From assembly GCA_903930455.1 (NCBI GenBank), contig CAIYYT010000091.1, positions 1 through 36,737 on the forward strand: DNA of 36,737 nt, written 5' to 3'. The notes beneath the pieces were generated by a model. The model was not told the DNA's origin. It searched no databases and worked only from the letters and a program-made list of their open reading frames with translations. Positions 1-36,737 of the stretch are shown piece by piece (position 1 is the stretch's first letter; each line of letters opens with the position of its first letter). The position numbers and the translations under genes were made by a program. The stretch is from an uncultured bacterium. Lineage in GTDB: Bacteria > Zixibacteria > MSB-5A5 > CAIYYT01.

Positions 1-1692
1 ACCGAGATTGGCTTCCGAATGCCAAAACGATCCGGCACCCTGCTTGTAACCACCATACGAACAACGTATCACAACATTTCCCGGCTCCTGCCCTTTGGAA
101 CGTTGATGCACCGTGCAGATACGATCCTTCAGTTGTTGATAGGCAGGGGACATGTAGTCGAGAAACTGAATCTCCGGCAACGCCATGCGCCCCTGATAGC
201 AGTTGCCCATTCCCAGCGAAAGAATGCCGGCTTCATCCAATGGTGTATTGAATACGCGGTTTGTCCCAAACGCGCGCTGCAGTCCCTGTGATACGAGGAA
301 GACACCACCTTTGCCCTTGAGTTTCTTCTGTTCTTCGATGTCTAATTTCATCTTGCCGGAAAAATCTGCGACGTCCTCACCAAAAAGGATTGCATCGGGC
401 GTCGTCAGGAATAGATCGAAAAGCGCATAGTTCATCGCCCGGCGCAGAGTCATCGGCCCGAGATTTTCCGGCAACTCCTCCGAGGGACGCGCACCCATTT
501 CGTGATATTTCTTATAATCTGCCTTCCGGTCACCGGTGTATCCCCCCAGCAACTGTTTCCACCGCTGCTTGGCCTTGTCAAAATCATAGGCTCCAACAAG
601 ACTCTTGATGTATTCGCGGGTCTTGATCTGACGGTCGGCGACCACTTCTGCTGAGATGCGAGAGACTTCCTCGTCGTATTTCTGATACATCTGTTTTACT
701 TGCTCGGCAGTGAGAATGCCATCATGAATCAGCGTCTTTGCCGTCTTGAGAATCGGATCGTTCGAGTAGTGCCACTTTTGCTCGGCGAGCGCCATGTAGA
801 ACGATTGATCATCCGAACCCGAATGACTTTCTTCGCGCACGACTTTGATTTCCTCGAGCACTGGTCCTTTACCGGAGCGGCAATAGTCAGTGTTATCCCT
901 AAGGTGTTTTAATACTTCCTTGATCTCAGTGCCATCAAAGTGATCAATCTTGAGTCCGAAGCGCTGGTAGCCCTCGAATGGCGAGGTAGGATCGCCGTCC
1001 GGAAACTGTTCTTCGACAGAGACCGAAATCGCCCAACCGCAATTGTAAATGGCGAACATACAACGTGTCTTGTAGAAGACTGAATAGAATACCGCGCGGG
1101 CAAACTCGGCCTCGGAGGACGCACCTTCGCCGATGCCGCAATAGACAATAGCATCACTCGGCCAGCGGCCGCCGGGGTAGCGCGACTGCTGTGAGATTGG
1201 CGCTGGATTAGCGATGGCCGCACCCACACCTGCCGCTTCGAGAGCATGCGAACCGGTCGGCGAGGCCTGTGGCATGATGCTTTCTTTGGCGTGAGCAGCG
1301 TGGGCATGTTGAAGCATGCCGCCGGTGGAAGTTGATCGCGGATCGCCGATACATTCGAGAAATTTCTGGCGGATGTCAATGCCCCGATAGATATCGAGTG
1401 TTTTGTTGCGGTAGTAGCCGAAGAACGGGTCATTTGGTCGTAGGAAATAGCCGGTGCAGGCGTCTACGAGTTCTTTTCCGGAGGAGCCGATGAAGAAGTA
1501 GCTTTCGCCGCGGCGGGTAAGGAGTTTTTCCTCGATCAGGATGCGCCGCGACTTGACCATGATGTCAAATATGTGCTCCAATTCGTTAGCCGTCAGCCCG
1601 GCGTAGTCTTTTAGCGGCTTGTCACGATCTTTGACCGAAGCGCCGACCTCATCGTATGTCTGAACCTGCTGCAATATCTCTTTAATATCCAA
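1..1692 (-). CDS. 2-oxoacid dehydrogenase E1 component, fused alpha/beta (3' end outside window)
   Basis: Thiamine-pyrophosphate-dependent decarboxylating E1 of a 2-oxoacid (branched-chain or pyruvate type) dehydrogenase complex, with alpha and beta halves in one chain. 564 codons are visible and the frame is open to the left edge. The alpha half has GEGASSEAEF at 186-195 and NCGWAIS at 215-221, the TPP/Mg region. The beta half follows, with FGEDVADF, GGVFLVSQGLQRAFG, FNTPLDEAGI and ALPEIQFLDY. I chose the TTG at 1690-1692 because AGGTAGGA lies just upstream and the nearest upstream ATG frame hits a stop. Fused E1 chains of this kind are common in FCB-type bacteria. The usual GDG is GEG, and the second Asn of the NN pair is Cys216. 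The substrate cannot be assigned. No E2 or E3 gene is visible. It lies 156 bp downstream of the flavodoxin-like gene; I see no strong promoter in that gap. Confidence 0.88.
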   Translation of the reverse strand, partial: MDIKEILQQVQTYDEVGASVKDRDKPLKDYAGLTANELEHIFDIMVKSRRILIEEKLLTRRGESYFFIGSSGKELVDACTGYFLRPNDPFFGYYRNKTLDIYRGIDIRQKFLECIGDPRSTSTGGMLQHAHAAHAKESIMPQASPTGSHALEAAGVGAAIANPAPISQQSRYPGGRWPSDAIVYCGIGEGASSEAEFARAVFYSVFYKTRCMFAIYNCGWAISVSVEEQFPDGDPTSPFEGYQRFGLKIDHFDGTEIKEVLKHLRDNTDYCRSGKGPVLEEIKVVREESHSGSDDQSFYMALAEQKWHYSNDPILKTAKTLIHDGILTAEQVKQMYQKYDEEVSRISAEVVADRQIKTREYIKSLVGAYDFDKAKQRWKQLLGGYTGDRKADYKKYHEMGARPSEELPENLGPMTLRRAMNYALFDLFLTTPDAILFGEDVADFSGKMKLDIEEQKKLKGKGGVFLVSQGLQRAFGTNRVFNTPLDEAGILSLGMGNCYQGRMALPEIQFLDYMSPAYQQLKDRICTVHQRSKGQEPGNVVIRCSYGGYKQGAGSFWHSEANLG

Positions 1693-1848
1693 CTGATCCT
1701 ACCTTTCCGGACGCATGCAAACTCCAAATTACTACGCATGATAAGCCGCAATTGCACAAGGAGAAAGGAGATTTTTAGAACGGGCAGAGCGGCCGCAAAC
1801 TCCGACTCGACAGGCCCAGAATGAAGTCTGAAAGGGTGACGTTGGGCA

Positions 1849-2436
1849 CTAGGACAATGAGCTTGCTGATGACACTCCCAGATCGTGACTTTGACGGAGA
1901 GTCTCGGAGTTAAGCGTAACGCCCCCCAGTTGCCAGTCATCATGGCCGTATATCACCCTGCCGATTTTCTCGATGCCCGCCCAGATGAAGAACCCGCCAA
2001 TTACCCGTTCGGCGGCATCAAATTTCTCTCTGGCGCCACCGACCAGGATGTACGCACCCTTGCCGCGCAAAATGCCGTGGTCGTCGAATCCGACGGCGTT
2101 ATTGCGGAACCGGGGTGGACGAAAGCAATTGCTACGGTCGATAAACAACTTGGTTTGCGCGCTGACCGAGTCAAAGTAGACAGGCGAAGCGATCAGCACC
2201 ATGTCCGCCTGCATCAGATGCTGCAGCGTCGGATGGAGGTCATCTTTGTACACACAGGGAAGAGGCGTGGGATCTATTCCGCAAGCCTGACAGGGGATGA
2301 TGCTGAGATCATTAAGTCGCACGTTCACTACTTCGGTATCCGGAAAGATCGATGTGAACCCGTCCTCAAATTGGCGTGCCAGAATTTCGGTCGAGCTTTC
2401 AATGCGCGGCGAACCGTTAACTATCAGTAGTTTCAT
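1849..2436 (-). CDS. NAD(P)H-dependent FMN reductase / flavodoxin-like fold protein
   Basis: 195-residue flavodoxin-fold protein of the NADPH-dependent FMN reductase / iron-sulfur flavoprotein superfamily. The N-terminal MKLLIVNGSPR with following Ser/Thr residues is the FMN-phosphate loop. SPVYFDSVSAQTKLFIDR around residue 85-102 is the second flavin-contact motif. A CQAC pair near residue 49-52 followed by another Cys near 61 resembles the cysteine region of Fe-S flavoproteins, but is too short to claim a cluster. The start lies 20 bp inside the ABC-F gene, implying translational coupling at the end of the gcvT-comB operon. The electron partner and substrate are unknown; a quinone, nitro-compound or disulfide reductase role is possible. 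Confidence 0.8.
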   Translation of the reverse strand: MKLLIVNGSPRIESSTEILARQFEDGFTSIFPDTEVVNVRLNDLSIIPCQACGIDPTPLPCVYKDDLHPTLQHLMQADMVLIASPVYFDSVSAQTKLFIDRSNCFRPPRFRNNAVGFDDHGILRGKGAYILVGGAREKFDAAERVIGGFFIWAGIEKIGRVIYGHDDWQLGGVTLNSETLRQSHDLGVSSASSLS

Positions 2437-4306
2437 CTTCCTCGATCAGTTGATAGTATTCGCTCATGCTTTTGTCAAGCAGTGCGCGTTTTTCGTTCTG
2501 TTCTTGTCCTAGAGACGCGAGTCTCTCCCAATCCGAAGCGTGGCGCTCATCAAGCAGTTGCGTTTGCAGGGAATCGATGTCCATCTCCAAGGCGGCGATT
2601 TCCTCTTCAAGTTCCTTGAGGCGACGTTTGCGCGCAGTGCCGATGTTTTTCTGCCGTCGTTCCTGCTTGCGGTCTTCACGTTTCTGCGACTTGTCAACCC
2701 CCTCACTCCTCAGGGGTATCGTCTTGATCTTCTCGGCAAACTCGGAGTACTTACCGCGCCAGTCGTGTAGTTTGCCTTCGTGCAACGCCAGAATTCTCTG
2801 CGCTACCGATTCGAGGAAAAATCGATCATGACTGATAAATAGTACCGTGCCTTCGTACTCACGCAGCGATTCTTCGAGCACTTCGCGAGAACCGATATCA
2901 AGATGATTTGTCGGCTCGTCCAGAATAATGAAATTCGCGGGTGTCGCCAACAACCGCGCCAGCGCTAGTTTCTTCTTCTCGCCTCCCGATAACATGCGGA
3001 CATACTTGAAAACATCTTCCCCGAAGAACAGGAAGCGTGCCAGATGGCTGCGCAGTTGGAACGCATCCCATTGCGGTTGGATATCCCAGATCGTGTCAAG
3101 CACGGAGTCATTCTGGTTGAGTATCGAAAGTTCCTGATCGACATACTCAGAGTCAACGTTCCTGCCAATCTCGACAGTGCCTTCCCACGGCTCCAATTGA
3201 CCGACCAGCAATTTGACCAGCGTTGATTTGCCGGCGCCGTTTCTGCCGATCATGCCGACCTTTTCTCCTCGCTCGATTTCAAACCCGATGTTCAAAAACA
3301 GCGGGGTATTGCCGAAGCCAAATGAGAGATTGTCCACTCTGAGAATCGATTGGTAAGCGCGTCGTGATACTTGCAGGTTGATCGCCGCGCGCTTGATTTC
3401 GGATGTCGGGCTTTCCAATCGTTCCAGTTTGCTCAGGGCAAGTCGTTTCGACTGTGCCTGCTTGGTCTTCTGGCCGGCGAGATTGCGATGGATAAAATCC
3501 TGAATGTTTTCGATTTCCTCCTGCTGCTGAAGATAGTGCTTCAACTGCAGTCGACGTCGCTCGTTGCGTTCGTCACAGTAGGAGGAAAAGTTGCCATGAT
3601 AGGTTTCCAGTAGGCCATGATCCAATTCCACGATCTTGTTGACAACATGATCGAGAAAGACACGGTCATGTGAGACGACAATTAGCGAACCCTCAAATGT
3701 CTGCAGGTATTCCTCGAGCCAGACAGTCGATTCGATATCGAGATGGTTGGTCGGCTCATCGAGTAACAGTAGATCGGGTTGCTGCAACAACACTTTCGCC
3801 AGTGAAGCACGGTTGCGCTCGCCGCCGGAGAAGCTGGAGATCGGGCGATGAAATTCGCTTTCGCTGAAGCCGAGTCCGACCAGCGTGCTCTTGATCACTG
3901 TGTCAAGATTGTACCCGCCCATCATTTCCCATTGGTGTTGCAGGTCGCCGTATCGTTGGAGTGATTTCTCCGAACCATCCGCTACCGCCAGTTCGAGATC
4001 ATCCAACTCGGACTTGATCTTGAGCATTTCCGAGTAAGATTCGAGCATCGCCAGGAACAACGAATAATCTGAAGCTATTTCGTCCTCCTGTGAGACATAG
4101 CCGAGCTTGACGCGATTGCTCAGTGTCACCGAGCCGTCGTCAGGGAGCACTTGTCCCAGGGCGATTTTCAGAAGAGTAGTCTTGCCTACACCGTTGGGAC
4201 CAACCAAGCCGATTCGCTCGCCGCGGACAACGGATAAGTCAATCCCTTTGAGCAACTCAGTGTTGTTGTATGTCTTCTTGATTCCGGAGAATTGCAGGAA
4301 GATCAA
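2417..4306 (-). CDS. ABC-F family ATPase (Uup-like)
   Basis: Soluble twin-ATPase protein of the ABC-F family, whose members act on the ribosome (translation or antibiotic protection) or, for Uup, in ribosome/DNA-related roles. 629 residues. Domain 1 has Walker A GPNGVGKTT (36-44), signature SGGERNR and Walker B LLLLDEPTNHLD. Domain 2 has GRNGAGKST, LSGGEKKKLALARLL and FIILDEPTNHLD. There are no membrane segments. The last about 100 residues are a Lys/Arg/Glu-rich coiled coil like the Uup C-terminal domain. The start is TTG, in a 4-bp TTGA overlap with the stop of the vWA gene; an initiating TTG is supported because the family N-terminus (FSGIKKTYNNTELLKGI) begins immediately. The exact subfamily cannot be fixed by eye. 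Confidence 0.93.
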   Translation of the reverse strand: MIFLQFSGIKKTYNNTELLKGIDLSVVRGERIGLVGPNGVGKTTLLKIALGQVLPDDGSVTLSNRVKLGYVSQEDEIASDYSLFLAMLESYSEMLKIKSELDDLELAVADGSEKSLQRYGDLQHQWEMMGGYNLDTVIKSTLVGLGFSESEFHRPISSFSGGERNRASLAKVLLQQPDLLLLDEPTNHLDIESTVWLEEYLQTFEGSLIVVSHDRVFLDHVVNKIVELDHGLLETYHGNFSSYCDERNERRRLQLKHYLQQQEEIENIQDFIHRNLAGQKTKQAQSKRLALSKLERLESPTSEIKRAAINLQVSRRAYQSILRVDNLSFGFGNTPLFLNIGFEIERGEKVGMIGRNGAGKSTLVKLLVGQLEPWEGTVEIGRNVDSEYVDQELSILNQNDSVLDTIWDIQPQWDAFQLRSHLARFLFFGEDVFKYVRMLSGGEKKKLALARLLATPANFIILDEPTNHLDIGSREVLEESLREYEGTVLFISHDRFFLESVAQRILALHEGKLHDWRGKYSEFAEKIKTIPLRSEGVDKSQKREDRKQERRQKNIGTARKRRLKELEEEIAALEMDIDSLQTQLLDERHASDWERLASLGQEQNEKRALLDKSMSEYYQLIEEDETTDS

Positions 4307-6405
4307 GTCGAAACGACCTCGGTCTGTCTTCCGCCGTAGGCGACTGCCATTTCAATCATCAGGAAGATAAATCCTATCAGCAGAAACAGCTTCCACAATT
4401 CCGTTCCGAACCTTGCGGAAGTAATCAGACTCGTAGGATTGGCGCCGTAATCGAGTACGATCACCTTGGCGCCGGCTACTTTCTTTCCCACCGTAGCAGG
4501 GTCACTATAAGCGGTCTCCGATTCCTCCGGAGGGAAATTCACTGCGAAGACGTCAATCGGTGTTCCGTCTCCGACGATCTTGTAGATACCGGGATTCTGC
4601 ACGCGACCAATATTAAAAACCACTGCGCCGGTGCGGAAAGCCGGTGAGAGCTGAGTTGTGTCGTTCGTTGGTGTGACAAGTACAAATTGCCGCGCGTTCT
4701 GCGCACTCAGCTCGCGTGTTACTTCCGTGCCGGACACGATGTTCTCGCGCTGATTAAGCGGCTCGGAGACGAGATACTCAATCGAGCGATTTAGCAGAAT
4801 CACCATAAACGGCCGATTGACCAAATCGCTAAAGCGGTTGTCGAGACTGAAGGTATACAGCAACGCTTTGCCCTTGCCAACACTCCCTTCAAGCACCGCC
4901 GGCATGTTGTCAGAGAAGCGCGCTAGCACGCGCGTCGACGCTTCCTCCATGGTTCTGAAGTGTCCGAGAAATTCAGCCTGCGGCAATTTATCGACGGTAA
5001 ACTGCTTGTATGGCGAGAACAGAGGATGATCAAAATCGAATTTGTTGAGCAAGTACTTTCCCGCCTGTGGTGTTGGAGTCGCGGGAGCTTCGGTGACTTG
5101 CAGTCGGAAAATCGGGGAAGCGATCTTGTCGGAGAAATCACGCATGTCGATGTTCGGACGCATCATGAACAACACCGCACCGCCGGAATTTACGTAGCTG
5201 CGTAAACTTGATACGAGAGCCGCGGGCATCTGTCCTTTCAGATTGACTATGACGGCGTCATAGCCGAAGAGGTTCGCCGTACTGGCCTGAAGCGTGCCGA
5301 TCAAGTCCACTTGCTTCGTGAAATTCCCAGCGGCTGATGGTGACAGCGCCTTCTGCACGTAGAAGGCTTCCTGATCATCATCCGACACCAGCGCCACTTT
5401 GCTGCTGGACGGAATTTTCATCGCAAAATTGAACCGGTTGTCAGGCAGCAAGTCATCATCGTCGATGCCGATCGAGCCATACATAAATCCGGTACTCGGC
5501 GCATTCTGCTTGAATGTGGCTTTGCCTGTCGCGGCCGGTGCGACCGTCAGATCCGTCTGTACCACTGTCTTGTCATTCAGATTCAACGAGACCAGCAAAT
5601 CGGCTGACGTTTCACTCTTGAAATTGTGGACTTCGCACTGTGAACTAAACTCTCGCCCAGCGGTAATCAATTGGTTGGGGAACTTCACCTGTTCCACAGA
5701 AACATTGTCAATCGCACCCGGTGACACGCGAGTGATAAACAGCTTGACATCAAGATGCTCAGTCTGGAAAAGCTCAAATTCAAAGTTGCGCCATGCCTCC
5801 CCCTGGAAATCACCGATCAGGTAGACTTCCAGATTCGGATCATGGCTACCTTTCAGCACCTCCAAGGCCCTCGCGAACGCCACTGCTGGAACTGCGGCAG
5901 TAAACGATGATTGCATCGATTTCAAGAATGCCTTGAGCCGTTCATAATCCGATGTCGGTTCGCCGGAATCATAGAGAATCGTCGAGCCAAAGCCGATGAT
6001 CTCAACTCGTTCCTTTTCGGTGAAATTGCCAAGTATCTGTGACGCTTTTTCGATGCTCCGTTCAAAGAAGCTTCCGGCGTTGGTTTCCGACATCGATGAG
6101 CCGGAGACATCAAGAAGCAGGATTGCCGTTGTCGTACTCTTGCCTCCCAGTGACGGCAGGTAACCGCCTTTGATCGTGGGGCGCGCGAAGGCAAAAGCAA
6201 TCGCCAGAAGTGCCAGCGTTCGCAAAATCAGCAACAGTATTTGCCTGATCCGCACTTTGCGCATTCGCGTCTTCTGCAACGACAGCAAATACTTGACAGT
6301 GGAGAACTCGACGATTTTGACACGTTGGCGGTTAAATAGATGCAGAAGCAATGGGATGCTGGCGGCGGCGGCGAATAGGAGCAGGAAAGGATTGATGAAG
6401 TTCAT
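4303..6405 (-). CDS. BatA-like membrane protein with vWA domain
   Basis: 700-residue inner-membrane protein. The N-terminal BatA-type double transmembrane module is at about 5-24 and 54-76, starting with the characteristic NPFLLLFAAAASIPLLLHLF. A von Willebrand A domain follows, with MIDAS residues D99-x-S101-G-S103. A central region contains a glutamine-amidotransferase-like fold (YDAVIVNLKG ... YVNSGGAVLFMM) of the kind often seen in this family. A final transmembrane helix lies near 672-694. Such proteins occur in aerotolerance (Bat/MoxR) clusters and in FCB genomes, where they are thought to act in envelope complex assembly. No MoxR ATPase or DUF58 gene is adjacent, so the usual partners are missing here. 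The ATG has no clear Shine-Dalgarno, but the family N-terminus supports it. It is part of the gcvT operon. Confidence 0.87.
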   Translation of the reverse strand: MNFINPFLLLFAAAASIPLLLHLFNRQRVKIVEFSTVKYLLSLQKTRMRKVRIRQILLLILRTLALLAIAFAFARPTIKGGYLPSLGGKSTTTAILLLDVSGSSMSETNAGSFFERSIEKASQILGNFTEKERVEIIGFGSTILYDSGEPTSDYERLKAFLKSMQSSFTAAVPAVAFARALEVLKGSHDPNLEVYLIGDFQGEAWRNFEFELFQTEHLDVKLFITRVSPGAIDNVSVEQVKFPNQLITAGREFSSQCEVHNFKSETSADLLVSLNLNDKTVVQTDLTVAPAATGKATFKQNAPSTGFMYGSIGIDDDDLLPDNRFNFAMKIPSSSKVALVSDDDQEAFYVQKALSPSAAGNFTKQVDLIGTLQASTANLFGYDAVIVNLKGQMPAALVSSLRSYVNSGGAVLFMMRPNIDMRDFSDKIASPIFRLQVTEAPATPTPQAGKYLLNKFDFDHPLFSPYKQFTVDKLPQAEFLGHFRTMEEASTRVLARFSDNMPAVLEGSVGKGKALLYTFSLDNRFSDLVNRPFMVILLNRSIEYLVSEPLNQRENIVSGTEVTRELSAQNARQFVLVTPTNDTTQLSPAFRTGAVVFNIGRVQNPGIYKIVGDGTPIDVFAVNFPPEESETAYSDPATVGKKVAGAKVIVLDYGANPTSLITSARFGTELWKLFLLIGFIFLMIEMAVAYGGRQTEVVST

Positions 6406-6458
6406 ATCTGTTTATACGTTGGCGCAACTCGCGTGTCTGGACATCTGCGCGTCCGCAG

Positions 6459-8354
6459 TCAGTTGTGATAGGCTTTTTGCAAGTACTTCTCCGCCTCTTG
6501 GCGATCGAGATAGGCGGTCGGGTACTTCAACACCTTGTGGTAATTCTCCAATGCGGCTTTGCGATCTCCCAGAAGATCGTGTGTCTGTCCCAGCGCCAAA
6601 AATACCTGTCCAAGGTAGAACATGCGTTCCTCCAGGAAGAATGCCAAGTCAAGATAATCAAGAGCCACCTTCGCTGAGCCGAGCCGCACAGCGGCCTTGC
6701 CGGCGCGCAAATAGTGCAGTGGATTATCGCCGGCGCCGCCGGAGGAGATCATCACCTTGGCGTGATCGAGTGCGGCCTGATAGTGACTACCGGCCGAATC
6801 GACCTGTCCTGATGCCGCGTAGGCGTCACCGAGCGCGATGTCAATGTCAATTCCGTTGGCCGGCAGCTTGTTCTTCGCAGCCGCTTGCTTGCACAAGTCG
6901 ACCGATTGTGCGAGTTGGCCCTTGGTCAATTCGATCTGTGCCAGCTTCTGGTAGACGTAAGAGTCGGTGCTGTCGGCTTGTGCCGCCTGTAAGTATAAAC
7001 TGTCGGCGGTGGCCACTTTTCCGTCAGCGAGCATCATATTCGCAAGAAACACTCGAGCAGTTGCCCTGGCTTTTGCCTCAGTAGAGTCATTTGCGATCAT
7101 ATAGCGGAAAAACTTGGCTGCTTGAGTATAGTCGCCATAAGTGTAATAGAGATTCGCAAGTGTTGAACCAAAGTAGGCAGTGTCAGCAGTCGCCGCCAAC
7201 GCGGCCTTCGCATACAGCATCTGGTCATCCGTGTGCATAAACGCCTGCGCATGACCAATATAGTAATTATACAGCGACCCCGATATGGACACTGTATCAA
7301 GATAGCCGCGCCATTCTTTTTCGATCTCCGGCAGAGACTGTCCATAGACCTGCTGAAACATCTGTGGCACGGTCAGGTCGGTCGACCGCTGATACCAGTC
7401 GCGGAGTTTCGTCAGTCCGCGCGTCCGGAGCATGTAAGTGGCAAAAGAACCGGCCGCCATCGACGAAGTTGTCCGATCCAGAGCACGGTATTTGCGCGTG
7501 ACTCCGAGAGTCGTCAACTCCGGCAGCTTGCCGTTCTTCAGGTCATCCTTGGCATACAGATCGCAGAACTCCGGCGCCGAAGCGACTCCTTCGAGCAGCA
7601 GCGCAGGCGCATAGCCCCAATTGCGCAGGAATCGCAGCGACATTACGACTTGCATGTAAAGCCGGTTTGCCACCGGGGAATAGTGAGCGAACACATTGTT
7701 ACGCGACAAATCGATCGCATTGTCCCAGCGTTGGTCCCAGCCGACATCGGAGATATTGCACGGTGATATGTAGAAATAGACTTTTGCTTGATCGGTCAGA
7801 TTGAAAATCGGAGCGATCTTTTTGTAGTCAAATTCGAACGCGTCGCGAATCTGATTCCAGCGATAATCGCCAAGTGATTGCTTGATATAGTAAAAATCAT
7901 ACTTGCCGGAGGGATCGGACACGAAGCTGGAATCGGCAAATCGGTAGCCGCAATCGTTCGCAATATAACCAAGCGAATCGAAGGTCAGCCGAATCCGATA
8001 ATACGACTGTCCGCGGACCAGCGCCGAGTCAAAGAACACCGACGCTCCCTTGAAGACAGCCTTTTGATCCAAGTAGTTCCGAGGCTTGGCGCCAAGGCAA
8101 TTGACCATGGATTGCAGTTGGACAGATTTTGCGTTAAGCGAATCTGCGCGCAGGCGGTATGCAAAATTGCCCATTGAGAATTGAAAATCTTCCGAGAGCG
8201 GAGCCACGAAGCTGCGGCTGTCGACGACTTGCCAAGCGGAGTCCTGATACTTCTCCATGAAGTCGCACGTAAAGGCGATCACATTCGGCTTGGCTCCCCA
8301 AACATTCGTAATGCCGATTAGGACTATGAGAGCGCAGCAGAAAAGGCGCGTCAT
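6459..8354 (-). CDS. Exported TPR protein with degenerate peptidase-MA-like domain
   Basis: 631-residue exported protein. A signal peptide (hydrophobic stretch about 4-18, cut near VWG/AKP) is followed by a beta-rich region. A segment around 170-350 has the layout of peptidase-MA-like domains: a helical core, LLEGVASAPEF in place of the usual EGLA motif, an ATYMLRTRGL helix and EKEWRGYL near its end. The zinc motif HExxH is not present at the expected site, so catalysis is doubtful. The C-terminal half is about six tetratricopeptide-type repeats (for example YQKLAQIELTKGQLAQSVDL and ALGQTHDLLGDRKAALENYH). I chose the ATG at 8352-8354, which overlaps the comB stop as TGATG with AAGGA 8 nt upstream; a TTG one codon earlier is also possible. 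Likely a periplasmic scaffold; function unknown. Confidence 0.78.
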   Translation of the reverse strand: MTRLFCCALIVLIGITNVWGAKPNVIAFTCDFMEKYQDSAWQVVDSRSFVAPLSEDFQFSMGNFAYRLRADSLNAKSVQLQSMVNCLGAKPRNYLDQKAVFKGASVFFDSALVRGQSYYRIRLTFDSLGYIANDCGYRFADSSFVSDPSGKYDFYYIKQSLGDYRWNQIRDAFEFDYKKIAPIFNLTDQAKVYFYISPCNISDVGWDQRWDNAIDLSRNNVFAHYSPVANRLYMQVVMSLRFLRNWGYAPALLLEGVASAPEFCDLYAKDDLKNGKLPELTTLGVTRKYRALDRTTSSMAAGSFATYMLRTRGLTKLRDWYQRSTDLTVPQMFQQVYGQSLPEIEKEWRGYLDTVSISGSLYNYYIGHAQAFMHTDDQMLYAKAALAATADTAYFGSTLANLYYTYGDYTQAAKFFRYMIANDSTEAKARATARVFLANMMLADGKVATADSLYLQAAQADSTDSYVYQKLAQIELTKGQLAQSVDLCKQAAAKNKLPANGIDIDIALGDAYAASGQVDSAGSHYQAALDHAKVMISSGGAGDNPLHYLRAGKAAVRLGSAKVALDYLDLAFFLEERMFYLGQVFLALGQTHDLLGDRKAALENYHKVLKYPTAYLDRQEAEKYLQKAYHN

Positions 8355-9100
8355 CAAATCATTCCTTCCAGCTTGTGCTTCTGAGCATCAACTATCTTGT
8401 TGCCGCTCAGGACCGGAACAACACCGATCGAATCAACGGTGGCTGCCGTGATGATATCGCCGCCAAAACCAAGACCGATCAAATAGCGGGCGTGATCAGC
8501 CTGATTAAGCACCGATTCTACCGGTTCACTCTGATTCTTATACAACATGTGGGCCACTTGCGCCGCATCATTGGAGATTTCGTATTTGTTCCCGTCCAGC
8601 AGGCGGTCGATAATGGCACCACCACAGAATGTGTCCTCCAGCGAGAAATTGCCCTGCTTTCCGGCACACACGATGGCCACATCTTTATCGAATTTCTTGA
8701 CCATCTCGACAACAACCGAGAGGTTGACAAATCCGCATACTAGTGTCAAGGAGCTGGCGGCACACTTGAGAATCGCGCGCGAACCGTTGGTGGAGGCGAA
8801 GACCAATATCTTGTTGCGAACGACCTGCTCACTGTATTCCGCCGGCGAGTTGCCGAGGTCGAATCCCTCGATCTTCAAACCCTCTCGCTCACCGCAGACC
8901 AGGACGCTGTCACGATCAAGATTGGCGCGCATCGCGGCGGCGTCGCCGACGGTGGCAACCGGTATGATCTCACGACAGCCATTCTGGATGGCTGTGCAGA
9001 TCGTGGTTGATGCTCGCAGCACGTCAACAACGATGGCTACTTTGCCTCTGATTTTGGCTTCGGTCAGAGGTTGCGGAGAAAAGTACAATTTGACTTTCAT
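8354..9100 (-). CDS. comB: 2-phosphosulfolactate phosphatase family protein (ComB)
   Basis: 248-residue ComB-family Mg-dependent phosphatase. In methanogens ComB dephosphorylates 2-phosphosulfolactate in coenzyme M synthesis; homologues are widespread in bacteria with mostly unproven roles. Family motifs are in order: VVDVLRASTTI (about 24-34), CGEREGLKIEGFDLGNSP, ASTNGSRAI, and VCAGKQGNFSLEDTFCGG. The length is normal for the family. It begins 5 bp after gcvT and ends in a TGATG overlap with the TPR gene, so it is co-transcribed with both. No ComA or ComC (sulfolactate synthase/dehydrogenase) homologue is in the window, so the substrate remains open. Confidence 0.92.
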   Translation of the reverse strand: MKVKLYFSPQPLTEAKIRGKVAIVVDVLRASTTICTAIQNGCREIIPVATVGDAAAMRANLDRDSVLVCGEREGLKIEGFDLGNSPAEYSEQVVRNKILVFASTNGSRAILKCAASSLTLVCGFVNLSVVVEMVKKFDKDVAIVCAGKQGNFSLEDTFCGGAIIDRLLDGNKYEISNDAAQVAHMLYKNQSEPVESVLNQADHARYLIGLGFGGDIITAATVDSIGVVPVLSGNKIVDAQKHKLEGMI

Positions 9101-9105
9101 CGGAC

Positions 9106-10203
9106 TTATTTGTGGCTGCCTTCCTTGTAGAATGCACCCTTGATAACCTCGGCGACATAGCGCTTACCACGTATGCCGATATCAACCGTCTCTCCTACTT
9201 TTCCATATTGGCTCCCGACATAGCCCAAAGCAATGCCAACCTCCAACGACGGACTGAAGCAACCTGATGTGACCTGTCCGACGTTTTCGTTTCCGACGAA
9301 AATCGGGTACCCGTGACGTGGGATCGCCTTGTCTTTGAGTATCAGTGATTGCAGTTTTCGTTTCGGTTTGTTCTGCTTCATGGCCACAATCGCGTCCCGG
9401 CCGACAAATTCCCCCTTCTCCGGCTTGCAGATCCAGCCCAAACCCGCCTCAATCGGGTTGGTTGTCTTGTCTATGTCATTACCGTACAACATATAACGCA
9501 TCTCTAACCGCAGGCTGTCTCTGGCACCCAAGCCAATTGGTTCGATATCGAACGGCTTACCGGCGTCGGTCGTTCTGTTCCATAGCTCTTCCGCGATTGA
9601 CGGGTCGCAGTAGATCTCAAAGCCGTCCTCGCCGGTATAACCGGTGCGACTGAAAAGGGTCTCTTTGCCGCAGATCTTCGCCGTAGCGGCTTCATAGTAG
9701 CCCATTTTGCTCAGGTCATTGGTAGTCAGTTTTGCCATGACGATTTCAGCCTTCGGTCCCTGAATCGCCAACAAACCAATATCATCCGAGCGATTGGTCA
9801 TCTCCACACCTGCGGGCTTGTGCTCCATAAGCCAAGCCCAATCTTTGTCCAGATTGGCGGCATTGACGACCAACAGGTACTGATCCGGCAGCCGGTAAAC
9901 CAGCAAATCATCAACCAGACCGCCGTCCGGGTAAGGAAGCGAGGAATACTGCACCTGATACATTTTCAGGGTGGAGGCATCGTTGGTTGTCATCTTCTGG
10001 ATGAACTCCAACGCCTTGTCCCCTTTCACGAAAAACTCCCCCATGTGCGAGAGGTCAAACAATCCGACACTCTGGCGGACTCTGAGATGCTCTTGATTGA
10101 TTGAACGATATTGAATCGGCATGTTATAGCCGGCAAATTCAACCATTTTGCCGCCGGCCTGCTCGTTGAGTCTGGTAAATGGTGTGTTCTTTATCTTCGT
10201 CAT
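9106..10203 (-). CDS. gcvT: Glycine cleavage system T protein (aminomethyltransferase)
   Basis: 365-residue T protein. It transfers the methylene group from aminomethyl-lipoyl H protein to tetrahydrofolate, releasing ammonia. Characteristic segments: FAGYNMPIQY near residue 24, VGLFDLSHMGEF near 47, GGLVDDLLVYRL (94-105) carrying the catalytic-site Asp, SRTGYTGEDGFEIYC in the middle, EAGLGWICK, and the C-terminal barrel with HGYPIFVGNENVGQVTSG. The length is typical. ATG is preceded by AAAGGATC. It is the first gene of a six-gene minus-strand operon driven by the promoter at 10265-10293. gcvH and gcvP are not in the window, so the rest of the system must be elsewhere. Confidence 0.96.
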   Translation of the reverse strand: MTKIKNTPFTRLNEQAGGKMVEFAGYNMPIQYRSINQEHLRVRQSVGLFDLSHMGEFFVKGDKALEFIQKMTTNDASTLKMYQVQYSSLPYPDGGLVDDLLVYRLPDQYLLVVNAANLDKDWAWLMEHKPAGVEMTNRSDDIGLLAIQGPKAEIVMAKLTTNDLSKMGYYEAATAKICGKETLFSRTGYTGEDGFEIYCDPSIAEELWNRTTDAGKPFDIEPIGLGARDSLRLEMRYMLYGNDIDKTTNPIEAGLGWICKPEKGEFVGRDAIVAMKQNKPKRKLQSLILKDKAIPRHGYPIFVGNENVGQVTSGCFSPSLEVGIALGYVGSQYGKVGETVDIGIRGKRYVAEVIKGAFYKEGSHK

Positions 10204-10264
10204 GATCCTTTACTCGACGTTGAAGTGTAAGTACTCCGTACCGCCCCTCATAGACTCGGCATTC

Positions 10265-10293
10265 ATATTACCGAAACCGCCAACCGCCGTCAA
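10265..10293 (-). promoter_or_regulatory. Sigma70-type promoter for the gcvT operon
   Basis: On the minus strand TTGACG (10288-10293), exactly 17 bp, then TAATAT (10265-10270). This is close to the sigma70 consensus and lies about 60 bp upstream of the gcvT ATG. The leader to gcvT is too short for a classical glycine riboswitch. Confidence 0.75.
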
Positions 10294-10381
10294 CCGCTTT
10301 TTCGAGCTCTGTGGGCGGGGTCGCGATTGATGTCCATGTGTATCTAAGAGATACCAAATCTGGGTGCAGATTCAATCTGAC

Positions 10382-10408
10382 AAAAAAAGGACGACCTTCC
10401 AGTCGTCC
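10382..10408 (-). terminator. Rho-independent terminator after aconitase
   Basis: Perfect 7-bp stem GGACGAC/GTCGTCC (10402-10408 and 10389-10395) with a 6-nt loop, followed on the minus strand by seven T. It lies 36 bp past the aconitase stop and separates that gene from the gcvT promoter. Confidence 0.9.
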
Positions 10409-10444
10409 CAATACACTGATAGAGCACGTGCGAACAGCTCGAAC

Positions 10445-12373
10445 CTACTTCTCGCCCGCCTTCGTGAAATTCAGCAGCCCACCCGCAAGCAGAATTCTCA
10501 CCTGGCGCGGTGAGAGATCAAACTGTGCCTCGAAGTCGTAGCCCTGCGAAACATTCTTGATCGTGACACGGTTGCCCTTCTGCAATGATGCACGCACATT
10601 CGGAATCTCCAGTTGATCATCCTGTTTCAGTCGATCGTAGTCAGCAGCATTCACGAATGTCAGTGGCAGAATGCCGAAATTGACCAGGTTCGATTTGTGA
10701 ATCCTTGCGAACGACTTGGTAAGCACAAACTGCAGTCCGAGATACATCGGCGCCAGTGCTGCGTGTTCTCGTGACGATCCTTGGCCGTAGTTCTCACCGC
10801 CAATCACGGCGCAGCTACCAGCATCCTTGGCACGCTTGGGGAAAGTCTGATCCACATAGAAGAAAACAAATTCCGAAATCGCCGGGATGTTCGACCGCAA
10901 TGGCAGAATTTTGGCACCCGCCGGCATGATATGGTCGGTCGAGATATTGTCGCCCAGCTTCAGCAAGGCCTTACCGCTTAACTTCTCAGGCATTGCTCCA
11001 CGAGTAGGAAGCGGTTTGATATTTGGTCCACGCAGGATTTTGGGGCGTTCGCCCTCCTTAGCCGGGGGGATAATACCGCGATCGTCGATATAGAACCTCT
11101 CAGGCAGGTGAATAACCGGAGGCACGCCCAAGTCTCGTGGATCGGTAATCACGCCGGTCAACGCGGTTGCGGCACAGGTTTCCGGTGAGGCGAGGTAGAC
11201 GTAAGAGTCTTTGGTACCGGAGCGCCCTTCGAAATTGCGGTTGAATGATCGCACCGACACCGAGCCGGATGCCGGCGCCTGTCCCATACCGATGCAGGGG
11301 CCGCAGGCTGATTCGAGTATCCTCGCTCCGGTCGCTATCAGTGTCGCCATCGCGCCCGAATCTGCGACCATTTTGTACACCTGCTTTGAGCCGGGTGTCA
11401 CAGTCAGAGTTACATCGGGATGAGCCTGTTTGCCTTTGAGGATGGCGGCAGTGATCTCGAGATCGTAGAGCGACGAATTAGTGCAGGAACCCACACATAC
11501 TTGTTGCGCCTTCGTGCCCGCAACCTCACGTACTTTCACCACACTATCGGGAGAATGCGGTTTCGCGATCATGGGTTCCAATTTGCTCAGGTCGATTTCT
11601 ATGATTTTGTCGTAGGTCGCCCCCGGATCGGCGGCGAGTGGCTTGTAGTCCTTTTCACGGCTCTGCGCTTTGAGATACACAAGGGTGTTTTCATCGGAAG
11701 GGAAGATTGAGGTCGTTGCTCCCAACTCGGCACCCATATTAGTGATCGTCGCGCGTTGTGTCAGCGTCAGAGACTTGACCCCTTCGCCGTGATACTCGAT
11801 AATGCTGCCGATGCCGCCCTTTACTGTCAGTTGCCGCAGCACCTCCAGGATTACATCCTTGCCGGTCACCCAGGGCTGCAACTCGCCGATCAAATGTATA
11901 CCGACGACGCGCGGACAGGGGAGATAAAAGGCTCCGCCTCCCATGGCCACCGCGACATCCAGTCCGCCGGCGCCGATGGCAATCATGCCGACACTGCCGC
12001 TGGTCGGTGTATGTGAATCGGAGCCAAGCAGCGTCCAACCCGGCACAGAGAAGCGTTCCAGATGCACCTGGTGGCAGATACCGTTGCCCGGTTTGGAAAA
12101 GTAGACGCCATAGTTCGAGGCGACCGACTGTAGATAGAGATGATCGTCTGCGTTTTCAAATCCGGTTTGCAGCATGTTGTGATCGACATATGACACCGAC
12201 AACTTGGTCTTGATCCGATCCAGTCCCATGGCCTCAAATTGAAGATAGGCCATAGTGCCGGTAGCATCTTGTGTAAGCGTTTGGTCAATTCGGATACCGA
12301 TTTCTGCCCCCGGTCTCAGCTCGCCATCGACGAGGTGTTCCCTGAGAATCCTGTATGTGAGATTATCAGCCAC
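10445..12373 (-). CDS. Aconitate hydratase (Aquifex-type)
   Basis: 642-residue [4Fe-4S] enzyme interconverting citrate and isocitrate in the TCA cycle, oxidative or reductive. The cluster cysteines are visible: CVGSCTNSS (ligand Cys at about 297) and CGPCIGMG (about 357 and 360). Active-site elements include GSDSHTPTSG, IRIDQTLTQDATGTMAY near the N-terminus, and the swivel domain with GQGSSREHAALAPMYLG. Length and N-terminus match the short Aquifex-type aconitases rather than the roughly 900-residue AcnA. A reading starting at a TTG at 12394 is possible, but I chose GTG at 12371-12373 because a perfect AAGGAGG (12379-12385) sits 5 nt upstream and the family normally begins at this NLTYRIL segment. 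It is monocistronic: promoter upstream, terminator at 10382-10408. Confidence 0.95.
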   Translation of the reverse strand: MADNLTYRILREHLVDGELRPGAEIGIRIDQTLTQDATGTMAYLQFEAMGLDRIKTKLSVSYVDHNMLQTGFENADDHLYLQSVASNYGVYFSKPGNGICHQVHLERFSVPGWTLLGSDSHTPTSGSVGMIAIGAGGLDVAVAMGGGAFYLPCPRVVGIHLIGELQPWVTGKDVILEVLRQLTVKGGIGSIIEYHGEGVKSLTLTQRATITNMGAELGATTSIFPSDENTLVYLKAQSREKDYKPLAADPGATYDKIIEIDLSKLEPMIAKPHSPDSVVKVREVAGTKAQQVCVGSCTNSSLYDLEITAAILKGKQAHPDVTLTVTPGSKQVYKMVADSGAMATLIATGARILESACGPCIGMGQAPASGSVSVRSFNRNFEGRSGTKDSYVYLASPETCAATALTGVITDPRDLGVPPVIHLPERFYIDDRGIIPPAKEGERPKILRGPNIKPLPTRGAMPEKLSGKALLKLGDNISTDHIMPAGAKILPLRSNIPAISEFVFFYVDQTFPKRAKDAGSCAVIGGENYGQGSSREHAALAPMYLGLQFVLTKSFARIHKSNLVNFGILPLTFVNAADYDRLKQDDQLEIPNVRASLQKGNRVTIKNVSQGYDFEAQFDLSPRQVRILLAGGLLNFTKAGEK

Positions 12374-12433
12374 TCTTTCCTCCTTGGGGTCCAAAGACTG
12401 CTGCCAATTTCCGAGAACGCCAGCGACTACTCA

Positions 12434-12462
12434 ATTATATACGCAAAACAGGGGCGGTCTAC
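12434..12462 (-). promoter_or_regulatory. Possible promoter for aconitase
   Basis: A perfect minus-strand -10 box TATAAT (12434-12439) lies 60 bp upstream of the GTG start. The -35 region 17 bp away is poor (GTAGAC, 12457-12462). No Rex-type operator is visible here. Confidence 0.4.
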
Positions 12463-12651
12463 AGGCGGTTTCCGTGTGTCAATTGTCTCCCTGCACTTTG
12501 CAGCATGTAGGGGGGGCCAAGACTCGGAAGGCTTGATTCGCTTTATACGGGGACAGACCGGCGACAAGTCCCAGAAGATCGGAATTGTCTGCAGGTACTG
12601 ACGATCCGTACAGGGGTATGGATAAACGGAATGTGTACTTCAAGAAATCGG

Positions 12652-12692
12652 AGGCTGCGCGTCATAAATCTGCTCGGAACGCGCCGCAGCCT
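12652..12692 (-). terminator. Hairpin downstream of a TonB-domain gene, in the 347-bp gap before aconitase
   Basis: AGGCTGCG (12652-12659) pairs perfectly with CGCAGCCT (12685-12692), with extra CGT/ACG pairing inside. It starts about 29 bp past the stop of the TonB-domain gene at 12721. The run of T expected of a Rho-independent terminator is weak, so this could be a factor-dependent stop or an mRNA-end stabiliser. The rest of 12374-12720 holds the aconitase leader and promoter; I see no gene in it. Confidence 0.4.
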
Positions 12693-12720
12693 AAGCTAAG
12701 GGGATGGCTCTTGTTTGCCG

Positions 12721-13230
12721 CTACTCGAGCTGGAACTTCAGCGTTGCCTTCACAGTGACTTCGCGATCCGCTCTGCTGTTCAGCCTTGCTTCCAGCGAAG
12801 CAGCCAGTACCGCTTGCTCGAATCCCCAGCCGGGGGTAGAGCAGTGAACAACGCGGGCATCTTTCATTTTGCCCTCTTTGTCAAAAGTGATCTGCACGTC
12901 GACCACTCCCTGCTTCATCGCCAGACGGGCCATACGCGGGTACATCGGCTCGATGTAGAGCTGATACTTGTCGGCATCCTCAATGGTACGGACACTATCG
13001 CCTTCGGCAGGTTTGCGCGGCGTTAGTGGGGCTTCCTTGATTGGTTTCTCTCTTGGAGGAACCAACTTGTTCTCAATGTCGATCAACGGTTTGGTTTTGC
13101 CGCCACTAATACCGGTCGCGTAGACTTCGCCCGCTTTCGCCGTGGAAGTGGGCAAGATTGCAATTGCAAAGGCAAGCACAATACCGACCACGAACACCAA
13201 CATCAGGTTCGAAGCCGCACTCGTTTTCAT
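12721..13230 (-). CDS. TonB C-terminal domain protein with N-terminal signal/anchor
   Basis: 169 residues. The hydrophobic segment at about 8-27 ends in STAKA/GE, so it could be a cleaved signal peptide or a signal anchor. A short Pro/Lys-rich linker (VPPREKPIKEAPLTPRKP, about 57-74) follows. The last 85 residues are a TonB C-terminal domain with MYPRMARLAMKQGVVDVQITF. Family role: TonB domains contact TonB-dependent receptors in the outer membrane and transmit energy from ExbB/ExbD. This copy is the most divergent of the four in the window: it lacks the SPIGAIELK N-terminus and the NKQPVAV motif shared by others. It has its own promoter at 13395-13423 and an AGGAGG-type ribosome site before ATG. 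It may serve a non-transport role. Confidence 0.8.
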   Translation of the reverse strand: MKTSAASNLMLVFVVGIVLAFAIAILPTSTAKAGEVYATGISGGKTKPLIDIENKLVPPREKPIKEAPLTPRKPAEGDSVRTIEDADKYQLYIEPMYPRMARLAMKQGVVDVQITFDKEGKMKDARVVHCSTPGWGFEQAVLAASLEARLNSRADREVTVKATLKFQLE

Positions 13231-13394
13231 CGCCTTTTCCTCCTCTCACTATTATCCAACATCAAAACATCCGGAAGAGTGTCTGTCAAGACAATAAATG
13301 TCTAAGCCGATTCAAAAATAGGTGAACCAACAGCTTTTTTGCAAACAGAGTGTCTTTCCGGATCGAGTGTCAGACGAGTCTACAGAACCATATT

Positions 13395-13423
13395 AAGATA
13401 GCATCCAGCAGGCACTTAGTCAA
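13395..13423 (-). promoter_or_regulatory. Promoter for the TonB-domain gene ending at 12721
   Basis: Minus-strand TTGACT (13418-13423), 17 bp, TATCTT (13395-13400). It lies about 165 bp upstream of the ATG at 13230 and just past the stop of the preceding TonB-domain gene, giving a long untranslated leader. Confidence 0.5.
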
Positions 13424-13433
13424 GCTAAAACTA

Positions 13434-13886
13434 TCACTTTTCGTTCTTAAGCGCGAACTTGATTTCGTATGACACCCAGACCGCAACCGGTTTCTTGTCG
13501 AGCATTGCTGGTTTCCAGGTCGCCTGCTTGGCGGCAGTCAGTGCCGCTTCCTCGAAACCAACTTTCTTGCCGGAACCCTTGACAATCAACGCTTGTCTGA
13601 CGCTGCCCTGTTTGTCAATGAGGGCTTTAACCCAGACACTGCCTTCGACGTTCGCCTTCTTCGCCGAGTCGGGATACACTGCCTGTGGCTGGTTCTCCAA
13701 CACCGGCATGACATCAATCGCTATGAACTCGTCCGGCGAGGGTAACGATTTGTCAACGACTTTTGCCGAATTGACACCTTTGTGAGAAACATCATCAGCC
13801 TGGGCAGTGCCTGCTAAACCGACGGTAAACGTACACAAGAGCGTTAGCAACGCCACCAACGACATTCGCATAACCCCAACGGTCAT
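13434..13886 (-). CDS. Small secreted TonB C-terminal domain protein
   Basis: 150 residues: a signal peptide (about 1-30, AQA/DD cleavage), a short linker containing PSPDEFIAIDVMP, then a TonB C-terminal domain (YPDSAKKANVEGSVWVKALID, GFEEAALTAAKQATWKPAM, PVAVWVSYEIKF). It is closely similar in this domain to the TonB proteins at 15052 and 14068 but has no cytoplasmic N-terminus and no lasting membrane anchor if the signal is cleaved. A free periplasmic TonB domain cannot connect to ExbB/ExbD directly, so it may modulate or compete with the full-length proteins. ATG is preceded by AAGGAGG, which lies inside the end of a 40-codon upstream reading frame. Confidence 0.83.
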   Translation of the reverse strand: MTVGVMRMSLVALLTLLCTFTVGLAGTAQADDVSHKGVNSAKVVDKSLPSPDEFIAIDVMPVLENQPQAVYPDSAKKANVEGSVWVKALIDKQGSVRQALIVKGSGKKVGFEEAALTAAKQATWKPAMLDKKPVAVWVSYEIKFALKNEK

Positions 13887-14005
13887 ATCCGCCTCCTTGA
13901 GCTCTGCAATTGTTCTCCGACCGAACCGAGGATCACACCCCCGCGGGGAGCAAGGGCGTACAGTTCGTCTACATAATATACGTCGTCAAGTTGTTGGTTA
14001 GCCAT
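13883..14005 (-). CDS. Possible 40-residue leader or small protein upstream of a TonB-domain gene
   Basis: Minus-strand frame starting at ATG 14003-14005, beginning MANQQLDDVYYVDELYALAP. It ends in an ATGA overlap with the ATG of the 150-residue TonB-domain gene, and its 3' end contains that gene's AAGGAGG. It is acidic and Tyr-rich at the start and Ser/Arg-rich at the end, with no membrane segment. Its own ribosome site is weak (AGGG, 8 nt upstream). It could be a translational-coupling leader peptide or chance; I recognise no homologue. Confidence 0.35.
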   Translation of the reverse strand: MANQQLDDVYYVDELYALAPRGGVILGSVGEQLQSSRRRI

Positions 14006-14067
14006 AACTAAAACCCTATTTCGGTCAAAGATTTTCCTGAGGCACTGATTGCCAGCTATCGGTTCGT

Positions 14068-14805
14068 CTATTTCAGCTTGAAGACGACCGGATACGACAC
14101 TCTAACCGCAACGGGTTGTTTGTTTTGCATCGCCGGCCGCCATTCGCCTTTCCAGGCCTCCTCCAAAGCCGCTTCCTCGAAGCCAGCATTGGCGCCGGAA
14201 TTCTTGATAATTCTGGCGTCGCGGACCCTGCCGCGGGTATCAATCAGGACTTCCACATATACCGTACCTTCTATCTCCGCTTTTCGAGCCATTTCCGGGT
14301 ATTTCGGCGTTGGCAGGGATATAATCACCGGATTCTCGTCATAGGGGATGAACACACCTTGCGGCGGAAAAGTGTCGATATCGGGGGAGGAAGCCACTGT
14401 GAAACCACCAAGCGACCCGATATCGACGGTGCTATTCGGTGACAGCAGAACATAATCCTCGGGGGCCATGACGACATAGTCTTCAACCACATCTGCATCC
14501 GGAGCTGGTTCCGGAATCGCGAACGCCAAAACCATCTTCTCAATACTGACTACCACCTGAACGGTCTTTTCCGTGAGAGCGGGAGGCAGTCCAATATCGG
14601 CGGCACCGATGGTCGGGCGCGTTTCCTGCACCATGAGCAGTTCCTCTTTTGGTGAGAGCAGCTTGCCGAGCGCAATTCCTCCCAAGATTGCCGCGAAGAG
14701 CAGTACAATGGCAAGAGTTGCTGTTATCATGTTCCTGCGATAGCTGCCTTTCAGTTCGATCGCCCCAATTGGCGACCACTGTCTGTGTGCGTGCGTGATA
14801 ATCAT
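14068..14805 (-). CDS. TonB family energy transducer
   Basis: 245-residue TonB: a short cytoplasmic N-terminus (MIITHAHRQWSPIGAIELKG), a transmembrane helix at about 26-48, a spacer that is acidic rather than Pro/Lys-rich (PDADVVEDYVVMAPEDYVLL), and a C-terminal TonB domain (LPTPKYPEMARKAEIEGTVY, NSGANAGFEEAALEEAWKG). It should connect ExbB/ExbD proton-motive force to outer-membrane receptors. A longer reading from GTG 14856 exists, but AAGGAGG (14814-14820) and the N-terminus shared with the TonB at 15052 support ATG 14805. It is a paralogue of that gene, lying past the operon terminator at 15009-15044. No TonB-dependent receptor is in the window. Confidence 0.92.
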   Translation of the reverse strand: MIITHAHRQWSPIGAIELKGSYRRNMITATLAIVLLFAAILGGIALGKLLSPKEELLMVQETRPTIGAADIGLPPALTEKTVQVVVSIEKMVLAFAIPEPAPDADVVEDYVVMAPEDYVLLSPNSTVDIGSLGGFTVASSPDIDTFPPQGVFIPYDENPVIISLPTPKYPEMARKAEIEGTVYVEVLIDTRGRVRDARIIKNSGANAGFEEAALEEAWKGEWRPAMQNKQPVAVRVSYPVVFKLK

Positions 14806-15008
14806 TTCTTGTTCCTCCTTCCCAATTTCGCAACAGTCATTCAATCGGGCTGTCACGTCTGTCCTTTGCTTTCGGTGAGAACTTGTCGCTCACCCAACAG
14901 ACATACAGACTGACTCAGGCAATATTCCTGATCGCCTGGCGCTCGGGACAACAAAGGTCAGTGTCAAGATGAGGGATACTAGAAAGAACGAGGGATTGGC
15001 GGGGGCGG

Positions 15009-15044
15009 AAAAAAAGAAGAGGTTGATGTTGCCATCAACCCCTC
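15009..15044 (-). terminator. Rho-independent terminator of the exb-tonB operon
   Basis: On the minus strand GGTTGATG (15033-15040) pairs perfectly with CATCAACC (15021-15028), extended by weaker GAGG/TTC-type pairs. The loop is GCAA (15029-15032), followed by TCTTC and then seven T (15009-15015). It starts 8 bp past the TonB stop. Confidence 0.92.
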
Positions 15045-15051
15045 GCTGCTG

Positions 15052-15792
15052 CTACTGACGAGCACCCTTTAGCTGGAACTTGATTTCGTAAGACGCCCAG
15101 ACAGCTACCGGCTGCTTGTTCTGAATCGCTGGTTTCCACTTGCCCTTTTTGGCCGCCTCGAGTGCTGCCTCTTCAAACCCGGCGTTGGCGCCTGACGGCT
15201 TGATGACCACTGCATCACGCACGTTGCCTGCCTTGTCGACAAGTACCTTCACCCAGACCGAACCTTCGATCTGGGCCTTCAGAGCCATTGGGGGATAAAC
15301 CGGCGTAGGAAGTGAAATACCCACTGGCATTTCCTCAACCGCTATAAACTCATCTGCCTGCGGGAGATATTCCTCCAGCGGAATATCGACTTTCACGTTG
15401 CCGCCGCCTTCGCCTTCCGTGATCGCTGGAGCGGTCATCTCCGCAAGCTGCTCTTGCGACACGACCACGTAATCTTCGGTGACTTCCTCATCAGGCACTG
15501 CTTCAGGAAGCGCGAACTTGGGAGCTGCAATCTCCTGAGTCACCTTCACCTGCTGTTGCTTGGCCGCCACTGATGGTGGTGGGCCGAGTTGCGATATGTT
15601 ACGAATGATGAGATTAGGAGCGTTAGCCGCTTCCTGTCCCGCGATCATGCGAATCACAACGACTAACAAGAATATGAACAACCACGACGCCACAACGACT
15701 ATGGTCGCGTTGCGGAAGTTGCGCTGATATGACCGTTTCAGTTCAATGGCGCCGATCGGAGACCATTTAAGCGAATGACTTATTGTTGTCAT
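15052..15792 (-). CDS. TonB family energy transducer (exb operon)
   Basis: 246-residue TonB, the last gene of the exb operon. The cytoplasmic N-terminus contains SPIGAIELKRSYQRN, a transmembrane helix spans about 29-50, and the spacer has the acidic motif PDEEVTEDYVVVSQEQ. The C-terminal TonB domain contains LPTPVYPPMALKAQIEGSVW, NAGFEEAALEAAKKGKWKP and PVAVWASYEIKFQLK. It follows exbD by only 2 bp, with its AGGAGG lying within the last exbD codons, so the stoichiometric partners are ExbB and the two ExbDs just upstream. Unlike classical TonB, the spacer is not Pro-Glu/Pro-Lys repetitive. It is followed by a strong terminator. Confidence 0.93.
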   Translation of the reverse strand: MTTISHSLKWSPIGAIELKRSYQRNFRNATIVVVASWLFIFLLVVVIRMIAGQEAANAPNLIIRNISQLGPPPSVAAKQQQVKVTQEIAAPKFALPEAVPDEEVTEDYVVVSQEQLAEMTAPAITEGEGGGNVKVDIPLEEYLPQADEFIAVEEMPVGISLPTPVYPPMALKAQIEGSVWVKVLVDKAGNVRDAVVIKPSGANAGFEEAALEAAKKGKWKPAIQNKQPVAVWASYEIKFQLKGARQ

Positions 15793-15794
15793 GA

Positions 15795-16409
15795 CTACAT
15801 ACCTCCTGCGCCTGGTATTTTTGCAAACAACTTGTCATCACGATCTTCCCATTTTCGCATAGCATAGCGGAAGCTGAACGTTTTCTCTTCAGGATTGGAG
15901 GCAATATAAGCTTTGACGTACTCCTGATTGAGTCGCAACAGCGCCTCCACCACTTCCGTCTCGTCCAATAGATCAACCATCTTGGAATATTTTGCCTCGG
16001 GATGAATGATGAACAAAGTGCTCAGTTTGGGGCGATCCCAGTTGTATTTGGTGAAAAGATCCCGCAATGAATCGGCAGGAATCTTCCACGGGATGTTCAT
16101 ATCAGACTTCGTTCTCAGCTCGTTACCAATCTGATAATAGAAGTCTCCATTCTTTTCCACCCAGACATTCAGAAGGTTGCTCTTCTTCACCTTGTGCGCC
16201 TCTGTCGAGACCGTATCATCCTGTTTTGGCGGCAGGTTGATTTCCATCGCCTGCGGGGCAGCGAAAATTGTCGTCACCATATAGAAAATCAATAGCAGGA
16301 AGGCGATATCGACCATGGGGGTCATGTCGATACGAATACCGAGCCGTCGCTTGGGATGACGCAGACCCTTCTTACCACCACTTTTTTCTCGTTGTTGTAT
16401 ATCAGCCAC
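15795..16409 (-). CDS. ExbD-type proton channel protein (long form)
   Basis: 204-residue ExbD/TolR family protein. It has a basic cytoplasmic N-terminus and one transmembrane helix (about 29-50) with IDMTPMVDIAFLLLIFYM carrying the essential membrane Asp (D34). The periplasmic domain is about 60 residues longer than usual and ends in an extra Lys/Arg-rich segment (FSFRYAMRKWEDRDDKLF). It forms the H+-conducting core with ExbB. The GTG start (16407-16409) is preceded by an exceptionally complete Shine-Dalgarno (16414-16426). It is the second of two consecutive, nonidentical exbD genes, suggesting a heteromeric ExbD pair. Confidence 0.93.
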   Translation of the reverse strand: MADIQQREKSGGKKGLRHPKRRLGIRIDMTPMVDIAFLLLIFYMVTTIFAAPQAMEINLPPKQDDTVSTEAHKVKKSNLLNVWVEKNGDFYYQIGNELRTKSDMNIPWKIPADSLRDLFTKYNWDRPKLSTLFIIHPEAKYSKMVDLLDETEVVEALLRLNQEYVKAYIASNPEEKTFSFRYAMRKWEDRDDKLFAKIPGAGGM

Positions 16410-16413
16410 GGAC

Positions 16414-16426
16414 GATCACCTCCTTA
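16414..16426 (-). promoter_or_regulatory. 13-nt full-length Shine-Dalgarno before the second exbD
   Basis: The minus strand reads TAAGGAGGTGATC, perfectly complementary over 13 nt to the conserved 3' end of 16S rRNA. Its first three bases are the TAA stop of the preceding exbD. It lies 4 nt from the GTG start, so it decides that start and implies termination-coupled reinitiation. Confidence 0.85.
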
Positions 16427-16900
16427 GAGCCTTTCCGATTTCAGTTCGGTAACGATCTGAAATCGCGATAGGTACGAATCCACCATGGTATCCATGATTT
16501 TCTGCATTGTGCCGAACTTCACATCCTTATCAGCTTTGATGACCACCAACGCTCGCGGGTTTCTCCCTCGGATCTGGTTGATGATTCCGCCGACGGTAGA
16601 AGGCGAAGCCTCCTCGTATACGCGCTCCAGAGTTGATATCTTCCGGCCCTCGACTTCTCTCTCAACTCTTTCAATATAATCCACGAAAATTGAGTCGTCG
16701 GGCGTAACTGTTACGACGATTTTGTCCTTCTCGGGAAGCTGGATCTGCGAATGTGAGGAAGGCAGTCGCACCGACTTTTGCTCCGGTGGCTTGAACTGCG
16801 TGGTCGACATATAGAAGATTAGCAGTAGGAAAGCGATGTCGACCATTGGCGTCATGTCGATGCGGATGGCAAGTCGCCGTTTCTTCTTGATGTTCGCCAT
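16424..16900 (-). CDS. ExbD-type proton channel protein (short form)
   Basis: 158-residue ExbD/TolR protein. A basic N-terminus (KKKRR) precedes a single transmembrane helix with IDMTPMVDIAFLLLIFYMST and the key Asp D21. The periplasmic domain ends with ALVVIKADKDVKFGTMQKIM, the typical ExbD beta-strand/helix. Length and motif order are standard for the family. It starts directly after the exbB TAA stop (TAAATG), with GGAGG 10 nt upstream inside exbB. It is nearly identical to its downstream neighbour in the transmembrane motif but different in the periplasm. Confidence 0.95.
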   Translation of the reverse strand: MANIKKKRRLAIRIDMTPMVDIAFLLLIFYMSTTQFKPPEQKSVRLPSSHSQIQLPEKDKIVVTVTPDDSIFVDYIERVEREVEGRKISTLERVYEEASPSTVGGIINQIRGRNPRALVVIKADKDVKFGTMQKIMDTMVDSYLSRFQIVTELKSERL

Positions 16901-17659
16901 TTAGGCAGCGCCTCCCTGCTCCTTGAAGAGCTGGATGACTTCATAAACCGCTTCGTCAGTCGTGTAGTTGTATGCGTCGACCTTATTAACGAAGAAGTTG
17001 TAGAAGAAAATACCAAGAATACCGGAAATCAGACCACCCGCCGTGTTGACGAGCGCCTCGGAAATACCGGTCGCCAGTGACGTGGCGTCGATAACACCGC
17101 CCGCTGCGGAACCGGTGGCTGCGAACGCACGAATCATACCGATCGTCGTTCCCAACAGACCGATCATGGTGGCGATTGAAGCAATAGTCGACATGGCGAT
17201 CAGGTTGCGCTCCAATAGTGGTCCTTCCAGCGCGTTGGCTTCTTCGATAGCGGACTGCACCAGGGCGATTTTCTTGTCGCCGTCAAGCGCCTTGTTGTCT
17301 TTTACGGTCATGTAACGGTCGATACCGGCGCGCAGCACATTGGCGGTTGTGCCTCTCTGCTTGTCGCAGGCAGCCAGAGCGCCGTCATAGTCCTTCGAAC
17401 GCAGCATCTCGATCAAGCTCTTAAAGAATACTTGCACCGAGGCTGTGCCCTTCGCAACACGCAGTGAGAGAAAACGCTCAACCACAAAGCAGAGCAACAT
17501 GAACAGAACGGCGATCAGAATGACAACCAGCGGGCCACCCTGGTGTATCGAGTGGGTAATCGAGCCCTTTGGTGAACTTCCCAATATCGGGCCCCAAATG
17601 ATGTAGCCCATAACGAACGCTACGATTGTGATGACTGTAATGAAAATCGATTGTTTCAC
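16901..17659 (-). CDS. ExbB/TolQ/MotA family proton channel protein
   Basis: 252-residue ExbB-type protein with an N-terminal hydrophobic segment (about 4-24) and three core helices at about 43-62, 158-180 and 203-225. The hallmark stretch IATMIGLLGTTIGMIRAF is in the third and ISEALVNTAGGLISGILGIF in the fourth. The cytoplasmic loop between helices 2 and 3 has the usual YDGALAACDKQ. It forms the pentameric channel around ExbD, powering TonB. The start is GTG with GGAGG 9 nt upstream. The extra N-terminal helix relative to TolQ is common in FCB bacteria. It is followed without a gap by the first exbD. Confidence 0.95.
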   Translation of the reverse strand: MKQSIFITVITIVAFVMGYIIWGPILGSSPKGSITHSIHQGGPLVVILIAVLFMLLCFVVERFLSLRVAKGTASVQVFFKSLIEMLRSKDYDGALAACDKQRGTTANVLRAGIDRYMTVKDNKALDGDKKIALVQSAIEEANALEGPLLERNLIAMSTIASIATMIGLLGTTIGMIRAFAATGSAAGGVIDATSLATGISEALVNTAGGLISGILGIFFYNFFVNKVDAYNYTTDEAVYEVIQLFKEQGGAA

Positions 17660-17715
17660 CGGATCAATCCTCCGAGTTTCGGTTATAGATCAAAGAACTA
17701 GTTTTCAGTCTTATG

Positions 17716-18408
17716 TTAAAATTCTTTCGCCTTGTTAACATTCAGCATGAACCCGAAAAACGACATCCACAACCCCACACTGGAGAACTGAATGAGCGTT
17801 ACAATCGAGTAGTGACCACTGAGGTCCTGGATTCCCAGATACGGACCAAAGGGAATTCGCTGACCAATCAAGCCCAGCAGGATGATCACCAAGAACACCG
17901 ACAGCGGAACCATGTTGAGCTTGAGAACCTTCTTAAGCTTCGCAAGATAGACCTCCTGCGAAGGCGCCTTACTGTAAACCGTGAACAGCGTCCAGACCCC
18001 AAAGCCGAGCGATAGAAAGGCCAGCAGAGCCAACAAGTAGATCGACAAGGGTATGATCATCCCGCCCATCTTGGACACATAGAACCAGAACCCACCCATA
18101 CTGAACAGGCCGGTTATGCCAAGAAAGGATTCGCTGCCATAAAGAGTCTTGACACGGAACCAAGGGAGAAAGGGAGCAAAAATCATCATGACGCTGGCTA
18201 CGGTGATGAAGATGCGATCCACCTTACTGATCACCGCTGCATACACGACCGAGTTGCGATAGAGCGATCCCACAGCCGCTTTGACTTGCTGGATGTAGCT
18301 TTTGCGCTCCTCGTCATTCTTCCAGAAACTCTGAGGTTTGTCTCCAAAAACCTCAAAGCCGATGTACTGGTAACGTTCGTTTGGATTAACTTGTTTTTCT
18401 TCGGCCAT
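17716..18408 (-). CDS. Unknown multi-pass membrane protein in the exb operon
   Basis: 230 residues, not recognised. A hydrophilic N-terminal 60 residues (includes FGDKPQSFWKNDEERKSYIQ) is followed by four or five predicted transmembrane helices at about 65-85, 95-112, 115-142, 163-185 and 200-222. There are no catalytic motifs or cysteines suggestive of cofactors. ATG is preceded by GAGGTG. It lies 56 bp upstream of exbB and 21 bp after the TPR gene, on the same strand with no terminator visible between, so it is likely an accessory membrane component of this Exb/Ton machine. Could also be an independent small transporter-like protein; function unknown. Confidence 0.72.
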   Translation of the reverse strand: MAEEKQVNPNERYQYIGFEVFGDKPQSFWKNDEERKSYIQQVKAAVGSLYRNSVVYAAVISKVDRIFITVASVMMIFAPFLPWFRVKTLYGSESFLGITGLFSMGGFWFYVSKMGGMIIPLSIYLLALLAFLSLGFGVWTLFTVYSKAPSQEVYLAKLKKVLKLNMVPLSVFLVIILLGLIGQRIPFGPYLGIQDLSGHYSIVTLIQFSSVGLWMSFFGFMLNVNKAKEF

Positions 18409-18429
18409 CTATAAGCACCTCATTGCTGA

Positions 18430-20238
18430 TTATTCACTTTCCGTAACGATATCTTTGCATGTCTGGTTTTTGGGATCACACTTCAGACACCGTTTCGCCC
18501 AATCAACCGCCTGTTTCTTCTGGGGCGTGCCGTCATCGTACATGTTGTATGTCTGAGCGAACCAGATCATGATGTCTGGCTCTTTGCAGATGTCGACGTT
18601 AGCAGCTTCCATTCGCCTCACTGCTTTGGTCAGATAGTCGATTGTAGCTTCTTTGCGAACGGGCTTGTCAGACACAGCAAAGTAACCGAGCCATTTGTAT
18701 GCTTCATATCCCACCGTATCGCATTGAGCCCACTTCAGAGCGAATTTCTGAGCCTCTCCACGGTTCTTCTTCTCCACTAGATAGTATCTGAACATGATCT
18801 GATAAACACTGCAAGCGCCCGGATTGAGTTGGATCACCTTGTTCAGATACTCCATCGCCTTGTCGGGCTGATCCAGCTTCATATAGCAGTTGCCCAAGTT
18901 CTGGTAGGTCTTGATGGCCAAGGTGTCTAGGGCGACCTTCTTCTCGAACCACGGAATTGCTTCCGTGTATTTGCCGGTGTAGTAATATGACAGCCCAAGC
19001 TGATCATACAGACTTGCCGCTCCGCGAGCGTCCGTAGTGTCACGCAACTCGATTGCTTTCAAATAGAATGGTATTGCTTTCTCGAGCAGAGTGCTGTCAG
19101 TCTGACCTTCCCGCCTGCCCAGCTGGTAGTAGGTCAGTGAGCGCTCCCTAAAATAATCGAAATCCTTGGTGCTCCACTGATAGTTCGGGTCACCCTTCGT
19201 AACCTTCTTTTCGTAGTCGGTGAATGCCGCTTCAGCCTCATCGTATTGCTTTAGTCGGAATAGAGCCTTTGCTTTCAGGCTGTAGGCATTGGCTTTGGCA
19301 TTGCCCGTCGCTATGGCTTTATCGAGATACTCCACCGCTAGCGGAAACCCATTGACATTGTAATAGGCTTGCCCGAGGCGATAGTCAACATCAAGCGTTG
19401 CTTTGCCGCCGAGCTTCAGCATGCGCTCGTACATCCAGATGGCATTCTTGAATAAATCGGGTGCTTGGTTGCTCGACTCTCCCACGTCACCGTTGCCGTT
19501 GCTGGAAGCGGCAAGGCCGAGAATCATGTAAATGTCCCCCGATAGCTGATAGGCATCGGCGTAATTAGAATCAAGTCGGATGGCGGTGCTAAGTGACTTG
19601 ATAGCTTCCGCCCACTTTTGCTGGTAGTAGAGCGCTCTACCGATTCTATAATGAGTACTCACATCAGTGGAGTCGACAGCAAGCACGTCTCGGTAACCCT
19701 GGATCGCCACTTCATATACTTTGTTCTCGAAAGACAGATCGGCCAGATCGCGCTTGTACTCAAGGTTGTCCGGTTCCTCGAATATTGCATGCCGGAATGC
19801 CAGGTCGGCCTCCGTAAGCTCGCCGCGCGCCATGTTGTATTTGCCCATTATGTCGAAGAACAATCCTTTGTGTGTCTTGCTCTTGGTTGTTCCTTCATCC
19901 AGAACTGCCTTGGCTTCCGACCACTTCTTCATCGCCACATAGGTCAAAGCCAGGTACGCTTGCGCATCCTCATGTTTGCGCTTGCGATCCAGACAATTTT
20001 GCAACTCTGTCTCCGCCTGCTCGTATTCACCTTTGAGGTAGTATGCTTTGCCGAGAACATAATAGAGGTCGGCGTAGCTCGGGTCCTTCTGGATTCTCGC
20101 TTTGAGAAGAGTTATCGTACTATCGTACTGATGGCGTTTGACCATCGCTTCCGCGTCGGAAACAGGATCAGCATGGAGAGAGGCGCAGAGAGTGACCGCG
20201 AAAACCACCAGCAGCGACCATAGGAATCTTGATTTCAT
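18430..20238 (-). CDS. Periplasmic TPR-repeat protein of the exb operon
   Basis: 602 residues. A signal peptide (MKSRFLWSLLVVFAVTLCAS, cut after LHA) is followed almost entirely by tetratricopeptide repeats, about ten or more, for example ADLYYVLGKAYYLKGEYEQA, THYRIGRALYYQQKWAEAIK and TYQNLGNCYMKLDQPDKAME. TPR solenoids mediate protein-protein contacts; here probably with the Exb/TonB complex in the periplasm. A longer reading from a TTG at 20313 exists, but ATG 20238 has GGAG at a good distance and places the signal peptide at the N-terminus. A conserved C-terminal CLKCDPKNQTCKD could hold a disulfide. It is the second gene of the operon, 71 bp after the small membrane protein. Confidence 0.88.
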   Translation of the reverse strand: MKSRFLWSLLVVFAVTLCASLHADPVSDAEAMVKRHQYDSTITLLKARIQKDPSYADLYYVLGKAYYLKGEYEQAETELQNCLDRKRKHEDAQAYLALTYVAMKKWSEAKAVLDEGTTKSKTHKGLFFDIMGKYNMARGELTEADLAFRHAIFEEPDNLEYKRDLADLSFENKVYEVAIQGYRDVLAVDSTDVSTHYRIGRALYYQQKWAEAIKSLSTAIRLDSNYADAYQLSGDIYMILGLAASSNGNGDVGESSNQAPDLFKNAIWMYERMLKLGGKATLDVDYRLGQAYYNVNGFPLAVEYLDKAIATGNAKANAYSLKAKALFRLKQYDEAEAAFTDYEKKVTKGDPNYQWSTKDFDYFRERSLTYYQLGRREGQTDSTLLEKAIPFYLKAIELRDTTDARGAASLYDQLGLSYYYTGKYTEAIPWFEKKVALDTLAIKTYQNLGNCYMKLDQPDKAMEYLNKVIQLNPGACSVYQIMFRYYLVEKKNRGEAQKFALKWAQCDTVGYEAYKWLGYFAVSDKPVRKEATIDYLTKAVRRMEAANVDICKEPDIMIWFAQTYNMYDDGTPQKKQAVDWAKRCLKCDPKNQTCKDIVTESE

Positions 20239-20309
20239 TTCGTAAGCTCCAATTCGTGCCCAATAGGCGCGACCAAAGATTTTCAATATAGCATTACTCG
20301 ACTGCCGAG

Positions 20310-20507
20310 TCAAGATTTTTTGCTTTCTCGCTGTCGCGCCGACTGCAACATCACGAGTCGCACACCTGCATAAGCAACGATTACCAAGCCAAATGCTATC
20401 CGGTAAATCGGCTCCATAAATCCGAAATACCCGACAATCACCAGAACGCCTACAAATAAGACGATCCCAATTGAAATATAGCTAATCGCTCGCTCTACGT
20501 TTGGCAA
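20310..20507 (-). CDS. Small two-helix membrane protein
   Basis: 65-residue protein with two predicted transmembrane helices (about 10-29 and 34-54) and a basic C-terminus (RQRESKKS). I place the start at TTG 20505-20507, with GGAGG 4 nt upstream (20512-20516); an upstream TTG at 20531 would add 8 residues. It is the first gene of the exb operon reading. The composition (hydrophobic hairpin, basic tail) is typical of small membrane accessory proteins; no family recognised. A weak TATAAA box lies about 30 bp upstream of its start. Confidence 0.6.
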   Translation of the reverse strand: MPNVERAISYISIGIVLFVGVLVIVGYFGFMEPIYRIAFGLVIVAYAGVRLVMLQSARQRESKKS

Positions 20508-20900
20508 TTTACCTCCAGTATCCAAACCCAACTTTATACAAACAAAGGCCTTACTTCTTCCAAGGAATCTGACTCACCACAACCGGCGCCGCCGAAGGCA
20601 ATTCACCAATCGAAGTCATATTCAAACTTCGTGCCCAAATCAAATCTTTCTTCAAACATAAACGGCAGCCGCACAATAACTTAGGGAGACAATTTCCAGC
20701 CCTGTGCTCAACAAACCGCCTGTGCGCAGAAGCTGCGTTTTCCTAAACACGTCGAAACCTATGGTCATAATTATCATAGACTTATCGGTAGCGCCCTTTT
20801 TGGTTATCCCGCGAAATCTCACGCTTGGAGGCAGTTTCTGCTGCCGCCAATACTGTTACGCATGGGCAAGCGGAAGTGGTTATCCATATCGCATCCAACG
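20508..20900. other. Intergenic region without a recognisable gene
   Basis: 393 bp between the small membrane gene and the helicase. The minus strand has two short overlapping frames of about 25 codons near 20575-20690, one ending KFEYDFDW and one ending SQIPWKK. They could be the 3' remains of a lost gene, but I cannot identify them. A TATAAA box for the exb operon lies near 20535-20540. No RNA gene or clear terminator seen. Confidence 0.45.
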
Positions 20901-23594
20901 TCATTTGCCCCCCATGTCGGTTAACCAGCGACTGATATCTCGGACGATCAGGCTCTCATGCTCGAAAGTCTCAACTGGAGCTGGCGCCGCGTCAAAAAAT
21001 ATCCGACCGTAGTTCTTCGTACCCATTCGTGAATCTGTCACGACAACGGCACCCCAATCCGAAGAGTTCCTGATCATTCTACCGATTCCTTGTCTGAACT
21101 TCAGAACGGCCACCGGCAGCGAGACCGACATAAACGGGTTCTCGCCTCTGGCCTCAGCCTCTTCCTGCCTCGCCAACTCCAACGGATCGTCGGGTACCGG
21201 AAATGGCAGCCGAGTCATCACCAGCAGCCGCAGCAAGCGTCCGGGCAGGTCGATACCCTCCCAGAATGCCTCCGTGCCGATCAGCAGTGGACTGGGCATC
21301 TGGCGGAAACGGTTGAGCAGTATTTGTGGTACGCTCTCCGGCGTTTGAATCAGCAGATCGCTTGACAGGCGACGGTCGGTTTTGAGTATTCTAGAAAGCG
21401 CCTCGATCATACGGTAAGAAGTACACAGAACCAGCGTTGGCAATTTCACCGAAGATCGCAACTTCAGAATCAACTGCCCCAGTCGAGCTGTATACTGCTC
21501 ACTGGAAGGCGGCGGCAGATAACGCGCCAAACCAATTCTAAGTTGCTCCGACAGCGGAAATGGCGACCTGATCTTGAGTTTGGTTGGCGCCATTCCTTCC
21601 CTGGTCAGTCCAAGCCGCGATGAAATCCAGCGGAAATCGTCCTCCGAATCGAGCGTCGCAGACGTCAAAGTTACGGAGCGATAACGCGAGTAGAGCTTGT
21701 CTACCAGTAATTCTCCAACTGCTATCGGAGCTACGGTTAGAACGACTTCGCCCGACTCGTGATATTGTCCCCACAGGACCGATCTTTCGTTGCGAGAACC
21801 AGCGATCGCCTCCAGAGTATTGATCTGATGAATCACGCTCGCTGCCTGTTTTTTGACCTCCATAATCATTTCCGAGTCGGACTGTTCTCGATCGGTCGGT
21901 GCGGCTGTCTGCTGCAACGATTTGAGAGTCTCGCGAAGATCGCAGAATGGCAACTCGTGATCGCTCCAGAGTGTTTTTGGCAGGTCGTGAAGCGGATGCC
22001 CGGTCTTGAAACGAAGTCGCTCGCCAATGCCCTTGCCGCCGTTTTGGATCATCCGCAATACCTGACCGGCCAGGATTCGTGGTGGTTCGACCAATTGTGG
22101 CGCCAACGCCCCAATCGTTACGGCGATCTGAGCGATTGCTTCGCTGTTGCCAAAGTTGTCAGCCAGAGTATGCGAGAATCGGTCGCTTCCGATACGCTCC
22201 AAAGTGCGAGAAAACGCCAATAGTGGCAATCCGTCGGTGAAGGCATTCACCGCCTCCATTTCGAGTCGATGAGCCTCGTCAAAAACTGCGTGTGAGAATT
22301 TGCCAAGAATCGTGCCATCAGCCAGAAGATCGGAAAACAACAGCGCATAATTGGTGATCACAATGCTGGACTTGAGAGCGTTCTTGCGAGCGCGATATGC
22401 GTAACATTCGGAGAAGTAGGCGCACTCTTTGCCGAGGCAGGTGGCCTCATCGAGAGTGATTTTCTCCAGCAGAGTCTCCGAATCGGGCTGATCGAAAACT
22501 CCCGTTTCAGTCAGATCGCCGCTTTTCGTGTCCGCTACCCAGACGACCAGCGCTGCCATATACTCTGGCGTCAACGCACCGGACGCCAGTGTCAGATCCG
22601 AGAGAAACTGCTTGTACTTGAAAAGGCACAGGTAGTTGGCAAGCCCCTTCAGAACTGCGACCTTCATTCCCGCCGGCACGATCGCCCTGATCTTCCGCAG
22701 GTCGGAGCGGAACAATTGCTCCTGAAGCGATTTCGTGCGCGTAACAACCACTGCACGAGACTCCTCTTCGTAACACCTGGCTACAGCAGGAAGGAGATAG
22801 CCCATCGACTTGCCGGTGCCGGTGGCCGCTTCGACCAAGACAATCTGTTCCCCTTCCATCCCGTTCAGTACCGCCTCCGCATACTTCGCCTGCCCCCTAC
22901 GTACTTCATAACCGGGAATCAGCGCCTGAAGTGGCGATGATCCGGCAAACACTTCCCGCACCTGCTCAGAGGTGAGTTCACTGCCTGAAGTAAGATTCTC
23001 AAAACGGTCGAGGTCTACGAAGTATTCGGCATCGCAGGTAAACGCTTCCCGCTCTCCTTTAGTCGGAATTGCCTCCAGCCAGGGCATGTATTGTTTGGGC
23101 AGCGCGCGACCAATCTGCTTGAGCATTCTGATTGTTCCCCCCGGCAAATTTGCAGCTTTACTCCGGACTACTCCCGCGATGCTTGCTATCACCTGCGGCG
23201 GTTTCAACTTGGGATCAAGCCGGAAAGCCTTCTTGCAGTCAGACAATTCCTGCGCGCTCAAGGTCGGAAAGAAAATCGCCAGCAATTTCCGAAGGTCAAG
23301 CAGCAGCGAACCGGAAAGGAAGTCACTTATCCGAATCCACTCCTTGTTGGTGGAAATCAGCTCCTGATTGACAAACTGAAATCCGGTGCGCTCCTGCAGG
23401 TCTAAGAAGAACCGGTCGGTCTTCGACCTCGTAATTATGGCTTCGGGGTCCTCAGCGATGACCAGCGTATCCAACGGTTTCAGTTCACCGCCGACCGTCT
23501 CCAATTTTTCGATCGTAAGCACGCGTGCATGTGGCGTGGGAGCTTTGATATCACAATAGACAATCACCGGTGAATATGAGTCGATCTGTGTCAT
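20901..23594 (-). CDS. dinG: DinG/XPD-family Fe-S helicase with degenerate exonuclease-like N-terminus
   Basis: 897-residue superfamily 2 DNA helicase acting in DNA repair or replication-fork processing. Residues 1-200 resemble the DEDDh exonuclease domain of Bacillus-type DinG, but the first acidic motif is DIK (15-17) instead of DxE, so nuclease activity is probably lost. Walker A is AATGTGKS (256-263). Four cysteines (C323, C386, C391, C397) are spaced as the XPD-type [4Fe-4S] ligands. DEAH is at 439-442. Late motifs GTEAFWEGIDLPG and QGIGRMIRNSSDWGAVVVTD complete the motor. It starts 6 bp after the Fn3-like lipoprotein gene with no obvious Shine-Dalgarno, so it probably relies on coupling. 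Last gene of the citrate-synthase operon. Confidence 0.92.
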   Translation of the reverse strand: MTQIDSYSPVIVYCDIKAPTPHARVLTIEKLETVGGELKPLDTLVIAEDPEAIITRSKTDRFFLDLQERTGFQFVNQELISTNKEWIRISDFLSGSLLLDLRKLLAIFFPTLSAQELSDCKKAFRLDPKLKPPQVIASIAGVVRSKAANLPGGTIRMLKQIGRALPKQYMPWLEAIPTKGEREAFTCDAEYFVDLDRFENLTSGSELTSEQVREVFAGSSPLQALIPGYEVRRGQAKYAEAVLNGMEGEQIVLVEAATGTGKSMGYLLPAVARCYEEESRAVVVTRTKSLQEQLFRSDLRKIRAIVPAGMKVAVLKGLANYLCLFKYKQFLSDLTLASGALTPEYMAALVVWVADTKSGDLTETGVFDQPDSETLLEKITLDEATCLGKECAYFSECYAYRARKNALKSSIVITNYALLFSDLLADGTILGKFSHAVFDEAHRLEMEAVNAFTDGLPLLAFSRTLERIGSDRFSHTLADNFGNSEAIAQIAVTIGALAPQLVEPPRILAGQVLRMIQNGGKGIGERLRFKTGHPLHDLPKTLWSDHELPFCDLRETLKSLQQTAAPTDREQSDSEMIMEVKKQAASVIHQINTLEAIAGSRNERSVLWGQYHESGEVVLTVAPIAVGELLVDKLYSRYRSVTLTSATLDSEDDFRWISSRLGLTREGMAPTKLKIRSPFPLSEQLRIGLARYLPPPSSEQYTARLGQLILKLRSSVKLPTLVLCTSYRMIEALSRILKTDRRLSSDLLIQTPESVPQILLNRFRQMPSPLLIGTEAFWEGIDLPGRLLRLLVMTRLPFPVPDDPLELARQEEAEARGENPFMSVSLPVAVLKFRQGIGRMIRNSSDWGAVVVTDSRMGTKNYGRIFFDAAPAPVETFEHESLIVRDISRWLTDMGGK

Positions 23595-23600
23595 TTAGAT

Positions 23601-24515
23601 CTAGTGGAAGACGAGGGTTTCGGGACGGGGCTGATAGATGAAGGAAATCTTGGCGATCTTCTCCTTGGAGTCAACCGAATCAATGCGGAGCAGCGCATAG
23701 CATTTGTCCTGATCCTGCAACACAAACATCGAGTGGCTTGAGATAGGGAGAGTGTTGTCTGGCTTTCCACTCAAGGAGGTCGGAATGGTCGCTTCGAGAG
23801 ATGAATATTCAGAAAGGCTGTAAAACCTTGATTGTCGCAATACTACATTGATACGCTGCGGTGAAGCCACCCGGAGTACACCGTTTATACTCGCCAGATA
23901 GATGTCATTGTCCAGATCGTCCGTCGGCACTGACTTGATCTTGCGTAGCGAAAAACCTGATTCATTCCCCTTGAACGATTCCCTCAGCGTAAAGCTCCCT
24001 TCCGGACGGGGGATGGTTTCTGCAACATTCGATCTTGCCGACTCCATGCCATTCGGGTAGACCGTCGTTACATAGACGCGGTAAATCACACCGTTGTCAA
24101 CGCCCTCCAGCGGATAGGATTCACGTGTGATATCGGCGTCGGTGTCTCCCGGATACGGTTCAGGATTGATTCGCCGGAACCCGCCGTTTGTCGTATCTGA
24201 CGCATCCTTCTCATTCCAGAGGTAAATGTTATATCCGGAAATTATTGTGCTTTCTACGCGGTTTGTCTTCCAGGCAACATCGATCCGCTTATAGAGTGGT
24301 CGGGCGGTTAATTCCGTAGCGGCCACATAAGTTTGTACCGGCTTGGATACGACTGGAGAAGGTGGTGGCGCCGCCGGTTTGGGGCCACACGAAATCAACA
24401 CCGTGGCCGACAACAACAGCAATGCGGTTGCATCGACTCTATACAGTCGGAAACTTTGCTCCGTGCGCAATCTGGGGTTGAGTGCCTTAGCAGCTATTTG
24501 TGGTGGCCCTTTCAA
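23601..24515 (-). CDS. Lipoprotein with Fn3-like domain
   Basis: Up to 304 residues. Hydrophobic segment ALLLLSATVLISC has a lipobox (LISC, Cys at about 43), then a Pro-rich spacer (PKPAAPPPSPVVSKP). A fibronectin-III-like beta domain follows at about 60-170 (RIDVAWKTN, ISGYNIYLW, VDNGVIYRVYVTTVYPNGMES), then an unrecognised beta-rich C-terminal half. The longest reading starts at TTG 24515 in a TTGA overlap with the citrate-synthase stop, but that gives an unusually long leader before the hydrophobic core. A TTG 15 codons later would fit a signal peptide better; start uncertain. Probably anchored in the outer or inner membrane; function unknown. Confidence 0.72.
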   Translation of the reverse strand: MKGPPQIAAKALNPRLRTEQSFRLYRVDATALLLLSATVLISCGPKPAAPPPSPVVSKPVQTYVAATELTARPLYKRIDVAWKTNRVESTIISGYNIYLWNEKDASDTTNGGFRRINPEPYPGDTDADITRESYPLEGVDNGVIYRVYVTTVYPNGMESARSNVAETIPRPEGSFTLRESFKGNESGFSLRKIKSVPTDDLDNDIYLASINGVLRVASPQRINVVLRQSRFYSLSEYSSLEATIPTSLSGKPDNTLPISSHSMFVLQDQDKCYALLRIDSVDSKEKIAKISFIYQPRPETLVFH

Positions 24516-25285
24516 TCGCCGATTGTCCTGTGCGGATGGCCTGTATAGATGGTGTTGAAATTGCCCAGCTTGCGAATTGGTTTCTGCGTGGTCTTTTCCT
24601 CGTAGGCATGCGCCACCAAGCCGCCGATACGGGACAACATGAAGAACGCTTTCCCCAATTGCCAGTCAAAGCCCAAATCAGAAATCACCGCCGCAATCGC
24701 ACCGTCAATATTCAACGGAAGTTCTTTCTTGCTGTCCCCCGCGAGTATTTTCTCAATCTCTACAGCCAACATGGCATGCTTGCCGTAGAGACCCAGTCTC
24801 TTAGCCAGCTCGAGCAGCTTGATCGTCCGCGGATCGCTTGTGTGAAGCTGGTGCCCAAAGCCCGGCATCCGTTGTGCATTGGCCTTTAGGTCCCTTACCA
24901 AATTGATCGCCAGCGAATTTGGATCACCCTCTTTGCGCGCAACCTCTTGCAAGATTTTTGCTGATTGTTCGATGGCACCACCATGAACATCGCCGATCGC
25001 CATGATACCGGCAGCCACCGCCGTATTCAGCGAATTGCCCGCTGACATTACGGTGCGCGTTGCCAGCACCGAGGGAGGTGTCACGCCGTGGTCGATGCAA
25101 GAAACCAGAATGGCTCGGAACAACTCGGATGATTTGGCATCGGGGAGATTTCCTCTGAGGACGAGATAAATAGCATCACTAAAACTGATCTTCTCCATCA
25201 GTTCTGCGATATCATAGCCTTGAACAAAAATCTGATTTGCACTGACTTCGCTAATTGAGCTTTGCCAGGGAGCATCGTCGGTCAT
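24512..25285 (-). CDS. Short citrate synthase family protein, possible citryl-CoA lyase
   Basis: 257 residues, much shorter than ordinary citrate synthase (about 370-430) and matching the small citryl-CoA-lyase-like branch. The catalytic triad is present: H101 in GDVHGGA, H145 in MPGFGHQLH, D194 in LNIDGAIAAV; substrate Arg R153 lies in SDPRT. Family knowledge: the full-length enzymes make citrate from oxaloacetate and acetyl-CoA, while the short forms include citryl-CoA lyase, which cleaves citryl-CoA in the reductive TCA cycle. By-eye reading cannot decide direction. ATG is preceded by AAAGG and overlaps the upstream lipoprotein stop (ATGA). Its operon's promoter faces away from a shared Rex-type site, linking it to NADH status. 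Confidence 0.85.
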   Translation of the reverse strand: MTDDAPWQSSISEVSANQIFVQGYDIAELMEKISFSDAIYLVLRGNLPDAKSSELFRAILVSCIDHGVTPPSVLATRTVMSAGNSLNTAVAAGIMAIGDVHGGAIEQSAKILQEVARKEGDPNSLAINLVRDLKANAQRMPGFGHQLHTSDPRTIKLLELAKRLGLYGKHAMLAVEIEKILAGDSKKELPLNIDGAIAAVISDLGFDWQLGKAFFMLSRIGGLVAHAYEEKTTQKPIRKLGNFNTIYTGHPHRTIGD

Positions 25286-26109
25286 GATCGACCTTTGGCA
25301 GCCGCCGCGGCTTGTCGTTCCTGCTCCTTCCCATTGGTATGCTCTGGCAGGAATGCCTCCCAGTCCGTTGCCAGCGTTTTCGTATCTATTCCCAGCACCT
25401 GTTTGAGCGCAGTAGGGAAGTCGCTCTGGTTATGGCAAAGCTGCATAAACTTCTCGTAGCCATATTGATACATGATATAAGCGCAGAGAGACGCCGCTTC
25501 CACCGATTTCTGCATGCCCTGCTCCTTCTCGAAGGCCTTGTCATCGGTCAGAAGCTGCACGCCCAATAGCGACTTCTCTTGAATGAAGTTGTTGGTTGCG
25601 TGGTGGTAGTTGCGTCCGGAATAGTCCAGCAGAAGGGGCAGACCGTCGCGAATAAACGCAAATCGGGACGGACCACCGGGCAGCTTACCGATCAGATACT
25701 CGGCGATTTCGCCCCCGAAAACCGGACCAAAACCATAATAGAAGTGGTTGCCGAGGAAGAAGGCATCATCCCTGCCGGTGTACTTCTTCAAGGCCTCCGG
25801 GCTGTCATAGCAGTAGTATTCAATCGGTTCCAGTTGATGGAAGCACAGCGTTGTGTCAATGTTGTGATAGATTATGACTACCCGGTTCTTGAGCACAGTG
25901 GCGATTTTTTTGAGCGAGTCTGTGGGCTGATAGTAGAACGTAACGTCTGGTCCGACCTCCTTGCTCCAGACAAAATCAGCCTCGCGGATACCAGTGGTTG
26001 GATCAGGAGACTTAAGTTGCGGAGCTCCCGAACGCTCCTCCTTCTTGGAACAACTCAATACCATGATCACGCCTACGAGCAATAGGCCCAAACAGCAAAT
26101 CCTTCTCAT
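25282..26109 (-). CDS. Lipoprotein with peptidase-MA-like layout lacking HExxH
   Basis: 275 residues. The signal peptide MRRICCLGLLLVGVIMVLSC ends in a lipobox with Cys20. The remainder has the order of a peptidase-MA-like domain: a beta strand motif (VVIIYHNID), a YDSPEAL region, GGEIAEYLIG where HExxH would be, IRDGLPLLLDYSG where EGLA would be, SVEAASLCAYIMYQYGYEKF, and a closing ATDWEAFL. No zinc motif is visible. A longer reading starting at 26361 runs over the divergent promoters; ATG 26109 has GAGG 5 nt upstream and the lipoprotein signal directly after. First gene of the operon; its partner and role are unknown. Confidence 0.75.
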   Translation of the reverse strand: MRRICCLGLLLVGVIMVLSCSKKEERSGAPQLKSPDPTTGIREADFVWSKEVGPDVTFYYQPTDSLKKIATVLKNRVVIIYHNIDTTLCFHQLEPIEYYCYDSPEALKKYTGRDDAFFLGNHFYYGFGPVFGGEIAEYLIGKLPGGPSRFAFIRDGLPLLLDYSGRNYHHATNNFIQEKSLLGVQLLTDDKAFEKEQGMQKSVEAASLCAYIMYQYGYEKFMQLCHNQSDFPTALKQVLGIDTKTLATDWEAFLPEHTNGKEQERQAAAAAKGRS

Positions 26110-26142
26110 ATTTCCTCTCGAATCGGCAAAACAGTACCGACA

Positions 26143-26171
26143 ATGATAATGGTGGCGGAAGAGCCTGTCAA
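26143..26171 (-). promoter_or_regulatory. Promoter for the citrate-synthase operon
   Basis: Minus strand TTGACA (26166-26171), exactly 17 bp, TATCAT (26143-26148). One mismatch in total from the sigma70 consensus. The leader to ATG 26109 is about 28 nt. Confidence 0.82.
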
Positions 26172-26180
26172 GCCGCGAAT

Positions 26181-26198
26181 TTGTGATTTTTTTCACAT
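26181..26198. promoter_or_regulatory. Rex-type operator between two divergent promoters
   Basis: TTGTGATTTTTTTCACAT fits the Rex consensus TTGTGA-N6-TCACAA at 11 of 12 arm positions. It lies 9 bp from the minus-strand -35 and 5 bp from the plus-strand -35, so one bound dimer could act on both. rex is encoded 4.6 kb away with a perfect site of the same form. A CRP/FNR-family protein recognising TGTGA-N6-TCACA is the main alternative. Confidence 0.75.
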
Positions 26199-26203
26199 TT
26201 GGC

Positions 26204-26231
26204 TTGACAAGGAAGTATGCTGGACTATCAT
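26204..26231 (+). promoter_or_regulatory. Promoter for the POR-like operon
   Basis: Plus strand TTGACA (26204-26209), 16 bp, TATCAT (26226-26231). It is about 40 bp upstream of the ATG at 26273 and nearly mirrors the divergent promoter. Confidence 0.8.
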
Positions 26232-26272
26232 GTAGATGGTATCTCTTTTGCCCAGTCGAGGAGCGAGGCGTC

Positions 26273-26830
26273 ATGCGGCAAGTGATAATCTGTGGTCGTG
26301 GTGGACAGGGGGTAATGGCTGCTGCTGAGGTGCTTGCAACAGCACTGCGGATCCAAGGCAAGTTCGTTCAGGCATTCCCGTCATTTCAACCCGAGAAAAG
26401 AGGCGCTCCGACTGCGGCCTTCGTTCGCTATGACAACGAGGAGATTTGGCTACGTTGCGAAGTTGATCGCGCCGATCTTGTGGTAGTTCTTGACCCTGCC
26501 GCAATACTGTCCATGGACATTCCTCACAGACTGTTGCCGGGGGGACTGCTAATCAGCAACGGATCAGCAACAGACCTGTCTTCGCGGACAAACACGACTT
26601 ACAGGGCCGCCACTGTCAATGCGACCCAAATTGCCATTCACCACAAGCTCGGCACACGATTGATGCCTGAGGTGAATATGCTGATGCTTGGTGCGTTTGC
26701 ACGTCTATCCGAGGATATGCCTTTGGCAGCGCTGGAAAGCTCCATTGTCAACAGTGCACCAGATAAGGGCAATGAGCTTCGGCTGGCAGTTCGGGAAGTC
26801 TACGAGCGCGTTTCCGAGGTGGTCACATGA
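26273..26830 (+). CDS. 2-oxoacid:ferredoxin oxidoreductase gamma subunit-like protein
   Basis: 185 residues of the POR/KOR gamma family, which in working enzymes helps bind CoA. The N-terminus has the family glycine motif GRGGQGV (8-14), then VQAFPSFQPEKRGAPTAAFVR, a conserved stretch, and ADLVVVLDPAAIL. I chose ATG 26273 over longer readings because GAGGAG lies about 9 nt upstream and the family begins immediately; the longer frame would run through the promoter. First gene of an operon with ATGA overlaps at every junction. The gamma subunit itself looks intact, unlike alpha and beta. Confidence 0.93.
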   Translation: MRQVIICGRGGQGVMAAAEVLATALRIQGKFVQAFPSFQPEKRGAPTAAFVRYDNEEIWLRCEVDRADLVVVLDPAAILSMDIPHRLLPGGLLISNGSATDLSSRTNTTYRAATVNATQIAIHHKLGTRLMPEVNMLMLGAFARLSEDMPLAALESSIVNSAPDKGNELRLAVREVYERVSEVVT

Positions 26831-28506
26831 GTGACAAGGACACGCATCTCCCCCCCGTAAATGCTATGCCGCCGCTGCCGATCAGCCAGGGGTGGATGGG
26901 GTGGAATCGGACAGGTGAATGGCGCTATTTCGACCCGGTACACGAGAACCATCTACCCCCCTGCAACCACGCCTGCCCGGCAGGAGAAGACATACAGAGT
27001 TTCGCTTCCTTGCTCGTACAAAGGAAGTTTCGCGAAGCCTACGATGTCATCCGCGAATCGAACCCATTGCCGTCAGTATGTGGTCGAGTCTGCAACCATC
27101 CCTGTGCTGCGAACTGCAATCGGTCCGAACTGGATGATGCCGTGTCAATCAGATGCTTGGAGCGTCTTATTGGCGATTGGGGTCTCAAGAACGTCAAGAC
27201 GCAAGCCGCTGTTATCGATCCGGACAAGGGCGAAATCGCCATCATCGGTTCCGGACCGGCTGGACTCTCGGCTGCCTGGCATCTGACCAACCTGCAATAC
27301 AAGGTCACTGTATTTGAGGCATCACCTAAGGCTGGCGGTATGCTTCGCGGAGGTATCCCGGAATTCCGACTCCCCCGAAAGACCCTTGATGCGGAAATTC
27401 ACTCGCTTGTCGACCGTGGCATTGAGTTTCGACATAATGTCAGAATTGGGCAAGACATCCCGATAGATGATCTCCAACGATTCCGGGCGATCCTGATCGC
27501 TATAGGTGCTCACAAGCCAAGGGTGTTCGATATTCCAGGCTCCGATCTGCCCGGTGTGCAACAGGGGTTGGATTTCCTCGCCGAAGTCAACTGCGGGAAA
27601 CGCGATTTCATAGAGGGGAATGTCGCGATTTTGGGAGGCAATAATACTGCGATTCAGTGTGCCCGTGCGGCGCTGCGGCTCGGAGGCAAACCGACGATTT
27701 ATTTCCGTCGCTCCGCCAACGAAGTGCCTGCGTTCGCGGACCAAATCGAGGAAGCGAGACAGGAAGGGATCGAAATAACCTCTTTGACTGCGCCGACAAC
27801 CATTCGCAAGACAGGCAACGAACTGAAACTGACACTACAGAGATTGACCCTCGGCAAGAGAGACTCCTCGGGCAAACGAATTGCCTTGTCGATACGCGGT
27901 GCGCATACGGAGGTCACGGTCTCGCGTGTGATAGTTGCGCTGGGTGAGGACCCTGACCTGACGTTTCTACCTCGCCGAATCGACCGCGAAAGCTGGGGCA
28001 TCAACACCGGCGGCACACATCAGACGAATGTCGGAAACATTTTTGCCGCCGGCGATTGCGCTGACAACCGTCGCAGCGTCGGCAGTGCCATTGGCGCCGG
28101 CAAAGCTGCCGCGCAGTCTATCGACAGGTATCTGCACGGCAAGACAGTCTTCGTTGAATCAGCCAATCGAATAGTCACGCGCTTTGCGGATCTCAATGTC
28201 GCCTACTTTCAGCGCAGTCAGGTGGTGGAGCGGAAGAAAATCCCCGATGATCGTCGCCTCACCTCATTTGCCGAGGTCAATATCGGACTGGCCGAAGCTG
28301 ATGCTCTAAGGGAAGCGGCGCGATGTCTATCCTGCGGAGTCTGCAATAGCTGCGATAACTGCTTGACTTTCTGTCCCGATCACGCCGTCACCAAGCAAAA
28401 CGGCGGCTATAAAATCAACTACGACTACTGCAAAGGTTGCGGCATCTGCATTCATGAGTGCCCGCGTGATGCAATCCACTTGCGAATCAAGCAGGTACCC
28501 AGATGA
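26827..28506 (+). CDS. GltD-like FAD/NAD(P)H oxidoreductase fused to a 2[4Fe-4S] ferredoxin
   Basis: 559 residues. N-terminal Fe-S domain like glutamate synthase small subunit, with cysteines at 46, 50, 85, 89, 93 and 97 (PCNHACPAGED, VCGRVCNHPCAANC). FAD Rossmann motif IAIIGSGPAGLSAAWHL lies near 137-153. The NAD(P)H domain has VAILGGNNTAIQCARAALRL near 275 and FRRSANEVPAF. The second FAD contact is NIFAAGDCADNRRSVGSAIG. The C-terminal ferredoxin module has CLSCGVCNSCDNCLTFCP and YCKGCGICIHECP, eight ligands for two [4Fe-4S] clusters. It replaces the usual delta subunit and would pass electrons between NAD(P)H and the alpha/beta core or ferredoxin. ATGA overlaps with both neighbours. The nucleotide site has GNN for the usual GGN; whether NADH or NADPH is used is unclear. 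Confidence 0.92.
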   Translation: MSDKDTHLPPVNAMPPLPISQGWMGWNRTGEWRYFDPVHENHLPPCNHACPAGEDIQSFASLLVQRKFREAYDVIRESNPLPSVCGRVCNHPCAANCNRSELDDAVSIRCLERLIGDWGLKNVKTQAAVIDPDKGEIAIIGSGPAGLSAAWHLTNLQYKVTVFEASPKAGGMLRGGIPEFRLPRKTLDAEIHSLVDRGIEFRHNVRIGQDIPIDDLQRFRAILIAIGAHKPRVFDIPGSDLPGVQQGLDFLAEVNCGKRDFIEGNVAILGGNNTAIQCARAALRLGGKPTIYFRRSANEVPAFADQIEEARQEGIEITSLTAPTTIRKTGNELKLTLQRLTLGKRDSSGKRIALSIRGAHTEVTVSRVIVALGEDPDLTFLPRRIDRESWGINTGGTHQTNVGNIFAAGDCADNRRSVGSAIGAGKAAAQSIDRYLHGKTVFVESANRIVTRFADLNVAYFQRSQVVERKKIPDDRRLTSFAEVNIGLAEADALREAARCLSCGVCNSCDNCLTFCPDHAVTKQNGGYKINYDYCKGCGICIHECPRDAIHLRIKQVPR

Positions 28507-29684
28507 AAGCAAAAACCGTCACCACCGGCTCCAAGATGCTGCTGAACGGGTCACAAGCGGCGGCACATGCCGTCAGGGCTGCCCGCGCCGAAGTGATCAC
28601 TACTTACCCTATCGTACCGCAATCGCTAATTGCGAAGCAGTTGCTTGAGTTCTGCTCCAAGGGAGAGCTGCAGGCGCGTTACGTCAGCGTGGAATCGGCG
28701 CATTCGGCGTTGTCGACTTTGATCGGCGCCTCGGCAACCGGTGCGAGGACCTTCACCGCCACCTCTTCACAGGGACTGGCGTTGATGCACGAGATGTTGC
28801 ATTGGGCGGTGGGTGATCGGTTGCCGATCGTGATTGCCAATGTCAATCGCGCTTTGGGCGCCCCCTGGTCGATCTGGGTCGATCACAATGACAGCCTTTC
28901 ACAGCGTGACACCGGTTGGATTCAGTTCTATGTCTCCTCCTGCCAGGAAGTCTTCGACACAATTCTACAGGCGTACAGGCTTGGCGAGATCGTGCAACTG
29001 CCGGTAATGGTAAATTTGGACGGCTTCTACCTTTCACATACGATCGAACCGACCATTCTGCCCGAACTAGCCGAAGTTGATGCCTTTCTGCCGCCGTATC
29101 AGACCGAATGGCGACTGGACCCGCAGAAGCCGCGTTCTATTGGCAATCTGACCTCTCCCGACTACTACCTCGAATTCCGATACAAGATCCAAGAGGCTAT
29201 GGACGCAGCCAAAGCTGTGACCAATGACGTCTATCAAGAATTCGAGTCACACTTCGGACGGCACTACGGTAGTCTGGATTGCTATGAACTTGAAGATGCG
29301 AAAACCGTTTTCATCACCTATGCGACAATGGCTCAGACCGTCAAACACGCAGTGCGGGAGATGCGCCGTGAAGGGAAAAAAGTGGGACTCATTCGCATCA
29401 GGATGTTTCGACCATTCCCGGCGGAAAATCTTCGCCAACTCGTCAGATCGAGCTGTCGTTACATCGTTCTTGATCGCAACGTCAGCTTTGGCGCCGGCGG
29501 CATTTTCGGTCAGGAAATCAGAGCGGCGCTTCATTCACAAGCGTTAGACTCCGGCGTCGTCAGCATCACTCTCGGTTTGGGCGGTCGCGATGTTTCGCCT
29601 GCCATGATCAAGGAAATCGCCGCCAAGTACTCGGAAGGAGAAGTCTTTGCTGGTGACCACTATTGGGAAGGAGTACGGTCATGA
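28503..29684 (+). CDS. 2-oxoacid:ferredoxin oxidoreductase alpha subunit-like protein with altered TPP site
   Basis: 393 residues of the PorA family (domains I and II), normally contributing the pyrimidine side of thiamine pyrophosphate. Conservation is strong: ASATGARTFTATSSQGLALM, VNRALGAPWSIWVDHNDS, RDTGWIQFY, LPVMVNLDGFYLSHTIEP, and in domain II RIRMFRPFPAENL. But the catalytic VESEHS is VESAHS (Glu to Ala66), and the substrate loop YPITP is YPIVP (Val38). In characterised enzymes these residues activate TPP N1' and contact the substrate carboxylate. The frame is intact and starts in an ATGA overlap, so this is not a decayed gene. Activity as a classical 2-oxoacid oxidoreductase is doubtful. 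Confidence 0.92.
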   Translation: MKAKTVTTGSKMLLNGSQAAAHAVRAARAEVITTYPIVPQSLIAKQLLEFCSKGELQARYVSVESAHSALSTLIGASATGARTFTATSSQGLALMHEMLHWAVGDRLPIVIANVNRALGAPWSIWVDHNDSLSQRDTGWIQFYVSSCQEVFDTILQAYRLGEIVQLPVMVNLDGFYLSHTIEPTILPELAEVDAFLPPYQTEWRLDPQKPRSIGNLTSPDYYLEFRYKIQEAMDAAKAVTNDVYQEFESHFGRHYGSLDCYELEDAKTVFITYATMAQTVKHAVREMRREGKKVGLIRIRMFRPFPAENLRQLVRSSCRYIVLDRNVSFGAGGIFGQEIRAALHSQALDSGVVSITLGLGGRDVSPAMIKEIAAKYSEGEVFAGDHYWEGVRS

Positions 29685-30613
29685 TGCTTCCGCAGAATTC
29701 CGATCGCGCACAGGAATCGGGTCATCTTGGCTGCCCCGGCTGCGGTGAAGCCCTGGGATTGCGACTGGTGTTGGAGATTATCGGCAGCAACGCGATTATG
29801 GTTGTGCCGGCCTGTTGCGCTTCCTATGTCGACGGCATCTGGCCGAGTTCCGCGGCTCGGATACCGATCTTGCATGTTGCTATGGGAACAACAGCAGCAG
29901 TGGCAGCGGGGATTCGCGCAGCACTCGAGGTCAAGGGGCTGAATGATACGCACGTGCTCGCCTGGGCTGGTGGCAGCGGCGCTTTCGACTCCGGCCTGCA
30001 GGCGATATCCTCTGCGGCCGAAAGAAACGAAGACATACTCTATATCTGTTACAACAATGAGTCGTACATCGACATGGACATTCACTACTTTACCAGCGGT
30101 AGCAACCGGAGAGGCGGTGGTGCTCACGCCGATCATAGGCGCCAGCGAACACAGAAGAACATCATCGAAATCATGGCGGCGCATCATATCCCTTACTGCG
30201 CAACCGCCTGCGTGGCCTACCCAGACGATTTGGCCGACAAAGTGAAGAAGGCGTTGTCGATACCGGGCTTCAAGTTTATGCATCTGCTTTCTCCGTGCCC
30301 GACTCATTGGGAAATACCCTCGGAACTGTCGATTGAATTGACCCGCGCCGCGGTGGAGACACGAATTTTCCCGTTGTATGAGGTAGAAGATGGCACGAAG
30401 TACGCGATTAGTGTTCTGCCGGGGACCTTTGTGCCAGTCTCCAGGTTCCTCTCACGGCAAGGACGATTTGCCAATTTGAGCGCTGAGGCGATACGGCAGA
30501 TCCAGAATCGAGTGGAATCTCAATGGAGACAACTCCAACGCAGAATTGAACTATCACGTGGCGGCGTCTCTGGGCAAGTAAAAGCGAAACCGGAGAAACA
30601 GACTGCTCCTTAA
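29681..30613 (+). CDS. 2-oxoacid:ferredoxin oxidoreductase beta subunit-like protein with altered TPP/Mg motif
   Basis: 310 residues of the PorB family, normally holding the TPP diphosphate, Mg and a [4Fe-4S] cluster. GCPGCGEALGLR (17-28) keeps two cluster-type cysteines, and later parts are well conserved (IMAAHHIPYCATACVAYPDD, HLLSPCPTHWE, AVETRIFPLYEVEDGTKYAI). The canonical AGDGGTFDIG reads AGGSGAFDSG (96-105), so the Mg-binding Asp is gone. The following MNTGIQRSSATP-type loop is replaced by IDMDIHYFTSG and an Arg/Gly/His-rich stretch (142-155). The other two frames across this loop do not restore the motif, so a frameshift is unlikely. I chose ATG 29681 (ATGA overlap, AGGAG upstream) rather than TTG 29663. 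Confidence 0.92.
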   Translation: MMLPQNSDRAQESGHLGCPGCGEALGLRLVLEIIGSNAIMVVPACCASYVDGIWPSSAARIPILHVAMGTTAAVAAGIRAALEVKGLNDTHVLAWAGGSGAFDSGLQAISSAAERNEDILYICYNNESYIDMDIHYFTSGSNRRGGGAHADHRRQRTQKNIIEIMAAHHIPYCATACVAYPDDLADKVKKALSIPGFKFMHLLSPCPTHWEIPSELSIELTRAAVETRIFPLYEVEDGTKYAISVLPGTFVPVSRFLSRQGRFANLSAEAIRQIQNRVESQWRQLQRRIELSRGGVSGQVKAKPEKQTAP

Positions 30614-30741
30614 CTCATGGAGTTTGGCAATCGTTTGCGCCGTTGGCTTCTTGAGTTGATGATCAGACAATTGCAAAACAGAGAGCGCCTCTGTCCGTAT
30701 CTATGAAAATAGCGCTTGACATCGGTAAATCAGCCCTTTTT

Positions 30742-30759
30742 TTGTGAAAGGTTTCACAA
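30742..30759. promoter_or_regulatory. Perfect Rex operator upstream of rex
   Basis: TTGTGAAAGGTTTCACAA: inverted 8-bp arms TTGTGAAA/TTTCACAA, a perfect match to the Rex consensus TTGTGA-N6-TCACAA. It lies 41 bp before the rex ATG and directly downstream of a TTGACA (30716-30721) that could be the -35 box; the -10 would then fall in the T-rich stretch at the operator edge, a repressing position. Indicates autoregulation. Confidence 0.88.
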
Positions 30760-30800
30760 CTGGCAACAGCCTTCGGGGTTAGTCTATCGCAAGGAAATAC

Positions 30801-31457
30801 ATGAGAGATCGCAGGATTTCCGAGTCGACGATTCATCGTCTATCCCATTACTATCGTGCTCTTACCGCCCTTGAACGTGAGCACTTCGACACAGTCTCCT
30901 CAAGGGAACTCGCCAATCGCGAGGAACTGACTCCTGCTCAAGTGCGCAAGGATCTGTCGTTCTTCGGCTCATTTGGCACTCGCGGGCTGGGCTATCCCGT
31001 GAAAGAGCTGAAAGAGAAGATCGCTCGCATCCTTGGCATAGACCGAGTCTGGAACGTGGCATTGATCGGAGTCGGAAACATCGGCTCAGCACTGGTGTCT
31101 TACAAGGAATTTGCGCGCCAGGGTTTCAACATCAAGCTGCTGTTTGATAGCGATCAGCGCAAGATTGGTTCCAATCATAAGGGTATCACTGTGTTGGGCA
31201 TGGATGATCTTGAAAGGCAGTTGAACGAGAACAAGATCGAACTGGTGATTCTAGCAGTGCCGGCTTCCTCAGCGCAAGTTATTGTCGATCACGTTGTTAA
31301 TTGCGGAATCAAGGCAATCCTCAATTTTGCGCCGATCAAACTGGCGGTGCCTGATGATGTGTTTCTTCGTACTGAGAATATGGCGATGGAACTGGAATAC
31401 CTTTCATTTTCGCTGGTGAACAATCTGCCGCGCAGAAGCGATCGTAAAAAGACTTGA
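30801..31457 (+). CDS. rex: Redox-sensing transcriptional repressor Rex
   Basis: 218-residue Rex. The N-terminal winged-helix region (SRELANREELTPAQVRKDLS, then FFGSFGTRGLGY) binds DNA. The Rossmann domain with VALIGVGNIGSALVSY binds NADH/NAD+, and the C-terminal helix (MELEYLSFSLVNNL) is the domain-swapped dimer element. Rex represses when NAD+ is high relative to NADH and releases DNA when NADH rises. The length is typical and ATG is preceded by AAGGAA. It has its own upstream operator and lies beside the POR-like operon whose promoter region carries a matching site. Confidence 0.97.
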   Translation: MRDRRISESTIHRLSHYYRALTALEREHFDTVSSRELANREELTPAQVRKDLSFFGSFGTRGLGYPVKELKEKIARILGIDRVWNVALIGVGNIGSALVSYKEFARQGFNIKLLFDSDQRKIGSNHKGITVLGMDDLERQLNENKIELVILAVPASSAQVIVDHVVNCGIKAILNFAPIKLAVPDDVFLRTENMAMELEYLSFSLVNNLPRRSDRKKT

Positions 31458-31497
31458 CAGGATTTGCCGTTGCTAGTAGCTTGATAAGGGAGGGTAT

Positions 31498-31941
31498 ATG
31501 CAGGAGCGTCCGTCTAAAATGTTCGTGAAATTCGCTCGGATCGTAGCGGTAACGCTGATTGTGCTTCTTGTTGCCACAACTGCTACTCGTGCGTTCTTCT
31601 TTGCCAATGTCTGTCTGGTTACCGGCACAATCCAGTACCACGGCCAATCGGCAGAGAAGGGGCTGCCCATTGTTGCGTTTATCGGCGAGGACAAAGTGTC
31701 CGAGTCGCAAACCCGTGACAATGGAGCCTTTGAATTGCGCATCCCGGAATACGATTCTTCGAAGCCTGACATAAAGGGCTACCGCTCCCCCAACGACGTC
31801 ATCCAGGTCAAGTTGGATGGCAAGACCGCCAGGCCCACTTTCACGCCGAGCAATGAAAACCTCAAAGTTGACTTGCGAGTTGAGTCAACGCTTGATGTTA
31901 AGCTGTCGACTTGGGGCAAGATTAAGGCTCTTTTCAAGTAG
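31498..31941 (+). CDS. Small exported or membrane-anchored protein, unknown
   Basis: 147 residues. Hydrophobic segment about 10-33 (VKFARIVAVTLIVLLVATTA) acts as a signal peptide or anchor. The rest resembles a carboxypeptidase-regulatory-like beta sandwich: VTGTIQYHGQSAEKGLPIVAF, then DNGAFELRIPEYD. The match is layout only and I would not name a family. ATG is preceded by GGGAGGG. It follows rex by 40 bp with no terminator between, so it is probably co-transcribed and Rex-controlled. Confidence 0.7.
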   Translation: MQERPSKMFVKFARIVAVTLIVLLVATTATRAFFFANVCLVTGTIQYHGQSAEKGLPIVAFIGEDKVSESQTRDNGAFELRIPEYDSSKPDIKGYRSPNDVIQVKLDGKTARPTFTPSNENLKVDLRVESTLDVKLSTWGKIKALFK

Positions 31942-32363
31942 TCCTCGTTTTGAGTCTCTCAGCAAAAGCGCAAATACCGTGTCACACTGACGGCGAGGAC
32001 CTATTGATGCCTGCCAGTCTTCGGAATGATGTTCAGTATCCCGACGATTGACCGGTCTGTCAATCTATTGTATTCCATGATGATCCCGGGGAATTGCGTT
32101 TATGGCGTCGAAATCATGCACAGTTTTGCCGACTTGGCATCGTAGTTCTCGCACCCCCCCATTAGCTAACTCCGACTCATTTAATATGTTAGACCAATTG
32201 CAGCCGCAGAGGCACGGATTTTGCTATTTGCATCGGTAGGGGCATGCTGTCACATTTGATGAGGAGGAGAATCGCGAAAAAAACGAGTAGGCAGGCACTA
32301 GCATCTGTCTGTATTTAGCCAAAAGAATGAAGTAGACCTGATGACAGGCCTATTTCCCATCAG
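31942..32363. other. Long noncoding stretch ending in a strong plus-strand terminator
   Basis: 422 bp with no open frame of substance. A weak plus-strand promoter-like TTGACC, 17 bp, TATTCC occurs near 32048-32076. The terminator that follows at 32364 is far (423 bp) from the last plus-strand stop, so the region may encode a small RNA or be a long 3' untranslated region. I see no tRNA or known riboswitch fold. Confidence 0.35.
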
Positions 32364-32394
32364 AAGAGAGCGGTTGTTGCCGCTCTCTTTTTTT
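32364..32394 (+). terminator. Rho-independent terminator, plus strand
   Basis: AGAGAGCGG (32365-32373) pairs perfectly with CCGCTCTCT (32380-32388), with flanking A/T pair, a 6-nt TTGTTG loop, then a seven-T run (32388-32394). It closes the rex-side transcription or a separate small RNA. Confidence 0.9.
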
Positions 32395-32403
32395 AAATAT
32401 GAA

Positions 32404-32427
32404 GACCCGGCCGTTGCCGACCGGGTC
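32404..32427 (-). terminator. Hairpin downstream of porin gene
   Basis: GACCCGG (32404-32410) pairs with CCGGGTC (32421-32427) across a 10-nt loop. It lies 33 bp past the porin stop. On the minus strand it is followed by TTCATATTT, only a partial T run, so it is a moderate terminator candidate, back to back with the plus-strand one. Confidence 0.55.
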
Positions 32428-32459
32428 ACCCAAATCAGATCTGTTAGAAAAAAGGGAGT

Positions 32460-33605
32460 TTAGAATTTCGCAGTCATGTTAATCTGGATCGAGTTTTTCT
32501 GGTCTTCCAGACTTTCAATAGGATTAACGAGGGGGCTCGGAACCTGAGTCGTCTCTCTGACCATACTGATCGCCAGTTCATATCCTTCGACCGGCGAGTA
32601 CCCAACTCCACCGAGGAAGAATCGCGCATCACCATCCTTCGACTCGTACGGATACAGCGCCTTGTCAAGCTGCGTATGTTTGTCAATCCACTCGTACTTG
32701 GCGAAGAGATAGACCTTGGAAAGCCAAGTTTCGGCAGTCGCCACGTTGACCTTACCCATCAAAGAGATGCCCTTGGCCTTCTCCTGGTTATCCTTAGTAA
32801 TGGCAGTGGTAACGTCTTCTTTGTCCCAGGTCTGGAAGTATTCGACAACAGCGCTGACCCACTTGCGATACTTGATCACGCCAGCCACTTGCATACGATC
32901 TTTCTTGGTGTTCTTGTGGAAATTCTGATCACCTGTGGCCGTATTGGTAATGTTCGGCCAACCTTTGTAATACTGAGCCCAAATACCAGTCTCGCCGAAG
33001 TCGGGGTTCTTGGGCAACGGATAGGCAGCTGCAAAGACGATGAAGTCCTTGTTTCTGTTCATTTCATGATGAGTGAAGCCACCACCGTTCACGATCTGCA
33101 ACGCAACTGTACCGTAGTTGCCGGGGCACTCACCAATGATACTCAAGCCGAGGTCGGCACGCTCGAGATACGAATTCCCTTGGCTGTCTTTCAGTTTGTC
33201 CAAAGACACGGCATCGATGTAGCGCAGACCCCAGGCCTTTTCCACATAGTCAAACCAGAGCAGACTCTGCATACCGAAACGCATGGTAGTGTACTTGATG
33301 AGCTTGTCGCCCTGAATGTAAGCTGACCGGAGGCGGTATTGTAGGCCGTAGTCGTCCATGCTGCTGCGAGGAATCACGTCAATCATCAAATTGGCCGAGA
33401 ATTTCTCGCCTAACTGCTGGTCAAGAATCAGCCGGGCGCGGGTAATGTCAAAGCTGTTGAAATTCTTCCCCTGCCCTTGATTGTTCAGATGCATTTTCCA
33501 GTTGGCAAAAAGCACTCCACCGACCTTGGGTTCTCCTGCTGTCAGGGAATTGGTCGCAAACAAAAAGGCCGTGACAACCAGTAGCAGCAGACAAATCCTT
33601 TTCAT
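32460..33605 (-). CDS. Outer-membrane porin-like beta-barrel protein
   Basis: 381 residues. Signal peptide MKRICLLLLVVTAFLFATNS with cleavage after LTA, then alternating hydrophobic/polar strands throughout (FDITRARLILDQ, AYIQGDKLIKYTTMRFGMQS, LFAKYEWIDKHTQ). The C-terminus NSIQINMTAKF ends in Phe as in outer-membrane barrel proteins. The arrangement suggests a phosphate-selective-porin-like or general porin fold, but I cannot name the substrate. I chose ATG 33605 because GAGGAG lies 5 nt upstream and the signal peptide begins here; a longer frame adds 29 unlikely residues. Monocistronic, with promoter at 33718-33746. Confidence 0.8.
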   Translation of the reverse strand: MKRICLLLLVVTAFLFATNSLTAGEPKVGGVLFANWKMHLNNQGQGKNFNSFDITRARLILDQQLGEKFSANLMIDVIPRSSMDDYGLQYRLRSAYIQGDKLIKYTTMRFGMQSLLWFDYVEKAWGLRYIDAVSLDKLKDSQGNSYLERADLGLSIIGECPGNYGTVALQIVNGGGFTHHEMNRNKDFIVFAAAYPLPKNPDFGETGIWAQYYKGWPNITNTATGDQNFHKNTKKDRMQVAGVIKYRKWVSAVVEYFQTWDKEDVTTAITKDNQEKAKGISLMGKVNVATAETWLSKVYLFAKYEWIDKHTQLDKALYPYESKDGDARFFLGGVGYSPVEGYELAISMVRETTQVPSPLVNPIESLEDQKNSIQINMTAKF

Positions 33606-33717
33606 AGACTCTCCTCGTGTTTCTCTCATTTTGCAATTATTCATTATCAAAGACAGCGATAGCTCTCTCCCATTCAAACCCTTAGCCGCCAAGTCGGACG
33701 GCAGAATCTGAACGGCC

Positions 33718-33746
33718 TATTTAATACAATGCCATATTGATGTCAA
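33718..33746 (-). promoter_or_regulatory. Promoter for the porin-like gene
   Basis: Minus strand TTGACA (33741-33746), 17 bp, TAAATA (33718-33723). About 110 bp of leader precede the ATG. The rest of the 267-bp gap to the SGNH gene shows no gene. Confidence 0.55.
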
Positions 33747-33872
33747 CCATTTTTTTCGTCGGCTAAGCCGCCTTCTGTCTTGGAGCCACCCTCGATTCTG
33801 TAGCCGAGTGTATTCGAAGACAAGCGATTAGCCGTCGTTTGATGAAAGTCATTCCGGAGCAGGTCAGCCATA

Positions 33873-35318
33873 TTATCGCAACGAGCTTGTGATCGACAGC
33901 ACAATCTGCCGAGCGACCAAAGTATGACCAATGCCGGTAGGATGACAGTGATCGACGAAATACTCTCTCTCCGGCAATCCAAGGAAGAGATTCTCCAGAT
34001 CAATCAGCGGAACGCTGTTTGAGGAGCAGAAATCACGCAGCGTTTTATTGTAGCCGGCCTTGATGCGAAGCGAATAGTGATCAAGCTCCTTTGCGTGCTT
34101 CAAGTAGCCGATGGTCTCGGTTGGATTGTAGCGATAGGATTCAACGCCAAGATTGTACCAGGGTGTCGCATTGAGACTGTCGCGACGGAGAGCGGCAAAG
34201 AGGTACTGAACCGAGTCAAGTCCTTGTCGCCAGAGTGACACAGCCAGGTTGTTTTGTAGCCGAGGATCATCGGGTGCTTCGGCAAGTTGCCTGCGATAGA
34301 CTCGCTCTGACACGGCCGGGGCAGTAGTGTCGTTCAGACCCGTTGCATATACACGGCGCGTCCACTGATCGGATGTACCGGGCAGGAGAAGTGTGTCAAG
34401 GCAAAGATCCCAGGGTTTGGCGAGATCCTGTTGCATTCCGTCGGCCATCACCAGCCGTCCCGCGCCGTCCTTACCGCCGGCGAAAAACTTGAATTGGATT
34501 CCGGGGGGCCAGAAATCAGGCGTCGGAATGGAACATGTCATAAGCCTACAGCCGTTCCCATCACACCACGCCTTGATGGCAACCAGATTTTCGCGGAATT
34601 CCTGCATTGATACTCGTTCCTTAATCTCACCGATTGCAGGTGTTGTTTCTTTGAGTTTCAACACAATGCTCTTGAGAAATTGATAGCTGTAGCTCTTGCC
34701 AAGCAGCTTGTTGGGCCAGCCGTAATGCCTGGTCATGTCAAAGAGCTGCCGGTCGGAGAGATAGCCGTTGTACGAAGGGTCATTATTGCCGAAATAGGTG
34801 ACTACCAGATCGGGTTTGAGTTCGTCGCCCCTCAACTCAAGCAGCTTACGACACTGCCAGCTAGTGTATCCGGCAACCGATCCATTAATCACGACTATCT
34901 GACGACCTGTCATTGCCTTCTGTAGAAGAGCGCGAACTTGCCATACGAAGGAGTCAGTAGACGTCGCCAATCCCAATCCCAGCGGCGTGGAATCGCCAAG
35001 GAATAGGATTCGATACTCGTTTGGCTGACGTGGATGGATTTCCGGTCCGGAAAACCCCTGCTTGTTGACATAGATGAACGACGACCGGTAGCCGGGCTTC
35101 ATCTTCCAGAACAGATCTGGATCAGCCTCCTGCATACCCATGAAGGAGTCGAAGAGGTGCATTTGCCAGAGTTTGTACTCGTAGTTGACATCGTCCTTGC
35201 GGGACAAATAGTCAACGGACAAGTGTACGACCAATCGCAACGCCAGCTCGAAAACGATGAACAAGATCGCCAGCGTGATAAGTCCGAACAGGAGATTATG
35301 TTTCGCTGCCGTTGACAC
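33873..35318 (-). CDS. Membrane-anchored SGNH/GDSL-type hydrolase with internal insertion
   Basis: 481 residues. An N-terminal transmembrane anchor (about 9-32) is followed by an SGNH hydrolase core: block I FLGDSTPLG with nucleophile Ser110, block II glycine in INGSVAGYTSW (about 144-154), block III GNND (177-180), and block V DHCHP with D456 and H459. The last block is displaced far from block III by about 250 residues that include a TPR-like stretch (DDPRLQNNLAVSLW, ATPWYNLGVESY). SGNH enzymes are esterases or acyltransferases acting on lipids, sugars or cell-wall polymers; the substrate here is unknown. Starts at GTG, 2 bp after birA, so co-transcribed with it. Confidence 0.85.
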   Translation of the reverse strand: MSTAAKHNLLFGLITLAILFIVFELALRLVVHLSVDYLSRKDDVNYEYKLWQMHLFDSFMGMQEADPDLFWKMKPGYRSSFIYVNKQGFSGPEIHPRQPNEYRILFLGDSTPLGLGLATSTDSFVWQVRALLQKAMTGRQIVVINGSVAGYTSWQCRKLLELRGDELKPDLVVTYFGNNDPSYNGYLSDRQLFDMTRHYGWPNKLLGKSYSYQFLKSIVLKLKETTPAIGEIKERVSMQEFRENLVAIKAWCDGNGCRLMTCSIPTPDFWPPGIQFKFFAGGKDGAGRLVMADGMQQDLAKPWDLCLDTLLLPGTSDQWTRRVYATGLNDTTAPAVSERVYRRQLAEAPDDPRLQNNLAVSLWRQGLDSVQYLFAALRRDSLNATPWYNLGVESYRYNPTETIGYLKHAKELDHYSLRIKAGYNKTLRDFCSSNSVPLIDLENLFLGLPEREYFVDHCHPTGIGHTLVARQIVLSITSSLR

Positions 35319-35320
35319 AG

Positions 35321-36316
35321 CTAATAGCTCTCCGTTAGAGAGATTTCACCCGACGACAATCTTAGGGTTCGCTTGTCGATGTTGACGACGAGGGCGCCGT
35401 CCACATCGATATCAATTGCCGTGCCAACCATAGTTTTGTTGCCATGCCGAACACTGATATGTCTCCCAAGGATCGACGAATAGTCTTTAATCGCCTTGAG
35501 TTGGTCTTTCAGGCCATTCCTGAGAAACTGCAAGTAACGTTTCTCCAAATGTAGCAGGACCTCCTGCACCAGTCTAACACGATCGACCGGACAACCTTGT
35601 TCGATCTGCAGCGACGTGGCCTTATCAGCCAGTTCGGCGGGAAAATCCTTCGGTTCGTGATTGACGTTGATGCCTATTCCGATAACGACGAAGTTAATGC
35701 GGTCAAGCTCCGCAGACAACTCAGTCAGCACTCCGGCGGCTTTCTTGCCGTTGACGAGCACGTCGTTGGGCCATTTGATCATTGCAGATAATCCGGGATA
35801 ATGACGGATTGCTTCTGCGACACTTAGTGCCGCCACGAGGGACAAACCCGGTGCCTGTGCCGGCACAACAGTCGGTCGCAGAATTACGGACAAGTAAATG
35901 CCTAGCTTGGGGGGGGACATCCAGCTGCGTCCTAGCCGACCGCGCCCCGCAGTTTGCCGCCCGGCGATTATGATTGTGCCATCCGGCGCACTCTTGATGG
36001 CATGGCGGTGGGCAACGCCGTTCGTGGAACTAACCGAGCGGAAACCATGGATCTCCTTTCCCAGTACCTGCGCCTTGAGACCACGGGCTATCTCATGGGG
36101 AAAAAGAATATCGGGTGCCGTCTGAAATCTGACTTCACCGCGTCTGCTGGTCTCGAACCGATATCCCCAGCGGAGCAGTTCACTCAGACTCTGATTTACC
36201 TTCTTGATGCTGAGATGAAATCGTTCACCAAGGGATTTTGGCGAAGTCCAGTTCTCGTTCTGGTCCTTCAACAAGTTGAGGATGTCGATTTGAGTCTGTG
36301 TAATGTCGTCAGGCAT
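35321..36316 (-). CDS. birA: Bifunctional biotin ligase / biotin operon repressor
   Basis: 331 residues. N-terminal winged helix (about 1-65, SPKSLGERFHLSIKKVNQSL) typical of the repressor form. The ligase domain has the biotinyl-adenylate motif GRQTAGRGRLGRSW, then KWPNDVLVNGKKAAGVLTE, FVVIGIGINVN and a C-terminal SH3-like domain (DYSSILGRHISVRHGNK). It attaches biotin to carboxylase subunits using ATP, and with its DNA-binding domain could repress biotin genes. It is followed by the SGNH gene in the same transcript. No biotin synthesis gene or BirA-type operator was seen in the window. Confidence 0.95.
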   Translation of the reverse strand: MPDDITQTQIDILNLLKDQNENWTSPKSLGERFHLSIKKVNQSLSELLRWGYRFETSRRGEVRFQTAPDILFPHEIARGLKAQVLGKEIHGFRSVSSTNGVAHRHAIKSAPDGTIIIAGRQTAGRGRLGRSWMSPPKLGIYLSVILRPTVVPAQAPGLSLVAALSVAEAIRHYPGLSAMIKWPNDVLVNGKKAAGVLTELSAELDRINFVVIGIGINVNHEPKDFPAELADKATSLQIEQGCPVDRVRLVQEVLLHLEKRYLQFLRNGLKDQLKAIKDYSSILGRHISVRHGNKTMVGTAIDIDVDGALVVNIDKRTLRLSSGEISLTESY

Positions 36317-36377
36317 GATCGAGGCCTACTGAAGGTGAAGGGACGGCTTGATGTATCGTCCTGACAGTGAATCAGTA

Positions 36378-36406
36378 AACAAAACAAGGCGAGCCATCAA
36401 CTCGCC
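36378..36406 (-). terminator. Rho-independent terminator after glutamine synthetase
   Basis: On the minus strand GGCGAG (36401-36406) pairs with CTCGCC (36388-36393) across a 7-nt loop, followed by TTGTTTTGTTT. It lies about 60 bp past the glnA stop and separates it from birA. Confidence 0.8.
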
Positions 36407-36464
36407 CCTGTTTGGTGTCAAATTACTTTTCACTATCCAGCCCCGGGAATGCATAGCAATAAAA

Positions 36465-36737
36465 TCAGCAACCGTAATAGAGTTCGTACTCGCCGGGCGT
36501 TGGTTGACGGCGGATATTGTCAATATCTCTGCGCTTCTGTATCAGCCAGTTCTCCAGCAAGTCCTCACTAAACACGCCCGCTTCCAGCAGATATTTGTTG
36601 TCGCGCTCCAATGCCGTCAAGGCAACATCGAGAGAAGTCGGCAACTGATGCAGCTTCTTCAGCTCGGCTGCGGAGAGTTGGTCGAGGTTCTTGTCAAGCG
36701 CCAAGCCGGGATCAATCTTGTTCTTTATGCCGTCGAC
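36465..36737 (-). CDS. glnA: Glutamine synthetase type I, C-terminal part (5' end outside window)
   Basis: The last 90 residues of a type I glutamine synthetase, open to the right edge. They read VDGIKNKIDPG, then LDKNLDQLSAAE, LPTSLDVALTALERDN, GVFSEDLLENWLIQKR and the family C-terminus PTPGEYELYYGC, matching the usual HPYEFELYYD ending. The enzyme makes glutamine from glutamate, ammonia and ATP. An adenylylation Tyr cannot be judged because that region (about 70 residues upstream of the C-terminus) has no NLYxL-type tyrosine in the visible segment. It is followed by a terminator. Confidence 0.93.
   Translation of the reverse strand, partial: VDGIKNKIDPGLALDKNLDQLSAAELKKLHQLPTSLDVALTALERDNKYLLEAGVFSEDLLENWLIQKRRDIDNIRRQPTPGEYELYYGC

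Follow-up and report, generated by a model that had tools for sequence, protein, structure and literature searches.

The DNA between two divergently transcribed operons of an uncultured bacterium carries a palindrome set between two opposed promoters, which raises the question of which regulator reads this site and whether both operons answer to it. The window analyzed here, i.e., the whole stretch of 36,737 nucleotides, is the entire contig C91 of a 3.77-Mb genome (G000) of the candidate phylum Zixibacteria, and among named relatives the closest is a Candidatus Zixiibacteriota MAG from the sediment of Lake Pavin. Genome-wide statements on G000 are based on pattern searches and individual stretches of sequence, and its list of TTGTGAN6TCACAA-type sites is complete for up to one mismatch. 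The phylum comparison set includes 130 genomes, among them the genus-mate G001, G002 and G003, which also belong to the family of the window (f1), and G097 of family f10. All start sites are predictions throughout.

A candidate operator between two divergent promoters

An earlier note on this DNA had described TTGACA-17-TATCAT on the minus strand, a central palindrome, and TTGACA-16-TATCAT on the plus strand. All of these were confirmed by direct reading of 26143-26231, where the following elements are found:

26143-26148, minus strand: -10 box TATCAT of the lipoprotein/citryl-CoA lyase operon, 17-bp spacer (read directly)
26166-26171, minus strand: -35 box TTGACA of the lipoprotein/citryl-CoA lyase operon (kept in G001 and G097)
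26181-26198, no strand assigned: candidate Rex-type operator TTGTGATTTTTTTCACAT, common to both promoters (sequence, conservation, matrix)
26204-26209, plus strand: -35 box TTGACA of the POR-like operon (kept in G001, TTGACT in G097)
26226-26231, plus strand: -10 box TATCAT of the POR-like operon, 16-bp spacer (read directly)

Both promoters are of the sigma-70 type with 11/12 matches, and they are the sole 11/12 matches in 7 kb. The minus-strand -35 box is separated from the operator by 9 bp and the operator from the plus-strand -35 box by 5 bp. The operator is thus upstream of both -35 boxes, centred at about -48.5 and -53.5 from the predicted starts near 26238 and 26136, and it has A/T-rich surroundings and an A-tract at its centre. 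Compared with the Rex consensus TTGTGAAN4TTCACAA, it has two mismatches at the 14 specified positions (7 and 18). It contains the exact core TGTGAN6TCACA, and since position 7 is T where the Rex consensus has A, the window site taken alone also fits the CRP consensus, which has this same core.

Across all 3.77 Mb of G000, the pattern TTGTGAN6TCACAT has one exact copy, the divergon site, and TTGTGAN6TCACAA has three; two of these four exact sites flank the POR-like operon. When up to two mismatches are allowed, the pattern is found 226 times in G000 versus 87 times for the reversed control. A scoring matrix made from 21 rex-promoter sites of other genera, with none from the window's own genus, gives the window site 23.9 bits in the orientation toward the POR-like operon, a score reached at 0 positions in 4 Mb of Markov-random sequence. 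The operator at 26181-26198 is not a chance occurrence.

The genes on either side

The two operons contain the following genes:

23601-24515, minus strand: lipoprotein, third gene of the minus-strand operon (weak fn3 similarity; kept in G001, G002, G003 and G097)
24512-25285, minus strand: citryl-CoA lyase of the PRK06224 type, a short citrate-synthase-like protein (NF004869, 288 bits, cut-off 212)
25282-26109, minus strand: lipoprotein, first gene of the minus-strand operon (weak Peptidase_MA_2 similarity, 24.6 bits, below the cut-off of 32.4)
26273-26830, plus strand: 2-oxoacid oxidoreductase gamma subunit, PorC-like (TIGR02175, above cut-off)
26827-28506, plus strand: GltD-like NAD(P)/FAD oxidoreductase fused to a PorD-like 2x[4Fe-4S] ferredoxin (NF009410, 518.6 bits, cut-off 516)
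28503-29684, plus strand: 2-oxoacid oxidoreductase alpha subunit, PorA-like (profile matches)
29663-30613, plus strand: 2-oxoacid oxidoreductase beta subunit, PorB-like (profile matches)

The minus-strand operon does carry citryl-CoA lyase, as the earlier note held, but its first gene encodes a lipoprotein and citryl-CoA lyase is second. This Peptidase-MA-like lipoprotein is conserved upstream of citryl-CoA lyase across the phylum. In many phylum genomes, citryl-CoA lyase is found between two lipoprotein genes (window 23601-26109, loci L103-L132), and the Peptidase-MA-like and fn3-like lipoproteins are odd neighbours for a cytosolic citryl-CoA lyase.

On the plus strand, the GltD-like/PorD-like fusion suggests an NAD(P)-linked 2-oxoacid oxidoreductase, the cofactor of which may be the very signal that Rex senses. 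A search of the genome contigs for the fusion protein gave matches only in the genus-mate and one distant homologue. A known enzyme of similar build is the NADH-linked phenylglyoxylate dehydrogenase (PadEFGHI), which likewise joins a pyridine-nucleotide-linked flavoprotein subunit to a 2-oxoacid oxidoreductase core. However, while the NCBIfam Pad models score on the window operon, they do so below cut-off, and the operon scores nearer to the pyruvate/2-ketoisovalerate models.

The rex gene and its box

A second, perfect Rex box is present in the window, in addition to what had been described earlier, and is found upstream of a rex gene:

30716-30721, plus strand: -35 box TTGACA of rex (the -10 box is weak in the window and clear in relatives)
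30742-30759, no strand assigned: perfect Rex box TTGTGAAAGGTTTCACAA before rex (pattern search)
30801-31457, plus strand: rex, redox-sensing repressor (NF003995, 258 bits, cut-off 126)

The gene is the only rex in G000 and lies directly 3' of the PorB-like gene, 4.6 kb downstream of the operator. Its protein contains the DNA-binding motif QVRKDLS and the NAD-binding motif GVGNIG, matches both the winged helix PF06971 (63.5 bits) and the Rossmann NAD-binding domain PF02629 (74.9 bits), and aligns over nearly its full length with the solved Rex chains 3wg9, 5zz5 and 3ikv. A small predicted secreted protein with no Pfam match is encoded 3' of rex in three genomes of the family (window 31498-31941; L051:4335-4778; L053:3259-3678).

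Within the phylum, rex is found in 117/130 genomes, and a close upstream box is present at 29 of the 30 rex loci that were read. As 25 of these 29 boxes end in CACAT like the window site, the final T of the latter, a mismatch by the textbook, is the usual form in this phylum. The rex box of G040, TTGTGATTCATTTCACAT, differs from the window operator at two spacer positions and also has T at position 7. The boxes of rex genes are located a few bp downstream of the -10 box, e.g., TTGACA-17-TATAAT-N3-TTGTGA in L087. This is the position of a plain road-block, and Rex probably blocks the start site there. Compared with these genes, the position of the divergon operator just upstream of both -35 boxes is indeed as unusual for a simple repressor as the earlier note had remarked.

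Conservation in the genus and in a second family

Conservation of the palindrome had been proposed as a check of the Rex reading, and it holds within the genus, in a second family with the same spacing, and in a third large family (f5), where both the oxidoreductase partner and the right arm are different. In the genus-mate G001, a single spacer base of the operator differs and each of the four hexamers is unchanged. Only 1/42 operator and hexamer columns changed between G000 and G001, compared with 24/121 of the remaining intergenic columns (Fisher p = 0.003); for the 18 operator columns taken alone, the difference is not significant (1/18 changed, p = 0.12).

G097, which belongs to another family of the same class, has the same seven genes in the same arrangement, and its fusion protein is 54% identical. 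Between its two operons stands TGTCAA-9-TAGTGACAAATTTCACAT-5-TTGACT-16-TATATT, the spacer of the opposite promoter being 17 bp, and the spacings of 9, 5, 17 and 16 bp are all identical to those in the window. The score level of this site corresponds to 4.5 occurrences per random Mb, and a chance match at exactly this place is therefore very unlikely. No Rex site was found within 1.5 kb of the fusion-protein homologues with 40-45% identity in G043-G048, G112, G116, G117, G124 and G125.

The site follows the oxidoreductase partner

Citryl-CoA lyase is present in 91/130 genomes, usually behind the same lipoprotein. We scored the promoter regions of 62 citryl-CoA lyase loci, 61 of them with the partner status called. 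A Rex-like 18-mer was found at 35/37 loci facing a 2-oxoacid oxidoreductase operon (porC or P-loop/VorB) and at 0/24 others, where the partner calls come from tblastn with three probes and could miss other oxidoreductase types beside the 24 negative loci. The association between partner and 18-mer has a Fisher p of 5e-15, in which related genomes are not independent, and 21/23 partner genera have the 18-mer. In G048 the 18-mer is present, and its short contig shows no partner. In family f1, partner and site occur together in G000 and G001 and are both missing from G002 and G003.

The partner operon in family f5 includes a P-loop ATPase gene and, after it, one for a VorB-type alpha subunit (NF005507, >520 bits, cut-off 399). 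Here the 18-mer is the near-invariant TTGTGAAAAAAATAACGA, mostly arranged as GTCAA-6-[18]-10/11-TTGAC, where 17 bp separate TTGAC from a TATATT-like -10 box, and conservation drops sharply at both edges of the 18-mer. The right arm at the f5 divergon is TAACGA versus TCACAT at f5 rex genes, and because of this difference a second factor is possible there. Tentatively, TTGTGAAAAAAATAACGA would represent a second, heteromeric class of Rex operator at this module.

Rex and the alternatives

The reading of the palindrome as a Rex-type operator is supported by a rex gene behind a perfect box in the window, by the matching rex boxes of the phylum, and by conservation. Rex is a repressor whose DNA binding is strengthened by NAD+ and weakened by NADH, and its sites in S. 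aureus are found within promoters or a few bp upstream or downstream of them (PMC2883068). In Caldicellulosiruptor bescii, Rex controls a pyruvate:ferredoxin/2-oxoacid:ferredoxin oxidoreductase operon (PMC6391272). We consider it quite likely that 26181-26198 is a Rex operator, where NAD+-bound Rex would repress both operons and NADH would relieve the repression. The two operons are probably controlled together by the redox state of the cell. At a low NADH/NAD+ ratio, Rex with NAD+ would bind between the -35 boxes and hold both the promoter of the 2-oxoacid oxidoreductase operon and that of the lipoprotein/citryl-CoA lyase operon low. When NADH rises, Rex would leave and both operons would be expressed, and rex, behind its own perfect box, would be relieved likewise as part of the same loop. 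Because the operator is upstream of both -35 boxes in A/T-rich DNA, Rex might cover a common upstream element for the alpha subunits of RNA polymerase rather than block the start sites, which, given Rex, has about an even chance of being correct. Each step of this scheme (that Rex binds, that it responds to NADH, that it represses both sides, and that it does so through the upstream element) is a prediction from sequence.

The exact TGTGAN6TCACA core, which the window site shares with proteobacterial CRP sites, could alternatively be bound by a CRP/FNR-family protein that activates one or both promoters. G000 encodes one Crp-type HTH, a fuller homologue of which is found in G001, and S. aureus ArcR, a member of the Crp/Fnr family, binds a Crp-like motif at some Rex target genes (PMC2883068). 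However, the Crp-type proteins of G000 and G001 have an FNR-like ExxSR helix (NETLSRNLRK/NETVSRNLRK), and the G000 gene is a fragment cut by the contig end. Such a helix is expected to read TTGA-type and not GTGA half sites. The earlier note had named binding by a CRP/FNR-family protein as what would overturn the Rex reading, and a CRP-type regulator (cNMP domain plus RExxxR helix) was sought in G000 and not found, the only candidate being the ExxSR fragment. This protein search covered G000, G001 and G097, i.e., genomes outside f5, and a PF00325 search of G000 and G097 gave no match. The other two cyclic-nucleotide-domain proteins are without such an HTH, one being a sensor kinase and the other belonging to a hydrogenase-type operon. 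Additionally, the same motif recurs before rex at 29/30 loci, and its centres in the window, about -48 and -53 from the predicted starts, are unsuited to activation, as class I and class II CRP sites are centred near -61.5 or -41.5. Collectively, this makes a CRP/FNR-family activator quite improbable. Rex itself might activate rather than repress here, in line with a position upstream of both promoters that differs from that at rex genes, but near-consensus promoters with 11/12 matches hardly require an activator. Rex is moreover described as a repressor, and in S. aureus its sites are also found a few bp upstream of promoters (PMC2883068); we regard activation by Rex as improbable. If no factor binds at all, the central A-tract and the A/T-rich DNA between the two promoters could serve as a common UP element for RNA polymerase. 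A UP element has no need of GTGA/TCAC dyad cores or sharp 18-bp edges, and the same class of 18-mer is found downstream of the -10 box at rex. A UP element alone was rejected since conservation ends at the edges of the 18-mer, and it is very improbable.

A different question is whether Rex would control both sides. As the site goes with the oxidoreductase operon, any control of the lyase side might be incidental, with Rex acting on the oxidoreductase operon only and the citryl-CoA lyase operon merely starting alongside. The absence of the site from all 24 citryl-CoA lyase loci called as lacking a partner, including those of G002 and G003, fits such one-sided control, as does the orientation of the site, whose CACAT is turned toward the oxidoreductase in f1 and f10, just as the CACAT of rex boxes is turned toward rex. 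On the other hand, the -35 and -10 boxes on the lyase side are kept at a near-fixed distance from the operator (9 bp in f1 and f10, 10-11 bp in f5), TTGAC with a 17-bp spacer is maintained on this side across many genera, and the window operator is no more than 9 bp from either -35 box. Control of the POR side only is further weakened by f5, where nearly the same geometry is found with a VorB partner. We rate one-sided control as rather unlikely, and joint repression of both operons by Rex is the reading we prefer.

Other Rex-like sites

Other sites of this class in G000 have typical redox genes as neighbours, which also fits Rex, namely those for NADH dehydrogenase chain 3, ATP synthase, hydroxyacyl-CoA, alcohol and aldehyde dehydrogenases, and malic enzyme. 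The malic enzyme gene has a Rex-like site in G000 and TTGTGAAAAAAATAACTA in G024 and G027. Further variant sites in relatives precede the genes for glutamate dehydrogenase, glutamyl-tRNA reductase (hemA), multihaem cytochromes and heme A synthase (ctaA). Such redox and heme genes are the kind of genes that Rex controls elsewhere. Their company, and the occurrence of both forms at the malic enzyme gene and, as described below, at the Rrf2 gene, speaks for the variant as a possible Rex operator. Two perfect boxes are found on other contigs of G000:

G000:C172:5379-5396 (L021:5379-5396): perfect Rex box TTGTGAAATCGTTCACAA, with cobO/btuR on one side and an Rrf2-family gene on the other
G000:C50:20640-20657 (L020:5641-5658): perfect Rex box that falls in an HdrC-like coding frame (3' part), with an HdrB-like gene about 120 bp further on

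Rex may control the Rrf2-family regulator gene at C172, as in G014 the Rrf2 gene is preceded by TTGTGAAAAAAATAACGA and a CobO-like frame (identified by eye) is found opposite. The C50 box may be an internal operator or a chance occurrence. Two identical Rex-like sites, TTGTCAACGAATTCACAA, occur 859 bp apart at L031:3022 and L031:3881 (G000:C139:5421 and 6280), one of them before a zinc alcohol dehydrogenase gene. Another motif class, TTGTGAAANNNATAAC(A/G)A, recurs across the phylum ahead of redox and heme genes (e.g., loci L194-L222) and has far more copies than the reversed control.

Comparison with known systems and implications

The window and phylum sites resemble known Rex operators (ROP, TTGTGAAN4TTCACAA) in the 18-bp palindrome, the TTGTGA/TCACA arms, and a rex gene behind its own box; known targets include genes for respiration, fermentation, hydrogenase and 2-oxoacid oxidoreductases (PMC2883068, PMC6391272). 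They differ in that the rex-gene box of this phylum usually ends in CACAT and, for the divergon site, in the T at position 7 and the location upstream of two opposed -35 boxes. The closest counterpart of the plus-strand operon among the systems compared is the pyruvate/2-ketoisovalerate:ferredoxin oxidoreductase of C. bescii (Athe_0874), also a four-gene operon behind a Rex site (PMC6391272). In contrast to the latter, the window operon contains a GltD-like/PorD fusion subunit, has rex itself behind it, and faces a citryl-CoA lyase operon across one operator. In the literature that we searched, Zixibacteria and Rex are not named together in any paper, and no paper connects citryl-CoA lyase to a Rex regulon.

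A wider reading, which is possible if somewhat doubtful, is that Zixibacteria have a module in which a single Rex operator between opposed -35 boxes couples citryl-CoA lyase to whichever 2-oxoacid oxidoreductase is opposite, be it an NAD-linked POR or a VorB type. Such a module would be switched on at excess NADH and control a reductive-TCA-like segment, with Rex masking the upstream element for two polymerases and TTGTGAAAAAAATAACGA as the second operator class. The near-equal spacing with two different partner operons offers a simple test of how a repressor can silence divergent promoters from upstream of their -35 boxes. The operator ties citryl-CoA lyase to 2-oxoacid oxidoreductases, and if these enzymes run reductively, the module would be an electron sink of the reductive-TCA type. 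A conserved and precisely spaced operator indicates which reactions this uncultured phylum would switch with NADH/NAD+.
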